Below, piece by piece: positions 1-64,000 of a stretch of 64,000 nt of DNA (positions are counted from its first letter, which is position 1; each line of letters begins with the position of its first letter). The stretch lies in contig NZ_FMZS01000003.1 in assembly GCF_900101265.1 (NCBI RefSeq), forward strand, positions 248,001 to 312,000, in the 5' to 3' direction. The notes beneath the pieces are model-generated. The model had not been told where the DNA came from and made no database searches. It saw only the letters and a list, made by a program, of their open reading frames with translations. Position numbers and translations under genes: made by a program. This DNA comes from Massilia sp. PDC64. Lineage in GTDB: Bacteria > Pseudomonadota > Gammaproteobacteria > Burkholderiales > Burkholderiaceae_D.

Positions 1-2
1 AA

Positions 3-467
3 GTCGACGATTTCGAGCGTTACGTGAGCGTGCAGGCCGAGGCGGCGCTGCGTCACCTGGCCGCGCAATACGCCTACGACGAAGGCGAGGATCTCGCGCC
101 GGGCGAAACGACCCTGCGCGGCGGCGCGGCGGAAGTCGGTCATGCGCTCAGCGCGGAACTGACGGCGCGCTTCGAGGCGGCGGGCGTGGAAACGCTGGAC
201 GCCAAGCTGACGCACCTGGCCTACGCCCCCGAGATCGCCCAGGTCATGCTGCGCCGCCAGCAGGCGCAGGCGATCATCAGCGCCCGTGCCCGCATCGTGC
301 ATGGCGCCGTCACGATGGTGGAAGACGCCCTGAAGGGGTTGGCCGAGCGCGAGATCGTCGAGCTGGACGCGGAGCGCAAGGCGTCGATGGTCAGCAATCT
401 GCTCGTCGTGCTGTGCTCGGACCGCGACGCGCAGCCCATCATCAACGCCGGCACCCTGTACAACTGA
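3..467 (+). CDS. SPFH/Band 7 domain protein, C-terminal part (truncated by window edge)
   Basis: The reading frame is open from the first bases of the window, so only the last 154 residues are visible and the start lies upstream. The segment [18 protein letters not shown] followed by [17 protein letters not shown] is typical of the helical region after the SPFH (stomatin/prohibitin/flotillin) domain. Such proteins form membrane-associated oligomeric scaffolds and are linked to membrane stress and protease regulation. The next gene, 12 bp downstream on the same strand, is a small Arc-type protein, a pairing I recall from other proteobacteria. The partner and exact role cannot be read here. Confidence 0.75.
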
Positions 468-479
468 GGCGGCGCGTCG

Positions 480-674
480 ATGGCAAGTCCCGGAAAGAAG
501 TCCTATCCGCTGCGTATCGATCCCGCGTTGTGGGAACAGCTGCAGCGGTTGGCCGCCAACGATCTGCGCAGCGTGAACGCGGAGATCGAATTCCTGCTGC
601 GCGAGGCGCTGGCGCGGCGGGGTATCCGGGTCGGAGCCGCGCAGCAGGACGAGGAAGAGGGGAGCGAGAAATGA
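480..674 (+). CDS. Arc-family ribbon-helix-helix DNA-binding protein, 64 aa
   Basis: A 64-residue protein beginning [20 protein letters not shown] and continuing into a helix with [12 protein letters not shown]. This is the beta-strand plus two-helix pattern of Arc/MetJ-type ribbon-helix-helix proteins, which dimerise and insert the strand into the DNA major groove. The C-terminal tail is acidic. It follows the SPFH gene by 12 bp, so the two are probably co-transcribed, and it may autoregulate the pair. The gene stops just before a perfect hairpin that can act as terminator. No toxin partner is adjacent, so a toxin-antitoxin role is not supported. Confidence 0.75.
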
Positions 675-704
675 AAAAGGCCAGATCTTGCGATCTGGCC
701 TTTT
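675..704 (-). terminator. Intrinsic terminator, tRNA-Arg unit 1 (probably bidirectional)
   Basis: A perfect 13-bp stem (675-687 paired with 692-704) with a TTGC loop; the arms end in AAAA/TTTT, so it can work on both strands. It lies just downstream of tRNA-Arg copy 1 and just after the stop of the Arc-type gene. An almost identical hairpin occurs at 1347-1376. Confidence 0.85.
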
Positions 705-711
705 GAAAAGT

Positions 712-788
712 TGGCGCGGCTGGCAGGAATCGAACCCACGACCCCTTGGTTCGTAGCCAAGTACTCTATCCAGCTGAGCTACAGCCGC
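712..788 (-). tRNA. tRNA-Arg(ACG), copy 1
   Basis: On the minus strand this 77-nt element folds as a standard tRNA: acceptor GCGGCTG pairs with CAGCCGC, the D-arm reads TAGCTCAGCTGGATAGAG, the anticodon stem CTTGG/CCAAG encloses loop CTACGAA (anticodon ACG, arginine), and the T-loop reads GGTTCGAAT. CCA is encoded. An identical tRNA lies at 1384-1460. A TTGCCA-16-TATAAT promoter precedes it and a hairpin terminator follows, so it is a self-contained unit. Confidence 0.97.
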
Positions 789-799
789 CCGAGGCACGC

Positions 800-827
800 A
801 TTATAGCAGCGGTTCCCTATTTGGCAA
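800..827 (-). promoter_or_regulatory. Sigma-70 promoter for tRNA-Arg copy 1
   Basis: On the minus strand TTGCCA (822-827) is followed after 16 nt by a consensus TATAAT (800-805), about 12 bp before the first tRNA base. The -35 element nearly touches the stop codon of the upstream GNAT gene. Confidence 0.8.
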
Positions 828-832
828 AGTGG

Positions 833-1294
833 TCATAACTCGTGTGCATAGACGATGAAGCCCACGTGCCGGGCGACCTTGTCGTAGAGGGCGCGTCCGG
901 CCGCATTGTCCGTGTGCGTCTGCCAGTACACGCGCGAACTGCCGGCCGCCCGCGCTTTCTCGTAGACGCCTTCGATCAATTGCCTGCCGACGCCGAGCCC
1001 GCGCATGTCGGGCGCGGTGAACAGGTCTTGCAGGTAGCAGACGTCGTGCAGCCGCGTCGTGCTGCGATGAAAGATGTAGTGCGCGAGACCGACGATGCGG
1101 CCGGATGCCTCGGCGACCAGCGCATGAACGGGCTCGGCCGGATCGAAGAACCGGTGCCAGGTGACCTGCGTGATGGATTCGGGCAGGGCGGTTGGGCCGC
1201 TGCGTCCGTAGAAGGCGTTATAGCCATCCCACAGCGGGCGCCAGCCGGCGAGGTCCTGGGGTTCGGGAGGGCGGATGATGAGCTGGTCGGACAT
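833..1294 (-). CDS. GNAT family N-acetyltransferase, 153 aa
   Basis: The 153-residue protein starts MSDQLIIRPPEPQDL and has the GNAT fold pattern: an N-terminal strand with the RPPEPQDL entry, a central strand IVGLAHYIFH, and the acetyl-CoA pyrophosphate loop in DMRGLGVGRQLIEGVYEKA, followed by VYWQTHTDNAAGRALYDKV. GNAT enzymes transfer acetyl from acetyl-CoA to an amine; the substrate cannot be inferred. The start at 1294 is chosen because upstream in-frame sequence would run into the terminator and second tRNA. The gene sits exactly between two near-identical tRNA-Arg units on the same strand. Its own promoter would have to lie between 1295 and 1346, or it is served by readthrough. Confidence 0.85.
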   Translation of the reverse strand: MSDQLIIRPPEPQDLAGWRPLWDGYNAFYGRSGPTALPESITQVTWHRFFDPAEPVHALVAEASGRIVGLAHYIFHRSTTRLHDVCYLQDLFTAPDMRGLGVGRQLIEGVYEKARAAGSSRVYWQTHTDNAAGRALYDKVARHVGFIVYAHEL

Positions 1295-1346
1295 GATGAA
1301 ATGTGGAGCAGCAAATGGGGATGAGCAAATGGGGACGAGCAATGGA

Positions 1347-1376
1347 AAAAGGCCAGATCGTGAGATCTGGCCTTTT
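1347..1376 (-). terminator. Intrinsic terminator, tRNA-Arg unit 2
   Basis: A perfect 13-bp stem (1347-1359 with 1364-1376) and a GTGA loop; the arms are identical to those of the hairpin at 675-704. It terminates tRNA-Arg copy 2 and lies upstream of the GNAT gene. Confidence 0.85.
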
Positions 1377-1383
1377 GAAAAGT

Positions 1384-1460
1384 TGGCGCGGCTGGCAGGA
1401 ATCGAACCCACGACCCCTTGGTTCGTAGCCAAGTACTCTATCCAGCTGAGCTACAGCCGC
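1384..1460 (-). tRNA. tRNA-Arg(ACG), copy 2
   Basis: The 77-nt sequence is identical to the tRNA at 712-788, with anticodon ACG in loop CTACGAA and an encoded CCA end. It lies in a second copy of the tRNA/terminator unit. The TATAAT -10 element is kept upstream, but the -35 region differs from copy 1. Confidence 0.97.
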
Positions 1461-1471
1461 CCGATGCACGC

Positions 1472-1477
1472 ATTATA
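1472..1477 (-). promoter_or_regulatory. -10 element of tRNA-Arg copy 2 promoter
   Basis: A consensus TATAAT on the minus strand at the same distance from the tRNA as in copy 1. Homology between the copies ends just upstream, and no good -35 hexamer is visible 16-18 bp away. Copy 2 may therefore be expressed differently. Confidence 0.55.
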
Positions 1478-1547
1478 GCAGTGGCATGACGAATGAGGAA
1501 GTCTTAATTTCTTTCAACATTTTCGGGGGTTCTGGTAGATTAGGCCC

Positions 1548-4500
1548 GTGTCCTGGAAAACCGAAACCCTCCCGTCCGTCAAACAGGTGCTGCTGCGCGT
1601 GCTGTGCGGCCTGCTGCTGGCCTGCCTGTGCCCGCTGGCGCTCGCGGGCGGACCGCGCAGCCTCCGTTTCGAGCGCATCGGCCTGGAAGAAGGACTGTCG
1701 CAGGAATCCGTTCTCGCGATCCTGCAGGACCACGACGGTTACATGTGGTTCGGTACGCAGGCGGGCCTGAACCGCTTCGACGGCTACCGCAACCAGGTCT
1801 TCCGCAACGACCCCAACGACCCGGCCAGCCTGCCCGACAACTACGTCCAGGCCGCGTACGAGGATGGCCAGAACCGGCTGTGGTTCGGCACACGGGGCGG
1901 GCTCGTACGGTTCGACCCCACGACACGCAAGTTCATCCGCCAGCCGCTGCTGGCCGGCACCGACCGCAATGCGCGCAACAGCGCCGTCACCGCGATCATC
2001 GGCGATGGCGCCGGCGGCCTGTGGGTCGGCACCAGCGATGGCCTCGTGCATGTCGATCCGGCGACGGGTGCGCTGCGCACGCTGCGCCACGACAGCCAGG
2101 ATCCGGGCAGCCTGCGCGACGACCGCGTGACGGCGCTTGCACTCGATCCGCGCGGCGGCCTGTGGATCGGCACCGGCGTCGGTCTCGACCACCTGCCGGC
2201 GGGCGCCGTCCGCCTGGAGCATTACGACATCGAATCCGGCAGCGGCAAGCACAATGCCGTGGCCGCGCTGTCGATGGGGCCGCGCGACACGTTGTGGATC
2301 GGCACCGACGCCGGCCTGGAAGCGTGGCGTATCGGCCAGGGCGCGCCGCAGCGCCACCACCTGGGCGCCGACGAAGGCATGAACGACGGCCGCGTGCAGT
2401 CGCTGTACCACGACCAGGGCAACACGCTGTGGGTGGGCACGGAGCTCGACGGCCTCAAATGGCGCGACCCGACGACCGGGCGCTTCATCGGCTACACCAG
2501 CCAGCCGCTGGACCGCCACACGCTGTCCGACAACCGCATCATGTCGATCTGGGTCGACCGTACGGGGACGCTGTGGGCGGGCACGATGTTCGGTGGCGTC
2601 AACCGCGCGGACCTCGCCAGCGGCGGCTTTTCCCGCTTCGCCCTGTTGCCGGGCCAGGCGGCCGACCCGCGCAGCGCGCGCAAGATCCGCAGCATCGCCG
2701 TCGGCGCCGACGGCCGCCTGTGGCTGGGCACGACCGGCGGCGGTGTCCTGCACCTCGATCCGGACAGCGGCCGCGTGGACATCCTGCGCCATGACCCGCA
2801 CGATCCGGCCAGCCTGCCCGACGACACGGTCACGAGCGTGCTGCCCGGGCGCGGTCGCCTGTGGGTCGGTTCGCCCGGCGGCCTGTCGTGGCGCGACCCG
2901 GCGACGGGCCGTTTTACGCCCGTGGCACTGGGCCGCGAGGCCGGCGCCAGCTGGGTCCAGGCGCTGGCGCTCGACCACGCCGGGGCGCTGTGGATCGTCA
3001 CGCGCGGCGGCCTGTTCATGCTGGCGCCGGACGGCACGCTGCGCGGCTGGCGCCACGACCCGCTCGATCCGGCCAGCCTGGGCGAGAACTACGGTTTCGC
3101 CGTGCTCGAAGACCGCGCCGGCACGATCTGGATCGGCACCGAGCATGGCCTCGACCGCTACGACCGCGCGACGAACACCTTCACGCATTACCGCCACGAC
3201 CCGCGCGATCCCGCGAGTCTGGGCCACAACCGCGTCTACTACCTGTACGAATCCACGCGCGGTGACCTGTGGGTGGGCACGGCGGGCGGCCTGCACCGCA
3301 TGGAGCGGGGCACCGGCGGCAGGACGGCGTCGTTCCGCAGGTATGCCGTCGCGCCCACGCGCGAGCAGGTGCCGATCGGCGGCATCCTCGAAGACGGCAA
3401 CGGCCAGATCTGGGTCAGCACGACGGTGGGGCTGACCCGCGTCGATCCGGAGACGGGGCGCTACAAGAACTACACGGCGAAGGACGGCCTGACGGACGGC
3501 TCGTTCTTCGTCGGCTCGGCGGCGCGCGACGCGGACGGCGAGCTGCATTTCGGCGGCATCAACGGCATGACGTCGTTCCAGCCCGAGGACATCCACGACA
3601 ATCCGTTCCCGCCCACCGTCGTCATCACGGACTTCCTCGTGTTCAACCGGCCGCGCGCGCTGCCCGTCGCCGTCGACCGCCTGCGCGACATCCGCCTGAG
3701 CCACCGCGACTCCGTGTTCACGCTCGAATTCGCGGCGCTGCACTACGCCGATCCGCAGGCGAACCGCTACGCCTACCGGCTGCTCGGCTTCGACCAGGAC
3801 TGGACGGAGACGGACGCCCGCAAGCGCTTCGCCACTTACACGAACCTCGATCCGGGCGAGTACGTGTTCGAGGTGAAGGCGGCCAACAAGGACGGCGTGT
3901 GGAGCGAGCACCCGGCGACGTTGACCATCTCGATTCCGCCGCCATTCTGGATGACGTGGTGGTTCCGCCTGGCCGCGGCGAGCATGCTGCTGGCCACCGC
4001 CGCCGCGCTGTACCGGCTGCGCGTGCGCGTGCTCGTGCAGCAGAAGGCGCGCCTGGAACGCCAGGTCGGCGCGCGCACGGCGGAGCTGGTGCTGCAGAAG
4101 GAGCAGGCGGAAAAGCGCAAGCAGGAGGCGGAGGCGCAGAAGGAAGCGGTGGAGCAGGCGCGCCGCAACATCGCTCTCCTGTCCGACATCGGGCGCGAGC
4201 TGACGGCGAACCTGGACGGCGAGGCCATCATGGCCAACGTGTTCGGCCAGGTGCGCCAGTTGATGGACGCCCCGCTGTTCGCGATCGGCCTGGCGCGGGT
4301 CGACGGTCCGATCGCGTACCCGTATGTCGTGGCCGACGGCCGCCGCGTGCCCGAAGCGGGGCGCTTCCCCGCGCGCGTGCGCGGCCTCGGCGAATACTGC
4401 CTCGTGACGGGCGAAGAGATCCTCATCGGCGACCTCGCGCGCGACTACGTCCGCTTTGCGGGGCTCGTGCGCGACGTGCTCGGCACCGACCCGGCGGGGG

Positions 4501-5495
4501 GCGATCCGGACACGCCGCCGTCGCCCCGTTCCCTGATGTTCGTGCCGATCCTCGTCGGCAGCCGGGTGCTGGGCGTGATCACGGTGCAGAGCGGCCGGCC
4601 GGGCGCGTACCAGAACGTGCAGCTCGACATGCTCAGCACCCTGGCGTCCTACGTCGGCGTCGCGCTGGACAACGCGGACGCCTACCGCCAGCTGAAGGAA
4701 ACCCAGGCCCAGCTGGCGGCGCGCGAAAAGCTCGCGTCGCTCGGCTCCCTCGTCGCGGGCGTCGCGCACGAACTGAACACCCCGATCGGCAACAGCCTCC
4801 TGATGGCCAGCACCCTGGAAGAAAAGACGAATGCGCTCGCCGACCGCTTCGCCAACAACGCGTTGAAGAAATCGGACCTGGAGACGTGGATCGCCGCGGC
4901 GCGCGAGGCGGCGAGCCTCATCGTGCGCAGCCTGAACGGCGCGGCGGACCTCGTGAACAGTTTCAAACAGGTGTCCGTCGACCAGGCCAGCACGCAGCGC
5001 CGCCGCTTCGACCTGGGCCAGGCCTGCCACGAGATCGCGGCGACGATGATGAACCAGGTCCGCCGCGCCGGCCACACGCTCGACCTGGACGTGCCTGCGG
5101 GGATCGCGATGGACAGCTATCCCGGCCCGTTCGGCCAGGTCATCATCAACTTCATCAACAACGCGCTGCTGCACGCGTTCGACGCGCCGGGCGGCCGCAT
5201 GCGCATCCATGCCCGTCCGCTGGACGGCGACTGCGTGCGCATCGAATTTTCCGACGACGGCGTCGGCATCGCACCGGAACACCTGTCGCGCATCTTCGAT
5301 CCGTTCTTCACCACGCGGATGGGGCAGGGCGGCACGGGCCTGGGGCTCAACATCGCCTACAACCTCGTGACCACGCTGCTGCAGGGGACGATCCGGGTCG
5401 AGAGCAGCCCGGGGCACGGCACGGTCTTCATCATCGAGCTGCCGCTGCGGGCAGTCGCGGCGCAGGCATCGTTGGAACGACAGGGAGACGAATGA
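1548..5495 (+). CDS. Two-component regulator-propeller sensor histidine kinase, 1315 aa
   Basis: A very large membrane sensor kinase. A signal segment (residues about 12-33) precedes a periplasmic region of roughly 600 residues made of repeats with the core LWxGTxxGLxRFD, the two-component-regulator propeller. A Y_Y_Y domain follows (about 690-795), then a transmembrane helix (about 803-825), a coiled coil, a GAF domain (about 870-1045), a HisKA helix with phospho-acceptor His1074 in AHELNTP, and a HATPase domain with DDGVGI and GTGLGLN boxes. No receiver or AraC domain is attached, unlike the hybrid members of this family common in Bacteroidetes. The start is GTG at 1548; no in-frame ATG gives a better signal sequence. 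The stop overlaps the next start by ATGA, so translation of the FRG gene is probably coupled. Confidence 0.9.
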   Translation: MSWKTETLPSVKQVLLRVLCGLLLACLCPLALAGGPRSLRFERIGLEEGLSQESVLAILQDHDGYMWFGTQAGLNRFDGYRNQVFRNDPNDPASLPDNYVQAAYEDGQNRLWFGTRGGLVRFDPTTRKFIRQPLLAGTDRNARNSAVTAIIGDGAGGLWVGTSDGLVHVDPATGALRTLRHDSQDPGSLRDDRVTALALDPRGGLWIGTGVGLDHLPAGAVRLEHYDIESGSGKHNAVAALSMGPRDTLWIGTDAGLEAWRIGQGAPQRHHLGADEGMNDGRVQSLYHDQGNTLWVGTELDGLKWRDPTTGRFIGYTSQPLDRHTLSDNRIMSIWVDRTGTLWAGTMFGGVNRADLASGGFSRFALLPGQAADPRSARKIRSIAVGADGRLWLGTTGGGVLHLDPDSGRVDILRHDPHDPASLPDDTVTSVLPGRGRLWVGSPGGLSWRDPATGRFTPVALGREAGASWVQALALDHAGALWIVTRGGLFMLAPDGTLRGWRHDPLDPASLGENYGFAVLEDRAGTIWIGTEHGLDRYDRATNTFTHYRHDPRDPASLGHNRVYYLYESTRGDLWVGTAGGLHRMERGTGGRTASFRRYAVAPTREQVPIGGILEDGNGQIWVSTTVGLTRVDPETGRYKNYTAKDGLTDGSFFVGSAARDADGELHFGGINGMTSFQPEDIHDNPFPPTVVITDFLVFNRPRALPVAVDRLRDIRLSHRDSVFTLEFAALHYADPQANRYAYRLLGFDQDWTETDARKRFATYTNLDPGEYVFEVKAANKDGVWSEHPATLTISIPPPFWMTWWFRLAAASMLLATAAALYRLRVRVLVQQKARLERQVGARTAELVLQKEQAEKRKQEAEAQKEAVEQARRNIALLSDIGRELTANLDGEAIMANVFGQVRQLMDAPLFAIGLARVDGPIAYPYVVADGRRVPEAGRFPARVRGLGEYCLVTGEEILIGDLARDYVRFAGLVRDVLGTDPAGGDPDTPPSPRSLMFVPILVGSRVLGVITVQSGRPGAYQNVQLDMLSTLASYVGVALDNADAYRQLKETQAQLAAREKLASLGSLVAGVAHELNTPIGNSLLMASTLEEKTNALADRFANNALKKSDLETWIAAAREAASLIVRSLNGAADLVNSFKQVSVDQASTQRRRFDLGQACHEIAATMMNQVRRAGHTLDLDVPAGIAMDSYPGPFGQVIINFINNALLHAFDAPGGRMRIHARPLDGDCVRIEFSDDGVGIAPEHLSRIFDPFFTTRMGQGGTGLGLNIAYNLVTTLLQGTIRVESSPGHGTVFIIELPLRAVAAQASLERQGDE

Positions 5496-6568
5496 GTATC
5501 GTTGAAGTCAAGGCTGGCAGTGTCGCCGAGTTCCTCGAATTGATCTCGCCCTTGAACGATCATTTTTGCGAGAGGCGATTCGCCGACTATGTCTATCGCG
5601 GGCAGGCAAGAGCCTCGTGGCCGCTGCTGCCCAAGGCGTTTCGCAAGGACGTCCTGACGCCGACCGCCGACGGGCTCGAGAGGGGGACGAAACAGATCTT
5701 CCGTGACCAGCGCGACCTCGAATGGGGCATGTTGCGGCAATTCGTGCTGGCGCTGAACCGCAGCGGCCACGGGATCCTGAACGACAAGCTCTTCTACACG
5801 CTGGCCGACAACACGGCCGCGCTCGACGAGTCCAACCGGATCGGCCGCTTCGAAAGTCCATGGCCTTCGGAGGACTATTACGCGCTCCTCAGCCTGGCCC
5901 AACATCATGGCCTGCCGACCCGTTTGATGGACTGGTCGCGCAATTCGTACGTGGCAGCCTATTTCGCGGCGAGCGGTTGCGCGCGCATGGTGGCGGAGGG
6001 CAAGCGGGGCGGCCACCTGTCCGTGCATGCATTGAATATCAGGTCGACCCTGCTGGAGCCGCCGACGCGCATCGCCCGGCTCGGGATGGATTATTCGGAG
6101 CGGGACGAGCCGCACACGACCTATCACGTGATCGCCGTGCCGACCCAACCGAACCGCAACCTGCTGGCGCAAAAAGGGCTGTTCGTATGTTGTACGGAAT
6201 ACGGCCAGATCAAGAACGAACGGTTCAAGCCGATTCCGCTGGATGCCTATCTGAAAACGCGCGAACGGGAGCGTCGCAAGCGGGATGGGACATATCGGGA
6301 CAACGTCACCGAGGCGATGTCCGGGCACGACGGCGTCACGCTGTACAAGTTCACGCTGGCGGCCAGGCATGCGTATGCGTTGCTGGCGGCCCTCGACAGG
6401 TTCGACGTCAACGCGTCATCGATCTTCCCGACGGTCGATGGCTGCGTTCAGGCCTTGTTCGAGCGTTGCCGGGTGGAGGAGGCCGAAGCCGTTCGCCGCC
6501 TTGCGGCCAGGTCCGCGGCCGCACCGGTAACGCACCTGCGCGTGCCCGCCAAGCTGAAGAAAGCCTGA
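5492..6568 (+). CDS. FRG domain-containing protein, 358 aa
   Basis: A 358-residue cytoplasmic protein. Near the N-terminus (about 33-39) it carries the YRG variant of the motif that names the FRG family (VYRGQ), and near residue 137 the second hallmark, HHGLPTRLMDWSRNS. The family has no firmly known biochemistry; members occur in phage-defence and toxin-like loci, and a nucleotide-related catalytic role has been suggested. The ATG overlaps the stop of the giant sensor kinase (ATGA), an unusual partnership. Codon use is visibly less GC-biased than in the kinase, which could mean separate ancestry. The C-terminal third has no recognised domain. The assignment to the FRG family is firm; the function is unknown. 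Confidence 0.85.
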   Translation: MSIVEVKAGSVAEFLELISPLNDHFCERRFADYVYRGQARASWPLLPKAFRKDVLTPTADGLERGTKQIFRDQRDLEWGMLRQFVLALNRSGHGILNDKLFYTLADNTAALDESNRIGRFESPWPSEDYYALLSLAQHHGLPTRLMDWSRNSYVAAYFAASGCARMVAEGKRGGHLSVHALNIRSTLLEPPTRIARLGMDYSERDEPHTTYHVIAVPTQPNRNLLAQKGLFVCCTEYGQIKNERFKPIPLDAYLKTRERERRKRDGTYRDNVTEAMSGHDGVTLYKFTLAARHAYALLAALDRFDVNASSIFPTVDGCVQALFERCRVEEAEAVRRLAARSAAAPVTHLRVPAKLKKA

Positions 6569-6578
6569 GTCCTGACGT

Positions 6579-7538
6579 TCAGACGACGTTGGTGGGCTTG
6601 CCCGCGACGAACGCCTCGAGATTATCGACCAGCATGTCGGCCAGCGTCTGCATCGCCCCGCCGCTGGCCCACGCCACGTGCGGCGTCAGCACGAAGTTCG
6701 GCAGGCGCAGGCGCAGCAGGGGATTGTCGGGCACGGGCGGTTCCTTGCTCAGGACGTCGAAGCCGGCGCCGGCGATCGTCCCGTCAGTGAGCGCCTGCGC
6801 CAGCGCCGCCTCGTCGACGAGGCCCCCGCGCGCCGTGTTGATCAGGATGGCGCTCTTCTTCATCGATGCCAGCTCGCGCGCGCCGATCATGTGGCGCGTC
6901 TGGTCCGTCAGCGGCAGGTGCAGGCTGACGACGTCCGACGTGGCCAGCAACTCGTCCAGCGGCAACTGCACGACGTCCGCATCCGTGACGGGCGAACGCG
7001 ACGCGACGGCGACTTCCATGCCGAACGCGCGCGCGATCTGGGCCACGCGGCGGCCCAGCGCGCCATAGCCCACGATGCCGAGGCGGCTGCCGGCGAGGTC
7101 GCCGATCGGGTGGTCGAGGAGGCAGAAACGCGTCGACCGCTCCCAACGCCCGTCCTCGACGTCGGCCACGTACGCACGCAGGTTGCGGCGCACGGCCAGC
7201 ATGAGCGCGAAGCAGTGCTCCGGCACCGAGACGAGCGAGTAATTGCGGATGTTCGCGACGACGATGCCCCGCTCGCGGCAGGCGGCCAGGTCGACGTTGT
7301 CCGTGCCCGTCGCGGCCACGGCGATCATCTTCAGGTCGGGCAGTTGCGCGATCGTGTCCGCGCGCAGCGGCACCTTGTTCGTGATGGCGATGGTGGCCCC
7401 CGCGAGGCGTTCGACCACTTCAGCGGCACTCGTGGCGGGGTAGTCGCGCCACGTGTGGTCGAAGGCCGGCGTCCGGATGTTGGCGATCAGGCTGTCGCGA
7501 TCGAGGAAGACGATCTTGTGATGAGCGATGTCGTGCAT
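6579..7538 (-). CDS. D-2-hydroxyacid dehydrogenase (NAD-dependent), 319 aa
   Basis: A 319-residue protein of the D-isomer-specific 2-hydroxyacid dehydrogenase family, close to glycerate/hydroxypyruvate reductases in length and motifs. The Rossmann nucleotide loop is GYGALGRR. The catalytic Arg is in NTARGGLVDE, the Glu in SKEPPVPDNP and the His in TPHVAW, so the R-E-H triad is complete. It should interconvert a 2-keto acid and a D-2-hydroxy acid with NAD(P)H in the cytoplasm. The exact substrate (hydroxypyruvate, glyoxylate or other) cannot be fixed from sequence alone. It is convergent with the FRG gene (10 bp apart). The start at 7538 follows from the conserved KIVFLDRDSL entry strand. Confidence 0.88.
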   Translation of the reverse strand: MHDIAHHKIVFLDRDSLIANIRTPAFDHTWRDYPATSAAEVVERLAGATIAITNKVPLRADTIAQLPDLKMIAVAATGTDNVDLAACRERGIVVANIRNYSLVSVPEHCFALMLAVRRNLRAYVADVEDGRWERSTRFCLLDHPIGDLAGSRLGIVGYGALGRRVAQIARAFGMEVAVASRSPVTDADVVQLPLDELLATSDVVSLHLPLTDQTRHMIGARELASMKKSAILINTARGGLVDEAALAQALTDGTIAGAGFDVLSKEPPVPDNPLLRLRLPNFVLTPHVAWASGGAMQTLADMLVDNLEAFVAGKPTNVV

Positions 7539-7582
7539 GGCGGTCCCGGGTAAAGAAGGACGACCATTGTAGAACGCGGACG

Positions 7583-7610
7583 AAAAAAAGACAGGCCGCA
7601 GCCTGTCTTT
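7583..7610 (-). terminator. Intrinsic terminator downstream of the Ala/Lys-rich protein gene
   Basis: A perfect 10-bp stem (7587-7596 with 7601-7610, CGCA loop). Read on the minus strand, a run of seven T follows the stem. It therefore terminates the minus-strand gene at 7655-7999 and insulates the dehydrogenase gene. Confidence 0.85.
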
Positions 7611-7654
7611 CGAGGATGGAGGGGCTTGAGCCGGTTGTGCGCTGCCGGGACGGC

Positions 7655-7999
7655 TTATTTGGCAGCGGCGGCTTTCTGGTCTGCGTGTGCCTCGGCCTTG
7701 TCGGCTGCGGCTTCCGCCTTGGCTTTGGCGGCTTTCTTGTGTGCTTTGGCTTTCGTCTTCGCGGCGTCCGCCTTGGCGACGGCGACGTCCGCATTCGCTT
7801 CGGCGGCTTTCTTCTCCAGTTTCGCGTCGGCTTTCACGTCGGCCTTTTCTTCCTTGGCTTCGGCCTTCGCGGCTTTCTTGTCGGCCTTGACGTCCGCCTT
7901 GCTTGCGGCCGGCGTGGTCGTCGTGGCCGGGGTGGTAGTCTGGGCGTACACCGAGGTGGCGAACAGGCCTGCGATCAGGGTAGCGACGATTTTGCTCAT
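7655..7999 (-). CDS. Secreted Ala/Lys/Glu-rich low-complexity protein, 114 aa
   Basis: A 114-residue protein with a clear signal peptide (MSKIVATLIAGLFATSVYAQ, cleavage after YA) and a mature part almost wholly of Ala, Lys, Glu and Asp in short repeats such as KADVKADKKAAKAEAK, predicted to be a long charged helix. A good ribosome site (GAAGGAAA) precedes the ATG and a strong terminator follows, so this is a real monocistronic gene. Proteins of this type are annotated as hypothetical or histone-like. The signal peptide argues for a periplasmic or envelope role rather than DNA binding. No function is assigned. Confidence 0.75.
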   Translation of the reverse strand: MSKIVATLIAGLFATSVYAQTTTPATTTTPAASKADVKADKKAAKAEAKEEKADVKADAKLEKKAAEANADVAVAKADAAKTKAKAHKKAAKAKAEAAADKAEAHADQKAAAAK

Positions 8000-8209
8000 G
8001 ACTTGTTTCCTTCAGGTGTAGTTAAGGGGTGCTACTGGGCCAGAAACGCGGCCGTGCGGCGGGCGGTTGACGATGCTTTACATCCCGTTACAAGTGTACG
8101 TACGGAAATCCTTTTGCCAGAACGATGTTTGACAGTGGAAATCATTCCAACGATACTTTGGCGGCACTATCCGTGCCCTTCACATAATTCGACGCCCAAG
8201 AGACCGCTC

Positions 8210-9880
8210 GTGAGACTACCTACTACCCTCCATACCACCCTGACCGCCATCGCGCTCGCCACCGCGACGCTGGCCGCCCATGCCGCGGATGCCGTCCACA
8301 TCGATCCGCAGCACCTGTCGCAGGACGTGAAAGTCCTGTCGTCCGACGAGTTCGAAGGCCGCGGCCCGAATACGGCCGGCGAGACGAAGACCGTCAACTA
8401 CATCATCGAACAGTTCAAGCAGGCCGGCCTGCAGCCGGGCGGCGACCTCGTCGACGGCAAGCGCGGCTGGACGCAAGACGTTCCGCTGGGCCGCTTCGAG
8501 ATCTCCGGCCCGGTCGACGTCTCCGTGACGGCCGGCGGCACGACGAAGACTTTCACCCAGGGTAACGAAGTCGCCATGCGCGCCGCGATGACGGGCGCGA
8601 AGAGCGTCGACTTCAAGAACGCGCCGCTCGTCTTCGTCGGCTATGGCGTGACGGCGCCGGAACGCAAGTGGGACGACTTCAAGGGCCAGGACCTGAAGGG
8701 CAAGCTGGCCGTCGTGCTGATCAACGACCCGGACTTCGAGACGGGCAAGGGCGATTTCGGCGGCAAGGCCATGACGTACTACGGCCGCTGGACCTATAAA
8801 TACGAGGAACTGGCACGCCGCGGCGCGCTGGGCACGCTGATCGTCCACGAGACGGCGCCCGCGTCGTACGGCTGGGCCACCGTGAAGAATTCGAACACGA
8901 ACGTCCAGTACGACATCGTGCGCAAGAACCCGCTCGAAGCGCACGCGCCGGTGGAAGCGTGGATCCAGCGCGACGTCGCCGTCGACCTGTTCAAGCGCGC
9001 CGGCCTGGATTTCGACAAGCTCAAGAAGCAGGCGCAAACCCGCGCGTTCAAGCCGGTCGAGCTGAAGGGCGTGACGATGTCCGCGCATTACGCCGTCGAC
9101 GCCAAGGTCATCACGTCGAAGAACGTGCTGGCCGTGCGTCCGGGCAGCGAGCATCCGGACCAGGTCGTGATCTACAGCGGCCACTGGGACCACCTGGGCG
9201 TCGGTCTGCCCGATGCGAAGGGCGACAAGATCTACAACGGCGCCGTCGACAACGCCACTGGCATCGCCGCGCTGCTGGAACTGGGCCGCGCCTACGCCAA
9301 GGCCCCGGCACCGAAGCGCAGCGTCGTCTTCCTCGCCGTGACGGCGGAAGAGAAGGGCCTGCTGGGTTCGGAATACTATGCGAACAATCCGGTCTATCCG
9401 CTGGGTAAGACGGTCGGCGTGATCAACATGGACGCGCTGAGCCCGTACGGCCCGTCGCGCGACTTCACGATCTCGGGCAGCGCCAAGCTCGACCTGCTGG
9501 ACCAGCTCGTCGCGAAGGCCAAGCAGAGCGGCATCCGCTATTCGCCGGATCCGAAACCGGAAGCGGGCCACTTCTTCCGCTCCGACCACTTCCCGTTCGC
9601 CAAGCATGGCGTGCCGGCGATCTCGTTCGGTTCCGGCGAGGACTGGGAACAGGGCGGCGTCGCCGCGGGCAAGGCGGCCGAGGAGAAATACGTGTCGGTC
9701 GCGTACCACCAGCCAGCCGACGAATGGAGCGCATCGTGGCCGTTCACGGGCATGGCGCGCGACCTCGGCATCCTGTACTCGGTGGGCCGCGACCTGGCCG
9801 ATTCGTCGGCGTGGCCGAACTGGTCGAAGGACTCGGAGTTCCGCGCGGCACGCGACAAGACTGCGGCCGAGCGCAAGTAA
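8210..9880 (+). CDS. M28 family zinc aminopeptidase, secreted, 556 aa
   Basis: A secreted peptidase of the M28 family. After a signal peptide ending AAHA comes an N-terminal region with a protease-associated (PA) domain insert (about 120-260), then the zinc catalytic core. The metal and catalytic motifs are all present: YSGHWDHLG (His near residue 325), NGAVDNATGIAALLEL (bridging Asp), TAEEKGLLGSEYY (general base Glu pair), INMDALSPYG (Asp) and FFRSDHFPFAKHG (His). It should remove N-terminal residues from peptides in the periplasm or outside. The start is a GTG at 8210, which gives a proper signal peptide; the open frame extends further upstream but without signal features. The gene is divergent from the Ala/Lys-rich protein. 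Confidence 0.9.
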   Translation: MRLPTTLHTTLTAIALATATLAAHAADAVHIDPQHLSQDVKVLSSDEFEGRGPNTAGETKTVNYIIEQFKQAGLQPGGDLVDGKRGWTQDVPLGRFEISGPVDVSVTAGGTTKTFTQGNEVAMRAAMTGAKSVDFKNAPLVFVGYGVTAPERKWDDFKGQDLKGKLAVVLINDPDFETGKGDFGGKAMTYYGRWTYKYEELARRGALGTLIVHETAPASYGWATVKNSNTNVQYDIVRKNPLEAHAPVEAWIQRDVAVDLFKRAGLDFDKLKKQAQTRAFKPVELKGVTMSAHYAVDAKVITSKNVLAVRPGSEHPDQVVIYSGHWDHLGVGLPDAKGDKIYNGAVDNATGIAALLELGRAYAKAPAPKRSVVFLAVTAEEKGLLGSEYYANNPVYPLGKTVGVINMDALSPYGPSRDFTISGSAKLDLLDQLVAKAKQSGIRYSPDPKPEAGHFFRSDHFPFAKHGVPAISFGSGEDWEQGGVAAGKAAEEKYVSVAYHQPADEWSASWPFTGMARDLGILYSVGRDLADSSAWPNWSKDSEFRAARDKTAAERK

Positions 9881-9890
9881 TGGGTTACGC

Positions 9891-9951
9891 GTGGGCACGG
9901 GGTGCCCACCCTACGGCCAAGGATAACGTAGGGTGGGCTCCCCGAGCCCAC
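9891..9951. repeat. REP-like palindromic element (two hairpins within a larger inverted repeat)
   Basis: Two small hairpins, 9891-9909 and 9933-9951, each with 8-bp arms around a 3-nt loop. The arms 9902-9915 and 9927-9940 also pair with each other over 12 of 14 positions. The compound structure is typical of repetitive extragenic palindromes. It sits between the M28 peptidase and ligD and could act as terminator for the former. Confidence 0.7.
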
Positions 9952-10025
9952 CAAGGGTTAGCCAGCGAACAGTCGCGTCTGCAACTATTGCCTACACTAA
10001 GACAAATAGCTGCAGAGGTGATGCC

Positions 10026-12635
10026 ATGCCCGACCCGTTAAAGCTGTACAAGGCCAAGCGCGACTTCAAGATCACGGCCGAGCCCGAAGAGGGTGGGGAG
10101 GCCAGCAAGGGCCTCCTCACCTTCGTGATCCAGAAACACTGGGCCTCGCGCCTGCATTACGATTTCCGTCTGGAACTGGACGGCGTCATGAAGAGCTGGG
10201 CCGTCCCCAAAGGCCCCAGCTACGACACCCACGACCGCCGCATGGCCGTGCACGTGGAAGACCATCCCATCTCGTATTCCGATTTCGAAGGCACGATCCC
10301 GCCGCACCAGTACGGCGCGGGCAAGGTCATCATCTGGGATAAAGGCACGTGGGAACCCGTCGGCGACCCGCGCCAGGGCTATAAAAAGGGCGAGATCAAG
10401 TTCGAGATGCACGGCCACAAGATGCACGGCCGCTGGGTGCTCGTGCGACTGCGCGGCCACGAGGAGGACAAGCAGGAGCCGTGGCTCCTCATCAAGGAAA
10501 ACGACGAGTACGCGAAGCCGGCCAGCGAATTCTCCGTCGTCGACGAATTCCCCGACAGCGTCAAGGACTTGCCGATGCCGGAGCACGCCGCCGAGGTAAA
10601 GGTGGAAAAACTGGAGGCTGCAAAACCGGCACGCAAGGCCGCGGCGAAGACGGCAACCGCGAAGACGAAACGGGGGGGCATGCCCGCCGGCGCCATCAAG
10701 GCCGACCTGCCGGAGACGCTGACGCCGGAACTGGCCACCCTCGTCGACGGCCCGCCCGCCGATCCGGAAAACTACATCTACGAGATCAAGTTCGACGGCT
10801 ACCGCATGCTGACGCGCGTGGAGGGCAAGGACATCCGCTTCATCACCCGCAACGGCAACGACTGGACCGACAAGCTGAAACCGCTGCAGCAGGAAATCCG
10901 CCGCATGAAGCTGCCGGACGGCTGGTACGACGGCGAGATCGTCGTCCACGACGAAAACGGCAAGCCGAACTTCAACCTGCTGCAGCTGGCATTCGACGGC
11001 TCGAACAAGGCGCAGATCGTCTACTTCGTGTTCGACATCCCCTACTTCAAAGGCTACGACCTGCGCGACGTGCGCCTCGACGAGCGTCGTCCGCTGCTGC
11101 AGGACCTGTTGACGGCGCGCGGGTCGGACACGGTGCGCTTCTCGGCCGAATTCGGGACCGATCCGTCTCAGCTCGTCGTGGCCGCGTGCCAGATCGGGCT
11201 GGAAGGGGTGATCGGCAAGCGCAAGGATTCGCGCTACGTCACGCGCCGCTCGCCCGAGTGGATCAAGCTGAAATGCGGCCAGCGCCAGGAATTCGTCATC
11301 GGCGGCTACACGGATCCGCATGGCGCACGCACGGGCATCGGCTCGCTGCTGCTGGGTTACTACGACAAGGACGGCGTGTTGCGCTACGCGGGCAATTGCG
11401 GCAGCGGCTTCAACGGCGCATCGTTGCGCCACATGCGCGAGGTGCTCGAGGCGATCGAGACGGACAAGAATCCGTTCCCGCCGCGCGCCGTGCCGGGACG
11501 GACGAACCACTGGGTGAAGCCGGAGCTCGTCGCGGAAGTCAGCTTCTCGGAATGGACGGCCACCGACTCCATCCGCCACCCCGTGTTCCAGGGGCTGCGC
11601 AAGGACAAACCGGCGAAGAGCGTCGTGCGCGAGCAGCCGAAACACATGCAGGAGGCTCCCGTGGAAAATGCGCAACCCGCCCGCAAGCGCGCGGCGAAGA
11701 AGGCGGAGCCGACGGAAACCGGCCTGCCGGGCAATCTGCCCGCCACGTTCAAGGTCACGCACGGCGACCGTGTGATGGATGCGGAAAGCGGCGTCACGAA
11801 GGTCGAGATGGTGCGCTACTACGCGCTCGTCGGCGAGTTGATGATGGAGCACCTGAAGGGCCGCCCCGTCTCGCTCGTGCGCGCGCCCAATGGCGTGGGC
11901 GAGGAGCTGTTCTTCCAGAAGCACGTCGTCGACACCGCGAAGATGCCGGGTGTCGTGCAGATGGACCAGGCGCTCGACCCGGACCACCCGCGCATGACGG
12001 AAATCGCCACGATCGAGGGCCTGCTGTCCAGCGCGCAGTGGAATGTCGTCGAGATCCACAGCCAGAACGCGACGTCGAAACACTACGACACGCCCGACCG
12101 CATGGTGTTCGACCTCGACCCGGGCGAGGGCGTCGAGTGGCCCAAGGTACAGGAAGCGGCCCAGCTGGTGCGCGCCTTCCTGCAGGAGCTGGGGCTGAAC
12201 CCGTTCCTCAAGACGAGCGGCGGCAAGGGCCTGCACGTCGTCGTGCCGCTCAAGCCCAAGCTGGACTGGGACACGGTGAAGGATTTCTCGCGCGCGATCG
12301 TGACGCACCTGGCGAAGACGATCCCGGACCGCTTCTCCGCCAAGAGCGGCGCGAAAAACCGCGTGGGCCGGATCTTCATCGACTACCTGCGCAACGGCCG
12401 CGGCGCGACGACGGTCGCGGCATGGTCGGCACGCGCGCGGCCCGGGCTGGGCATCTCCGTGCCCGTGCGCTGGGAAGAGCTGCCGCAGCTGAAGTCGGGC
12501 AGCCAGTGGACCGTCAAGACCGTACACACCCGGCTGGACGAGGGCAATGCGCCGTGGGCGGACTACGACAAGAGCGCCACCACGCTCACGAAGGCAATGA
12601 AGGCGCTGGGGTTCAAGGCGGAGAAGAAGGCGTAG
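10026..12635 (+). CDS. ligD: ATP-dependent DNA ligase LigD (PE-ligase-polymerase), 869 aa
   Basis: The multifunctional ligase of bacterial non-homologous end joining. Domain order: 3'-phosphoesterase (about 30-190, with HYDFRLELDGVMKSWAVPKG), a basic Ala/Lys linker, the ATP-dependent ligase domain (about 225-530) with adenylated Lys255 in EIKFDGYR, a second basic linker, and the primase-like polymerase (about 575-860) with metal motif FDLDPGEG. This PE-LIG-POL order matches Pseudomonas LigD and differs from Mycobacterium. It heals ends with Ku and seals double-strand breaks. The ATG at 10026 has AGAGGTG upstream. The gene is convergent with ku, which lies just beyond a small membrane-protein gene. 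Confidence 0.95.
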   Translation: MPDPLKLYKAKRDFKITAEPEEGGEASKGLLTFVIQKHWASRLHYDFRLELDGVMKSWAVPKGPSYDTHDRRMAVHVEDHPISYSDFEGTIPPHQYGAGKVIIWDKGTWEPVGDPRQGYKKGEIKFEMHGHKMHGRWVLVRLRGHEEDKQEPWLLIKENDEYAKPASEFSVVDEFPDSVKDLPMPEHAAEVKVEKLEAAKPARKAAAKTATAKTKRGGMPAGAIKADLPETLTPELATLVDGPPADPENYIYEIKFDGYRMLTRVEGKDIRFITRNGNDWTDKLKPLQQEIRRMKLPDGWYDGEIVVHDENGKPNFNLLQLAFDGSNKAQIVYFVFDIPYFKGYDLRDVRLDERRPLLQDLLTARGSDTVRFSAEFGTDPSQLVVAACQIGLEGVIGKRKDSRYVTRRSPEWIKLKCGQRQEFVIGGYTDPHGARTGIGSLLLGYYDKDGVLRYAGNCGSGFNGASLRHMREVLEAIETDKNPFPPRAVPGRTNHWVKPELVAEVSFSEWTATDSIRHPVFQGLRKDKPAKSVVREQPKHMQEAPVENAQPARKRAAKKAEPTETGLPGNLPATFKVTHGDRVMDAESGVTKVEMVRYYALVGELMMEHLKGRPVSLVRAPNGVGEELFFQKHVVDTAKMPGVVQMDQALDPDHPRMTEIATIEGLLSSAQWNVVEIHSQNATSKHYDTPDRMVFDLDPGEGVEWPKVQEAAQLVRAFLQELGLNPFLKTSGGKGLHVVVPLKPKLDWDTVKDFSRAIVTHLAKTIPDRFSAKSGAKNRVGRIFIDYLRNGRGATTVAAWSARARPGLGISVPVRWEELPQLKSGSQWTVKTVHTRLDEGNAPWADYDKSATTLTKAMKALGFKAEKKA

Positions 12636-12638
12636 CGT

Positions 12639-12923
12639 TCAGGTCGTGCGCCGTTCGGCGCCGACCTTCTCGTCCGCGGGATCTCCCCGCTCGTTACGGA
12701 AGATGGCGCGTACGTTCATCGCGGCGAGGCCGGCCTGCAGCGCGATCAGCGCCCAGGCCTCGTCGTGCACGCCCCACACGATCCACAACACGTTACTCAG
12801 GATGAAGGTCCAGAACCCGAACACGCGCTTCTTCGCGTGGCGGGCGCCGACGAGAAATGCGGCCACCAGGGTGACCGCCATCGCGGGCCATTGCAGCAGG
12901 TCCAGCAGCGTATCGAGATCCAC
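12639..12923 (-). CDS. Small multi-pass membrane protein, 94 aa
   Basis: A 94-residue protein with three hydrophobic helices (about 10-27, 34-53 and 56-72) and a short charged cytoplasmic tail. The central FWTFILSNVLWIVWG resembles small PQ-loop or SemiSWEET-like sequences, but a transport role is not established. The start is GTG at 12923, immediately after the ku stop codon, so it is translated from the ku message. The position between ku and ligD may be incidental. Confidence 0.6.
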   Translation of the reverse strand: MDLDTLLDLLQWPAMAVTLVAAFLVGARHAKKRVFGFWTFILSNVLWIVWGVHDEAWALIALQAGLAAMNVRAIFRNERGDPADEKVGAERRTT

Positions 12924-14000
12924 TCAGGCTGCCTTCCTGCGCCGGGCGGGCGCTGCTTTCGCTGCAGGTTTTGCCGCGGTCTTGGCTGCGGTTTTCTTTG
13001 CCGCCGTCTTCGTCGCCGTCTTCGCCGCGGTCGACTTGGCGGCCGTCGTCCGCTTCGCGCTCGCGTGCGTGGCCGCATGCGCAGGCGCTTTGCGCGCGCG
13101 GGGAGGCGGCGTCTCGTCGGTGTCTTCGTCGTCTTTCGACGGTTTGCGCGACTTGCGCGGCGGCGGTTCGTCGTCGTCGTCGTCGTCCGCGGCGGCTTTG
13201 GCCGGCTTCTTGCCCAGGCTGGCCTGCAGCAGCGAGACGAGGTCGATGACGTTCGACTTGGCCGGTTTTTCTTCCTCCGGCTCCGGTTCGGTGAGGGTCT
13301 TGGTCTGGTTGGCGGCGATCTTCTTCTTGATCAGCGCCATCACGTCTTCGCGATAGGTGTCGTGGTACTGCTGCGGCTTCCACTTCTCGCTCATGCCCTC
13401 GACGAGTGCCTTCGCCATCTGCAGTTCCTTTTCCGTGACCTGCGCGGCCTTGGAGTCCGCGGCCGGGATCTTCAGTTCGTCCGTGGGGCGGATCTCGTCC
13501 GGGTAGCGCAACGTGTTCAGCACGATCACGTCGCCCACGCAGACGAGGGCGGCGAGGTGCTGCTTGACGCGGATGACGACGTTGGCGATGCCGATCTTGC
13601 CGACGTCGCGCAGGGTTTCGCGCAGCAGCGCATAGACCTTGTCGCCGCCCTTGCCGGGCGCGAGGTAGTAGGGCTGTTCGTAGTAGATCAGCGGGACCTG
13701 TTCCGCGTTCACGAACGCGAGGATGTCGATCGTCTGCGTCGCTTCCGGGTTGGCGCGGCGCAGGTCTTCGTCCGTCAGGACGACGTATTCGCCGTCGCTG
13801 TATTCGTAGCCCTTGACGATGTCGTCCCAGGACACTTCCTTGCCGGTCGCCTTGTTGTAGCGCTTGAAGCCGATCGGCGCGAAGTCGCGCCGGTCGAGCA
13901 TCGTCAGGTCGAGCCCCTGGTCGCTCGCCGCCGGATACATCTCGACCGGGATGTGCACCAGCCCGAAGCTGATCGCACCTTTCCACATGCTGCGTGCCAT
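12924..14000 (-). CDS. ku: Ku protein, non-homologous end joining, 358 aa
   Basis: Bacterial Ku, which forms a homodimeric ring on DNA ends and recruits LigD. The Ku core (about 1-255) opens with the conserved MWKGAISFGLVHIPVEMYPA and continues through VKQHLAALV and LNTLRYPDEIRP. The tail (about 270-358) is a long Lys/Ala/Pro stretch with an Asp-rich run followed by histone-H1-like KTAAKKTAAK repeats. Ku proteins in related bacteria have basic tails that affect DNA binding and threading; this one is longer than the minimal form. It is preceded by an SDR gene on the same strand (21 bp) and converges on ligD. Confidence 0.95.
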   Translation of the reverse strand: MARSMWKGAISFGLVHIPVEMYPAASDQGLDLTMLDRRDFAPIGFKRYNKATGKEVSWDDIVKGYEYSDGEYVVLTDEDLRRANPEATQTIDILAFVNAEQVPLIYYEQPYYLAPGKGGDKVYALLRETLRDVGKIGIANVVIRVKQHLAALVCVGDVIVLNTLRYPDEIRPTDELKIPAADSKAAQVTEKELQMAKALVEGMSEKWKPQQYHDTYREDVMALIKKKIAANQTKTLTEPEPEEEKPAKSNVIDLVSLLQASLGKKPAKAAADDDDDDEPPPRKSRKPSKDDEDTDETPPPRARKAPAHAATHASAKRTTAAKSTAAKTATKTAAKKTAAKTAAKPAAKAAPARRRKAA

Positions 14001-14021
14001 TTGGAGCTCCTTGAGTGAAGG

Positions 14022-14996
14022 TTATTCGCCCACCGACCCGGTGATCGGCAGCACAACGCCCGTGACGTAGCCGGAACACACGTTCGATGCCAGGTAGACG
14101 TACGCCGGCGACAGCTCTTCCGGCTGCGCGGGACGGCCGAACGTCGTGCTCTGGCCGAACTTGGTGATATCTTCCGGCGACTGGTCGGCCGGGTTCAGCG
14201 GTGTCCACACGGGGCCCGGCGCGACGGCGTTCACGCGGATGCCCTGGTCCAGCAGGTTCGCCGCGAGGGACATCGTGAACGCGTGGATGGCGCCCTTGGT
14301 CGTCGAATAGTCGAGCAGTTTCTTCGACCCCTTCAGGCCCGTCACGGAGCCCGTGTTGATGATGGCCGCGCCCCGTTTCATGTACGGCAGGCAGGCCTTC
14401 GCCATGTGGAAGTAGCCGTAGATGTTCGTGCGCATGGTCTCGTCGAAGCGGTCTTCCGTCAGGTCGAGCAGCGACGCGGCATGCTCCTGGAACGCGGCGT
14501 TGTTGACGAGGACGTCGAGGCGGCCCCACTTGGCGACGATCTGGTCGACGGCCTGCTGGCAGAATTCCATGTCCTTCACGTCGCCCGCGACCGTGATGCA
14601 TTTCTGGCCTTCGGCCTCGATCAGGCGCTGCGTCTCGGCCGCGTCCTCGTGTTCGTTCAGGTACAGGATCGCGACGTCGGCGCCTTCGCGCGCGAACAGG
14701 ATCGCGACGGCGCGGCCGATGCCGGAATCGCCGCCGGTCACGATGGCGACCTGGCCCGCCAGCTTGCCGCTGCCCTTGTAGTGCTCGGCCATGAACTTCG
14801 GTTTCAGCTCCATCTGGGCTTCGATGCCCGGCTTGGCCAGGTGCTGGGCGGGGAAGTCGCCGCTCGGCTGCTGGATGCCGGTCTGAGCGGCGCCGCTGCC
14901 GCTGCCCTGGTCACCCTTCTGCATGCTGGCGTCGGCCTGGTCCTGGCGGTTCTGGATTGCCTTCTGCTTGTTCGCTGCATCGTCCTGTATTGCCAT
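14022..14996 (-). CDS. SDR family oxidoreductase (YghA/general-stress type), 324 aa
   Basis: A short-chain dehydrogenase/reductase with an N-terminal Gln/Ser-rich extension. The core has the nucleotide loop TGGDSGIGRAV, the NNAAFQ motif, the catalytic Ser in NTGSVTG and YxxxK as YSTTKGA. The extension followed by KPKFMAEHYKGSGKLAGQVA is characteristic of the E. coli YghA / Bacillus general-stress SDR subgroup, which reduces aldehydes or related carbonyls. The ATG at 14996 follows AAGGAGAGC, a strong ribosome site; an upstream in-frame ATG is less likely. It is the first gene of the unit with ku, so it may share stress-linked expression with the repair genes. Confidence 0.88.
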   Translation of the reverse strand: MAIQDDAANKQKAIQNRQDQADASMQKGDQGSGSGAAQTGIQQPSGDFPAQHLAKPGIEAQMELKPKFMAEHYKGSGKLAGQVAIVTGGDSGIGRAVAILFAREGADVAILYLNEHEDAAETQRLIEAEGQKCITVAGDVKDMEFCQQAVDQIVAKWGRLDVLVNNAAFQEHAASLLDLTEDRFDETMRTNIYGYFHMAKACLPYMKRGAAIINTGSVTGLKGSKKLLDYSTTKGAIHAFTMSLAANLLDQGIRVNAVAPGPVWTPLNPADQSPEDITKFGQSTTFGRPAQPEELSPAYVYLASNVCSGYVTGVVLPITGSVGE

Positions 14997-15143
14997 GGTG
15001 CTCTCCTTGTGCATGATTCCGCCAGTATTCCCGCCCGGAGAGGGCGCTGACGGTGCGCTTCCACACATTGCGAGCATTTGCTAGGCGTTACAGGTGCTTT
15101 GTGGCAAACTTGTTAGCGTAACAAAGTATTCCAGAGGTGATTC

Positions 15144-16580
15144 ATGCTAGAGCAGACCGCGATTTACCTGAGTCCGATGGCGCAACGGCGCGCCGAATTC
15201 GGGGACGCCTGCGCCTCCCTGTTCGCGCGCCTGCACCTGGCCGACAGCGCCGACGTGGCCGCGGGCCTGCTGGCGCGCGAGCAGCCGGACCTGCTCGTGA
15301 TCGACCTCGACCGCTTCGAACCGAGCATCGACGAAGAGGCGCTCGGCGACCTCGTCGCCCGCCGCGCCGGCGCGCCCGTGCTGCTGCTGTGTCCCTTCGC
15401 CAATGCCGCCTGGCTGCCCGCGCTCATGGCGCACGGCCCCGTGCACTATGCCGTCACGCCGCTCGACGCAGCCGCCCTGCGCGCCGCGGTACAGTCCCGC
15501 CTGGCGCACCCCGAAGCGCCAACCACGGACGCGAGCGGCCTGCGCACCCTGCTGGACCTGCGCGCCCGCGTGCAGGCCGCGCTCGACGAGGCCGAGGATG
15601 CGCACACCTTGTCGGAAGCCCTGTGCGCCGCCCTGTGCGCGTGGCCCGGCGTGCTGCATGCGGGCGTCTTCCTGCTCAAGGACGGCAACGATCTGCAGCT
15701 GGAAGCGCAGCAGGGGCCGGAAGGTCTCCTGCTCGGCGCGCTGCTGCAGCGCACGGACCGGCTGCTGCAGGCACCGCTGCGCCACGCATTCCCCGGCCTG
15801 CTGGCCGCCGCGGGCGGGACCGCGGCGCTCATCGACGTCCCCGAACAATCCGGCGAACCGGCGCTGGCGGAATTCCTGCGCGCGCACGGCGTCGCGATGG
15901 CGCTGGGCCTGCCGATCCCCGCCGACGGCCCCGGTACGCCGCGCGGCGCGCTGTCGCTGCTGTTCGCCGCCGCGCGCGCATTCACGCGCGACGAGTGGGC
16001 CACGCTGCACGACGTGACCCGGCTGGCCGCCTTCGGCCTGCGCCACGTCGCCATCGGCCAGGAAAACGAACACCTGATGGCGCGCCTGACGTACATCTCG
16101 ACGACGGACGCGCTGACCGGCGTGGCGAACCGCCGCCACGGCGAGGAATTGCTGGAAAAGGAAATCAAGCGCGCCCGCCGCTACCGCGTGCCCCTCGCGC
16201 TGCTGTCGTTCGACATCGACCGCTTCAAGGCCGTCAACGACACGTACGGCTATCCCGTCGGCGACGTGGCGCTGCGCACCGTGGCCGACACGACGCGCGC
16301 CGTGCTGCGCGCCAGCGACATCCTCGTGCGCTCGGGCGGCGAGGAATTCCACATCATCGCGCCGCACACGAGCGCCATCGACGGCCTCAGGATGGCGGAA
16401 AAGGTGCGCGTGGCGATCGAACAGGCCGAGATTCCCGGCTGCGACCACGTGACGGTGAGCCTCGGCGTGGCCCAGCTGGGCGAGCAGGAAAGCGGCGATT
16501 CGCTGACGCAGCGCACCGACGCCGCCCTCGCGCGCGCCAAGCGGGCAGGCCGCAACTGCGTCGAACTGGCGATGCAGTGA
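15144..16580 (+). CDS. Diguanylate cyclase with GAF-like and receiver-like regions, 478 aa
   Basis: Makes c-di-GMP from two GTP. The C-terminal GGDEF domain (about 315-475) has the active-site motif GGEEF (398-402) and an intact inhibitory I-site RASD (389-392) five residues upstream, so it should be active and product-inhibited. The N-terminal 130 residues look like a degenerate receiver (LLVIDLDRFEP but without a clear phospho-acceptor pocket). The middle (about 135-310) is GAF-like. No membrane segment is present. The stop codon overlaps the GTG start of the SulP gene, so cyclase and transporter are translated from one message. Confidence 0.88.
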   Translation: MLEQTAIYLSPMAQRRAEFGDACASLFARLHLADSADVAAGLLAREQPDLLVIDLDRFEPSIDEEALGDLVARRAGAPVLLLCPFANAAWLPALMAHGPVHYAVTPLDAAALRAAVQSRLAHPEAPTTDASGLRTLLDLRARVQAALDEAEDAHTLSEALCAALCAWPGVLHAGVFLLKDGNDLQLEAQQGPEGLLLGALLQRTDRLLQAPLRHAFPGLLAAAGGTAALIDVPEQSGEPALAEFLRAHGVAMALGLPIPADGPGTPRGALSLLFAAARAFTRDEWATLHDVTRLAAFGLRHVAIGQENEHLMARLTYISTTDALTGVANRRHGEELLEKEIKRARRYRVPLALLSFDIDRFKAVNDTYGYPVGDVALRTVADTTRAVLRASDILVRSGGEEFHIIAPHTSAIDGLRMAEKVRVAIEQAEIPGCDHVTVSLGVAQLGEQESGDSLTQRTDAALARAKRAGRNCVELAMQ

Positions 16581-18247
16581 GCGGCGCGGTGTCGACGGCC
16601 CCGCGCCTGCTCGGCTGGCTGCGGGCATATCGGCGCGACGATCTCGCGGGTGACGTAGGGGCCGGCATCGTCGTGGCCATGATGATGATCCCGCAGGGCA
16701 TGGCGTACGCGCTCGTCGCCGGCCTGCCGCCCGTCGCGGGCCTGTACGCCAGCATCGTGCCGCCGCTGCTGTACGCCGTGTTCGGCACGAGTTCCACGCA
16801 ATCCGTTGGGCCCATGGCGATCATCTCGCTGATGACGGCCTCCGCGCTGGCCCCGCTCGCATCGCCCGGCAGCGCCTTGTACGGCATGCTCGCGGCGCAG
16901 CTGGCGCTGTTGTCGGGAGTCGTGCTGCTCGCCTGCGGCCTGCTGCGCGTGGGCTTCCTCGCCAACTTTTTCTCGCGCCCCGTGATGAGCGGCTTTACGT
17001 TGGGCTCCTCCATCGTCATCGCGCTGGGGCAGTTGCGCACCCTGCTGGGCGGCGCGCTGCCGCACGCGCACGTCCCGAGTGCCGCGCTGGGCCTCGGCAG
17101 CGTGGCGCTGCTGCTGTTCGCGCGGCGCTGGCTGGCGCCGTTGCTGCACCGGCTCGGCATGCCGTGCGGTGCGGCGGACGTGGCGGCCCGGCTGGCGCCG
17201 ATGGTGCTCGTCCTCGCCGGCATCGCGCTCGTGGCGGCGCTGCACCTCGACCGCATGGGCGTGCAGGTGATCGGCGCCGTGCCGGCCGGCCTGCCGGGCC
17301 TGGCCATAGCGGCGTCCGCCGCGCATTGGCAGGACCTGCTGAAACCGTCCCTCCTGATCGGCTTCATGAGCTTTTTGATCGCGATGTCGGGCGCGCAGAC
17401 ACTGGCCCTGAAGCGCGCGGAAAAGCTGCACACGAACCGCGAGCTCGTGGGGCTGGGCCTGGCCAACGTCGGGAGCGCGCTGTCCGGCGGCTTTCCCGTG
17501 ACGGGCAGCCTGTCGCGTTCCGCCGTGAACTTCGCGGCCGGCGCGCGCACCCAGCTGGCGGGCGTGATCACGGCGGTGCTGCTGGCCGGCGCGCTCGTGC
17601 TGCCCACCGGCTGGCTCGCGCTGCTGCCGCTGCCCGTGCTGGCCGCCACGATCATCGTCGCCGTGCTCGGCCTGCTGGACTGGTCGACCTTGCGCACGGC
17701 GTGGGATTACGACCGCGCGGACGCGCTCGCGCTGCTGGCCACGGCCGGCGGCGTGCTGCTGCTCGGGGTGGAGGCGGGCGTCGTGGCGGGGCTGCTGCTG
17801 TCGCTGGGGACGATGATCTGGCGCGAGAGCCGGCCCCACATCGCGGTGCTGGGCCGCATTCCGCACACGGAGCACTTCCGCAATATCGACCGCTACTCGG
17901 CCGAGACGGACCCGAACATCCTGCTGCTGCGCGTGGACGCGGGCCTGTTCTTCGGGAATATCGAAGCGGTGAGCGAACGTATCGAGGAAGAACTGGCCGC
18001 GCACCGCGAGACGCGCCACCTCGTGCTCGTGCTGTCGGCCGTGAACGCGATCGACAGTTCCGCGCTGTTCGGGTTGCTGGAATTGAATCGCGGCCTCGCG
18101 CGGCGCGCCGTCCGCCTGCACCTGGCCGAGGTCAAGGGCCCCGTGCTGGACCGCCTGCGCGCGTCGACCTTGTTGAGTGAACTCAGCGGACGTCTCTTTT
18201 TGAGTACAGCCAATGCCTGGGATGCCCTCGCACGGCACGACACGTGA
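16577..18247 (+). CDS. SulP family anion permease with STAS domain, 556 aa
   Basis: An inner-membrane transporter of the SLC26/SulP family. The N-terminal half starts with DVGAGIVVAMMMIPQGMAYA and contains about ten or more hydrophobic segments, including SFLIAMSGAQTLALKRAEKL and GFPVTGSLSRSAVNFAAGA. A cytoplasmic STAS domain (about 450-553) ends the protein. Substrates in the family include sulfate, bicarbonate and dicarboxylates; sequence does not decide. The start is GTG at 16577 in a GTGA overlap with the cyclase stop; a second GTG lies 12 nt downstream. Coupling to a diguanylate cyclase is unusual. Confidence 0.88.
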   Translation: MSGAVSTAPRLLGWLRAYRRDDLAGDVGAGIVVAMMMIPQGMAYALVAGLPPVAGLYASIVPPLLYAVFGTSSTQSVGPMAIISLMTASALAPLASPGSALYGMLAAQLALLSGVVLLACGLLRVGFLANFFSRPVMSGFTLGSSIVIALGQLRTLLGGALPHAHVPSAALGLGSVALLLFARRWLAPLLHRLGMPCGAADVAARLAPMVLVLAGIALVAALHLDRMGVQVIGAVPAGLPGLAIAASAAHWQDLLKPSLLIGFMSFLIAMSGAQTLALKRAEKLHTNRELVGLGLANVGSALSGGFPVTGSLSRSAVNFAAGARTQLAGVITAVLLAGALVLPTGWLALLPLPVLAATIIVAVLGLLDWSTLRTAWDYDRADALALLATAGGVLLLGVEAGVVAGLLLSLGTMIWRESRPHIAVLGRIPHTEHFRNIDRYSAETDPNILLLRVDAGLFFGNIEAVSERIEEELAAHRETRHLVLVLSAVNAIDSSALFGLLELNRGLARRAVRLHLAEVKGPVLDRLRASTLLSELSGRLFLSTANAWDALARHDT

Positions 18248-18308
18248 TTGCAAGCAAATCCCAGCTGTGGCAGGATGGAACCACGGTTTTAAAGTAAAGG
18301 TGGATACC

Positions 18309-18500
18309 ATGCCGCGCCCCAGCACTATCGTTATTCTGTTGTCAACCGTCGCCTTGCTCGCCCTCGGCTTCGCCGCCGCCGTCCCGGCCGGCATCGCCCT
18401 GGCGCTGACGTTCGAACTGGCCGCCTACAAGCGCGCCGCCGACCGCGAGCGCGCCCTGCGTCCGGTCCGCATCGCCCGCCCGCTGCGCCGCCGCCGCTGA
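18309..18500 (+). CDS. Small single-pass membrane protein, 63 aa
   Basis: A 63-residue protein with one hydrophobic segment (about 6-37) and a very basic C-terminus rich in Arg. A ribosome site (AAAGGTGG) precedes the ATG. It follows the SulP gene by 61 bp. No family is recognised; it may be a lineage-specific small membrane protein. Confidence 0.5.
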   Translation: MPRPSTIVILLSTVALLALGFAAAVPAGIALALTFELAAYKRAADRERALRPVRIARPLRRRR

Positions 18501-18782
18501 TTCTTCGCGGTCCCGGTTCGTGCGCTTGACCGGTGCTCGTCACCGGTCGGGCTCGCGGATACGCTAGTCTTCTCCCTTCCTGGTCGCCATGCGCGACCGT
18601 CCGCAGGCTTTGCCTCGCGTGTTGCTGAAATCATATTGATCATCTGACCGCCGCGTGCACCCCCAGCGTGCCGACGGCGTCTTGACGCATGCACCATTCC
18701 GGTGCGCGAGGTCCGCACTGGTGCGCCGCCCACCCCGTTCCGGCGTCCTGGGACTGGCACGCATCGTGCTAACTCATCAGGC
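18501..18782. other. Intergenic region before the urease operon
   Basis: About 280 bp without a supportable gene. It must contain the urease operon promoter, but I see no convincing -35/-10 pair or NtrC-type (-24/-12) element, and no obvious operator. Confidence 0.4.
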
Positions 18783-19616
18783 ATGCCCGATTGCACTTTC
18801 AACGACCCGACCTCCGCCTCCTGGCACGCCAGCCTGCGCCTCGGCTTCGCGCGCGACGGCGGCTGCACGCGGCTCGTCCGGCGCGAGCACCGCGGGCCGT
18901 TGCGCGTGCAAAAGGCGCTGTATCCGGAAGGCCCCGGCACCTGTCATGTGATCGTCGTGCACCCGCCCGGCGGCATCGTCGGCGGCGACCGGCTCGACAT
19001 CGCGCTCGAGGTGCCGGCCGGCTGCCACGTGCTGGCCACGTCGCCCGGCGCCGCCAAGTGGTACCGCGCCAACGGCCGCACGTCGCGCCAGGACGTGGTC
19101 CTGGCCGCCGGCCCCGGTGCCGCGATCGAATGGCTGCCGCAGGAAACCATCGTCTACGACGACGCCGACGTGATGCTCGCGCACGACGTCGACCTGGCCG
19201 CGGGTGCCGTGTACATCGGTACCGAGGTGTTGTGCTTCGGCCGCCAGGCGTCCGGCGAACGTTTTACGCGCGGGCGCGTGGGGCAGCGCACGCGCATCCG
19301 CATCGATGGCCGGCCCGTGTGGTGGGAGCAGGGCGGCGCCACGCCGGCGCTGCTTGAGAGCCCGCTGGGCATGCATGGCCACAGCGTGTGCGCGACGCTC
19401 GTCGCCGTCGGCAAGCCCGTGCCCGCGGGCCTGCAGGACGCGGTGCGCGCCGTCGACCCCGGCCTCGCAGTCAGCCAGGTAAAGCACGTGTTCGTGGCGC
19501 GCTTCCTCGGCGACGACAGCGAACGCGCGCGTGCCGCAATGACGGGCGCGTGGGCCGTGCTGCGGCCTCATCTGCTTGACTTGCCGGCCGCGCCGCCGCG
19601 CATCTGGAACACCTAA
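18783..19616 (+). CDS. ureD: Urease accessory protein UreD
   Basis: A 277-residue UreD (UreH) protein, the scaffold of the UreD-UreF-UreG complex that loads nickel into apo-urease. Family features are WHASLRLGFARDGGCTRL near the start, HPPGGIVGGDRL, PGAAKWYR and LPQETIVYDDA. It is the first gene of an operon of nine genes all on the plus strand. The start at 18783 gives the conserved N-terminus; the open frame extends upstream without homology. The length is normal for the family. Confidence 0.93.
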   Translation: MPDCTFNDPTSASWHASLRLGFARDGGCTRLVRREHRGPLRVQKALYPEGPGTCHVIVVHPPGGIVGGDRLDIALEVPAGCHVLATSPGAAKWYRANGRTSRQDVVLAAGPGAAIEWLPQETIVYDDADVMLAHDVDLAAGAVYIGTEVLCFGRQASGERFTRGRVGQRTRIRIDGRPVWWEQGGATPALLESPLGMHGHSVCATLVAVGKPVPAGLQDAVRAVDPGLAVSQVKHVFVARFLGDDSERARAAMTGAWAVLRPHLLDLPAAPPRIWNT

Positions 19617-19625
19617 AGGACTGAC

Positions 19626-19928
19626 ATGGATCTGACCCCGCGCGAAAAAGACAAGCTGCTGATCTTCACGGCCGCGCTGCTCGCCGAACGCCGCCGCGCA
19701 CGCGGCCTGAAACTGAATTATCCGGAGGCTGTCGCGCTGATCACGGCCGCCATCATGGAAGGCGCGCGCGACGGCCGCAGCGTGGCCGAGCTGATGAGCG
19801 AGGGCACCATGATCCTGACGCGCGCCGACGTGATGGACGGCGTGCCGGAAATGATCCCGGAAATCCAGGTCGAAGCCACTTTCCCGGACGGCAGCAAGCT
19901 CGTCACCGTCCACAACCCGATCCCGTGA
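19626..19928 (+). CDS. ureA: Urease subunit gamma
   Basis: A 100-residue gamma subunit of the nickel urease (urea to ammonia and carbamate). It begins [20 protein letters not shown] and contains [20 protein letters not shown], the standard sequence of UreA. The length equals the family norm. It lies 9 bp after ureD. The subunit pairs with UreB and UreC in the (ABC)3 enzyme. Confidence 0.97.
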
Positions 19929-19935
19929 GGCGCCC

Positions 19936-20436
19936 ATGAAAATCCTCCTGCTCGATGCCCAGGCGTGCGACGTGATGCGCGCCCAGCTGGCCGACCTGCT
20001 GCTGGACGCCGTGGCGTTCGGCGCCTTTTCCAGCATCGCGTTCGGCCTGGACCGCCGCCAGGCCCAGAACTACTGGCAGGACGTGCGCATGGCCGTCGCC
20101 GCCGGCACGTGCAGGCTGCTGGCCGCGTCGCACGACGGTACCCTGATCGGCACCGTGCAGCTCACCCTGTGCCAGCGTCCCGACGGCCACCGCCGCGCCG
20201 ACCTGCAGGCGTTGATGGTGCACAGCCGCGCGCGCCGGCGCGGCATCGGTGGCGTCCTGCTGCGCGCCGCGGAAGCGGAAGCGCGCGCGCTGGGTCGCGA
20301 CGATCTGCGCCTGGCTGCGGAACCCGGCTCCGGCGCGGAAGCGCTGATCCACGATCTCGGTTACGCGCCCATCGAAGGTGTAACGGGGTCGCACGTCGTA
20401 TACACGAAAACGCTGCTGATGCCGGAGGCCGCATGA
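19936..20436 (+). CDS. GNAT family N-acetyltransferase inside the urease operon, 166 aa
   Basis: A 166-residue GNAT protein with the acetyl-CoA loop [20 protein letters not shown] and the usual upstream strand GTVQLTL. It lies between ureA and ureB, 7 bp after ureA and overlapping the ureB start (ATGA), so it is certainly co-expressed with urease. The acceptor substrate is unknown; possible targets include antibiotics, polyamines or a urease component. The insertion separates two structural subunits that are adjacent, and sometimes fused, in other bacteria. I recall the same arrangement in related Oxalobacteraceae and Burkholderiales. Confidence 0.88.
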
Positions 20437-20738
20437 TCCCGGGCGAATACTTCCTCGAGGATGGCGACATCGAGATCAACGCGGGCCGCCGCACGGTGAC
20501 GCTCGTCGTCGCGAACGCGGGCGACCGTCCCGTGCAGGTGGGCTCGCATTACCACTTTTACGAGGCGAACGATGCGCTGCAGTTCGAACGGGAACTGGCC
20601 CGCGGCATGCGCCTGAACATCGCGGCCGGCACCGCCGTGCGCTTCGAACCGGGCCAGCGGCGCACCGTCGAACTGGTCGACCTGGGCGGAAGCCGCATCG
20701 TGCACGGCTTCCAGGGCCGTGTGAATGGAGATCTCTGA
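20433..20738 (+). CDS. ureB: Urease subunit beta
   Basis: A 101-residue beta subunit of urease. It begins [19 protein letters not shown] and contains [19 protein letters not shown] and [15 protein letters not shown], all standard UreB sequence. The ATG overlaps the stop of the GNAT gene, and the ureC start follows its stop directly, so translation is tightly coupled. Confidence 0.97.
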
Positions 20739-22439
<1,701 letters not shown>

Positions 22440-22454
22440 CTCATCGGGACCAAC

Positions 22455-22976
22455 ATGTTGTCACTGCATACGAAGATCCTCCACGCCGACGCCGTCCACG
22501 ACGAGCTCGTGCTGCCGTACGACCAGCGCGAACGCTGCCGCCAGCGCGCGCGCCTCGCCTCCGGCGAAGAAGTCGCGCTGTTCCTCGTGCGCGGCACGGT
22601 CCTGCGCGACGGCGAGTTGCTGACGGGAGAGGGCGGGCGCGTGGTCCGCGTCGTCGCGGCGGAAGAGCCGACGTACCGCGTGCTGTGCGCGGACGCGACC
22701 ATGCTCGCGCGCTGCGCGTTCCACCTCGGTAACCGCCACACGCAGACGCAGGTCGGCACGGGCTGGCTGCGCATCCGCGTCGATCCCGTGCTGAAGGACA
22801 TGGTGCTCGGCCTGGGCGCCACGGTGGAAGAAGAGCTGGCGAAGTTCGAGCCGGAAGCGGGTGCGTACGCGGGCGGCCACGGCCACGGCCACCACGACCA
22901 CGGCGGCGGCCTGCTGGCGCCCGTGCCCCTGCGCCAGAAAATCCACCGGCCGGCGGACATCGCGGCGGACGCATGA
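22455..22976 (+). CDS. ureE: Urease accessory protein UreE (nickel metallochaperone)
   Basis: A 173-residue UreE with the family core (LPYDQRERCRQRARLASGEE, FHLGNRHTQTQVG) and a C-terminal His-rich stretch (GGHGHGHHDHGGG, about residues 140-152) that binds extra nickel. It delivers nickel to UreG during urease maturation. The tail is of the Klebsiella type but shorter. The stop codon overlaps the ureF start. Confidence 0.95.
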   Translation: MLSLHTKILHADAVHDELVLPYDQRERCRQRARLASGEEVALFLVRGTVLRDGELLTGEGGRVVRVVAAEEPTYRVLCADATMLARCAFHLGNRHTQTQVGTGWLRIRVDPVLKDMVLGLGATVEEELAKFEPEAGAYAGGHGHGHHDHGGGLLAPVPLRQKIHRPADIAADA

Positions 22977-23638
22977 ACGCCGCGAGCCTGCTGCACCTGC
23001 TGCAGTTCGCGAGTCCGGCGTTGCCGATCGGCGGCTACAGCTATTCGCAAGGCCTGGAGACGGCCATCGACGAAGGCCGCGTGCACGATGCGGTGAGCGC
23101 CCACGCCTGGCTCGTGCGCTACCTGGACGAGGTGCTGGCGCGCTGGGACGCGCCGCTGCTGTGGCGCCTGATGAACGCGTTCGCCGCGCGCGACGCCGCG
23201 GCCGTCGCGGAGTGGAGCGCGTGCTTCCTCGCGTCGCGCGACACGGCGGAACTGCGCGCGGAGACCGTCCAGATGGGCTATTCGCTCACGCGGCTGATCG
23301 CGGAACTGGGCGTGGCCGACACCGCCGTGCTGGGCGACGAGGTGACGCTGCCGGCCGCGTATGCGTGCGCCGTCGACGCGCTCGGCATCCCGCACGAGGA
23401 TGCCCTGCTCGCGATGCTGTTTTCCTGGGCCGAGAACCAGGTGCTCGTGTGCGTGAAATCCGTGCCTTTGGGGCAGGTGGCGGGGCAGCGGCTGCTGCTG
23501 TCGCTGCGGCCGGACCTCGAACGCGCGGCCGCCACGGCGCGCTCCCTGCCGGATGCGGACCTGTCCAACTGGTCGCCCGGCCTGTCCATGCTGTCGATGC
23601 GGCACGAAGTGCAGCATGGACGTTTGTACCGTTCCTGA
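22973..23638 (+). CDS. ureF: Urease accessory protein UreF
   Basis: A 221-residue all-helical UreF. It begins with the family pattern LLHLLQFASPALPIGGYSYS and ends near PGLSMLSMRHEVQHGRLYRS. It activates the GTPase UreG within the UreDFG complex and checks nickel transfer. The ATG overlaps the ureE stop (ATGA) and ureG follows by 13 bp. Confidence 0.95.
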   Translation: MNAASLLHLLQFASPALPIGGYSYSQGLETAIDEGRVHDAVSAHAWLVRYLDEVLARWDAPLLWRLMNAFAARDAAAVAEWSACFLASRDTAELRAETVQMGYSLTRLIAELGVADTAVLGDEVTLPAAYACAVDALGIPHEDALLAMLFSWAENQVLVCVKSVPLGQVAGQRLLLSLRPDLERAAATARSLPDADLSNWSPGLSMLSMRHEVQHGRLYRS

Positions 23639-23651
23639 AAAGAGGTAAACA

Positions 23652-24263
23652 ATGACATCGAATCCCCTGCGCGTCGGCATCGGCGGCCCGGTCGGCTCCG
23701 GCAAGACGGCCCTGTGCGAGATGCTGTGCCGGCGCATGCGCGACCGCTACGACATGGCCGTCATCACCAACGACATCTACACGCGCGAAGACATGGAGAT
23801 CCTGCTGCGCGCGAACGCGCTGCCGCCCGAGCGCCTGATGGGCGTGGAGACGGGCGGCTGCCCGCACACGGCGATCCGCGAGGACGCGTCGATCAACCTG
23901 GAAGCCATCGCGCGGCTGCAGGCCGACTTCCCGGCGCTGGAACTGGTGCTGGTGGAATCCGGCGGCGACAACCTCGCGGCCACGTTCAGCCCGGAACTGT
24001 CGGACCTGACCCTGTACGTCATCGACGTGGCGGGCGGCGAGAAGATCCCGCGCAAGGGCGGGCCCGGCATCACGCGCTCCGACCTCCTCATCATCAACAA
24101 GACGGACCTTGCGCCGCACGTGGGCGCCGACCTGGAAGTCATGGCGCGCGATGCGCAGCGCCAGCGCGGGGCGCGGCCGTTCGTGTTCACGAATTTGCGC
24201 ACGGGCGAGGGCGTCGATGCCGTCGTTACGTTTATCCGTGAGCAGGGATTACTCGATCAATGA
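23652..24263 (+). CDS. ureG: Urease accessory GTPase UreG
   Basis: A 203-residue SIMIBI-class GTPase. The P-loop is [12 protein letters not shown], followed by the metal-binding CPH motif in [14 protein letters not shown], and the guanine-specificity motif [13 protein letters not shown] hydrolysis drives nickel insertion. A ribosome site (AGAGG) lies just before the ATG. The stop codon overlaps or adjoins the start of the HupE/UreJ gene. Confidence 0.96.
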
Positions 24264-24274
24264 AAGGGAAAGCC

Positions 24275-24889
24275 ATGAAATGGAACGACAAGATGAACAC
24301 CCGCGTGCGCCATGACGGCCCGTCCCCGCGTCCGCGCCTGCGCCTGGGCGGGGCGGTCGCCGCGCTCGCCACCCTCGCCGTGGCGCTGCCCGCGGCCGCG
24401 CATCCGGGGCATCCCGACGGCGGTTTCACGGCCGGACTGTTGCATCCGCTGACGGGACTCGACCACCTGCTGGCGCTGCTGGCCGTCGGCCTGTGGAGCC
24501 GCCAGCAGCGCCACGGGGCCGTGCTGCCGCCCGCATTCCTCGTGATGATGGCGTTCGGCGCGGCGTGCGCCGCTGCCGGCTTCGCGCTGCCCGCGCTGGA
24601 GACGTCGATCGCGGCGACCGTGCTGCTGCTGGGGACCCTGGTGGCGTGCGCACCTGGCCTGCAGCGGCGCCTGCCGCCGCAGGTGGCGGTCGTCGTCGTG
24701 GGTGGCTGCGCCTTCCTGCATGGGGTCGCGCACGGACAGGAACTGGCGGGGATGGCGAGCGGCGCCGGCTTCCTGGCCGCGAGCGCCCTCGTGATGCTGC
24801 TCGGCGCGCTGCCGGGGGAACGGGTGCGCCGCATGGCGGGCGCCGCGATCGGGGCGGCAGGGCTTTGCCTGCTTGCGGGCGTCGTTTGA
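24275..24889 (+). CDS. hupE: HupE/UreJ family nickel permease-like protein, about 204 aa
   Basis: A membrane protein with a signal-like first helix and the HPGHPDGGF motif right after it, then further helices carrying HPLTGLDHLLALLAVGLW and GGCAFLHGVAHGQEL. These His motifs define the HupE/UreJ family, thought to import nickel for hydrogenase or urease. The position at the end of the urease operon fits. I chose the ATG at 24275 because AAAGGGAAAG precedes it; an in-frame ATG at 24260 overlaps the ureG stop and is also possible. Confidence 0.88.
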   Translation: MKWNDKMNTRVRHDGPSPRPRLRLGGAVAALATLAVALPAAAHPGHPDGGFTAGLLHPLTGLDHLLALLAVGLWSRQQRHGAVLPPAFLVMMAFGAACAAAGFALPALETSIAATVLLLGTLVACAPGLQRRLPPQVAVVVVGGCAFLHGVAHGQELAGMASGAGFLAASALVMLLGALPGERVRRMAGAAIGAAGLCLLAGVV

Positions 24890-24890
24890 C

Positions 24891-25523
24891 CTACGCCTGC
24901 TTGTGGGTGTCGTCTGAATTCGATCCCGGTTCGGCCAGGCGGATCGGCGCCGCCTTGTGCGGGTACAGCGCGCGCACGCCGTCGTACGCCCGGGCGATGG
25001 CGGCCATGTCGGCCGCTTCGTCGCCTGTCATCGTCAGGGTGCGCGTGACGTCGATGACCTTCTTGCCGTAGTCGAGCGAGACGAGCAGCACGGGCACGTC
25101 CGCGGCCAGCGCGATGCGGTAGAAGCCGCTCTTCCAGTGCGGGCGGTAGCTGCGCGTGCCTTCCGGCGTGATGGCGAGCCAGAACCAGTCGGCCGCGTGC
25201 ATCGTCTGCGCGAGGCGGCGGATCGCGCCCTGCGGCGAGCTGCGGTCGACGGCGACGCCGCCCCAGTAGCGCATGATCGGGCCCATCGGGCCGCGGAACA
25301 GCGAATCCTTGGCGAGCCAGCGGAACTGCAGGCCGACCGCCCACTTGGCCAGCAGGCCGACGAAGAAATCCCAGTTCGACGTGTGCGGATACACGACGGC
25401 GATACCGTGCGGGCCGGGCAGGGGTTTGAAGTAGAAGTTCCAGCCGAGCGCGTTCAGCATGCGCAGCGCCGTGCGCTGGCCCCAGGTCGGCAGCGCCTCG
25501 GGGCGCACCAGATAGTCGTCCAT
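24891..25523 (-). CDS. Lysophospholipid/1-acyl-glycerol-3-phosphate acyltransferase, 210 aa
   Basis: A 210-residue PlsC-like acyltransferase. The catalytic HX4D motif appears as HTSNWDFF, and the glycerophosphate-binding motif as TPEGTRSYRPHWKSGFYRIA. It should acylate a lysolipid at the inner membrane. Proteins of this shorter subgroup are often annotated only as 1-acyl-sn-glycerol-3-phosphate acyltransferase; the real acceptor is uncertain. The ATG at 25523 has GGAG upstream, so I prefer it to an in-frame ATG 66 nt further upstream. It converges on the urease operon with a 1-bp gap. Confidence 0.85.
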   Translation of the reverse strand: MDDYLVRPEALPTWGQRTALRMLNALGWNFYFKPLPGPHGIAVVYPHTSNWDFFVGLLAKWAVGLQFRWLAKDSLFRGPMGPIMRYWGGVAVDRSSPQGAIRRLAQTMHAADWFWLAITPEGTRSYRPHWKSGFYRIALAADVPVLLVSLDYGKKVIDVTRTLTMTGDEAADMAAIARAYDGVRALYPHKAAPIRLAEPGSNSDDTHKQA

Positions 25524-25684
25524 GTTATCTCCATACGGCAGGCCGTCTGCGTGCAACTGTGATTGCGTGTCGGCAAGCAAACCGGGCATTCTATAGCGCT
25601 ACCAGAGGGCGGACAAGCAAAAAAGACTGGAAGCGTTGCGGCCGCGTCGGTATCATCCTTGCCTCTCAAACAGGGATTTTCAAG

Positions 25685-26032
25685 ATGGACATCACGATTT
25701 TTCACAATACCCGCTGCGGCACGTCGCGCACCACGCTGGAGACGATCCGTGCGACCGGTGCCGAACCGCGGGTGGTCGACTATCTCGCGCAGCCGCCGAC
25801 GCGGGACGAACTGAAGGATTTGATCGCCCGCGCGGGTTTGAGCGTGCGCGATGCCGTGCGCAGCAAGGAAGCGCTGTTCAAGGAACTGGGACTCGACGAT
25901 CGGGCCACGACCGACGACGCGTTGCTGGATGCCATGGTTGCGCATCCGATCCTCATCAACCGGCCGTTCGTCGTCACGCCCAAGGGTGTGCGGCTGTGCC
26001 GGCCGTCGGAGCTGGTGCAGGAGATTCTCTAG
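25685..26032 (+). CDS. arsC: Arsenate reductase (glutaredoxin-type, ArsC family), 115 aa
   Basis: A 115-residue thioredoxin-fold reductase. It starts with a short strand and the active-site loop HNTRCGTSR, which contains the catalytic Cys, and later has the conserved HPILINRPFVVTPKGVRLCRP. It should reduce arsenate to arsenite with glutaredoxin, or act as an uncharacterised YfgD-like paralogue. There are no other ars genes nearby, so the second possibility is real. The start at 25685 gives the standard N-terminus. Confidence 0.85.
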   Translation: MDITIFHNTRCGTSRTTLETIRATGAEPRVVDYLAQPPTRDELKDLIARAGLSVRDAVRSKEALFKELGLDDRATTDDALLDAMVAHPILINRPFVVTPKGVRLCRPSELVQEIL

Positions 26033-26056
26033 GCTGTGTTCGCGTTCGTCTTGTAA

Positions 26057-26278
26057 CTGAAACGCGTTGTAGAGGTCCTGCGCATCGTCGAGTTAACTCA
26101 TGACCTGCCGGACTTCTTCCCGGAAGGTCGGGGCATGGAGATCATCGATAACCATATGCTCAGAGAAAACTGCGGTGAAGTGATGAGTACAAGGGTCGGC
26201 TTCTGGCCGGTCTCAGTTGCTCGTTGTACGGCGGCAGCCGACCCGAAGCGGACCTTGCTTAAAGCTCAGCGAGCATAG
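26057..26278 (+). pseudogene. Possible gene remnant at the edge of the low-GC patch
   Basis: After a stop codon, a 74-codon frame reads LKRVVEVLRIVELTHDLPDF and onward to MEIIDNHMLRENCGEVM. Its first half looks like ordinary protein rather than shadow sequence. It has no good start (the first ATG is at 26135) and runs into the inverted repeat at 26195. It may be the 3' end of a lost gene. I recognise no family. Confidence 0.25.
26195..26253. repeat. Intergenic inverted repeat A of the small-gene patch
   Basis: Left arm 26195-26211 (GTCGGCTTCTGGCCGGT) and right arm 26237-26253 (GCCGACCCGAAGCGGAC) pair imperfectly, at 13 of 17 positions. Element B at 26759-26816 matches it in the same orientation. 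It lies just downstream of the minus-strand gene 26266-26730 and could also act as its transcript end. Confidence 0.65.
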
Positions 26279-26730
26279 TTTTCGCAAACTCCGTCATCAA
26301 GACTGTAGTTCAATGCAATCGCGTAGCCATCTGCTGAGTAACGGGTGATTAACAGCCCCTCAGACGTGTTGTATGTTCCGCCGTTCAGAGCGCGATCAAT
26401 AAAGCAAACTTCCAGGTCTTCGACACCGTCACCATTAACGTCTCTGCGTCCGACGATCCTCAGTTCATACCGCCAGTCGCCCGGACTTTCGAATACCAGC
26501 GCCTTTTCGGTTGCCTTACTTGGCTTCATGCGGAGGTCTTTGAAAGTGCGTAGTCCATTCGAGCGTAGACGTGTATTGATAGAACTGCGGATTGTTGCCA
26601 AGTCGAAGTTGTCGGCTAAAAATTGCCCTAGGTCCCGCTTTGGGAAATAGCTGAGCAAAGGCTCAGCCTGAGCCGAACTCATCATTACCAAGCACGCGAG
26701 CATACTGGCAAAGGTATGGGACCGCTTCAT
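26266..26730 (-). CDS. Secreted hypothetical protein with a Ca-binding-like loop, 154 aa
   Basis: A 154-residue protein with a signal peptide (MKRSHTFASMLACLVMMSSAQA, cleavage after AQA). The mature part contains RDVNGDGVEDLEVCFIDRAL, a DxNxDGxxD loop reminiscent of dockerin/EF-hand-type calcium loops, and two Cys that may form a disulfide. No family is recognised. Its GC content is clearly below that of neighbouring core genes, as for the whole 26-28 kb patch, which suggests acquisition. It is flanked on both sides by related inverted repeats. Confidence 0.65.
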   Translation of the reverse strand: MKRSHTFASMLACLVMMSSAQAEPLLSYFPKRDLGQFLADNFDLATIRSSINTRLRSNGLRTFKDLRMKPSKATEKALVFESPGDWRYELRIVGRRDVNGDGVEDLEVCFIDRALNGGTYNTSEGLLITRYSADGYAIALNYSLDDGVCENYAR

Positions 26731-26758
26731 AAAAGTGACAAGGGTTGGGTCAGTGAAT

Positions 26759-26816
26759 GTCTGCCTTTGGCCGGTAGCGGTCTCTGCTAAACGATAGCAA
26801 CCGACCCAAAGCGGAT
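26759..26816. repeat. Intergenic inverted repeat B of the small-gene patch
   Basis: Arms 26759-26775 and 26800-26816 pair at 12 of 17 positions. Read on the minus strand it begins ATCCGCTTTGGGTCGGTTGC, nearly the same as element A. It separates two unrelated minus-strand genes. Confidence 0.65.
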
Positions 26817-26841
26817 CACGACAGCAGATGCCGAAAACCGT

Positions 26842-27132
26842 CTAAGCACTCACTGGACGGAATGCCCAGTGGGACGCTTCAATTCGGATCGTGTCGCCCG
26901 ATTGCAGTTCTATTTCGAATAGGCCTTCGTGCGGCTGCGCTAAAGAATTGACCGACGAAGACGGCCCCCAACTCTCACGTCGTGGCAGCTCAATGTTCGT
27001 GAACCCCTCAAACACAAGAAGATGAGATGGTAAGCCGACAGGCCTTAAACGCAAGTCACATCGTGCCGCCTCCCAACTGATGTGGATAGCTTCGAGTAAG
27101 GCGTCATGAAGTGGTAGCGAGTCGAAGGTCAT
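26842..27132 (-). CDS. Hypothetical protein, 96 aa
   Basis: A 96-residue cytoplasmic protein starting MTFDSLPLHDALLEAIHISW and continuing with WEAARCDLRL. The pattern of a short amphipathic helix, then strands with C-L-L alternation, recalls small orphan proteins with a LHDA-L-x-I-x-W signature, but I cannot name a family or function. I chose the ATG at 27132; a longer in-frame start at 27204 would include repeat element C and is unlikely. Low GC and repeat-flanked. Confidence 0.55.
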   Translation of the reverse strand: MTFDSLPLHDALLEAIHISWEAARCDLRLRPVGLPSHLLVFEGFTNIELPRRESWGPSSSVNSLAQPHEGLFEIELQSGDTIRIEASHWAFRPVSA

Positions 27133-27166
27133 GTGGCTTCCGACGATAAAGAAAGTTGTCTCCGAT

Positions 27167-27183
27167 GTCCGCTTCTGGCCGGT
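27167..27183. repeat. Single arm of the patch repeat (element C)
   Basis: GTCCGCTTCTGGCCGGT matches the left arm of element A except for one base. No matching right arm follows, so this copy looks truncated. It lies upstream of the gene 26842-27132. Confidence 0.55.
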
Positions 27184-27246
27184 TGCGGACGGTCCGGTCA
27201 GCATAGCAGGCTGCTTAAGCGAAAAATCTCCCGGACTGTCACGAAC

Positions 27247-27272
27247 TTCCGCTTACGACCCATTCCAGACAT
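27247..27272. repeat. Related repeat, element D
   Basis: The core TTCCGCTTACGACCCATTCC is a variant of the same family and closely matches element E. It lies between two small minus-strand genes. Confidence 0.5.
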
Positions 27273-27306
27273 CCAGCAGCGGTTTCTCTAGACCAAAGGC
27301 ATCAAC

Positions 27307-27558
27307 TTAGCGCCGCTTTCCCCAGAATATTTCATATCCGATTGATTTCCTATCAAGGAAACTTGCGAGGTTGGCGAGAAGCCGTCGTCTCCTCGTCTCA
27401 TCACACTCAAAATCAAGCTCCCAGATGAGAAGTCTACCGTCAGCGCCGTATTCGACCGTGGCTGAGACGCTGCCTTCGTCGTCGGTTATGACAACCGTCT
27501 TGCAATACATGTGCAGAGGTTGGGTTTCGATAGTCGGCGTTTTCATTTGCCTAGTCAT
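27307..27558 (-). CDS. Hypothetical protein, 83 aa
   Basis: An 83-residue soluble protein (MTRQMKTPTIETQPL at the start, ending SIGYEIFWGKRR). It contains an acidic segment (VITDDEGSVSATVEYGADG) and an Arg-rich helix. No family is recognised. The ATG at 27558 has GGAG five bases upstream, so it is preferred to an ATG 24 nt earlier. It belongs to the low-GC repeat-separated series. Confidence 0.5.
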   Translation of the reverse strand: MTRQMKTPTIETQPLHMYCKTVVITDDEGSVSATVEYGADGRLLIWELDFECDETRRRRLLANLASFLDRKSIGYEIFWGKRR

Positions 27559-27590
27559 TGCTCCAAATAATCCTCGCTGCACGGTTCGAT

Positions 27591-27656
27591 AGGTCGGCTC
27601 TTGGCAGGTTACAGACCTACCTCGACAGTCCGCTTCCGACCCATACCAGACCTACG
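27591..27656. repeat. Intergenic repeat E of the small-gene patch
   Basis: A left part, AGGTCGGCTCTTGGCAGGTT (27591-27610), and a right part, GTCCGCTTCCGACCCATACC (27628-27647), are related to elements A-D. It separates the 27307-27558 and 27673-28026 genes. Confidence 0.5.
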
Positions 27657-27672
27657 ATGCTGCTTCGCGCTG

Positions 27673-28026
27673 TTAGGTTCGCAGCCAATAGTAGAGGTCG
27701 TACTTTGACGTCATATGTTGAGGATGCGGGCTATCAGCGTCGGAATCTGGAATGGCAACGCGGCGAGCCCAAAGTGGAAACCACCGACTATCACGAACAT
27801 CACTATCGCGAGGTGCTCGTACATTCTTCGACATGGTTCGCTCGCAAGCTCCAAATTGAACGAAGTTGACCTGCGCTTCGATCAGACTACACCTGTTTGG
27901 GCCACCAGCCTGATTGGGGTAGTAGAGCTGAAATACGTCGTCTTCCCAGAAACAAATCGGGCAAATCCCGTATGACCCTGGGTGTTCTTCGAAGACTGCG
28001 TATCCGCAGCATGGGCACGTAAACAT
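27673..28026 (-). CDS. CPCC-type cysteine-rich protein, 117 aa
   Basis: A 117-residue protein opening MFTCPCCGYAVFEEHPGSYG and ICPICFWEDD. Cys4, Cys7, Cys22 and Cys25 would form a zinc knuckle, and the spacing and following QLYYPNQAGGPN match the small CPCC cysteine-rich family. Members often sit alone near variable toxin/immunity loci, but their job is unknown. The ATG at 28026 is preferred; a TTG precedes it directly. It is the most upstream gene of the low-GC patch, next to the GH30 promoter region. Confidence 0.7.
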   Translation of the reverse strand: MFTCPCCGYAVFEEHPGSYGICPICFWEDDVFQLYYPNQAGGPNRCSLIEAQVNFVQFGACERTMSKNVRAPRDSDVRDSRWFPLWARRVAIPDSDADSPHPQHMTSKYDLYYWLRT

Positions 28027-28181
28027 CAATCCTCACTTGTAGGTGATCGTCTGCTCCTGGTCGATAACGGACGGTCGGTATGGCTCAGTGTACGGCTTTG
28101 TTGCCAGCTGGACAAGTCGCCGGGCGCGGGTACATTCAGTGGTTGTTGGGGTAGTCTTTATTCTTCTGTGACGACAGCCTT

Positions 28182-28211
28182 TTGACATCGTGAAACGACG
28201 GGTGGTATAGT
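28182..28211 (+). promoter_or_regulatory. Sigma-70 promoter of the GH30 gene
   Basis: TTGACA (28182-28187), an 18-bp spacer, then TATAGT (28206-28211). Transcription should start near 28218, just before the operator at 28224-28241 and 56 bp before the start codon. Confidence 0.8.
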
Positions 28212-28223
28212 CGTCCGAATTCG

Positions 28224-28241
28224 ATTGGTAACGTTTCCAAT
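28224..28241 (+). promoter_or_regulatory. LacI-family operator upstream of the GH30 gene
   Basis: ATTGGTAACGTTTCCAAT is an 18-bp near-perfect palindrome centred on CG, the layout of LacI/GalR-family operators. It lies right after the predicted transcription start, where a bound repressor would block. The same core (TGGTAACGTT, then CCA) recurs at 59051-59066. No LacI-family gene is in the window. Confidence 0.75.
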
Positions 28242-28273
28242 TGCGCGGCCGATATCACCACACGGGAGACACG

Positions 28274-29752
28274 ATGACGACGAGACGAGAAGCAATGCGG
28301 CTGCTGGGCGCCGCGACACTGGCAGGCGGGCAGGTGGCGGCAGCCGGTCGGACCGCGGCGGCACCCGCGACCGCAGCACCCGTCAGCCGCACCGGCTGGC
28401 AGCTCGTGACGTCCGCGCCGAACGCCGACCGCTTCGCCACGCGCCCGCTCGGCACATTCCAGCCCGCGGGCCAGCCGCCCGAGACGGACATCGCCGTCTT
28501 CGTCGACACGTCGAAGCGCTACCAGGAAGTGTTCGGCTTCGGCGGCGCCGTCACGGACGCCGTCGCCGAGGTCCACGCAACCCTGACGCCCGCGCAGCAG
28601 CAGGCCTTCCTCGCGGCGTATTTCGACCCGCGCGCGGGCCTGGGCTACAACGTCCTGCGCACGACGATCCACAGTTCCGACTTCGGCAGCGGCAGCTACA
28701 CGTACGTGCGCGACGGCGACGCTTCGCTCGCGTCGTTCAGCATCGCGCCGGACCTGAAGCTGCGCGTGCCGCTGCTGCGCGCGGCGCTGGCGGCGGCGCG
28801 CTCGCACGGCACCGACGTGCGCGTGTTCGCGAGCCCGTGGAGCGCGCCGGCGTGGATGAAGTCGAACGACAGCATGCTGGCGGGCGGCAGCCTGCTGCCG
28901 GCATACCGTGACACGTGGGCGCGCTACATCGTGAAGTTCGTGCAGGCGTACGAGCAGGCCGGCATCCCGCTGTGGGGCCTGTCGGTACAGAACGAGCCGA
29001 TGGCGAAGCAGAAGTGGGAATCGATGATCTTCAGCGCGGACGAGGAGACGCGCTTCCTCGGCGACCACCTGGGCCCCGCGCTGAGGGCAGCGGGGCTCGG
29101 TGGCAGGAAGGTCATCGTGTGGGACCACAACCGCGACCTGCTGCCGCAGCGCGCGGCGACCATCCTGGCGGATGCGAAGGCGCGGCCGTACATCTGGGGC
29201 GTCGGCTACCACTGGTACGAGACGTGGGCGGGCGGGGAGCCGATGCACCGGAACGTCGCCGCCGTGCACGCAGCCTGGCCGGACGTGAACCTCCTCATGA
29301 CGGAAGGATGCATCGAGAAATTCGATCCCGCGCGGCTGCAGGACTGGGCCAACGGCGAGCGCTATGGCCGGGAGATGATCGCCGACCTGAACGCGGGCTC
29401 CAGCGGCTGGGTCGACTGGAACATGCTGCTCGACAGCCGCGGCGGCCCGAACCACAAGAACAACTTCTGCTTCGCGCCGCTGCACGCGAGCGACGACGGG
29501 CAACTCGTGTTCACGCCCGTCTACACGGCCATCGGCCACTTCAGCCGCTACATCCGCCCGAAGGCGCGCCGCCTGGGCGCCACGACGAGCCGCAGCACGC
29601 TGGATGCGACGGCGTTCCGCAACACCGACGGACGCCTGGCCGTCGTCGTCATGAACCGCAGCGACCAGCCGCAGCGGTACCGGCTGTTCGTCGACCGGCA
29701 GGAGGTGGCGGTCGAGATTCCGGCAAGGGCGCTGCAGACCATCGTGGGCTGA
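28274..29752 (+). CDS. Glycoside hydrolase family 30 (glucosylceramidase-like), Tat-exported, 492 aa
   Basis: A 492-residue GH30 enzyme (retaining beta-glycosidase; beta-glucosidase, glucosylceramidase or beta-1,6-glucanase activity). The N-terminus MTTRREAMRLLGAATLAGG is a twin-arginine signal. The core has FGFGGAVTDA, FASPWSAPAWMK, the acid/base Glu241 in SVQNEP and the nucleophile Glu344 in LMTEG, with a beta-sandwich at the end. Both catalytic residues are present. The gene stands alone behind a strong promoter and a LacI-type operator, so it is probably induced by a sugar. It probably works in the periplasm on imported glycans or glycolipids. Confidence 0.9.
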   Translation: MTTRREAMRLLGAATLAGGQVAAAGRTAAAPATAAPVSRTGWQLVTSAPNADRFATRPLGTFQPAGQPPETDIAVFVDTSKRYQEVFGFGGAVTDAVAEVHATLTPAQQQAFLAAYFDPRAGLGYNVLRTTIHSSDFGSGSYTYVRDGDASLASFSIAPDLKLRVPLLRAALAAARSHGTDVRVFASPWSAPAWMKSNDSMLAGGSLLPAYRDTWARYIVKFVQAYEQAGIPLWGLSVQNEPMAKQKWESMIFSADEETRFLGDHLGPALRAAGLGGRKVIVWDHNRDLLPQRAATILADAKARPYIWGVGYHWYETWAGGEPMHRNVAAVHAAWPDVNLLMTEGCIEKFDPARLQDWANGERYGREMIADLNAGSSGWVDWNMLLDSRGGPNHKNNFCFAPLHASDDGQLVFTPVYTAIGHFSRYIRPKARRLGATTSRSTLDATAFRNTDGRLAVVVMNRSDQPQRYRLFVDRQEVAVEIPARALQTIVG

Positions 29753-29762
29753 GCTTCGCCAC

Positions 29763-29845
29763 CGTCATCCCCGCGAAGGCGGGAACCGAAGTTCAGCGTA
29801 CCCACCAAGCATGCAAAACTGGGCCCCCGCCTTCGCGGGGCGACG
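29763..29845. repeat. Inverted repeat downstream of the GH30 gene
   Basis: Arms 29763-29783 (CGTCATCCCCGCGAAGGCGG and one more base) and 29824-29845 pair almost perfectly over about 20 bp around a 40-bp loop. The CCCGCGAAGGCGGG core is itself palindromic. This is the common proteobacterial dispersed palindrome type and can act as a terminator. Confidence 0.7.
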
Positions 29846-29996
29846 TTTCCGGCGTGCGTCTCCTGCACGAACGCCGCACTTCAGTTACATTGTGCGGCTA
29901 TACCATCCCATGTCTTAAGACCGGTTCGCGCAGCCCGGCCTTGAAAGTGGGGGTATATGCACTTACATTGGCGTTCCGTATCCACAGGAGATTGTG

Positions 29997-32101
<2,105 letters not shown>

Positions 32102-32105
<4 letters not shown>

Positions 32106-32932
32106 CGCAGCTCCCCATCCTCGGCCAGGGCACCTGGAACATGGGTGAAGACCCGTCCGCCCGCGCGGCCGAGGTGGCCGCGCTGCGACTCGGCCTGGAC
32201 CTCGGCATGACCCTGATCGACACGGCCGAGATGTACGGCGAGGGCGGTGCCGAGGAAGTGGTCGGCGACGCCATCGCCGGCCGCCGCGACGACGTCTACC
32301 TGGTCAGCAAGGTGTATCCGCACAACGCGTCGCGCGCGGGCGTGCGCGCCGCGTGCGAGCGCAGCCTGCGCCGTTTGCGCACCGACCGGCTCGACCTCTA
32401 CCTGCTGCACTGGCGCGGCGGCGTGCCGCTGGCGGAGACGCTGGAGGGGTTCGAACGCCTGCGCGACGAGGGAAAGATCCGAGCCTACGGCGTCTCGAAT
32501 TTCGACACGGACGACATGCTGGAAGCGACCGCGCTGCCGGGCGGCGCGGCCATCGCCGCGAACCAGGTGCTCTACAATCTCGTCCAGCGCGGTATCGAAT
32601 GGGACTTGCTGCCGTGGTGCCGCGAGCGGGGCATCCCCGTGATGGCGTATTCGCCGCTGGAATCGACGCCGGCGGAGCAGCGCCCGCTGCTCACGCGTCC
32701 GCAACTGGGCGAGGTGGCGCGCCGGCACGGTGTCACGCCGGCCCAGGTGGCGCTCGCGTGGCTGCTGCGCCAGGACGGCGTCGTCACGATCCCCAAGGCC
32801 GTGCAACCGGCCCACGTGCGCGCCAACCGCGCGGCGCTGGACCTCGCGCCGCAGCTCACACCGGACGACCTGGCGCTGCTGGACGCGGGCTTTCCGGCAC
32901 CCAGCCGGCGCCGTCCGCTGGCGATGCGCTGA
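32102..32932 (+). CDS. Aldo/keto reductase, 276 aa
   Basis: A 276-residue (alpha/beta)8 NADPH-dependent carbonyl reductase. The catalytic tetrad is visible: Asp40 and Tyr45 ([10 protein letters not shown]), Lys70 (YLVSK) and the His of LYLLHWRGG. The sequence resembles the YeaE/diketogulonate reductase subgroup. The start overlaps the fusA stop (ATGA), an odd pairing that suggests joint translation. Its 3' end overlaps the GGDEF-EAL gene on the opposite strand by 77 bp. Confidence 0.88.
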
Positions 32933-34697
32933 GCGCGGTCCGGTCTTCCGAAAGCCAGTGGACCAGGTCCGGCGCGGCGAGGGGACGGCTGTACAGGTAG
33001 CCCTGTCCCTTGGCGCAATCCTGGGCGCGCACGGCTTGCGCCTGCGCTTCCGTCTCGATGCCTTCGGCCACCGTGTTCATGCCGAGGCTCTGCGCCACCT
33101 TCACCGTCGCCTCGATCAGCACGCGGTGGTGGTGGCTCGTGTCGGCCTGGCTCACGAACGAGCGGTCGATCTTGACAGTGTCCACGGGCAGCTGGTGCAG
33201 GCTGGAGAGCGACGAATACCCCGTGCCGAAATCGTCCAGCGCCAGCGTGACGCCGATGGCCTTCAGTTCGTGCAGGCGCTGCTGCACCTGCTGGTCCTGC
33301 GCGGCCAGGCTTTCCGTCACTTCCAGCTGCAGCTGGTCCGGGCGCATGCCGTTCTGCGCCAGCACGTCGCGCACGATCGCGGGCCAGCCCGGCTCCGCCA
33401 GCTGGGCGCGCGACAGGTTCACGGCGAGGAGCCTCGGCGCCCGTTCGCCCAGGGCGCGCTGCCACGCCCCGAAGTCGCTGCAGGCGCGCCGCAGCACGAA
33501 GTCGCCCAGGGCGCCGATGAGGCCCGATTCCTCCGCCACCGGGATGAATTCGACCGGCGGCACGATGCCGCGCACGGGATGGCGCCAGCGCACGAGCGCT
33601 TCGACGCCGGCGGCGTGGTCGGTGGCGCCGTCCGCGTGCAGACCCACGACGGGCTGGTAGACGACGAACAGCTGGTCGTCGACGAGGGCCTGGCGCAGGT
33701 CCGACTCGATGTCGGCGCGGCGCGCGGCCCGCTCGCGCATCGCCGTCTCGAACGCGACGCAGCGGGCGCCGCCCGCGCGCTTGGCCTCGACCATCGCGAT
33801 GCTGGCGTCGCGCAGCATTTCGCCGGCCGCGGCGCCCGCGTCGCCGCTCCACACGAGGCCCATGCTCACGCGGATGACGACGTCCTGGCCGTCCAGCGTA
33901 TGCGGGCGCGCCAGCGCGTCGAGCAGGCGCGTGGCCACGCGTTCGGCGTCGGCGCGGCTGCGCAGGCCGTCCAATACGACGGCGAATTCGTCCGCGCCGG
34001 TGCGGGCCGCCATCTGGCCCGCGCCCGCGTGCGGATCGATGCGGTCGCTGGGCGGGCGGAGCGCGGCGCGGATGCGCTCGGCGATCTGCACGAGCAGACG
34101 GTCGCCCGTGGCCTGGCCCAGCGCGTCGTTGATTTGGCGGAAGCGGTCGCAATTCATGAACAGCAGCGCAAAGCCGGGATGATGCGCACCGCCATCCGCG
34201 AGTGCCGGCCGGTCCAGCATCTGCTGCAGCTGTTCCAGCACCGCTTCGCGATTGGGCATGCGCGTGAGCGCGTCCGTGCGCGCCTGGCTGCGCAGGCGGC
34301 GCGCGAGGCGGTCCTGCTCGCGCTGCACCTCCGCGGTGGCATCGGTCACGGTGGCCATTAGCCGGGTGCCGTCCAGCTTCAGGACGCTCAGCGACAGCAC
34401 CTGCGCTCCGCCCGGCGCGGCCGCGTCGCCCAGCTGCACGCGCAGGCCTTCGCACACGACGCCTGACGGCGCGTCGACGGCCGCCGTCATCTCGCGCAGC
34501 TGCGGCGCCACGTCCTGCAGCACCGTGAACAGGTTATCGAGGCTGCCGTCGCGGGCGAGCGGCATCAGGAGGCTGGACGACATCGGGTTCAGCATGTCGA
34601 CCGTGCCGTCGAGCCCCGCCTGCACGAGGCCGATGGGCGCGCGGTAGAGAAACTGGACCAGCGCCTCGTAGGCGTCGACCTTGTTCGTGTCGTTCAT
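32856..34697 (-). CDS. PAS-like / degenerate GGDEF / EAL protein, probable c-di-GMP phosphodiesterase, 613 aa
   Basis: A cytoplasmic signalling protein. A PAS-like N-terminal domain (about 10-125; [20 protein letters not shown]) is followed by a GGDEF domain (about 135-320) whose active motif is GADEF (234-238) and whose metal region reads [10 protein letters not shown]. Both depart from consensus, so cyclase activity is doubtful. The EAL domain (about 330-590) is intact: EAL at 366-368, [19 protein letters not shown] (488-496), VKIDRSF and AEGIET. It should hydrolyse c-di-GMP, perhaps regulated by GTP on the GGDEF part. It lies 103 bp downstream of the PYP gene on the same strand. GAGGAGAG precedes the start. 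Confidence 0.9.
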
Positions 34698-34720
34698 CGT
34701 CTCTCCTCGTCATTCAATGC

Positions 34721-34765
34721 CGGGCGCCGGCGCCCGACGCGGTCGCGGCCCGCCGCCCTGGCGGG
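34721..34765 (-). other. Two GC-rich hairpins between pyp and the GGDEF-EAL gene
   Basis: 34721-34736 is a perfect 16-bp palindrome (CGGGCGCCGGCGCCCG). 34749-34765 forms CCCGCC/GGCGGG with a 5-nt loop. No T-run follows on the minus strand, so these are more likely an mRNA stability or attenuation structure than a full terminator. They may set different levels for the two genes. Confidence 0.4.
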
Positions 34766-34800
34766 CGCAGGCGTCGCCGACGCGCATGTCGTCCCCGTCG

Positions 34801-35187
34801 TCATGCTTTGCGCCGGACCAGCACGTAGCGCACGGGTACGTCCGGCGCCGCCAGCAGCCGCAGGACGACTTTCACGGGACGCATGCGCAAGGTCAGCACG
34901 TAGTCGATGGTGGCGTCGAGTGCCGCGCCGTCGTCCTGGGCATCCTCGAAGCGTTGCGCCACCATGAAGTTGTTGAGGCAGGGTGCGATGCTCGTGAACA
35001 GCGGCAGGCCCAGCACGCGCGGCGGCGTGAGGCCGGCCGCTTCCGATTCCGTGCGGTTGTACTGGCACACATTGGTGTCGTCATCGAAGCCGATGACGCC
35101 GAAATCGAGCCGGTCGAGCTCGTCCTCTGCCAGTCGCGCAAGGCGCGTGTGCAGGTCCGGAGCGGCGAAGGACAGGTCGGCGGTCAT
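34801..35187 (-). CDS. pyp: Photoactive yellow protein (PYP) homologue, 128 aa
   Basis: A single-domain PAS protein of 128 residues that aligns end to end with Halorhodospira halophila PYP (125 residues). Conserved features are DFGVIGFDDDTNVCQYN, Tyr43 and Glu47 (PYP Tyr42 and Glu46, which hold the chromophore phenolate), and Cys70 in SIAPC (PYP Cys69, the thioester site for p-coumarate). PYP Thr50 and Arg52 are replaced by Ala51 and Leu53, which could shift the absorption maximum and photocycle rate. The C-terminal strand is RYVLVRRK. It is a cytoplasmic blue-light sensor. GGAGCACCC precedes the ATG at 35187. The divergent neighbour is the chromophore-activating ligase; the downstream gene is an EAL protein. 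Confidence 0.88.
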   Translation of the reverse strand: MTADLSFAAPDLHTRLARLAEDELDRLDFGVIGFDDDTNVCQYNRTESEAAGLTPPRVLGLPLFTSIAPCLNNFMVAQRFEDAQDDGAALDATIDYVLTLRMRPVKVVLRLLAAPDVPVRYVLVRRKA

Positions 35188-35227
35188 GGGTGCTCCAGTG
35201 GAAGGTAGTGTTGCAGCGAAGAAATGC

Positions 35228-35256
35228 ATAGTGACATGGCGTCATGTCTCTGTCAA
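35228..35256 (-). promoter_or_regulatory. Probable promoter of pyp
   Basis: On the minus strand a consensus TTGACA (35251-35256) is followed after 17 bp by CACTAT (35228-35233), a weak -10. The spacer contains the palindrome at 35233-35248. The weak -10 suggests dependence on an activator or low basal expression. Confidence 0.5.
35233..35248. promoter_or_regulatory. Palindromic operator in the pyp-pcl intergenic region
   Basis: GACATGGCGTCATGTC is a palindrome with 6-bp arms and a 4-bp centre, lying between the -35 and -10 of the pyp promoter. A further half-site CATGTCA is at 35271-35277. The position suggests a dimeric repressor controlling pyp; the regulator is not adjacent. Confidence 0.5.
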
Positions 35257-35298
35257 ATCTATCGTGCGCACATGTCACATTGCCGCGTCCGTACGCAT

Positions 35299-35327
35299 TT
35301 GACAGCGACGCGCGGGCCCGTCATAGT
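35299..35327 (+). promoter_or_regulatory. Promoter of the PYP-type coumarate ligase gene
   Basis: TTGACA (35299-35304), a 17-bp spacer and CATAGT (35322-35327), 28 bp before the start codon at 35356. The short leader has no strong ribosome site. Confidence 0.6.
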
Positions 35328-35355
35328 CGGCCCGCTTCGGCAATGACGAAAGACC

Positions 35356-36669
35356 ATGTCCGCACGATCACATTCTGCCTCAAGTGGTACCAGGCGCGGC
35401 GCGAGCCCGGACGCGTGGTGGACGCACGGCGATGCCTTGCGCCGCGTCGTCACAGACCTGCTCGCCGCCGAGCTGGCGCAGCTGCGGCCCGGCCGTCCGC
35501 CGTCGCCCTTGCCGTCGTCCCTGCCGTTGCCGTGGCCGCCCGACACCCGGTTCGTGCGCGACCTGGGCGTCGATTCGCTGGAATTGATGGGCCTGGGTAC
35601 AACCCTGGTCGAGGCCTTGCACCTGCGACGCGGCGGTATCGATGAGCAATTGCTGGCCCGGCAGTGCGTCGGCGACTGGGTCGCGAGTGCGCAGGCAAGC
35701 CTGGAAGCCGGCTTGCGGGCCGGCGCGGATGCCGACGGGCCCGCGCTGACCTTTCGCACGTCGGGCAGCAGCGGCAGTCCGAAGCGTTGCACGCATGCGC
35801 TTGCCGTACTGGAGCAGGAGGTCGCCGCGCTGGCGCTCCTCCTGCCCGGGCGGCGCCGCATCCTGAGTGCCGTGCCCAGTCACCATATCTATGGGTTTCT
35901 GTTCACCGTGCTATTGCCCCATCGGCTCATGGGGACGGTGGACCCCGGCGCGGTCGAGGTGGTCGACCTACGCCAGGCCGCTCCGGGCGCGCTGGCCGGC
36001 CTGGCGCGGCCTGGCGACCTGGTCGTGGCGCACCCGGGGTGGTGGGAAGCGGCCGCACGGGTCGTGCCGGCATTCGACGTGGACGTCGTCGGCGTGACGT
36101 CGACCGCGCCGTGTCCGGACGCGCTCGCCGATACCCTGGCCGCCGCCGGCCTGCGCCTGCTGCAGGTTTATGGCAGCTCGGAAACTGCGGGCATTGGCTG
36201 GCGCGACCGTGCGGGCGTGCCGTTCACCTTGTTCTGCTACTGGACCCGCACGGATGACACCGCTAGCGTCGCACGCACGCTGCCGGACGGGACGACACGC
36301 CCCTATCCGCTGCAGGACCGCCTCGACTGGGCGGACGGAACGCACTTCCTGCCCGGGGGACGCCTCGACGGCGCCGTGCAGGTCGGAGGCATGAACGTGT
36401 TCCCGGCCTACGTGGCGGACGTGCTGGCGCTGCATCCGCAGGTGCGGGAAGCCGCGGTGCGGTTGATGCGGCCCGACGAGGGCCGGCGCCTGAAGGCTTT
36501 CGTCGTGGCCCAGCCCGGCGCCGACGTCGACCAGTTGCGGGCCGGGCTGCCCGGCTGGATCGCCGGGCGGCTGACGGCGCCCGAGCGGCCCGTCGCGTGG
36601 ACGTTCGGCTCCCGTCTGCCGCGCCAGGCCAGCGGCAAGCCGGCGGACTGGATCATCGACGCCGAATGA
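35356..36669 (+). CDS. pcl: 4-coumarate-CoA ligase, PYP-activation type, with N-terminal carrier-like segment, 437 aa
   Basis: An adenylate-forming enzyme of 437 residues. AMP-binding motifs are TSGSSGSPK (135-143) and YGSSETAG (272-279), with VGGMNVFPAYV and the C-terminal catalytic Lys region RQASGKPADW. It is shorter than plant-type 4CL, as is usual for the ligases found beside PYP genes, which activate p-coumarate for attachment to the PYP cysteine. The first 110 residues hold a helical region with RDLGVDSLELMGLGTTLVEA, an acyl-carrier-like phosphopantetheine motif (Ser74). If modified, it could hold the coumaroyl group as a thioester before transfer. It is divergent from pyp, with 168 bp between the start codons. 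Confidence 0.82.
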   Translation: MSARSHSASSGTRRGASPDAWWTHGDALRRVVTDLLAAELAQLRPGRPPSPLPSSLPLPWPPDTRFVRDLGVDSLELMGLGTTLVEALHLRRGGIDEQLLARQCVGDWVASAQASLEAGLRAGADADGPALTFRTSGSSGSPKRCTHALAVLEQEVAALALLLPGRRRILSAVPSHHIYGFLFTVLLPHRLMGTVDPGAVEVVDLRQAAPGALAGLARPGDLVVAHPGWWEAAARVVPAFDVDVVGVTSTAPCPDALADTLAAAGLRLLQVYGSSETAGIGWRDRAGVPFTLFCYWTRTDDTASVARTLPDGTTRPYPLQDRLDWADGTHFLPGGRLDGAVQVGGMNVFPAYVADVLALHPQVREAAVRLMRPDEGRRLKAFVVAQPGADVDQLRAGLPGWIAGRLTAPERPVAWTFGSRLPRQASGKPADWIIDAE

Positions 36670-36795
36670 CGTCACCGCACGCCGGCGGCGCTTGATCCGA
36701 TCGGCTCCGCGGCCGTGTGCGCGGAATCTTGCGGCTTCGTTCCACTCGAACGTCGACGGCAGCCGAGCGGACCGTGCACGCGCAGACCCGAGACC

Positions 36796-37164
36796 ATGAA
36801 CATCCAGATCGAAGCCAAGGACATCGTCCTCATCCTCGTGGGCGTGGCGAGCAGCGTGGTCGCGAGCTATATCTACCGGTATCTGGAAAGCGCCAGTTCC
36901 GCGTCGCAGGCGCTGGAACGCGACCTCGATTCCACCGACCCGGTCGTGCGCGAGCGGGCGGCACGGCATTGCCTGCTGACGGCCGCGAAATTCTTCGTGT
37001 TCGCGAACATCTTCACCGTCGTCTCGGGCGGCGCCTGGATCTTCGGCAACGCCTTGTACGACCTCACGTTGCTGGTGCTGGGGGCGTCGTCGGTGATCGC
37101 CATCCTGCTGCTGTGGGGTGCCTTGCGCTGGCTCGTGCGCGCACAGAAAGGCAATGCCCGCTGA
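36796..37164 (+). CDS. Small membrane protein, 122 aa
   Basis: A 122-residue protein with three hydrophobic helices (about 9-26, 62-82 and 88-112) separated by a charged loop rich in Ala, Glu and Arg (RDLDSTDPVVRERAARH). No family is recognised. It lies 126 bp downstream of pcl on the same strand. The start at 36796 (MNIQIEAKDIVLILV) gives a sensible membrane protein, and upstream in-frame sequence looks non-coding. Confidence 0.6.
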   Translation: MNIQIEAKDIVLILVGVASSVVASYIYRYLESASSASQALERDLDSTDPVVRERAARHCLLTAAKFFVFANIFTVVSGGAWIFGNALYDLTLLVLGASSVIAILLLWGALRWLVRAQKGNAR

Positions 37165-37175
37165 GGCGCGCTGGG

Positions 37176-37640
37176 TCAGGACGCCGCCTGCGTGTCCGCC
37201 ACGACCACCGTCATGTAGGCATCCAGGAATTCCTGTGGCATGCGGCGCGGCCGGCCGCTCGAGAGTTCGATGCACACGAGGTCCCAGCGGCCGCGCAGCA
37301 CCGTCGCGCCGTCCCGTTCGCGCACGAGCTGGAAGCGGCGTTCCATCACGAGCTTGCCATCGCCCGCGACGAGCCACGTGCCGAGCACGAGCGCCTCGCC
37401 GGCAAAGGTCGGCAGCAGGTAATCGTATTCGCCGCGCCGGATCGCCATGGCGCGGTCGAGGCGCCGGTAGTCGTCCAGCGACAGGCCAAGCGCCTCGGAG
37501 TGGGCCCATCCGGCCTGTTCGCACCAGCGGACGTAGACGGCATTGTTGGTGTGGTTCAGCCCGTCGATGTCGGCCGCTTCGGGCACGCGGGGCAGGGTGA
37601 ACGGGTGCGGGTAATCCCAATCCAAGACGAGTCCTTCCAA
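37176..37640 (-). CDS. Acyl-CoA thioesterase (hotdog fold, 4HBT type), 154 aa
   Basis: A 154-residue single-hotdog thioesterase. The family motif appears as DIDGLNHTNNAVYVRWCEQA, with the usual central Asn and Tyr, followed by DYLLPTFAGEALVLGTWLV. It should hydrolyse an acyl-CoA in the cytoplasm, and relatives include 4-hydroxybenzoyl-CoA thioesterases. Its nearness to the coumarate ligase is suggestive (removal of excess coumaroyl-CoA) but there is no operon link: it is on the opposite strand and separated by a membrane-protein gene. Confidence 0.82.
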   Translation of the reverse strand: MEGLVLDWDYPHPFTLPRVPEAADIDGLNHTNNAVYVRWCEQAGWAHSEALGLSLDDYRRLDRAMAIRRGEYDYLLPTFAGEALVLGTWLVAGDGKLVMERRFQLVRERDGATVLRGRWDLVCIELSSGRPRRMPQEFLDAYMTVVVADTQAAS

Positions 37641-37703
37641 TTGCTGCGGGGCCGCCTATTCTACGTCGGCGCACGGGGCCGGTGGTCTTTACGGCGAGCA
37701 TCC

Positions 37704-38570
37704 TCATGTCAACTCCAGCAGCAGCGGCTGGTGGTCGGATCCGGTCGCAGCCGTATCGACGCGGAGCGTGTGCACCCGTGGCGCCAGCGCGGGGCTGACG
37801 CAGGCGTAATCGAAGGTGCCAGGCAGGTCCGCCGTCGTGCCGTGCAGGCCCACGGTCGGCGCATGGGGTTCGCCGGGATGCGCCAGCTCCCAGGCATCGC
37901 GCCACAGGGAAACATCATCGGCGCCGGGGGCCAGCAGGCGCGCGTGGCAGTCCGAACCGGGCGTCGTGTTGAAGTCGCCCGCGAGGACGGCGGCGGCGGG
38001 ATGAGGCAACGGTGCGAACGGGATGCCGCCCGGACCGTCGGGCGGCGCGGCCGGTGCGCGGGAGACTGCCGCGTGCGCGAGCGCTTCCGCCTGGAGCTCG
38101 CGCAGGCGCTCGACCTGGGCCATGCGTTGCCGCGTCGAAAAATACTCGAGGTGGACGTTCAGCACGCGCAGCATGCCGTCCGGCGTGGCGACGATGGTGT
38201 CGAGTGCCGCGCGGGGCATCGTCGGTACGCCGGGATCGGGCGGCCAGGGGAGGGCGTGGCGGCGCACGTGGACCATGGCGCCGCGCGCGAACGTCATGCA
38301 ACCGAGGCGGCGCGGGGACCCGTCCGCGTTGCGCGTGTCGAGGGCAAACGCGGACGCGGCGTGCAGATGGTCGAGGCGCCGCGCCAGGCCGGCGAACTGG
38401 TCGCCGATCGGCCTGCCGTCGCGCGCGGGCAGGCCGCAGCCGACTTCCTGGAGCAGCAGGATGTCGAAACGGGCACCGAGTGCCAGCACACGGTCGACGA
38501 CGCGGTCGAGGTCGGCCCCGTCGTCCGGCGTACGGGCGCATTGGATGTTCCAGGTGATGAGTGTGAGCAT
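37704..38570 (-). CDS. Endonuclease/exonuclease/phosphatase family protein, 288 aa
   Basis: A 288-residue metal-dependent phosphodiesterase fold. Motifs are TWNIQCAR near the start, the catalytic Glu in LLLQEVGCG, LRVLNVHLEYFS, AGDFNTTPGS and the terminal SDHQPLLLEL. There is no signal peptide. Substrates in the superfamily range from DNA to inositol phosphates and lipids, so no specific role is given. The order of motifs and length are typical. Confidence 0.85.
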   Translation of the reverse strand: MLTLITWNIQCARTPDDGADLDRVVDRVLALGARFDILLLQEVGCGLPARDGRPIGDQFAGLARRLDHLHAASAFALDTRNADGSPRRLGCMTFARGAMVHVRRHALPWPPDPGVPTMPRAALDTIVATPDGMLRVLNVHLEYFSTRQRMAQVERLRELQAEALAHAAVSRAPAAPPDGPGGIPFAPLPHPAAAVLAGDFNTTPGSDCHARLLAPGADDVSLWRDAWELAHPGEPHAPTVGLHGTTADLPGTFDYACVSPALAPRVHTLRVDTAATGSDHQPLLLELT

Positions 38571-38691
38571 GGCGGTCCTTTCGAGACCGTCAGGCTAGCG
38601 CGGCACCGATGCCGCGGACTGATGCAGCTCAGGCGTGCGCGGCGAACTGCCGGACTGGCGTACGGTCTATGCAAATGATGGAGGCACGACG

Positions 38692-39081
38692 ATGTACACG
38701 ATGATTCTTTTGTTGTACCTGCAGCAGGGCCTGGACGTGACGCTGGACCAGGCCAACCTGCGGGGGCAGTACCTGAAGCAGGGCGAGTGCGAAACGGCGG
38801 CACGCAGGTTGCGTGGGCCGGTGCCCATTCCCCGCAATTACTCGGCGGCCTGGCAGGACGTCATGTGCATCAAGGTGAACAACAACGTCCGGGTCAATGA
38901 AATGAAGCCGATCGACCTGTCGAAGGCGCTGCAGGCATACGCGCCCCTGCATTGCCAGGCCGAGGGGGCATGGGAAAGGATGGCCGAGCTGTGCCGTGCG
39001 CCGGAACAGCCGGGCAACGAGGAGGAAGGAGGTGGCGGCGGGAGTACTGGCGACAAACCGGCCAGGTCGGCAAGGCGCTAG
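38692..39081 (+). CDS. Hypothetical protein, 129 aa
   Basis: A 129-residue protein beginning MYTMILLLYLQQGLDVTLDQ. The hydrophobic start could be a short membrane anchor. The middle has three Cys (GECETAARRL, VMCIKVNNN, PLHCQAEGAW) and the tail is Gly/Glu rich and disordered. A strong ribosome site (TGGAGG) precedes the ATG at 38692. No family is recognised. Confidence 0.55.
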   Translation: MYTMILLLYLQQGLDVTLDQANLRGQYLKQGECETAARRLRGPVPIPRNYSAAWQDVMCIKVNNNVRVNEMKPIDLSKALQAYAPLHCQAEGAWERMAELCRAPEQPGNEEEGGGGGSTGDKPARSARR

Positions 39082-39097
39082 CGCGGCGCGGCACCGT

Positions 39098-39955
39098 TCA
39101 GGGATCCTGGTTCCACACGACGCCCTTGGGGCAGTCGGTCGCGCCGGCGGCGCCCGCGCCCCCCGCGGTGATCGAGCCGGTGCCTGGCATCCCGGCCAGC
39201 GGCATGCCGACGCCGCCGGCCCGGCGGCAGCGGTACCGGTTGCCCTGGCGGAAGCGGTAGATGACCACGCCGTCCGGCGACGTGTATGTGTCGGACTGCA
39301 AGGTCAGCGAACGGTCGATGTAGGCGGACTCGAGGCCGCGCTGGAAGCGCGCCGCCGGGGTATCCGCTTCGGTCGGCACCCCCGGTTTGCCCTTGCGAAG
39401 TTCGCGGTCGATGCGGCCGGCCTGCTGCCGCGCCAGGCCGGCCACGAGGCCGCCTCGTGCGGATGACGCGCCGGCCGGCGTCCGCGCGAGCGCGCGCGCA
39501 TCCGCGGCCGGGTCGAGCGCCTGTGCCGTCTCGACGGGATTGGATGCGGGAGCCGGGTCCGGTGCCGGTGGCGTGGTCGCAGGTGCGGCAGGGGCATGCG
39601 GATCTTGCCGGGTTGTGCGTTCCGATGTGCGCCCTGGCATGCGTTCAGCCGTGGCCTGCCCGTCGTCGTCATCACGGCGCACGGGTTCGGGCTGCGGAGA
39701 AGGCACGGTAATGGCAGGCGCGGCCGGCATGGACGGTGCGGGCAGCGGCAGCATCGCCGCGTCCGCCGGCGGCCGTCCGGCCTGGCTGCGATCGGGTTGA
39801 AGGAGGATCGTCACGACCCGGGGCGGGCGGACGGGGAGGAGGCGCCGTTCCTGCGTCCACAGGAACAGCGCCAGCACGTGGACGGCGCACGTGAACGCCA
39901 GCACGCCGCGGCGGCGCGCGTCGGGCGTGGCGTGCGGACGTGTGCCGTCCCACAT
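39098..39955 (-). CDS. Membrane-anchored Pro/Ala-rich protein, 285 aa
   Basis: A 285-residue protein with one N-terminal membrane helix (about 17-34, RRGVLAFTCAVHVLALFLW) followed by a long Pro/Ala-rich linker (about 40-170) and a compact C-terminal part with three Cys-containing turns. The layout resembles TonB or TolA-like periplasm-spanning proteins, but the C-terminal domain is not a TonB domain. The ATG comes two bases after the aminopeptidase stop codon, so it is co-expressed with pepN. Function unknown. Confidence 0.65.
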   Translation of the reverse strand: MWDGTRPHATPDARRRGVLAFTCAVHVLALFLWTQERRLLPVRPPRVVTILLQPDRSQAGRPPADAAMLPLPAPSMPAAPAITVPSPQPEPVRRDDDDGQATAERMPGRTSERTTRQDPHAPAAPATTPPAPDPAPASNPVETAQALDPAADARALARTPAGASSARGGLVAGLARQQAGRIDRELRKGKPGVPTEADTPAARFQRGLESAYIDRSLTLQSDTYTSPDGVVIYRFRQGNRYRCRRAGGVGMPLAGMPGTGSITAGGAGAAGATDCPKGVVWNQDP

Positions 39956-39957
39956 GC

Positions 39958-42609
39958 TCAGTGCGCCGTCATGGCCTGCTTGATGGTAACGCAGCGCTGG
40001 TCGTTCTCCACCGCGTCGAGCAGGGCGCGGCGGGTGCCGGTGGACAGGTCCTTGCCGGCGTCCACGGCCGCCTGCAGGCGCTTGACGCTGGCGGGCGTGC
40101 AGCCGGCCGGGATCAGTGCCGGACCATAGGCGCGCATGTAGACGGGGCCGGCCGTCTTGTCGAGCTGCGGCAGGCGTGCAAGACGCGCGCTCGCCGTCTG
40201 GTCGCCCAGGCCGTGCTGCTCGGCGGGGTACAGGTGCTCCATCGCCGTGCGGACCTTCGAGAACGGCAGCTTCGTCTGCAGGTCGTGGACGGTGCCCAGC
40301 CATTCGGTCTTGACGGCCGGGTCGGGGCGGCTGACGACGGCCGTCAGGGCGGCGGCCTGGCCCGCGTCCGACTTGTCGCGCGCCTGCTCGGCCTCGACGA
40401 GGGCGGCGGCGCCCGGGTAGTTGTAGCGGTTCAGGCGGCCGATGATGGTCCAGCGCAGGTCCTGGTTGATGGCGAGGCCGTCGACCTGTTCCTTGCCGTC
40501 GAGGATGGCGGCGAGGCGGTGCAGAGCGTCCGGCGAGCTGGCCACGGCGATATAGGTGTCGAACCAGCGGCGCTGGAAGTTGTCGTCGCCCTTGTTCGCG
40601 AGGGTGCTGGTCCAGGCCATGTCTTCCAGCTGGCGCGTGACCGCCTGGGCGTAAGGGGCCTGCGGATCCATCAGGTCGAGGTAGCGCTTCGCGCCGAGGA
40701 CCTTGCCGATCACGTCGCCGAGCAGCGTGTAGTCTTTTTCCTGCGGTGCATTGTTGAGTGCGGTGGACAGGAAGTCGTTGAGCGGGAGCTTGCCGTCGCG
40801 GACGCCGTCCCACAGGCTTTGCCACAGCATGGCGCGCAGCAGCGGGTCGGCGACGGCCGCCAGGTGGCTGCGCGCGCTGTCGAACGAGCGCGGATCGAGC
40901 TGGACCTTCACGAAGCCCCAGTCGCCGTAGTTCGGGTAGACGAGGTCCGGGCACGCGGCGCCGTTCATGGCCGGAACGGGTGTCTTCGCGCCCTTGTATG
41001 TGACGGCGACGTTGCGCTCGAGCTTGTAGTCCTTGCCGTCCAGGCGGAACGCGGCGACCTGTACGCGCTGCTCGCGCAGCGTCGGCAAGGCCTTGCTCTG
41101 CGGGGTTTGCGTGAGCGTGAAGCCGGCGATCTTGCCGGCCTTGCACGTGTAGTTGGCGGCGATCGTGTTGACACCAGGCTGGTACAGCCATTCCTTCGTC
41201 CAGCCCGTCAGGTCGCGGCCGGCGGCCTCGCCGAGGCTGCCGATGAAGTCGTCCAGTTTCGCGTTGCGGTACTGGTATTTGACGAGGTAGTTGTGCACGC
41301 CCTTGCGGAACACGTCGGCCCCCAGCAGGTGGCGCAGCTGCATCAGCGTGGAGGCGCCTTTCGAGTATGTGATGTTGTCGATGTTGTCGAACGCGTTCTG
41401 CGTCGACGGCACCGGGACTTCGATCGGGTGCGTCGTCGTGCGCTGGTCCTGCGCGTAGGCGCGCTGCTTGCCTTCCGAGTAGAAGGCACGCCACGCGTCC
41501 TTGAATTCCGTGGCCTCGGCCGTCGCCAAGGTGCCCATGAACGACGCGAAGCTCTCGTTCAGCCACAGGCCGTTCCACCACTGCATGGTGACGAGGTCGC
41601 CGAACCACTGGTGCGCCATCTCGTGCATGATGACGTAGGCGAGGCGCGCGCGCTGTTCCGCCGTCATGTCGGCCTTGTACATGAAGCCGCGCTCGGCGAA
41701 CGTGATCGCGGCCGCATTTTCCATCGCGCCGTACAGGAAGTCCGGCACGAGCACCTGGTCGTATTTCTCGAACTGGTAGGGGATGCCGAAGTAATCGTCG
41801 AAGAACGCGAGGCCGGCCTTCGTGTACTTGAACCATTCGGCCGGCTTGATCTGCGCGGCGACCGACTGGCGCGCGAACAGGCGCATCGGGTATTTGCCGC
41901 TCGTGTCTTCCCACATCTTGTAGGGACCGGCGTGCATCGAGAAATTGTACGGGCTCAGTTTCTTGGTCTTCGCGAACGTCCAGCGGCGCAGGTCGCCGGC
42001 CGGGGCGACGTTCGTCTCGCGCGTCGTCGAAATCACCTGCCAGTCCGCCGGGACGCTCGCGGTTACCTGGTACGTCGCTTTCAGGTCGGGCTGGTCGAAC
42101 ACGGCGAACATCTGGTGCGCGGCGGCCGGTTCGAAATGCGAATACGTGTAGACGCGGCCGTCGACGGGGTCGACCATGCGGTGCAGGCCCTCGCCGTTCG
42201 TGCTGTGCGGGCGCTCGTACGCGACGACGACCGTGTTGCGGCCACGGGCGAGGTCGGCGGCGGGAAGCGTGATGAACCAGCCGTTGTAGCGCGGCGCGAC
42301 AGCCTTGCCGTTGACGGTCAGCGATTTGATCGTGGCCTTGTCGAGATCGACGGTGAGCGGGCTGTCCGCATCCTTCAGGTCGAAGGTCAGGGTCGTCGTG
42401 CCGCTGAACGTTTCCTTGCCGGTGAGCGTGAAGTCGAGCAGGTAGTCGACGTTGGACACGCGCGCCGAGCGGGCGGCGGCGTCAATCTGCGACAGGTAGG
42501 CATTCTCGGCACGCGCCGGCGTGGTTGCGGCGTGGACGACAGGGGTAGCGGCAAACGCCAGCGCGGTGGCGACGGCGAGCGGCATCAGGCGGGGTAGGCA
42601 GGTCTTCAC
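39958..42609 (-). CDS. pepN: M1 family aminopeptidase, exported, 883 aa
   Basis: A zinc aminopeptidase of the M1 family. It has a signal peptide (cleavage near VVHA-ATT), the substrate-binding GAMEN motif (YGAMENAAAITF), and the zinc site HEMAHQWFGDLVTMQWWN with the distal Glu in LWLNESFASFMG. The C-terminal half has the ERAP1-like helical domain. The length fits exported M1 enzymes. It removes N-terminal residues from peptides in the periplasm. The symbol pepN is used in the family sense; cytoplasmic PepN lacks the signal peptide. Confidence 0.92.
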   Translation of the reverse strand: MKTCLPRLMPLAVATALAFAATPVVHAATTPARAENAYLSQIDAAARSARVSNVDYLLDFTLTGKETFSGTTTLTFDLKDADSPLTVDLDKATIKSLTVNGKAVAPRYNGWFITLPAADLARGRNTVVVAYERPHSTNGEGLHRMVDPVDGRVYTYSHFEPAAAHQMFAVFDQPDLKATYQVTASVPADWQVISTTRETNVAPAGDLRRWTFAKTKKLSPYNFSMHAGPYKMWEDTSGKYPMRLFARQSVAAQIKPAEWFKYTKAGLAFFDDYFGIPYQFEKYDQVLVPDFLYGAMENAAAITFAERGFMYKADMTAEQRARLAYVIMHEMAHQWFGDLVTMQWWNGLWLNESFASFMGTLATAEATEFKDAWRAFYSEGKQRAYAQDQRTTTHPIEVPVPSTQNAFDNIDNITYSKGASTLMQLRHLLGADVFRKGVHNYLVKYQYRNAKLDDFIGSLGEAAGRDLTGWTKEWLYQPGVNTIAANYTCKAGKIAGFTLTQTPQSKALPTLREQRVQVAAFRLDGKDYKLERNVAVTYKGAKTPVPAMNGAACPDLVYPNYGDWGFVKVQLDPRSFDSARSHLAAVADPLLRAMLWQSLWDGVRDGKLPLNDFLSTALNNAPQEKDYTLLGDVIGKVLGAKRYLDLMDPQAPYAQAVTRQLEDMAWTSTLANKGDDNFQRRWFDTYIAVASSPDALHRLAAILDGKEQVDGLAINQDLRWTIIGRLNRYNYPGAAALVEAEQARDKSDAGQAAALTAVVSRPDPAVKTEWLGTVHDLQTKLPFSKVRTAMEHLYPAEQHGLGDQTASARLARLPQLDKTAGPVYMRAYGPALIPAGCTPASVKRLQAAVDAGKDLSTGTRRALLDAVENDQRCVTIKQAMTAH

Positions 42610-42765
42610 GGGACTCCTTGCGAGGCTGAACGAAGCCGCGGCTTGTGACCACGGCCGGTAGGAATCTCACAAGAATATCATGTCAGCAATAGTATTCGTA
42701 TCGGTGACGCCTGCGAACGAAGGTTTTTTTACCGGGATATATGAATGGGAAAGGAGGGAAATGCT

Positions 42766-42787
42766 CGGACGGGCAGGCACCCGTCCG
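42766..42787 (-). terminator. Hairpin downstream of the Old Yellow Enzyme gene
   Basis: A perfect 8-bp stem (42766-42773 with 42780-42787) and a 6-nt loop, 15 bp after the stop of the minus-strand gene. There is no immediate T-run on the minus strand, so it is a weak terminator or a Rho-dependent pause. Confidence 0.4.
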
Positions 42788-42801
42788 GGCATGGCGCGAC
42801 A

Positions 42802-43866
42802 TCAGCCGTTGGCCTGCAGGGCCGGATAGTCCGTATAGCCTTCGGCCGTCGGCGCGTAGAACTTGTCCGGGCGCGGCGCGTTCAGCGGCGCATTGCGCTT
42901 CAGGCGCTCCGGCAGGTCCGGGTTCGCGATGAACCATTGACCGAAGGCGACGGCATCCGCGTCACCGCTCGTCAGCAGCTGTTCCGCGCTTTCCTTCGTC
43001 AGTTTTTCGTTGGCGATGTAGACGCCGCCGAAGATCTTTTTCAGCTGCGGACCGAGGCGGTCTTCGCCGATCGCTTCGCGGGCGCAGATGAATGCGATGC
43101 CGCGCTTGCCCAGCTCGCGTGCCACGTAGCCGAAGGTCTCCAGCGGCGAGGAATCGCCCATGTCGTGGGCGTCGCGGCGCGGTGCCAGGTGCATGCCGAC
43201 GCGGTCGGCGCCCCAGACGTCGATGCACGCGTCCGTCACTTCCAGCATCAGGCGGGCACGGTTCTCGATCGGGCCGCCGTAGGCGTCCGTGCGCTGGTTG
43301 GTGCTGTCTTGCAGGAACTGGTCGAGCAGATAGCCGTTGGCGCCGTGGATCTCGACGCCGTCGAAGCCGGCCTTCTTCGCGTTCTCCGCACCCTTGCGGT
43401 AGGCGGCGACGATGGCCGGGATTTCCTCGAGCGTCAGTGCGCGCGGGGGGACGTACGGCTTCACGGGACGCACGAGGCTGACGTGGCCCTTCGGCTGGAT
43501 GGCCGACGGTGCGACCGGCAGCTCGCCGTTCAGGAAGATCGGATCGGAGATGCGTCCCACGTGCCACAACTGCAGGAAGATGCGGCCGCCCGCGGCGTGC
43601 ACGGCGGCGGTGACCTGCTTCCAGCCTTCGACCTGTTCGTCGGACCAGATGCCCGGGGTGTCGGCATAGCCCACGCCCATCGGGGTCACCGAGGTCGCTT
43701 CCGACAGGATCAGACCGGCCGAGGCACGCTGTACGTAGTATTCGGCCATCAGGGCATTCGGCACGCGGCCCTCGCCCACGGCGCGCGAGCGGGTCAGCGG
43801 CGCCATGATGATACGGTTCGGCAGCTCGAGGCTGCCGACCTTGATCGGGTCAAACAAAGTCGTCAT
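42802..43866 (-). CDS. nemA: Alkene reductase, Old Yellow Enzyme family (NemA-like), 354 aa
   Basis: A 354-residue FMN-dependent ene-reductase. Motifs are MAPLTRSRA near the start, LQLWHVGR (substrate-binding region), GVEIHGANGYLLDQFLQ and NQRTDAYGG. The order and length match NemA and related N-ethylmaleimide or xenobiotic reductases. It reduces activated C=C bonds and nitro compounds with NADPH. The start at 43866 gives MTTLFDPIKVGSLELPNR, the standard N-terminus. Confidence 0.9.
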   Translation of the reverse strand: MTTLFDPIKVGSLELPNRIIMAPLTRSRAVGEGRVPNALMAEYYVQRASAGLILSEATSVTPMGVGYADTPGIWSDEQVEGWKQVTAAVHAAGGRIFLQLWHVGRISDPIFLNGELPVAPSAIQPKGHVSLVRPVKPYVPPRALTLEEIPAIVAAYRKGAENAKKAGFDGVEIHGANGYLLDQFLQDSTNQRTDAYGGPIENRARLMLEVTDACIDVWGADRVGMHLAPRRDAHDMGDSSPLETFGYVARELGKRGIAFICAREAIGEDRLGPQLKKIFGGVYIANEKLTKESAEQLLTSGDADAVAFGQWFIANPDLPERLKRNAPLNAPRPDKFYAPTAEGYTDYPALQANG

Positions 43867-44029
43867 CGGTACTCCTGTTTCGTTGATCCGCCGCGTCCTG
43901 CGGCGAAGAGAGGGCATCTTAAAGCAGGGACGGAAATCCTGCTGAGGACGCCTCGATTTCGCCGCTCCGGGATGGCTTCGACGGGCCGGTGCTATACTGG
44001 CGGGTTTTTCCATCGAGCAGGAGCAATCG

Positions 44030-44350
44030 ATGAGCTGGATCTACCTGGCCGTGGCCGGCCTGCTGGAAGTCGCGTGGGCGGTCGGTCTCAAATACACGGC
44101 GGGCTTCACGCGCCTGTGGCCGTCCGTGTTCACGCTGGGCACGATGGCGGGCAGCGTCGGCATGCTCGGCCTCGCGCTGCGGACTTTGCCGCTCGGTACG
44201 GCCTACGCGGTCTGGACGGGAATCGGCACGATCGGTACGGCGGTGGCCGGGATGGTGCTGCTGGGCGAGCCGGCCGGCGCGTTGCGCCTGCTGTCGATCG
44301 GCCTCATCGCCGCCGGCATCGTGGGGCTCAAGCTGCTCACGCCTGCCTGA
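44030..44350 (+). CDS. sugE: SMR family guanidinium exporter (SugE/Gdx-like), 106 aa
   Basis: A 106-residue four-helix small multidrug resistance protein. [20 protein letters not shown] has the membrane-embedded Glu14 (in LLEVAWA), and [14 protein letters not shown] is the hallmark of the SugE/Gdx subgroup, which exports guanidinium and small quaternary ammonium ions. AGGAGCAATCG precedes the ATG. A TATACT -10 element is seen at 43993-43998. No clear guanidine riboswitch is visible upstream. Confidence 0.88.
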
Positions 44351-44355
44351 AGCCG

Positions 44356-45129
44356 TCAGGGGCTGTCGGCCCAGCGCACGTAGATGCGGTCCAGCTCGCC
44401 ACTGGCCTTCAGCTTGTCGAGGGCGGCGCCCAGCAGCGGCGCAAGCGCGGGCGCGGCCCTGCGGCTGACCCAGAAATACGTCGGTTCGTCGCCCAGCACG
44501 ACGGGCAGTATGCGCACCCGGTTTTCCAGGCCTTCCTTGCGGATCAGGTAGTGCAGCGTGAGGTCGTTGATGTACGCAAAGCGGCCATGGCCGGCCAGGA
44601 TCTTGCGCAGGTTCACGCGGTTGTCGTCGGTTGCATTGTCGATCCGCACGCCGGCGGCGACCAGGCGCTCCGTGAACACCGAGGCCCGCTGCGTCGTGAC
44701 GAGGTCGCCCAGCCGGGCGAGATCTTCCGCCGATTCGATCGTGACCGGGTCGTTCCTGCGTACCACGAGGTAGTGCCGCACCTGGTAGATCGGCTTGCCG
44801 ACGGGCTGTCCGATGCCGAGCCGGCGCGGCGACGACACGAGGCCGCAGGCGGCATCCAGCGTGCCCGTTTCCAGGCCCGTTTCGATGCCGGAGAGCGAGC
44901 GGCTGTTGCGCTGCCAGCCGGTGAAATGCAGGCGCGGTTCGATCTTCTCGATGGCGGCCATGATGTCGGGGCAGATGCCCGTGACGCGCCCGTTTTCGCG
45001 CAGCCACTTCGGTTCCAGCACTTCCTGTGAGGCGACGCGAACCTCCAGCGCCCGTGCGGCCGGACCCGCGGCAAGCGCGCATGCCAGCAGCGCGGCCTGC
45101 ACCGCTTTTGCGTAATTCCCCATTCGCAT
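44356..45129 (-). CDS. Substrate-binding protein, family 3 (amino-acid type), 257 aa
   Basis: A 257-residue periplasmic binding protein with a signal peptide (AKAVQAALLACALAAGPAA) and the SBP_bac_3 fold: GRVTGICPDIMAAIEKIEP, then the DAACGLVSSPRRLGIGQPVG hinge region and ILPVVLGDEPTYFWVSR near the C-terminus. No ABC permease or ATPase gene is adjacent, so it may be an orphan sensor or scavenger. Start codons at 45129 and 45123 are both possible. It converges on sugE with a 5-bp gap. Confidence 0.82.
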   Translation of the reverse strand: MRMGNYAKAVQAALLACALAAGPAARALEVRVASQEVLEPKWLRENGRVTGICPDIMAAIEKIEPRLHFTGWQRNSRSLSGIETGLETGTLDAACGLVSSPRRLGIGQPVGKPIYQVRHYLVVRRNDPVTIESAEDLARLGDLVTTQRASVFTERLVAAGVRIDNATDDNRVNLRKILAGHGRFAYINDLTLHYLIRKEGLENRVRILPVVLGDEPTYFWVSRRAAPALAPLLGAALDKLKASGELDRIYVRWADSP

Positions 45130-45340
45130 CGTTGTCGTGTCGAATTCTTGCGAGACGCCCGATTGTCGCACGATCCGCGCACGTTTGACCTGAATCGTCC
45201 CCGCTTCCCGGCCGCACGCGAAGATACCGCTGCTGGCCCGAGCGGCCGGCGCCCACCAGGGACAATGAGGGAGAATGGGATGATGGTCTTTATCGCGAAG
45301 GCGGACACGGATGCGCACGCCGGCCTGCGGGAGGTTCCCC

Positions 45341-46366
45341 ATGCATGAGGCAGGCCATTTCCTGTCCATCGTCGTGCCGCTGCGCGACGAGGAAGACAAC
45401 GTGCTGCCGCTGGTGACCCAGGTCCAGGCGGCGCTGGCGGGCGCGCCGTGGCCGTGGCAACTGATCCTCGTCGACGACGGCAGCCGCGACCGCACCAGCG
45501 AGCGCATCCGCGAAGCCGTCGCCGCGAGCCCCCGCCACCTGAGCGGCGCGATCCTGCGCCGCAGCTTCGGGCAGACGGCCGCCATGCAGGCCGGGATTGA
45601 CCTCGCGCGCGGGACCGTCATCGCCACCCTGGACGGCGACCTGCAAAATAATCCCCACGACATCGTGCGCATGGTGCGCCGCCTGCTCGACGAAGACCTC
45701 GACCTGCTCGTCGGCTGGCGCCGCGCGCGCCGCGACGGCCTGTGGCGGCGCCTGCCGTCGCGGCTGGGCAATCGCCTGATCGGCCTGCTGACGGGCGTGC
45801 CGCTGCACGACTACGGCTGTACGCTGAAGGTCTACCGCGCGGCCGTGCTGCGCCGGGTGCGCCTGTACGGCGAGATGCACCGCTTCATACCGAGCTGGAT
45901 GGCGACACTGACGTCGCCGGACCGCATCCGCGAGGAAGAGGTGAGCCATTTCCCGCGCCGTCACGGGCGCTCGAAATACGGCGCGTCCGGGCTGGGTCGC
46001 GCCGTGAAGGTCTTGCTGGACCTGCTCACGATGGCCTTCTTCGTGCGCTTCCGCGCCAGCCCGGGGCATTTCTTCGGACGGATCGGGCTCGGCTGCGGCG
46101 GCACCGGGCTGGCCGTGCTGGGCTGGCTGACGTGGCAGAAGCTGGGCGAGGGCGCCGCCATCGCCGGGCGCCCGCTGCTCCTGCTGGGCATCCTGCTGGT
46201 CGTGATCGGCGCGCAATTCGTGTGCACGGGGATCCTGACGGAAATGCTGGCCCGCACCTGGTTCGAGGCCGGCGGTGCCCCGGCCTACCTCGTGCGCGAG
46301 ATGGTGGGCGCCGCGGCGGACCTGCCGTCTCAACCACGGCCAAGTCCGGCGCGGGAGCGCCCGTGA
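45341..46366 (+). CDS. Glycosyltransferase family 2, ArnC/polyprenyl-phosphate type, 341 aa
   Basis: A GT2 enzyme with two C-terminal membrane helices. Motifs are FLSIVVPLRDEEDNVLPLV, the DDG/DXD region LVDDGSRDRT, TLDGDLQNNP and HDYGCTLKVYRA, all typical of ArnC-like transferases that load a sugar onto undecaprenyl phosphate. Hydrophobic segments about residues 248-272 and 280-303 anchor it. GGGAGG precedes the ATG at 45341. The stop overlaps the next gene (GTGA), so the operon is tightly coupled. Confidence 0.88.
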   Translation: MHEAGHFLSIVVPLRDEEDNVLPLVTQVQAALAGAPWPWQLILVDDGSRDRTSERIREAVAASPRHLSGAILRRSFGQTAAMQAGIDLARGTVIATLDGDLQNNPHDIVRMVRRLLDEDLDLLVGWRRARRDGLWRRLPSRLGNRLIGLLTGVPLHDYGCTLKVYRAAVLRRVRLYGEMHRFIPSWMATLTSPDRIREEEVSHFPRRHGRSKYGASGLGRAVKVLLDLLTMAFFVRFRASPGHFFGRIGLGCGGTGLAVLGWLTWQKLGEGAAIAGRPLLLLGILLVVIGAQFVCTGILTEMLARTWFEAGGAPAYLVREMVGAAADLPSQPRPSPARERP

Positions 46367-47985
46367 GCGCGCCGCGTGGTGGCCCCGACGCGCTGGCGCC
46401 GGCAGCGACGGCGCCGGCGCGCCCGGCCGGCGTGCGCTCGGCGCTGGCGCCGTGGACGTGGCCGGCGCTGCTCGCGGCAGCCGTGTGGCTGGGGCTGTTC
46501 CACAACCTGGGTGCGATCCCGCTGTTCGACGTGGACGAAGGCGCGTTCGGCGAAGCGACGCGGGAAATGCTGGCGCGGGGCGACTACGTGTCGACGTGGC
46601 TGAACGGCGAGCCCCGCTTCGACAAGCCGATCCTCATCTACTGGCTGCAGGCCGCGTCCGTGCGCCTGTTCGGCCTGGACGAATTCGCGCTGCGGCTGCC
46701 GTCGGCGCTCGCGGCTGCGGCGTGGATCGCTGCCATCCACGCGTTCGTGCGGCGCTTCTCCGATGGCGGCACGGCAAGCGCCGCCGCGTTCATCGCCGCC
46801 ACCAGCGCCGGCGTCGTCGTGATCGGCCGGGGCGCGATCGCCGACGCGCTGCTGAACCTGTTCCTTGCGCTGGCGCTGTTCGACGTCTACCGCGAACTCG
46901 TCGACCCGCAGCCCCGCTGGCGCCGCCGCGCTTTCTTCTGGATCGCGCTCGGCGTGCTGACGAAGGGGCCCGTCGCGCTGCTCGTGCCGGGTGCCGCGAG
47001 CGCGCTCGCGTTCGGAGTGCAGGGACGGCTGGCCAACTGGTGGCGCGCGGCGCGCGACCCGGTTGGCTGGCTGATCCTGCTCGCCATCGCGGGGCCCTGG
47101 TATGCGCTGGAACACGCGGCGCGAGGCGACGCGTTCCTGGCCGGCTTTTTCATGCGCCACAACGTCGAACGCTTCCTCGTGCCGCTGCAAGGCCACGCGG
47201 GCAGCCCGTTCTTCTACCTGCCGGCGTTGCTGCTGCTCGTGCTGCCGTACACGGGTCTGCTGCTGGCCACGCTCCCCGGCGTGCGGTGGCTGCGCGCGAC
47301 ACCGCTCGACACCCTGCTGTGGTGCTGGTTCCTGTTCGTCCTCGGGTTCTTCACGGTGGCGGGCACCAAGCTGCCGCATTACCTGCTGTACGGCGCGACA
47401 CCCCTGTTCATCCTGATGGCGCACCGGCGCCACGCGCTGCGCAGCCGTGCCGCGGCACTGTGGCCCGCGCTGCTGTTGCTCGCCGCCGTCGCGTCGTTGC
47501 CGCTCGTGCTGCGTCTCGTCGTGCCGGGCGTGCGCAACGCCTACGTGCGCGAAGCGCTGGGGCGCGCCGACGTGTTCGATCCGGCCTGGCTTGCGCAGGC
47601 GATCGCGCTGCCGGCTTGTGTGCTGCTGCTGGCGCTTTGGCCTGTACGTTTGCGCGGAGACGGGCCGTGGCCCCGCCTCGCCGCGGCCGCGCTGGCCTGT
47701 TCGTACGCCCTTGGTGGCCTGCTGCTGCCCGCTGCGGCCGAGCTGCAGCAGGGCCCCGTCAAGCGGGCCGCGCTGCTGGCCCGGCACGCCGGCTGGCCCG
47801 TGCACAGCTGGCGTATCAACGTGCCCAGCTTTTCCGTCTACCGCGCCGCGGTCACGCCCGCGACGGATGCGCCGCGCCCGGGCGACGTCATCCTCACGCG
47901 CAGCGATGCGCTGGACGCCTTGCCGCCGCGCTTGCGCGTGCTGTTCCGCGAGGGCGGCGTGCTGCTGGTGCGCATCGACGGGTGA
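46363..47985 (+). CDS. ArnT-like glycosyltransferase family 39 membrane protein, 540 aa
   Basis: A large polytopic membrane glycosyltransferase (about 11-12 hydrophobic segments). The early periplasmic motif FDVDEGAFGEATREML contains the acidic pair of GT39/PMT-type enzymes, and FDKPILIYWLQAAS and VLTKGPVALLVPG match the ArnT family. It probably moves a sugar from a polyprenyl-phosphate donor, made by the upstream GT2, to lipid A or another periplasmic acceptor. It starts with GTG overlapping the stop of that gene. Confidence 0.87.
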   Translation: MSAPRGGPDALAPAATAPARPAGVRSALAPWTWPALLAAAVWLGLFHNLGAIPLFDVDEGAFGEATREMLARGDYVSTWLNGEPRFDKPILIYWLQAASVRLFGLDEFALRLPSALAAAAWIAAIHAFVRRFSDGGTASAAAFIAATSAGVVVIGRGAIADALLNLFLALALFDVYRELVDPQPRWRRRAFFWIALGVLTKGPVALLVPGAASALAFGVQGRLANWWRAARDPVGWLILLAIAGPWYALEHAARGDAFLAGFFMRHNVERFLVPLQGHAGSPFFYLPALLLLVLPYTGLLLATLPGVRWLRATPLDTLLWCWFLFVLGFFTVAGTKLPHYLLYGATPLFILMAHRRHALRSRAAALWPALLLLAAVASLPLVLRLVVPGVRNAYVREALGRADVFDPAWLAQAIALPACVLLLALWPVRLRGDGPWPRLAAAALACSYALGGLLLPAAAELQQGPVKRAALLARHAGWPVHSWRINVPSFSVYRAAVTPATDAPRPGDVILTRSDALDALPPRLRVLFREGGVLLVRIDG

Positions 47986-47989
47986 CGCG

Positions 47990-48916
47990 ATGCCGGCTTC
48001 CCTGCGTTCCGCCTGGGCCTGGCTCCCGCCCGCCGTCGCGCTGGCGCTGGTGGCCGGCATCCTGGCCACGGGCACGAATCGCGCCCTGTTCCTGTGGCTG
48101 AACCAGGGCGGCCTCGGCGTCGGCGACCTCGTCTGGTTCCACCTGACGATGCTGGGCGACGGCGCGGTGGCGCTGGCGCTCGTGTTGCCCTGGATCCGGC
48201 GCGCGCCGCATCTGTTCTGGGCGGCGCTCGTGGCGGCCGTCGTGGCGGGCCTGTGGACCCAGGTGACGAAGGAGTTCGTCGACGTGCCGCGCCCGCTGTC
48301 CGTGCTCGCGGGCGACGCGTTTCACCAGGCCGGACCGGCCTATCGCCGCGTGTCGTTCCCGTCCGGCCACGCGGCGGCCGCGTTCGCGCTGGCCGGCATC
48401 TGGGTGATGGGCCTGCAGGGCCGGCGGCTATGGCGGGGCCTGCTGCTCGTGCTGGCCAGTCTCGTCGGACTGTCGCGCATCATGGTCGGCGTGCACTGGC
48501 CGCTGGACGTGTTGTGGGGCATGCTGGGTGGCTGGCTGGGCGCGTGGTGCGGCCTCGCGTTGCAGGCGCGCTGGCACGGACCCTGGCCTACCGCGGGGCG
48601 GGCCGGCATGCTGGCCGGCGCGGTGCTGATGGCCGTCGCCGCGAGCCTCGTCGTCAGTCGCCACATCGGCATCCCGGCGGTGCTGCCTGCGCAACGCCTG
48701 CTCGCGGCCGGGTGCCTGGCGTGGGGCGCCTGGGAGGTGGGCCGCCTGTCGCGGGCATCGCCGGCGGACGCCACGACAGCATGGACATTCGGCGCGGCGC
48801 GGGCCGGCCTGGTACGGGTCGGCCTTGCGCGAGTGGGCCTTGCGCGACTGGGCCTTGCGCGACTGGGCCTGGTGCGGCTCGTCCAGCGGGTGCAGCGGAG
48901 GCGAGGCGATGGCTGA
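47990..48916 (+). CDS. PAP2 family lipid phosphatase with a repetitive C-terminus, 308 aa
   Basis: A membrane phosphatase with the three PAP2 motifs: KEFVDVPRP, FPSGHAAAAF and SRIMVGVHWPLDV. Six hydrophobic segments form the core. It probably removes phosphate from a lipid such as lipid A, undecaprenyl-pyrophosphate or phosphatidate. The C-terminus (about 270-298) is made of GLxRx pentapeptides encoded by a 15-bp tandem repeat. It starts four bases after the GT39 stop and overlaps the next start. Confidence 0.85.
   Translation: MPASLRSAWAWLPPAVALALVAGILATGTNRALFLWLNQGGLGVGDLVWFHLTMLGDGAVALALVLPWIRRAPHLFWAALVAAVVAGLWTQVTKEFVDVPRPLSVLAGDAFHQAGPAYRRVSFPSGHAAAAFALAGIWVMGLQGRRLWRGLLLVLASLVGLSRIMVGVHWPLDVLWGMLGGWLGAWCGLALQARWHGPWPTAGRAGMLAGAVLMAVAASLVVSRHIGIPAVLPAQRLLAAGCLAWGAWEVGRLSRASPADATTAWTFGAARAGLVRVGLARVGLARLGLARLGLVRLVQRVQRRRGDG
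48801..48875 (+). repeat. 15-bp tandem repeat, five units, in the PAP2 gene
   Basis: Five units of 15 bp (48801, 48816, 48831, 48846 and 48861), the best-conserved being GACTGGGCCTTGCGC. They encode the pentapeptide GL-A/V-R-V/L five times. Because the unit is a multiple of three, copy-number change would alter length without frameshift. Confidence 0.8.
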
Positions 48917-49757
48917 GGAACAGGCGTGGCTGCTGCTGGGATTCGCGGGCCAGGCCGTGTTCATGGGCCGGTTCGTCATCCAGTGGCTGGCCAGCGAACG
49001 CGACCGCCGCAGCGTGATCCCGGTGTCGTTCTGGTACCTGAGCATCGCCGGCGCGCTCGTGCTGCTCGCCTATGCGGTGCACCGGCGCGACCCCGTGTTC
49101 GTCGCGGGCCAGGGCCTCGGCGTCGGGATCTATGTGCGCAACCTGCAGCTGATCCGGCGCTCAGCGCGCAGCCAGCAGCGAGACCTTGGCGGCCAGCACG
49201 AGCAGCACGGCGCCCACCGTCCGGTCGAGCCAGACGAGGCGCGCGCGCAGCCAGGCCAGCACGGGGCGCGACGAGAACAGCAGCGCGACGAGTGCGAACC
49301 ACAGCAGCGACTCGGCGACGAGCAGCGTCCAGAGGAGGGCGACGTCGGCCGCGGCCAGGCCCGGCTTCAACGCCTGGGACAGGACCGAGCCGAAGTACAG
49401 CATGGCCTTCGGGTTGAGCAGGTTCGTGAGGAAGCCGCTGACGAAGGCCTTGTGGCCCGCCTGGGTGCCCTGTGCATCCGGCAACTGGCCCCGCGAACGC
49501 AGGCACTGGACGCCGAGCCAGGCGAGGTACAGCGCGCCGACGACGGCCAGGATGCGCGACAGGCCCGGCAGTGCGGCCAGCACGAGCGACATACCGAGGA
49601 CGGAGACGAGGACGTAGATGCCGATCGCCGTCGCGACGCCGGCAGCGGCCCACAGGCCGGCGCGGCGGCCGGACACAATGGCGGTGCGCGTGACGACGGC
49701 GAAGTCGGGCCCCGGCGAGACCAGGGCCAGCGCGTGGATGCTCAGGATGAGGAGTAG
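48909..49757 (+). CDS. Lipid A biosynthesis N-terminal-domain protein without a normal stop
   Basis: The first 85-90 residues are a clear LAB_N domain: three hydrophobic segments with QAVFMGRFVIQWLASERDRR, SVIPVSFWYLSIAGALVLL and GVGIYVRNLQLIRR. In relatives the protein ends about here, near 49163. In this sequence no in-frame stop occurs until 49757, and the extra 200 residues run antisense through the LysE gene and look like shadow sequence (rich in R, Q, E and D). Either the stop codon was lost, or there is a base error near 49160. The ATG overlaps the end of the PAP2 gene. It is probably part of the lipid-A modification operon. Confidence 0.6.
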   Translation: MAEEQAWLLLGFAGQAVFMGRFVIQWLASERDRRSVIPVSFWYLSIAGALVLLAYAVHRRDPVFVAGQGLGVGIYVRNLQLIRRSARSQQRDLGGQHEQHGAHRPVEPDEARAQPGQHGARREQQRDECEPQQRLGDEQRPEEGDVGRGQARLQRLGQDRAEVQHGLRVEQVREEAADEGLVARLGALCIRQLAPRTQALDAEPGEVQRADDGQDARQARQCGQHERHTEDGDEDVDADRRRDAGSGPQAGAAAGHNGGARDDGEVGPRRDQGQRVDAQDEE

Positions 49758-49772
49758 GGTGTTGGGCGTCAT
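49161..49772 (-). CDS. LysE/RhtB family amino-acid exporter, 203 aa
   Basis: A 203-residue inner-membrane exporter with six hydrophobic segments. The family signature appears as HALALVSPGPDFAVVTRTA, and GFLTNLLNPKAMLYFGSVL is the second conserved block. It exports amino acids such as homoserine, leucine or lysine; the substrate is not predictable. The ATG at 49772 gives MTPNTLLLILSIHALALVSP, a standard start. The 3' end is overlapped on the other strand by the unstopped LAB_N frame. Confidence 0.88.
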   Translation of the reverse strand: MTPNTLLLILSIHALALVSPGPDFAVVTRTAIVSGRRAGLWAAAGVATAIGIYVLVSVLGMSLVLAALPGLSRILAVVGALYLAWLGVQCLRSRGQLPDAQGTQAGHKAFVSGFLTNLLNPKAMLYFGSVLSQALKPGLAAADVALLWTLLVAESLLWFALVALLFSSRPVLAWLRARLVWLDRTVGAVLLVLAAKVSLLAAR

Positions 49773-49844
49773 GACGGGTTGCGCGGGCGGGTGGACGGTG
49801 CCGCACATCGTAGCACCGTCCGCGTCGGTCCGCAGACCGTCACA

Positions 49845-50819
49845 TCACTCGCGGCCGAATGCAGGATTCGGACGCGTGAGGTAGTACCATTCGTGATTCG
49901 GCTGCGCGTTCACGTCCGGGAACAGGATACGGCCCGCGAATTCCGCGACGACGGGCGTGCCGTCCGCGCGCACACCGATCTGTTCGCCTTCCGCGACCGG
50001 GTCGAAGCTGGCCCACTGGCGCGTGAACTGGTCGCCGGCGTCGAGCTTGTCGTGCACGACGACCATCTGCAGCGCTTCCATCTCCTCGAACGGGACGGGT
50101 TCCGGTTCCGGCGCGTCGATGATCTTCAGGAAGGCGAGGGTATTCATGATGGCCGTGTAGGCGACTTCGGGCGCGCGCGGGTCGAGGTGCTGGCCGCATT
50201 CGAGCGTGAGGGCGTAGCCGCCCGTGCTGCGCATGTATTCCGTCGTGCCCATGCCGTAGCGCAGCACGGTCTGCAGTTCCTGCGCGTTGCCGCGCGACCG
50301 GCGCTGCACGCCACCGCCGTATGCGGCCATCCAGCCCGTGACGAAGCGGCGCACGCCCAGGCGGCGCGCCAGCGCGCGTTCCGCACGCATGTGCGCGAAG
50401 GGTTCCAGGGGACCGTCGTTGTCGACGGGGCCGACCATCACGAACGGTTCGCCGTGCGCCGCGTTGAACGAATGCAGGTCGAGCAGGACGTCGTGCTGCG
50501 CCAGCAGCGGGCACAGCCAGTTGGCGACGTGGTCTTCGAAGTCGTGCGGCTCCGCTTTCGGCGACAGGTCGCGGTTCAGGTTGCGGTCGCCCGAGCGCGT
50601 GTTCTGCGCGTAGGCCTTCGGGTTGACGATCGGAACGAAGGTCACGCTGCCGTTCACGATCGGAAGCAGGCCCGCATCGATTTCCGCCATGATCCGCTGG
50701 ATGGCCTGGGTGCCGCATTTTTCGTTGCCGTGCGTGGCGCCCATGATGATGACTTTCGGGCCGGGGCCCTGGCCGGTGTAGTTGACGGATTTGAAGTGCA
50801 GCTGGCTGGCGGGGATCAT
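49845..50819 (-). CDS. Succinylglutamate desuccinylase/aspartoacylase family protein, 324 aa
   Basis: A zinc-dependent M14-type deacylase. ATHGNEKCG carries the zinc His and Glu, and LLDLHSFNAAHGEPF the third zinc ligand. The Glu in LTLECGQHLDP is the probable catalytic base. A beta-barrel C-terminal domain ends near YLTRPNPAF. It should hydrolyse an N-acyl amino acid or related amide in the cytoplasm. There is no ast operon nearby, so the substrate is open. I chose the ATG at 50819; an in-frame start 33 nt upstream is also possible. Confidence 0.85.
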   Translation of the reverse strand: MIPASQLHFKSVNYTGQGPGPKVIIMGATHGNEKCGTQAIQRIMAEIDAGLLPIVNGSVTFVPIVNPKAYAQNTRSGDRNLNRDLSPKAEPHDFEDHVANWLCPLLAQHDVLLDLHSFNAAHGEPFVMVGPVDNDGPLEPFAHMRAERALARRLGVRRFVTGWMAAYGGGVQRRSRGNAQELQTVLRYGMGTTEYMRSTGGYALTLECGQHLDPRAPEVAYTAIMNTLAFLKIIDAPEPEPVPFEEMEALQMVVVHDKLDAGDQFTRQWASFDPVAEGEQIGVRADGTPVVAEFAGRILFPDVNAQPNHEWYYLTRPNPAFGRE

Positions 50820-50910
50820 GCGTCGTGTTCCAAGAAGAAAGAATGCGGGCATTGTAGCGCGCCGGCCCCGCCCATGGCATCATCCGTGGTTTTCGTAGAA
50901 GAATGTCAGC

Positions 50911-52059
50911 ATGGACGGTGTCAATACGGGGACTTCGTCCCGCATCCACGGTCTCGACACCTTGCGCGCGCTTGCGGTAACGCTCGTCGTGCTGCACCAC
51001 TACACGCTGTTCGTCAGCGACGCGCCCACGTTCGGCTGGGTCGGGACGATGGGCTGGGCGGGCGTGGACCTGTTCTTCGCGCTGTCCGGCTACCTGATCG
51101 GCAACCAGATCTTCGCGGCGCTCGGTTCGTCCCGCGGGTTCGGGCTCGGGCGCTTTTACGTGCGGCGGCTATTGCGCACGCTGCCCAATTTCTGGGTCGT
51201 GCTGGCGCTCTACGCGCTGTGGCCGGCGTGGCGTGGCGACGCGGCCATGCTCCCGCTGTGGCAATACCTGACCTTCACGCAGAACATTTACCTGGAACCG
51301 GGCACCGCGTTTTCTCACGCGTGGTCGCTGTGCATCGAGGAGCAGTTTTATGTGCTGCTGCCGGCCGCCGCCATCCTGGGCGCCGCGCTCGGGCAGGCCG
51401 GCGTCAGGCAACGCTGGGCGTGGGGCGCGTTGCTGCTGGCCGTCGCGGGCGGGATGCTGGCCCGCGCGACGATCTGGCAGGACGGCCAGGATGCACCTAA
51501 CCGACTCGGGTACTACTACCAGTACATTTATTACTCGAGCTGGTGCCGCGCCGACGAATTGCTGGCGGGCGTCGCGCTCGCGCTGCTGAAACACCGCGCA
51601 CCGGGACTGTGGCGGCGGCTACTCGCGCACGGCAACGCGCTGCTCGCGGCGGGCACGTTCGTCCTCGGCGGCACGTTCGCGTGGTTCCTCGACGATCACT
51701 ATGCGTACGCGCAGACGGTGGCCGGCTATCCGCTGCTGGCGCTCGGCTTCTCCCTGCTGATCCTCGCCGCGCTGGCGCCGGATTCCCTGCTGCACCGCGT
51801 GCGCGTACCGGGCGCGGCCAGCCTCGCGCTGTGGTCGTACGCGATCTACCTGACGCACAAATCCGTGAGCATCCTCGTCGCCGACAACATGGCGCAGGCA
51901 GGTTACGGGGCCGAGACGCTCTTGACGATCGCCGCGTGCATGGCGGCGTCGCTGGCGGGCGGGTGGCTGTTGTACGTTCTCGTCGAGACGCCGTTCATGC
52001 GCCTGCGCGCACGGTGGGATGCGGCGCTCAGCCCCGCACCCGCACCGGCGCTTCGATGA
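50911..52059 (+). CDS. Acyltransferase family 3 (OafA/YrhL-like) membrane protein, 382 aa
   Basis: A 382-residue polytopic protein. It begins with RIHGLDTLRALAVTLVVLHH, the conserved start of the family with the putative catalytic His, then WAGVDLFFALSGYLIG and WSLCIEEQFYVLLP, both standard blocks. About ten hydrophobic segments are present. Such enzymes O-acetylate or O-succinylate cell-surface polysaccharides. It overlaps the convergent gene 52028-52513 by 32 bp. Confidence 0.87.
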   Translation: MDGVNTGTSSRIHGLDTLRALAVTLVVLHHYTLFVSDAPTFGWVGTMGWAGVDLFFALSGYLIGNQIFAALGSSRGFGLGRFYVRRLLRTLPNFWVVLALYALWPAWRGDAAMLPLWQYLTFTQNIYLEPGTAFSHAWSLCIEEQFYVLLPAAAILGAALGQAGVRQRWAWGALLLAVAGGMLARATIWQDGQDAPNRLGYYYQYIYYSSWCRADELLAGVALALLKHRAPGLWRRLLAHGNALLAAGTFVLGGTFAWFLDDHYAYAQTVAGYPLLALGFSLLILAALAPDSLLHRVRVPGAASLALWSYAIYLTHKSVSILVADNMAQAGYGAETLLTIAACMAASLAGGWLLYVLVETPFMRLRARWDAALSPAPAPALR

Positions 52060-52513
52060 CGTCGAAGGCGGACGGCATGTCCGCGAGCCAGGCTTGCAGG
52101 TGCGCGATGCGCATCGACGGGTCGTAGCCTTCGGTGGACGCCAGCGCCGCGCGCAGGCCGGGCAGGGCTTCCGGCGTGCGCGGGCTGTCGCAGGCGTCGA
52201 TCAGCATCGCGACGAGGTCTGTCGGCGCCGTGCTGCCGCGGCGCAGGCGCGCGTGGATGATGGCCAGCAGCGCGCGCTGCATGCGCGGCGTCGGATGGGT
52301 GATGTGGGCGAACACGGTCGGCGTGTTCGTGATCGCTTCGCAGATCGCCGTCTCCATCTGGTCCGCCGTCAGGTCGGATGCGATGTCGAAATAGGCGCGG
52401 TCCCAGCGCGTGTAGGGATAGCGGTGGCCGGGCGGGAAGGCGTCGACGCTTTCCAGGCCGAGGGCGCGGCTGGCGCGGGACAGCAGGGACGAAATGACGG
52501 GGAGCAGCGGCAT
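52028..52513 (-). CDS. Hypothetical protein, 161 aa
   Basis: A 161-residue soluble protein (start MPLLPVISSLLSRASRALGL, middle DRAYFDIASDLTADQMETAI). It is helical and lacks membrane segments or recognised motifs. Normal codon use and GC of the region suggest a real gene. The end overlaps the acyltransferase-3 gene tail to tail. No family is recognised. Confidence 0.55.
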   Translation of the reverse strand: MPLLPVISSLLSRASRALGLESVDAFPPGHRYPYTRWDRAYFDIASDLTADQMETAICEAITNTPTVFAHITHPTPRMQRALLAIIHARLRRGSTAPTDLVAMLIDACDSPRTPEALPGLRAALASTEGYDPSMRIAHLQAWLADMPSAFDVIEAPVRVRG

Positions 52514-52566
52514 CGTTAGCGAACGTGGATCAGCGATGCGCGCTAGTGTAGACCAAGAACCGGAAA

Positions 52567-52606
52567 CGCGCGGGAGACCGCCACCAGGTGGTAGTCTGCC
52601 CGCGCG
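52567..52606 (-). terminator. Hairpin terminator of the azoR-pirin operon
   Basis: Outer 8-bp arms CGCGCGGG/CCCGCGCG (52567-52574, 52599-52606) with an inner stem AGAC/GTCT and CCACC/GGTGG. On the minus strand a short TTT follows. It lies just after the pirin stop and probably ends the azoR-pirin transcript. Confidence 0.6.
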
Positions 52607-52621
52607 GGAAAACGTGAACGT

Positions 52622-53515
52622 TCAGGCTGCGGACGCGGCCGTGCTGTCCGTGAACTTCCCGTTGCGGAAGTCCTCGACGGCCTGGAACACCTCGGCCTGC
52701 GTGTTCATCACGAACGGGCCGTACTGCGCGATCGGCTCGTTCAGCGGCCGGCCCGCGATCAGCAGCAGGCGTGCCCCTTGCGTCGCCTTGATGCGGACGC
52801 CGTCGGCGGCCTTCGCGTTGTCGAGGATCGCCATGCGGGCCTGCGGCACGGCTTTACCCTCGACGACGGCCTCGCCCCGGAACACGTACAGGAACGCGTT
52901 GTGCCCGGCCGGCAGCGGCTGCTCGAACGTGGCGCCCGCGGGCAGCTCGATGTCCAGGTACAGCGGTTCCGTCACCTCGCGCTGCACGGCGCCGGCGACG
53001 CCGTGGCTGCTGCCGGCGATCACTTGCACGGTCGCGCCCGAGTCCAGCGTGAAGCGCGGGACGGCCTCGGCCGGGATGTCGCGGTACCACGGTGCGCTCA
53101 TCTTGTCCTTCGCGGCCAGGTTGAGCCACAGCTGGAACCCTTCCATCAGGCCCTCGTTCTGCTCCGGCATTTCCGAGTGGATCACGCCGCGGCCGGCCGT
53201 CATCCACTGCACGCCGCCGTTCGTGATCGAGCCTTCATGGCCGGCGCTGTCGCGGTGGCGCATGTTCCCCGTCAGCATGTAGGTGACGGTCTCGAAGCCG
53301 CGGTGCGGGTGCTCCGGGAAGCCGGCGATGTAGTCGCCGGCCTTGTCGCTGCCGAACGCGTCCAGCATCAGGAACGGGTCGAGGCGGCGCTGCAGCGGTT
53401 GCGTCAGGACACGGTTGATCTTGACGCCCGCGCCGTCCATCACGAACTGGCCGCCGACCAGGCGTTCGACGCCGCGGCTCGTGGCCACGGCCTGGGTTTG
53501 CACTTGCTGGGTCAT
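52622..53515 (-). CDS. Pirin family protein, 297 aa
   Basis: A 297-residue bicupin. Pirin motifs are DPFLMLDAFGSDKAGDY, FPEHPHRGFETVTYMLTG (metal-binding His), and QWMTAGRGVIHSEMPEQNEG. The pirin C-terminal domain follows. Bacterial pirins act as quercetinase-like dioxygenases or redox-linked regulators. It lies 32 bp downstream of azoR on the same strand, and the divergent LysR gene probably controls both. Confidence 0.9.
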   Translation of the reverse strand: MTQQVQTQAVATSRGVERLVGGQFVMDGAGVKINRVLTQPLQRRLDPFLMLDAFGSDKAGDYIAGFPEHPHRGFETVTYMLTGNMRHRDSAGHEGSITNGGVQWMTAGRGVIHSEMPEQNEGLMEGFQLWLNLAAKDKMSAPWYRDIPAEAVPRFTLDSGATVQVIAGSSHGVAGAVQREVTEPLYLDIELPAGATFEQPLPAGHNAFLYVFRGEAVVEGKAVPQARMAILDNAKAADGVRIKATQGARLLLIAGRPLNEPIAQYGPFVMNTQAEVFQAVEDFRNGKFTDSTAASAA

Positions 53516-53547
53516 GATCGTTCTCCTTGACGCAAAATCGATGTGGT

Positions 53548-54141
53548 TCAGGCCAGTGCTGCGACTGCGGCGTCCGCTTCGGCCTGGCCTTTCGCGGCCG
53601 CTTCCGGACCCATCGCCAGGCCAGCCGAGTAGATGAACTGGTGGTCCGTCAGGCCCAGGAAGTTCAGCAGCATGCGGATGTGCGGGACTTGCGGATCCGC
53701 ATCCAGCGGATAGATGCCGCCGCGGGCCGTGGCCACGTACACCTTCTTGTTCTTCAGCAGGCCTTCCGGACCGTTCTCCGTGTAGCGGAACGTCACGCCG
53801 GCGCGGGCGATGGCGTCGAACCACGCTTTCAGCTGGATCGGCATGCCGAAGTTGTACATCGGGGCACCGATCACGATCACGTCGGCGGCCTGGGCTTCGG
53901 CGATCAGCGCGTCGTCCAGGGCCACGCGGGTGGCCTGCTCGGCCGTGCGCTGGTCGGCCGGGGTGAACAGGGCGCCCAGCGCCGCTTCGTCCAGCACCGG
54001 ATGCGGGTTCGCGCCCAGGTCGCGCACGGTGACGGTCGCACCCGGATTGGCGCCGGCCACTTTGGCGACGATCGCATTGGCCACGCGGGTCGATTCGGAT
54101 TGGGTGCCGCGCAGGCTGGAATTGATCTGCAGGATGTTCAT
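53548..54141 (-). CDS. azoR: FMN-dependent NADH-azoreductase
   Basis: A 197-residue flavodoxin-like quinone/azo reductase. [20 protein letters not shown] has the FMN phosphate-binding start, and [20 protein letters not shown] and the GGIYPLDAD region match AzoR. It reduces quinones and azo dyes with NADH. It is the first gene of a pair with the pirin gene and diverges from a LysR regulator, an arrangement common for azoR. Confidence 0.92.
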
Positions 54142-54256
54142 GGTGTGCTCCTTGTTGTCGTGTTGGTTCGTGTTTCGATGGAGTCACTTTAACGGTTCCA
54201 AATATCGTGCGGTAGACGGTAGAATGGATAACATTATTCAACCAGTGGAACAATCT

Positions 54257-55168
54257 ATGGATGTCGAACCGAACGACCTGCTGCTGTTCGCCCGCATCGT
54301 CGAGGCCGGCAGCTTCAGCATGGCCGCGCAGCGCCTCGATTTGCCGAAGTCGACGGTGTCGCGCCGCATCGCGATGCTGGAGGCGAGCGTGGGCGAGCGC
54401 CTGCTGCAGCGCACGACGCGCCGGCTGATGCTGACGGAATTCGGCGCGAGCCTGCTGGAACATGCGCGCAAGGTGGCGGAGGAGGTGGAGGCGGCGGGCG
54501 CGCTGGCCCAGCATCGCCAGGCCGCGCCCAGCGGCAAGCTGCGGATCTCGATGCCGCAGGATTTCGCCAACGTCGTCATGGTCGACATGATTCCCCAATT
54601 CATGGAACGTTATCCCGCCGTGTCTCTGGAACTGGATTTGTCGCCGCGGCGCGTGGATCTCGTCGCGGAAAACTTCGACATCGCGATCCGCATGGGCGAC
54701 CTGCCCGAGGATTCCACGCTGGCCGCGCGCCGCGTCGCCATCCAGCAGTTCGGCCTGTACGCGGCGCCGTCCTACCTCGCGCGGCGGGGCTTGCCGGAGC
54801 ATCCGGACGACCTGATGCAGCACGACCTGCTGTGCATCCTCAGCCGCGCCGGCGGTGCCGTGCCGTGGATTCTGCAGCGTGGCAAGGTGCGTTGGGAAAA
54901 GGAGCTGACGGCGCGCCTGACGGCGAATTCTCCCCAGTTGCTGGCGAAGATCGCGTGCAGCGGGGCCGGCATCGCGGCGAGCACGGACTTCATCGTGGCC
55001 GAGCACGTCAGGAAGGGAGAATTGGTGCGCGTGCTGCCGGACTGGGATTTGCCGGGTTCGACGGGCTGGGCCGTGTTCCCCGGCCGGCGCCTGATGCCCG
55101 CGAAGACGCGGGCGTTCCTCGACATGCTGGACGAGGTGTTCTGCAAGGACCGCGAAAAGTCCGCCTGA
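54257..55168 (+). CDS. LysR family transcriptional regulator, 303 aa
   Basis: A LysR-type regulator with the N-terminal winged helix-turn-helix (FSMAAQRLDLPKSTVSRRIA) and a type-2 periplasmic-like effector domain from about residue 90. It is divergent from azoR-pirin over a 115-bp gap, so it is likely their activator and self-regulated. I place the start at ATG 54257 (MDVEPNDLLLF); an in-frame ATG at 54224 would add 11 residues. The effector is probably a quinone or electrophile, by analogy. Confidence 0.88.
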   Translation: MDVEPNDLLLFARIVEAGSFSMAAQRLDLPKSTVSRRIAMLEASVGERLLQRTTRRLMLTEFGASLLEHARKVAEEVEAAGALAQHRQAAPSGKLRISMPQDFANVVMVDMIPQFMERYPAVSLELDLSPRRVDLVAENFDIAIRMGDLPEDSTLAARRVAIQQFGLYAAPSYLARRGLPEHPDDLMQHDLLCILSRAGGAVPWILQRGKVRWEKELTARLTANSPQLLAKIACSGAGIAASTDFIVAEHVRKGELVRVLPDWDLPGSTGWAVFPGRRLMPAKTRAFLDMLDEVFCKDREKSA

Positions 55169-55183
55169 GGACCGGCCGGCCGT

Positions 55184-55750
55184 TCAGGCCGATGCGCGCG
55201 CCGTGCCGGCCGTGCCCCGCAGCGTGGCCAGCACGACGATGCCGAACACGATCTCGATGGCACCGCCCGCGAACGCCGCAGTGGCGGGTGCCGCGTGCAG
55301 CGACGCCAACTGCCAGCCCGCCAGCGCCAGCACGGCGCCGCACACCCAGAACAGCTTCGTGCCGAATACCGTGGCAAAGGTGAGATAGCGTCCGCCGATG
55401 ACGAACAGCATGGCGGGGAAGAACAGCTCGATGCGCCACAGGGCGATGCCGTAGGCGAGGGCGAGCATCAGGATCATCCAGATCGTGCTGGCGAACGCGA
55501 GCATGCCGAGCGGATTGCCGGCGGCGTGCCTGCCGGAGCGGCCGAGGAGGCGGGTCAGCAGGGTCGAGATCGGATGGATCAGCACGCCGCCCGCGTACAG
55601 GGCCCAGACGGCGTCCTGCGGCGACTTCCACAGGCAGACGAGGCCGGCGATGGTCCAGACGGTGCCCGACACGAACAGGCCGGGCGCGCCGCCCAGGTAG
55701 GCCGTGCGCATGTCCTGCCGGGCGGCGGCGAAGGTAAGAGCGTCCTGCAT
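55184..55750 (-). CDS. Multi-pass membrane protein (DUF7010-like), 188 aa
   Basis: A 188-residue protein with about five to six hydrophobic segments, including LFVSGTVWTIAGLVCLW, MLAFASTIWMILMLALAYGI and LFWVCGAVLALAGWQLA. AAGGAGGC precedes the ATG at 55750. It resembles an uncharacterised family of bacterial membrane proteins, and I cannot name the activity. It converges on the LysR gene with a 15-bp gap. Confidence 0.65.
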   Translation of the reverse strand: MQDALTFAAARQDMRTAYLGGAPGLFVSGTVWTIAGLVCLWKSPQDAVWALYAGGVLIHPISTLLTRLLGRSGRHAAGNPLGMLAFASTIWMILMLALAYGIALWRIELFFPAMLFVIGGRYLTFATVFGTKLFWVCGAVLALAGWQLASLHAAPATAAFAGGAIEIVFGIVVLATLRGTAGTARASA

Positions 55751-55805
55751 GAGTGCCTCCTTGGAGTGAGGCACTCATGCTGCCATGAAATTGTTGTCAA
55801 TACAA

Positions 55806-56657
55806 TCAGGCCGGCCGGTTGCCCATCATCTCGCCCAAGCGCACGGGGCGTTCCGGCGCCCAGTCCGGGTTGAAGCGGATCGTGTCGGGACGGAACAGCA
55901 TGACGATCGTCGAGCCGAGCAGGAAACGGCCCATCTCTTCGCCCTTTTTCAGGACGATGTCGCGGTCCGCGTACGTCCATTCCGTCACCTTCTGCATGCG
56001 GGGTGGATTCACGACGCCGTGCCACACGGTGGCCATGCTGCCGACGATCGTCGCGCCCACGAGCACCATCACGAACGGGCCGTGCTCCGGCGATTCGAAC
56101 ACGCAGACGACGCGCTCGTTGCGGGCGAACAGGTTCGGCACGCCCCGCGCCGTCGTCGGATTCACGGAGAACAGGGCGCCCGGCACATAGATCATCCGTG
56201 TCAGCTTGCCGTCGCACGGCATGTGCAGGCGGTGGTAATCCTTCGGCGACAGGTACAGGTTGGCGAAGCAGCCGTGCTGGAACTGCTTGGCGAGATTCGC
56301 GTCGCCGCCGACCAGTTCGGTCGTCGTGAAGCGGTGGCCCTTCGCCTGGAGGATGTGGTGGTCGTCGATCGCGCCGAACTGGCTGATGGCGCCGTCGACG
56401 GGGCAGACGAAATCGGCGTCGGCCAGCGGGCGCACGCCGGGTTTCAGCGGGCGGGTGAAGAAGTCGTTGAAGCTTTTATAGCTCGCGATGTCCGGATTCT
56501 CGGCCTCGAGCATGTTCACGCCGTACTTGGCGACGAACCAGCGGATCAGCCGCGTCGTCACCGTGCCGCCCTTGGCGCCGGCCACGCGGCCCGCGAGGTT
56601 CGTGATGCGCTGCTTGGGCAGCAGGTACTGGGGCAGGACTTTCAGGCGATCGGACAC
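55806..56657 (-). CDS. psd: Phosphatidylserine decarboxylase proenzyme
   Basis: A 283-residue pyruvoyl-dependent decarboxylase that makes phosphatidylethanolamine at the inner membrane. Self-cleavage occurs at the Ser of LLGSTIVML (an LGST variant of the LGSS/LGST motif), creating the pyruvoyl group. FTRPLKPGVRPL, CPVDGAISQFG (with the catalytic Asp), and YLSPKDYHRLHMPCDG are standard. The length fits the short type I form. Confidence 0.94.
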   Translation of the reverse strand: MSDRLKVLPQYLLPKQRITNLAGRVAGAKGGTVTTRLIRWFVAKYGVNMLEAENPDIASYKSFNDFFTRPLKPGVRPLADADFVCPVDGAISQFGAIDDHHILQAKGHRFTTTELVGGDANLAKQFQHGCFANLYLSPKDYHRLHMPCDGKLTRMIYVPGALFSVNPTTARGVPNLFARNERVVCVFESPEHGPFVMVLVGATIVGSMATVWHGVVNPPRMQKVTEWTYADRDIVLKKGEEMGRFLLGSTIVMLFRPDTIRFNPDWAPERPVRLGEMMGNRPA

Positions 56658-56683
56658 GGCAAACCTCGATATGAAGACGCGCC

Positions 56684-56689
56684 ATTATA
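56684..56689 (-). promoter_or_regulatory. -10 element of psd promoter
   Basis: A consensus TATAAT on the minus strand 26 bp before the psd start codon. The best -35-like hexamer (TTGCCT) is 19 bp further upstream, which is long; the -10 is therefore reported alone. Confidence 0.5.
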
Positions 56690-56820
56690 GCGGCATGGGT
56701 GTTCTCTCAGGCAAAACCGCGGGATGGCCGTCGGTAATGCATATCAAAAATATTTACGCAAGGGCAACAAAAAGGCGACGATCTGATGGACAATGGCCAC
56801 CGCTCTTTTGCCATTCTGAC

Positions 56821-59004
56821 ATGCATATCGTGAAAACGCCATTCCGCCTGACCCTGCTCGCCGCCGCCATCGCCGCCACCTGTTCCGTCCATGCCCAGCA
56901 AGCGCCGGCGCCACTCGCCAAGGACGACAAAATCCAGCAAGTCGAAGTGAAGGGCGCGGCCGACGCCTACGATCCACGCCGCGACGACACCGCCAGCAAG
57001 ATCGTCGTCAATCACGACGAGATCGTCAAGTACGGCGACACGAGCGTGCTCGACGTGCTGAAGCGCGTGCCGGGCGTCACCGTCAGCGGGACGGGCGGCG
57101 GACGGGGCGGCGAAATCCGGATGCGCGGGCTCGGCGCCGGCTACACGCAGGTGTTGCTCAACGGGGAACGCGCGCCGGCCGGCTTTTCCATCGATTCGCT
57201 GGCGCCGGACGTCATCGAACGCATCGAAGTGCTGCGCGCGGCGAGCGCGGAATTCTCCACGCAATCGATCGCCGGCACCATCAACATCGTCCTCAAGAAG
57301 ACGGTGAAAACGGCCCAGCGCGAACTGAAGGCGGGCTATGGCCATGGCCACGATGTGGCCAACCCCTCGCTCAACCTGCAACTGTCGGACCGTGCCGGCA
57401 AGCTGTCGTATTCGCTGTCGGCGAACCTGTCGCGCTCGCACTTCTGGCGCGAGCCGGCGACCGTCGAGCGGCACCTCGACACGACCGGCCGCCTCGACGG
57501 CCTGCGCCTGGGCGGCCAGTCCGACGCCGCCCGGTTCACCGCCTTCAACATGAGTCCGCGCCTGAACTGGAGCTTCGACAACGGCGATACCCTGACGTCG
57601 CAGACGTTCTTCAACATCAACCGGTTCCAGAACGCGTCCGAGGGCCGCGTCGCCACGCAACTGGGTCCGCTGCCCGCGTACCCGTCGCTGGACCAGACGA
57701 TGAGCAACGACAACCGTTTCTTCCGCGAAGAGCTGAACTGGGTGCACAAGTTCGCGGGCGGCGGGAAGCTGGACGCCAAGGTCAGCGGCCTGTACGGCGC
57801 CCTCGCCAACGCGACGTACCGCACCGGCAGCGGCAACCCGGCGTCGCCGGCGCTGCACGAGGTGATCTTTTCCGCCGGCACCGACCGCGGTATCAGTTCG
57901 ATGGGCAAATACACGAGCGCGAGCTGGGAAGGCCACGCGCTCGCCTTCGGCTGGGACGGCGGCTATTCCACGCGCGACGATGCGCGCCGCGACCGCGACT
58001 ACTTCCGGCCCGACGTCGCGCTGCCCGGCGGCGATGAAGTCTACAATGCCCACGTGGCCCGGCTCGCCGTGTACACGCAGGACGAGTGGAACGTGACGCC
58101 GCGCTGGTCCGTGTACCTGGGCGCGCGCTGGGAAGGCATCCAGACGAGAACCGAAGGCAACACGTTCTCGACGGCCCATTCGCGCTCGACCGTGTGGAGC
58201 CCGCTGATGCAGACCCTGTACAAGCTGCCGGACACGAAGGGCGACCAGGTCCGCCTGGCCGTCACCCGGACCTATAAAGCGCCGGGCCTGCAGAGCCTCA
58301 TCCCCCACCGCTTCACGTCCGTCAACAACAGCCAGACGGAACCGGATTTCATCGGCAACCCGAACCTGAAGCCCGAGCTGGCGCTGGGCATCGACGCGTC
58401 GTACGAGCACTACTGGGCCGAGGGCGCGCTGCTGTCGGCCAGCGTGTCGAGCCGCCGCATCGACGACTACACGCGCAACCAGGTGCTGTTCGACGGCACG
58501 CGCTGGGTGTCGATGCCCTCCAACGCGGGCCAGGCACGCACGCATGGCCTGGAACTGGAAGCGAAATTCCCGCTGAAGGCGCTGATCGACACGAAGGAGT
58601 CGCTGGACTTGCGCGCGAGCCTGTCGCGCAACTGGTCGACGGTCGATTCCGTGCCGGGACCGAACAACCGGCTGGATGCGCAGACGCCCCTCTCGGCCAC
58701 CTTGGGCGCCGACTACAAGCGCGGACCGCTGACGGTGGGCGGCTCGTACGTGTTCAAGAACGGCGGCCAGGTGCGCGTGTCGGCGAACCAGATCAGCTAC
58801 CAGTCCGTGCGCCGCGACCTCGACCTGTACGCGCTGTGGAAGTTCGACCCGAAGCTGCAATTGCGCGTCGCCACGGCGAACCTGCTCGCGCAGGACTACA
58901 TCAGCGAAAGCAGCTACGTCCTGGCCGGCAACGGCACGCAGTCGACCCGCACCATCACGCCGCTGTACCGCAGCGTGCGCGCGACGCTCGAAATGAAATT
59001 CTGA
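56821..59004 (+). CDS. TonB-dependent receptor, 727 aa
   Basis: An outer-membrane receptor of 727 residues. After a signal peptide ending SVHA comes the plug domain (about 55-170): VLDVLKRVPGVTVSGTGGG, IRMRGLGAGYTQVLLNGE and ERIEVLRAASAEFSTQSIAG. A 22-strand barrel ends with aromatic VRATLEMKF. The plug is FepA/CirA-like, and the substrate may be a siderophore or other large ligand. No Fur box or FecIR pair is seen. It starts 163 bp from psd on the other strand. Confidence 0.9.
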   Translation: MHIVKTPFRLTLLAAAIAATCSVHAQQAPAPLAKDDKIQQVEVKGAADAYDPRRDDTASKIVVNHDEIVKYGDTSVLDVLKRVPGVTVSGTGGGRGGEIRMRGLGAGYTQVLLNGERAPAGFSIDSLAPDVIERIEVLRAASAEFSTQSIAGTINIVLKKTVKTAQRELKAGYGHGHDVANPSLNLQLSDRAGKLSYSLSANLSRSHFWREPATVERHLDTTGRLDGLRLGGQSDAARFTAFNMSPRLNWSFDNGDTLTSQTFFNINRFQNASEGRVATQLGPLPAYPSLDQTMSNDNRFFREELNWVHKFAGGGKLDAKVSGLYGALANATYRTGSGNPASPALHEVIFSAGTDRGISSMGKYTSASWEGHALAFGWDGGYSTRDDARRDRDYFRPDVALPGGDEVYNAHVARLAVYTQDEWNVTPRWSVYLGARWEGIQTRTEGNTFSTAHSRSTVWSPLMQTLYKLPDTKGDQVRLAVTRTYKAPGLQSLIPHRFTSVNNSQTEPDFIGNPNLKPELALGIDASYEHYWAEGALLSASVSSRRIDDYTRNQVLFDGTRWVSMPSNAGQARTHGLELEAKFPLKALIDTKESLDLRASLSRNWSTVDSVPGPNNRLDAQTPLSATLGADYKRGPLTVGGSYVFKNGGQVRVSANQISYQSVRRDLDLYALWKFDPKLQLRVATANLLAQDYISESSYVLAGNGTQSTRTITPLYRSVRATLEMKF

Positions 59005-59305
59005 GCATTCGGGGTCGGACGCGCGACTTCGCAAGTCCGGCCCGTCACGCGTGGTAACGTTGCCACAAAATCCGGCCTCCGTTCGTCCCGCGACGCCAAA
59101 ACGTAGCGCACACCAGCCATCCAAAGAAGACCGCCCGCGTCTGCAAATCTATCCGTAATCGCTATATCTTTACACAAAAACCGCATAGCTTTGTTAGCAA
59201 TCTTTTCTCGTAACATGGTATGCGCCAACCTTGTCGCACCCGCGGCATGGTCGGCGGCCATGAGACAAGAGCAGCCTACAAAAATTACTATAAGGAGATA
59301 TTGCT
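59005..59305. other. Regulatory intergenic region between the two TonB-receptor genes
   Basis: About 300 bp with no gene. It contains the LacI-type operator at 59051-59066 and an AT-rich stretch from about 59150 to 59220. No -35/-10 pair is convincing. A strong ribosome site (TAAGGAG, 59291-59297) ends it. Confidence 0.6.
59051..59066 (+). promoter_or_regulatory. LacI-family operator upstream of the second TonB receptor
   Basis: GTGGTAACGTTGCCAC is a 16-bp palindrome with only one mismatched pair. It shares TGGTAACGTT and CCA with the operator of the GH30 gene at 28224-28241, so the same regulator probably binds both. The distance to the start codon is 240 bp, implying a long leader. Confidence 0.7.
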
Positions 59306-62161
59306 GTGCGGAACCAAAATACAAGAACGATCAAGAAAACGATGGTGGCGCAGGCGTGCGCGCTTGCCATCGCAGGACCGATTGCCGCGAATGCGCAGGA
59401 GGCGGGCACGACGAATGCAAGCGGGGACGCGAACGCCCCGAGCACCGTCATCGTCACCGGTCAGCGGGCGGCGCTGAAGTCGGCGCGCGATCTCAAGCAG
59501 GACGCCAACCAGATCGTCGACTCGATCCAGGCAACGGATATCGGCAAGCTGCCGGACGTGAGTACCGTCGAGTCGCTGCAGCGAGTGGCCGGCGTCCAGA
59601 TCCAGCGCCGCTATGGCGAGGGCGGCACCGACTACGACCACCGCACCGAGCCCGCGATCACGATCCGTGGCATCACGCAGGTCCGCAACCTGATCGACGG
59701 ACGCGACTTTTTTACGGCCAACGGCGGCCGGGCACCGGACCTGGAAGGGCTCCCCTCCGAACTCATGGCCGGCGTCGACGTCTACAAGAACGCGGCGTCC
59801 AACCTGATCGAAGGCGGTATCGGCGGCGTGGTCAATATTCGCACGCGACTGCCGTTCGACTCGAAGGAAGACATCAACGTCGTCACGCTCAAGTCCAATT
59901 ACTACGACCGGATTCGTAAGTATTCACCGGCCGGTTCCGGCCTGTTGAGCCGCCAGTTCAAGACGGATTTCGGCCGCATGGGCTTCCTGGTGAATGCAAC
60001 GGCAAGCGAGACCTATTATCGCCAGGACGCCGTTCTTCAACAGCAGCAGCACTGCCTGACGGCGACGGTCGGGAAATGTGCGACGGACCCGACACAAGCG
60101 CCCTCGGCGGCCAAGGTCGCGGCCTATAATTCGATGCCGAACAAGGGGTCGCTCACGGAACTGTATGTGCCGACGTCCTTCGAGATGTACCAGGACTCGG
60201 GTAACCGGAAGCGTCAGGGCCTCGCGCTCGCCTACCAATGGGAGGTGAACAAGGACGTTCTGCTCACGGCGCAGAATCTCTATTCCAACTACAAGTTCGT
60301 CCGCCGCGGCGAATACATCTACGGCGACGACAAGAACAGCGACCCGCGCGCAGCGGCAGGTTCCACATGGACCTGGGCACCCGATGGCAGCGCGACGAGC
60401 GGCGTTTTGTCGCCGCAGATTTTTTCATCCTCCCGGTTCGACCAGGACGTTCGCAATCGCACGAACCTGTCCGCGGTGAACGTCAAGTGGCGCGTCTCGG
60501 ACAGGCTCAGGTCGAAGACCGACTTCGGTTATGAACGTGCGAACTACGACGCCGACCGCAATGGCGACTCCATCAAGCTGTACGATAACGAAAGCAGGAG
60601 CGTCGCCAATATTCCCAACCTGAACCTGGCCTTCGATGTGCGCGGCAGGATCCCGACATTCTCGATCGTCGATCCAGCCAACCCGGGCAATCCTTACGCC
60701 TATTTCGGCAATCCGAAGAACTGGTACTACGAGTGGCTCGCCAATGCGGTCGACCGTCACAAGCTGAAAATGTCGGCGCTCAGCCAGGATTTCGACTACG
60801 ACCTCGGCGACGGCTTCTTCAGCAAACTGCACGTCGGCATCCGCGCAGCGGATACCAAGGTGCTGTTGCGGGGTAACTGGAACAACACCGGCGTCTGTAA
60901 CGATACGGGCACCAACCCCAGCTGGGGCGCATGTCCGCTGATTCCGGTTGCGCAGCATCCGGATCTCGCCTACGCCGGGCCTGCCAGCAACTTCATGCAG
61001 CCGGGCATTGGTTGGCCTGTTGCCGTGTTCCCGGAGTACGCGAATCCCAACTCGAGCGTTCTCGATCGAACCGTCGCGACGTATGCGCAGCTGTTCGCCG
61101 GCAAGCCGAATACCTATACGTTCGATACGTCGTTCCGTCCCGGGGACATCAACGAGCAACACGAAAAGACGAAGTCCTTCTTCGTCACGGGCGACTTCGC
61201 GACCAGCGTATTCGGTTACGACCTCGACGGTACTGCCGGTATCCGCGTCGTAAAAACCGATCAGACGTCGATCGGCTATGTCCAGGACAGCACCGGGTCG
61301 CGTGCGGCCACGCTGAATAACAGCTATAGGAATTTCCTCCCCAGCCTCAACACACGCCTGCACCTGAACGAGGATGTGCAGGTCCGCTTTGGCTACAGCA
61401 AGACGATGACGCGGCCTAACTTTACCGATATGGCGGCCCACGTTCAGCTGAATCCGAACATCCCTTCGCAATACGACGCCAACGGACGTCCGACCGGCAG
61501 TTCCGGTAATCCGTACCTGAAGCCGATGACTGCGACGTCGTACGACTTGACGGTGGAAGATTACTGGGGCACGTCGAATATGGCGTTCGTCGGCTTGTTC
61601 AAGAAGGATATCAAGGGTTACCTGGCCGGCGGCACGGAACAGATGAATTTCGGTGGCGTCATCTACGATATCGGAACCAGCATCAACCTCGGCCAGGGCT
61701 CCGTAAAAGGCATCGAAGCCGGGATTACGCAATTCTTCGATTTCCTTCCGGACCCGTTCAAGGGATTCGGTATCCAGGCCAACTATACCTATGTGGACTC
61801 GAAAGTCGAGCTCAAGCCCGGGACCCTGATTCCGTTGCCGAAGCTGTCCAAGAACAGCTACAACCTGATCGGCCTCTACGAAAAGGGACCGTGGCAAGCG
61901 CGTCTCGCGTACAACTGGCGTTCCTCTTACCTCGACCAGATCAACGGCAGCGGTGTGTTCGGCGCGAACCAGTACGCGGCGCCGTATTCGTCGCTCGATG
62001 CGTCGGTGAGCTATCAAATCAACAAAATCTTCACGGTGTCCGCGGATGCCGTCAATCTGAGGAACTCGATGTACCACACGTATGTCGAGCGCCCCTCGGG
62101 AGGTTTGTTGTGGCAGCTTAACGATCGCCGGTACAGCGTATCCCTGAAGGCAAGCTTCTGA
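59306..62161 (+). CDS. TonB-dependent receptor, Caulobacter/Xanthomonas carbohydrate type, 951 aa
   Basis: A 951-residue outer-membrane receptor of the long TIGR01782-like type. It starts with GTG at 59306, eight bases after TAAGGAG. A signal peptide ends ANAQ. The plug (about 40-180) has the TonB-box-like STVIVTGQRAALKSA, then DIGKLPDVSTVESLQRVAGV and AITIRGITQVRNLIDGRDFF. The barrel ends with RRYSVSLKASF. Such receptors import oligosaccharides and sit beside flavin halogenase-like and glycosidase genes, as here. Its codon use is less GC-rich than most of the window. Confidence 0.92.
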   Translation: MRNQNTRTIKKTMVAQACALAIAGPIAANAQEAGTTNASGDANAPSTVIVTGQRAALKSARDLKQDANQIVDSIQATDIGKLPDVSTVESLQRVAGVQIQRRYGEGGTDYDHRTEPAITIRGITQVRNLIDGRDFFTANGGRAPDLEGLPSELMAGVDVYKNAASNLIEGGIGGVVNIRTRLPFDSKEDINVVTLKSNYYDRIRKYSPAGSGLLSRQFKTDFGRMGFLVNATASETYYRQDAVLQQQQHCLTATVGKCATDPTQAPSAAKVAAYNSMPNKGSLTELYVPTSFEMYQDSGNRKRQGLALAYQWEVNKDVLLTAQNLYSNYKFVRRGEYIYGDDKNSDPRAAAGSTWTWAPDGSATSGVLSPQIFSSSRFDQDVRNRTNLSAVNVKWRVSDRLRSKTDFGYERANYDADRNGDSIKLYDNESRSVANIPNLNLAFDVRGRIPTFSIVDPANPGNPYAYFGNPKNWYYEWLANAVDRHKLKMSALSQDFDYDLGDGFFSKLHVGIRAADTKVLLRGNWNNTGVCNDTGTNPSWGACPLIPVAQHPDLAYAGPASNFMQPGIGWPVAVFPEYANPNSSVLDRTVATYAQLFAGKPNTYTFDTSFRPGDINEQHEKTKSFFVTGDFATSVFGYDLDGTAGIRVVKTDQTSIGYVQDSTGSRAATLNNSYRNFLPSLNTRLHLNEDVQVRFGYSKTMTRPNFTDMAAHVQLNPNIPSQYDANGRPTGSSGNPYLKPMTATSYDLTVEDYWGTSNMAFVGLFKKDIKGYLAGGTEQMNFGGVIYDIGTSINLGQGSVKGIEAGITQFFDFLPDPFKGFGIQANYTYVDSKVELKPGTLIPLPKLSKNSYNLIGLYEKGPWQARLAYNWRSSYLDQINGSGVFGANQYAAPYSSLDASVSYQINKIFTVSADAVNLRNSMYHTYVERPSGGLLWQLNDRRYSVSLKASF

Positions 62162-62177
62162 CGCTGACATGAGCGAA

Positions 62178-62210
62178 CGCGCCGCAGGATATTCTGCGGC
62201 GCGCTTTTTT
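62178..62210 (+). terminator. Intrinsic terminator after the TonB receptor gene
   Basis: A perfect 10-bp stem (62178-62187 with 62194-62203, loop GATATT) followed by CTTTTTT. It lies between the receptor and the halogenase genes and should reduce, but perhaps not abolish, readthrough into the latter. Confidence 0.88.
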
Positions 62211-62234
62211 GTACGCGACCCACGAGGGGACAGG

Positions 62235-63755
62235 ATGGTCAAGGATAGATGGATTGCCAAAGTTGTGATTCTCGGCGGCGGTACCGCCGGATGGATGACG
62301 GCCGCCGCGTTGTCCCACACGTTCGGTCGGGCCGTCGAGGTCGTCCTGGTAGAGTCCGACGCCATCGGCACGGTGGGTGTCGGCGAAGCGACGATCCCGC
62401 CGATCCGCACGTTTCATCAAATGATCGGCATCGATGAAGCCGAGTTCATACGGGCCACCGGGGCGACGTTCAAGCTCGGTATCGAATTCCGCGGTTGGCT
62501 CAACGAAAGTTCGACATATTTCCACCCCTTCGGCGCATACGGGGTGGAACGCGACATCGGCTACTTTTTCCAGTACTGGCTGCGTTTGAAGGAGAAAGGA
62601 CAAGTATCCGATTTCTCCGAATTCTCGCTATGCACACTGGCAGCGCGGAATAACGTATTCGCGCCCGCGTCCGAACGACCGGGCGATCCGCTGCAGCATC
62701 TGCAGTCGGCCTATCACTTCGACGCCGGCCGCTACGTGACATATTTGAAGGGCGTCTGCCTGGCGCGTGGGGTGTCGCACAAGATCGGCGACATGCTGGC
62801 GGCGGAACGCGACTCCGAAAACGGGCATGTCACAGGCCTGAAGCTGAAGTCGGGGGAGCTTGTTTCGGGCGACCTGTTTATCGACTGCTCCGGCATGCGC
62901 GCCATGCTGCTCGGGCAGGCGTTGGGTGTCGACTACGAGGACTGGTCGCGTTGGTTGCCCATGAATCGCGCGTGTGCGGTGCCCTGTGAACAAAAGCTGG
63001 CGCTGACACCCTATACGATTTCCACGGCCAGGCCTTTCGGTTGGCAGTGGCGGATACCTTTGCAGCATCGCGTCGGTAACGGTGTCGTGTATTCGAACGA
63101 ATTCACCACGGATGAGGCGGCGGAACGGTCTCTGCTGGATGGATTGGAGGGGGAGCCGCTCGCACTCATCAATCGCATCAGGTTCACGGCAGGACGGCGC
63201 AAGACGCCGTGGTGCAAGAACGTGGTCGCCATCGGACTTGCCAGCGGGTTTCTTGAGCCGCTGGAATCCACCAGCATTCATTTCATTCAGTCCAGCATCC
63301 AGCGGCTCATCCGCTATTTTCCGGATGCTGGGTTTGCTCCGGTGTGTGCACAGGCTTTCAACAAGGAGGCCACCAGGGAGATCGAAAACGTCAGGGACTT
63401 CCTCATCCTGCATTACCACGCGACCGAACGCGACGACTCCGAATTATGGCGCTACGTGAAAGCGATGCAGATTCCGGACAGTCTCCAGGAAAGAATCGAG
63501 CTGTTCCGCGAGCGTGGACAACTGAACCTCGCTGCTGAAGAACTGTTTCAAAGCACGTCGTGGCATGCCGTCCTGTTGGGGCAGGGAATTCGGCCGAGAA
63601 CCTATATGCCGACCATGGCCCTGCAGGACGACGCCATGCTCGCGAATGCGTACGGCAATCTCGAACGCAATTTCAAGAAAATCGTGTCGAGGCTTCCGGA
63701 TCACGCCGCCTACATCAAGGAACACAGGCTGACCTCGACCATGGAGAATCGCTGA
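62235..63755 (+). CDS. Flavin-dependent tryptophan halogenase-like protein, 506 aa
   Basis: A 506-residue PrnA-like flavin halogenase. The FAD-binding loop is GGGTAGW (14-20), the catalytic Lys80 lies in ATFKLGIEF, and the halogenase motif WxWxIP appears as GWQWRIP (269-275). Such genes are common beside carbohydrate TonB receptors in Caulobacter and Xanthomonas, where the true substrate is unknown; tryptophan chlorination is not proven. GAGGGGAC precedes the ATG at 62235. No flavin reductase gene is in the window. Confidence 0.88.
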   Translation: MVKDRWIAKVVILGGGTAGWMTAAALSHTFGRAVEVVLVESDAIGTVGVGEATIPPIRTFHQMIGIDEAEFIRATGATFKLGIEFRGWLNESSTYFHPFGAYGVERDIGYFFQYWLRLKEKGQVSDFSEFSLCTLAARNNVFAPASERPGDPLQHLQSAYHFDAGRYVTYLKGVCLARGVSHKIGDMLAAERDSENGHVTGLKLKSGELVSGDLFIDCSGMRAMLLGQALGVDYEDWSRWLPMNRACAVPCEQKLALTPYTISTARPFGWQWRIPLQHRVGNGVVYSNEFTTDEAAERSLLDGLEGEPLALINRIRFTAGRRKTPWCKNVVAIGLASGFLEPLESTSIHFIQSSIQRLIRYFPDAGFAPVCAQAFNKEATREIENVRDFLILHYHATERDDSELWRYVKAMQIPDSLQERIELFRERGQLNLAAEELFQSTSWHAVLLGQGIRPRTYMPTMALQDDAMLANAYGNLERNFKKIVSRLPDHAAYIKEHRLTSTMENR

Positions 63756-64000
63756 ATGAGGTTACGCAAGATACTGCGGTGCATGGTTGTCATCGGACTG
63801 GGTGTGCTGGCCAGCGGTGTCCGTGCCGAAAACAATGCCGAAAAGCCGGCACATGTTCGCGCTGTCGTCAATGTCGACTGGCGGCATCCGGGTCCTCCAT
63901 TTGAAGGATGGGGAACCGCGCTTGCCTGGTTTGCCCATGTGACGGGGAGATTCGCCGAGCCGCAGCGCACGCAGTTGGCCGATCTGCTCTATGGGCGGGA
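63756..64000 (+). CDS. Exported GH30-like glycosidase, N-terminal part (truncated by window end)
   Basis: Only the first 81 codons are visible; the gene continues beyond the window. A signal peptide (about 1-24, IGLGVLASGVRA) precedes PPFEGWGTALAWFAHVTGRF, which matches the start of GH30-type enzymes such as endo-beta-1,6-galactanase. The start codon follows the halogenase stop directly, so the two are co-transcribed. Catalytic residues lie outside the window, so the family call is tentative. Confidence 0.65.
   Translation, partial: MRLRKILRCMVVIGLGVLASGVRAENNAEKPAHVRAVVNVDWRHPGPPFEGWGTALAWFAHVTGRFAEPQRTQLADLLYGR

Follow-up and report, generated by a model that had tools for sequence, protein, structure and literature searches.

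How might a photoactive yellow protein (PYP) that stands as a free, single-domain protein pass a light signal to the c-di-GMP enzyme encoded beside it? PYP is among the physically best studied photoreceptors. Its signalling chain or partners are described as poorly understood in PMC9664959 and PMC12826048, and binding of PYP to proteins encoded nearby has been found in some studies (cited in PMC9664959). The question is raised here by a 64,000-nucleotide stretch of Massilia sp. PDC64 DNA (the window), in whose ORF map pyp lies directly upstream of, and on the same minus strand as, the gene for an EAL-domain protein. Our preferred reading, to which we give a probability of roughly 60%, is that the locus is a reduced clade-C PYP light cassette in which the N-terminal ~130 residues of the EAL protein, designated here as the NTD, are the receiver through which the free PYP controls c-di-GMP turnover. 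The locus comprises:

34801..35187, minus strand: pyp, clade-C photoactive yellow protein, 128 aa (longest ORF 34801-35229, 142 aa)
34698..34764, minus strand: relic of the 3' end of an NTD-GGDEF cyclase gene since lost, in the interval from pyp to the EAL gene (blastn)
32856..34697, minus strand: NTD-GGDEF-EAL protein, predicted c-di-GMP phosphodiesterase, 613 aa (Pfam and motif patterns)
34308..34697, minus strand: NTD, divergent predicted PAS domain and proposed PYP receiver, found with clade-C PYP
33768..34280, minus strand: GGDEF domain with GADEF signature, residues 140-310 (Pfam)
32982..33701, minus strand: EAL domain, residues 333-572 (Pfam and motif patterns)
35356..36669, plus strand: pcl-type p-coumarate ligase, 437 aa, divergent from pyp, with a carrier-protein-like N-terminus
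35299..35327, plus strand: sigma-70-like promoter match 5' of pcl (10/12, a consensus match only)

The identities of the three proteins were borne out as the original prediction had given them. The 128-aa form of the PYP starts at an internal ATG at 35187, preceded by GGAG with a 5-nt spacer. Its match to TIGR02373 (77.8 bits, E 7e-22) falls under the curated cut-off of 143.05, which is an unfair defining mark of the PYP family because the model covers ~20% of the homologs (PMC9664959). All 33 of the distinct PDB sequences that it matched at E <= 0.001 were PYP, Ppr or PYP-derived FAST, the best at 1e-16. The chromophore residues are intact as had been claimed, the equivalents of Tyr42, Glu46 and Cys69 being Y43, E47 and C70 in the 128-aa form (Y57, E61 and C84 in the 142-aa form), and all three are conserved in 103/103 clade-C PYPs. 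Assignment to clade C was made by the residue marks of PMC9664959, namely loss of Phe92, Phe96 and Trp119 and retention of Met100, for which the window PYP has I108, L112, Y135 and M116, respectively. A PYP profile search found a single PYP copy in the genome.

In the protein encoded downstream of pyp on the same strand, Pfam recognized GGDEF (103 bits) and EAL (PF00563, 237 bits) domains. Its GGDEF signature is degenerate, with GADEF in place of GGDEF, and all six EAL motif patterns tested, taken here as the catalytic motifs of the EAL class, occur in it. The protein is predicted from these sequence features to be a c-di-GMP phosphodiesterase. The divergent 437-aa enzyme matched TIGR02372 over positions 6-384 of 386 (290.5 bits, E 1.5e-86), in keeping with the coumarate-CoA-ligase type proposed for it. 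This score is under the curated cut-off of 334.7, a threshold passed in only 4/48 genomes and failed also by 9/13 genomes with canonical PYP.

The claim that a free PYP beside an EAL protein is less described did not stand. Clade-C PYPs of Burkholderiales were reported to adjoin GGDEF/EAL genes (Xing, Gumerov and Zhulin 2022, PMC9664959), and pyp operons with GGDEF (29) and EAL (22) genes were reported subsequently (Dohmen et al. 2025, PMC12826048); since clade-C neighbourhoods were thus in print in 2022 and 2025, we rejected the pairing of free PYP with a c-di-GMP enzyme as a new arrangement. The Burkholderiales proteins resemble that of the window in clade marks and neighbour type, but the available text of PMC9664959 describes no shared N-terminal domain among the neighbours, and the window differs in having no cyclase; according to the same text, no clade-C PYP had been characterised as of 2022. 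Similarly, the operons of Dohmen et al. resemble the window in that a free PYP is predicted to share an operon with c-di-GMP enzymes, whereas a PYP-specific receiver domain, of the kind proposed and counted here for the window family, is not named in the available part of that paper. In the open-licence literature, we found no direct report of PYP in Massilia or of PYP with an N-terminal PAS plus GGDEF partner, and PMC9664959 alone on Burkholderiales PYP.

Two other systems invite comparison. In Idiomarina loihiensis, a free PYP adjoins a GGDEF protein, which it putatively binds (PMC9664959), and a light-dependent biofilm output has been reported (cited in PMC9664959 and PMC12826048); the likeness lies in a free PYP with a neighbouring c-di-GMP enzyme, but that PYP belongs to clade A and the window's to clade C. 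Ppd of Thermochromatium tepidum likewise couples a blue-light PYP to GGDEF-EAL, with PYP and phytochrome fused in one PYP-phytochrome-GGDEF-EAL protein, whereas in the window PYP stands free and its PAS counterpart belongs to another protein. The window holds no fusion of the Ppd type: the ORFs are separate and Pfam gives GGDEF and EAL alone in the second protein.

Sequence searches with the NTD returned nothing significant in Pfam (two matches at chance level, E 0.06 and 0.07, each for a single member) or in the PDB (two sensor kinases, E 0.64 and 0.8). Modelled alone with AlphaFold, the NTD gave a mean pLDDT of 91.9 and a pTM of 0.78, with the element order of a PAS domain followed by a long C-terminal helix, and the closest PDB folds to the model were PAS proteins, e.g. 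FixL (E 1.8e-4) and DosP (E 4e-4). Its fold is predicted on this model to be PAS. DosP-type PAS-GGDEF-EAL phosphodiesterases resemble the window protein in overall architecture as well as in this fold neighbourhood; DosP has its sensor built in, as a haem-bearing PAS of its own, whereas in the window a second protein would do the sensing. The idea that the NTD is a degenerate PYP copy was rejected (profile comparison probability 0.64%, E 0.089).

The common operon in relatives encodes PYP, then an NTD-GGDEF cyclase, then an NTD-GGDEF-EAL phosphodiesterase. GGEEF is present in 102/110 of the cyclase ORFs, and of the phosphodiesterase ORFs 103/105 have the full set of six EAL motif patterns, both counts including loci that were fetched twice. 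Altogether, 177 NTDs were found at 103 loci, 84 with GGDEF, 83 with GGDEF and EAL, and 10 with neither; Pfam placed histidine-kinase domains C-terminal to the NTD at three loci (L141, L166 and L177), the last of which also has an HD domain. A natural PYP-NTD fusion was rejected, the sole ORF matching both (L077) having a 20-bit PYP match that lies in a second PAS-like region.

With identical PYPs dropped and NTD matches of at least 35 bits counted, an NTD starts -7 to 113 bp past the PYP stop on the same strand in 104/104 distinct clade-C PYPs (one more than the 103 loci because L177 holds two), versus 0/16 distinct canonical PYPs with an NTD within 1.2 kb downstream. Because every clade-C PYP counted is followed by one, the NTD is a good candidate receiver of the light signal. 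The 80 named loci are the best 80 of 227, found by two peptide patterns built from close clade-C PYPs, so distant members are under-sampled. Among 245 family genomes drawn from a larger group, 47 had both NTD and clade-C PYP, one had NTD only, none had PYP only and 197 had neither; the weakest NTD match was 1e-34, and the range from there to the 1e-6 limit was empty. A search of 349 genomes drawn from the phylum found a clear NTD solely in two members of the window's genus, both with clade-C PYP, and there was one further, weak match (2.6e-6). The rule is limited to clade C, since PYP-like domains in ~900-aa frames of three genomes (G411, G387 and G514; E 1e-19 to 7e-10) come without an NTD.

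Alternatively, the NTD might be a PAS domain of the ordinary kind, which detects a ligand of its own or brings cyclase and phosphodiesterase together, with PYP merely co-transcribed and acting elsewhere. Dimerisation and ligand binding are common among PAS domains, and a PAS fold is what is predicted here; furthermore, the NTDs of the cyclase and the phosphodiesterase are homologous to each other, and one genome (G072) has an NTD-cyclase with no detectable clade-C PYP. Also, a mirror-tree analysis of 81 loci did not favour the NTD as the PYP partner, the partial correlation being 0.23 for PYP-NTD (bootstrap 0.11-0.35) versus 0.38 for PYP-GGDEF (0.23-0.48). However, the NTD follows clade-C PYP in 104/104 and canonical PYP in 0/16; moreover, on the histidine-kinase and HD-domain proteins the NTD still lies beside PYP with no cyclase-phosphodiesterase pair to hold, and at 11/103 loci, the window's included, it occurs on a phosphodiesterase alone. 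We consider this account unlikely, albeit deserving of serious attention. When PYP was read through into the NTD as one chain, the AlphaFold model, run without a control, gave a pTM of 0.59 and hence no confident PYP-NTD arrangement, and the NTD was modelled worse than it was alone.

The locus had been presented as a separate three-gene arrangement of PYP, ligase and EAL protein; the relic and the relatives identify it instead as a three-protein system minus one member. Between pyp and the EAL gene sits a ~65-bp remnant of a cyclase gene, which is part of a single blastn alignment (238/264 identical) to the cyclase tail and EAL-gene start of the related locus L102, and the breakpoint, 34764, is identical against L102, L103 and L104. 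The window cassette is a reduced form of the PYP, cyclase and phosphodiesterase system, and its cyclase is gone. Cyclases have been lost or truncated in several lineages, as judged by a quick method, with some long branches, from which 2/83 phosphodiesterases were dropped as too short or unclear in state.

Such losses would also suit a cassette that no longer senses light here, either because its PYP lacks chromophore for want of a tyrosine ammonia-lyase (TAL), or because it reports the supply of p-coumarate and thus plant material. The search for a lyase source, which the original prediction had named as a possible refutation, was negative: no TAL was found in the window's genome, the sole PF00221 enzyme found being HutH. 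This weakens the idea of light sensing without refuting it, because TAL is present in just 5% of pyp operons and p-coumarate uptake is mentioned as possible (PMC12826048). In addition, no pcl-type ligase was found at E 1e-40 in 20/48 NTD genomes, in many of which the best 31 candidates were scored, and with the lyase result this leaves holo-PYP not assured. The conservation of the chromophore residues in 103/103 clade-C PYPs and the open ligase frame of the window, as well as the rarity of TAL in pyp operons, argue against loss of light sensing, which we judge decidedly improbable.

That the PYP/EAL adjacency is chance or purely historical is very improbable: genes often travel in blocks, Massilia and close kin account for many of the related loci, and co-occurrence of neighbours could reflect plain operon inheritance without a functional link, but the spacing in 104/104 and the joint presence and absence in the family genomes, with one exception, led us to reject chance, and NTDs on other outputs still adjoin PYP.

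In the reduced light cassette that we favour, PYP would carry p-coumarate on its conserved Cys, with attachment helped by the divergent ligase, and blue light would change the protein. The free PYP would pass this change by direct contact to the NTD, a dedicated PAS at the start of the GGDEF-EAL protein, whose C-terminal helix would then alter EAL phosphodiesterase activity. What the data show are the genes and their residues, the NTD family with its clade-C PYP association, and the deletion relic; the PAS fold is a prediction, and we infer chromophore binding, the PYP-NTD contact, the direction of the light effect and an effect on motility or biofilm. The earlier proposal that light acts through PYP on c-di-GMP hydrolysis stands as plausible, being strengthened by the linkage counts and in line with the published expectation for clade C, and falls as to novelty and arrangement. 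At most related loci PYP would face a cyclase and a phosphodiesterase that each bear an NTD. Light could thereby tune c-di-GMP synthesis against breakdown, and of these two arms the window would keep only the latter. For the broader proposal, that the NTD is a PAS subfamily evolved as a docking receiver for free PYP, an interchangeable blue-light module on cyclases, phosphodiesterases, histidine kinases and HD-domain proteins, we would put the odds at even. If true, single-domain PYP would gain a defined receiver domain, and a two-part optogenetic module would follow. The presence of a ~130-residue NTD on enzymes of both synthesis and breakdown narrows the PYP-partner question to two small proteins, and the window, as a natural variant, should be useful to separate the two arms.

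Finally, the sigma-70-like promoter match upstream of the ligase gene was the single match in 32600-37200, versus 0.1 expected from shuffles.

The photoactive yellow protein gene (pyp), the coumarate-CoA-ligase-type (pcl-type) gene and the EAL gene of the original prediction were all confirmed as stated, as open reading frames and by Pfam/NCBIfam profiles:

34801-35187, minus strand: pyp
32856-34697, minus strand: EAL protein gene
35356-36669, plus strand: pcl-type ligase gene

For PYP, the ATG at 35187 is the most probable start codon, with a predicted product of 128 aa: a GGAG stands 5 nt ahead of it, and in the longer form the matches to PYPs start only at residue 19-20. The window (C18:248001-312000) belongs to a 7.5-Mb genome in 36 contigs. 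Massilia phosphatilytica, M. kyonggiensis and Massilia sp. Root133 are its closest named relatives at the PYP locus, with PYPs 86-89% identical to that of the window; the EAL protein is at most 93% identical to its counterparts in relatives.

A PYP profile search of 245 family genomes revealed two classes, which co-occur in some of them: canonical PYPs, over the TIGR02373 cut-off (179-198 bits), in 13 genomes, and divergent PYPs (61-91 bits) in 47, including the genome of the window. With residues numbered after the 1gsv chain, Tyr42, Glu46, Cys69 and Tyr94 are kept in all 103 divergent PYPs, while Leu52, Asn72, Leu96, Thr97, Arg99 and Arg108, where the 13 canonical PYPs differ, are found in 101 to 103 of the 103. 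Judged by marker residues, the divergent class matches clade C of PMC9664959, which gives the loss of Phe92, Phe96 and Trp119 and the retention of Met100 as the marks of the clade and states that not one member has been characterised. Clade C, its GGDEF/EAL neighbours and the idea of light control over c-di-GMP are already known, so that a free PYP with separate GGDEF/EAL genes is not the little-described arrangement that it had been taken for. At two loci (L068, L069) a canonical PYP and its ligase lie ~2 kb from the clade-C PYP cassette, in divergent orientation; judging by coordinates, an aromatic lyase lies in between.

In most of the fetched relatives, pyp and the EAL gene are separated by an extra gene whose product has an N-terminus ~50% identical to that of the EAL protein. 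We named this shared domain NTD; in the window's EAL protein it spans residues 1-130. The usual operon order is pyp, NTD-(PAS-like stretch)-GGDEF (~450 aa; "cyclase") and NTD-GGDEF-EAL (~590 aa; "phosphodiesterase"). A profile of 36 NTDs, run on the same 245 genomes with a limit of 1e-6, was positive in 48, the weakest at 1e-34 with an empty gap from there to the limit. All 47 clade-C PYP genomes are among these 48; the remaining one is G072, where an orphan NTD-cyclase (L183, contig C4) occurs and clade-C PYP is undetectable. In five genomes with a cyclase at the PYP locus and no NTD-phosphodiesterase beside it, the latter is encoded elsewhere in the genome (L184-L188); G096 has, in its place, a second, unlinked NTD-cyclase (L182). 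Among 349 genomes of the phylum, the NTD was clear in only two, both of the window's genus and both with clade-C PYP, a third match being weak (2.6e-6, 28 bits). The PYP profile was positive in these two and in four others, none with an NTD: one had a weak match, and the other three, of another family, had matches in ~900-aa frames (E 1e-19 to 7e-10). No mention of a shared PYP-associated NTD was found in the sections consulted of PMC9664959 and PMC12826048, nor any report of it in the literature searched, which was mostly open-licence.

For placement of the NTD, the best 80 of 227 confirmed named loci were combined with 49 fetched loci having clade-C PYP. Each of the 104 distinct clade-C PYPs, that of the window included, is followed on its own strand by an NTD, which begins -7 to 113 bp (median 21 bp) past the stop codon; within 1.2 kb of the 16 distinct canonical PYPs, no NTD was found.

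Architectures behind clade-C PYP (103 loci, some interrupted by contig ends)
Cyclase + phosphodiesterase: 66
Cyclase only: 14
Phosphodiesterase only (the window's type): 11
GGDEF-less NTD, then phosphodiesterase: 5
Neither GGDEF nor EAL domain: 4
Two GGDEF: 2
Phosphodiesterase, then another NTD protein: 1

Behind the NTD, Pfam also detected histidine-kinase domains at three loci (L141, L166, L177) and, at L177, an HD domain:

L177:2565-3695, L177:6377-8293, L141:1255-2445, L166:8293-9600: NTD on an HD-domain protein or histidine kinases beside clade-C PYP

The weaker of the L177 NTDs scored only 39 bits, and the labels of L141 (Archangium) and L177 (Geobacteraceae) are less sure because both are metagenome bins. 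Additionally, L059 and L066 (also L152 and L158) have single 850-930-aa frames joining a cyclase-type NTD to NTD-GGDEF-EAL, the first GGDEF being absent, and L115, L128 and L134 have a shortened cyclase gene that retains the NTD and lacks GGDEF (for L128 also by Pfam).

This genomic evidence supports a putative PYP-NTD coupling, because clade-C PYP is trailed by the NTD and not by one fixed output. In the proposed mechanism, p-coumarate would be attached to Cys69 of PYP, light would cause a conformational change in PYP, the free PYP would act on the NTD, and the C-terminal helix of the NTD would alter the EAL domain. The NTD gives a testable answer as to which part of the partner protein PYP addresses. 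Two further analyses lent the coupling no support. A one-chain PYP-NTD model, built from 12 loci with pyp and NTD in frame and the stop read as glycine, reached a pTM of only 0.59, with linker and NTD poorly modelled. In a mirror-tree analysis, the NTD's partial correlation with PYP, 0.23, did not exceed the 0.38 of the GGDEF domain.

Pfam gave nothing convincing for the 36 NTD members scanned (two single-member matches, E 0.06 and 0.07), and no PDB sequence matched below E 0.64. The AlphaFold model from 97 NTDs (mean pLDDT 91.9, pTM 0.78) has a helix, two strands, three helices, three strands and a long helix, which is the PAS order, and Foldseek returned PAS proteins (FixL 1.8e-4, DosP 4e-4; a PYP at rank 42), with moderate TM-scores of 0.36-0.63 by query length among the 50 matches listed. 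The NTD is therefore taken as a predicted divergent PAS domain, its C-terminal helix running into the output domain.

At L102, L103 and L104 the cyclase gene sits between pyp and the EAL gene. By blastn, the sequence that follows pyp in the window (34764-34698, minus strand) matches the 3' end of that cyclase gene, in an alignment of 90% identity that continues into the EAL gene, with ~1.2 kb absent from the window; the breakpoint, 34764, is identical against all three loci. The window has lost its cyclase gene, the aligned segment being the relic of its 3' end. On a tree of 81 phosphodiesterases, the label "cyclase present" needs 12 changes, at least 9 forced by starred branches (quick method); cyclase loss or truncation has therefore happened several times. 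Since GGEEF is present in 102 of 110 cyclase frames (loci fetched twice counted), the lost partner is apparently an active cyclase in most relatives.

The original prediction called for a genome search for tyrosine ammonia-lyase, and this found HutH as the sole aromatic amino-acid lyase (TIGR01225, 654 bits vs a cut-off of 539), adjoined by a frame that we take to be urocanase. A second lyase, present in many relatives and sometimes near a canonical PYP (e.g. G012, G053, G149, G003), was searched for in the window's genome and not found. An outside supply of p-coumarate, or another route to it, would be needed; according to PMC12826048, only 5% of pyp operons contain TAL and 32% contain pcl, and the paper mentions uptake. 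Ligases of the pcl type occur in at least 28 of the 48 NTD genomes, the window's included (in many genomes the best 31 candidates were scored). Just past the ligase gene, a 4HBT-type thioesterase (37176-37640, minus strand) is 89-90% identical to those of L072 and L078. The N-terminal part of the ligase (35356-35715, plus strand), over some 90 residues, resembles a phosphopantetheine carrier protein. All 18 aligned ligases adjoining canonical or clade-C PYP share an invariant D-S-L, and 9 of the 18 have weak matches to Pfam PP-binding, the best at 1.7e-4 and that of the window at 0.011, under the cut-off. If this carrier domain is real, p-coumarate might stay on the enzyme's own arm.
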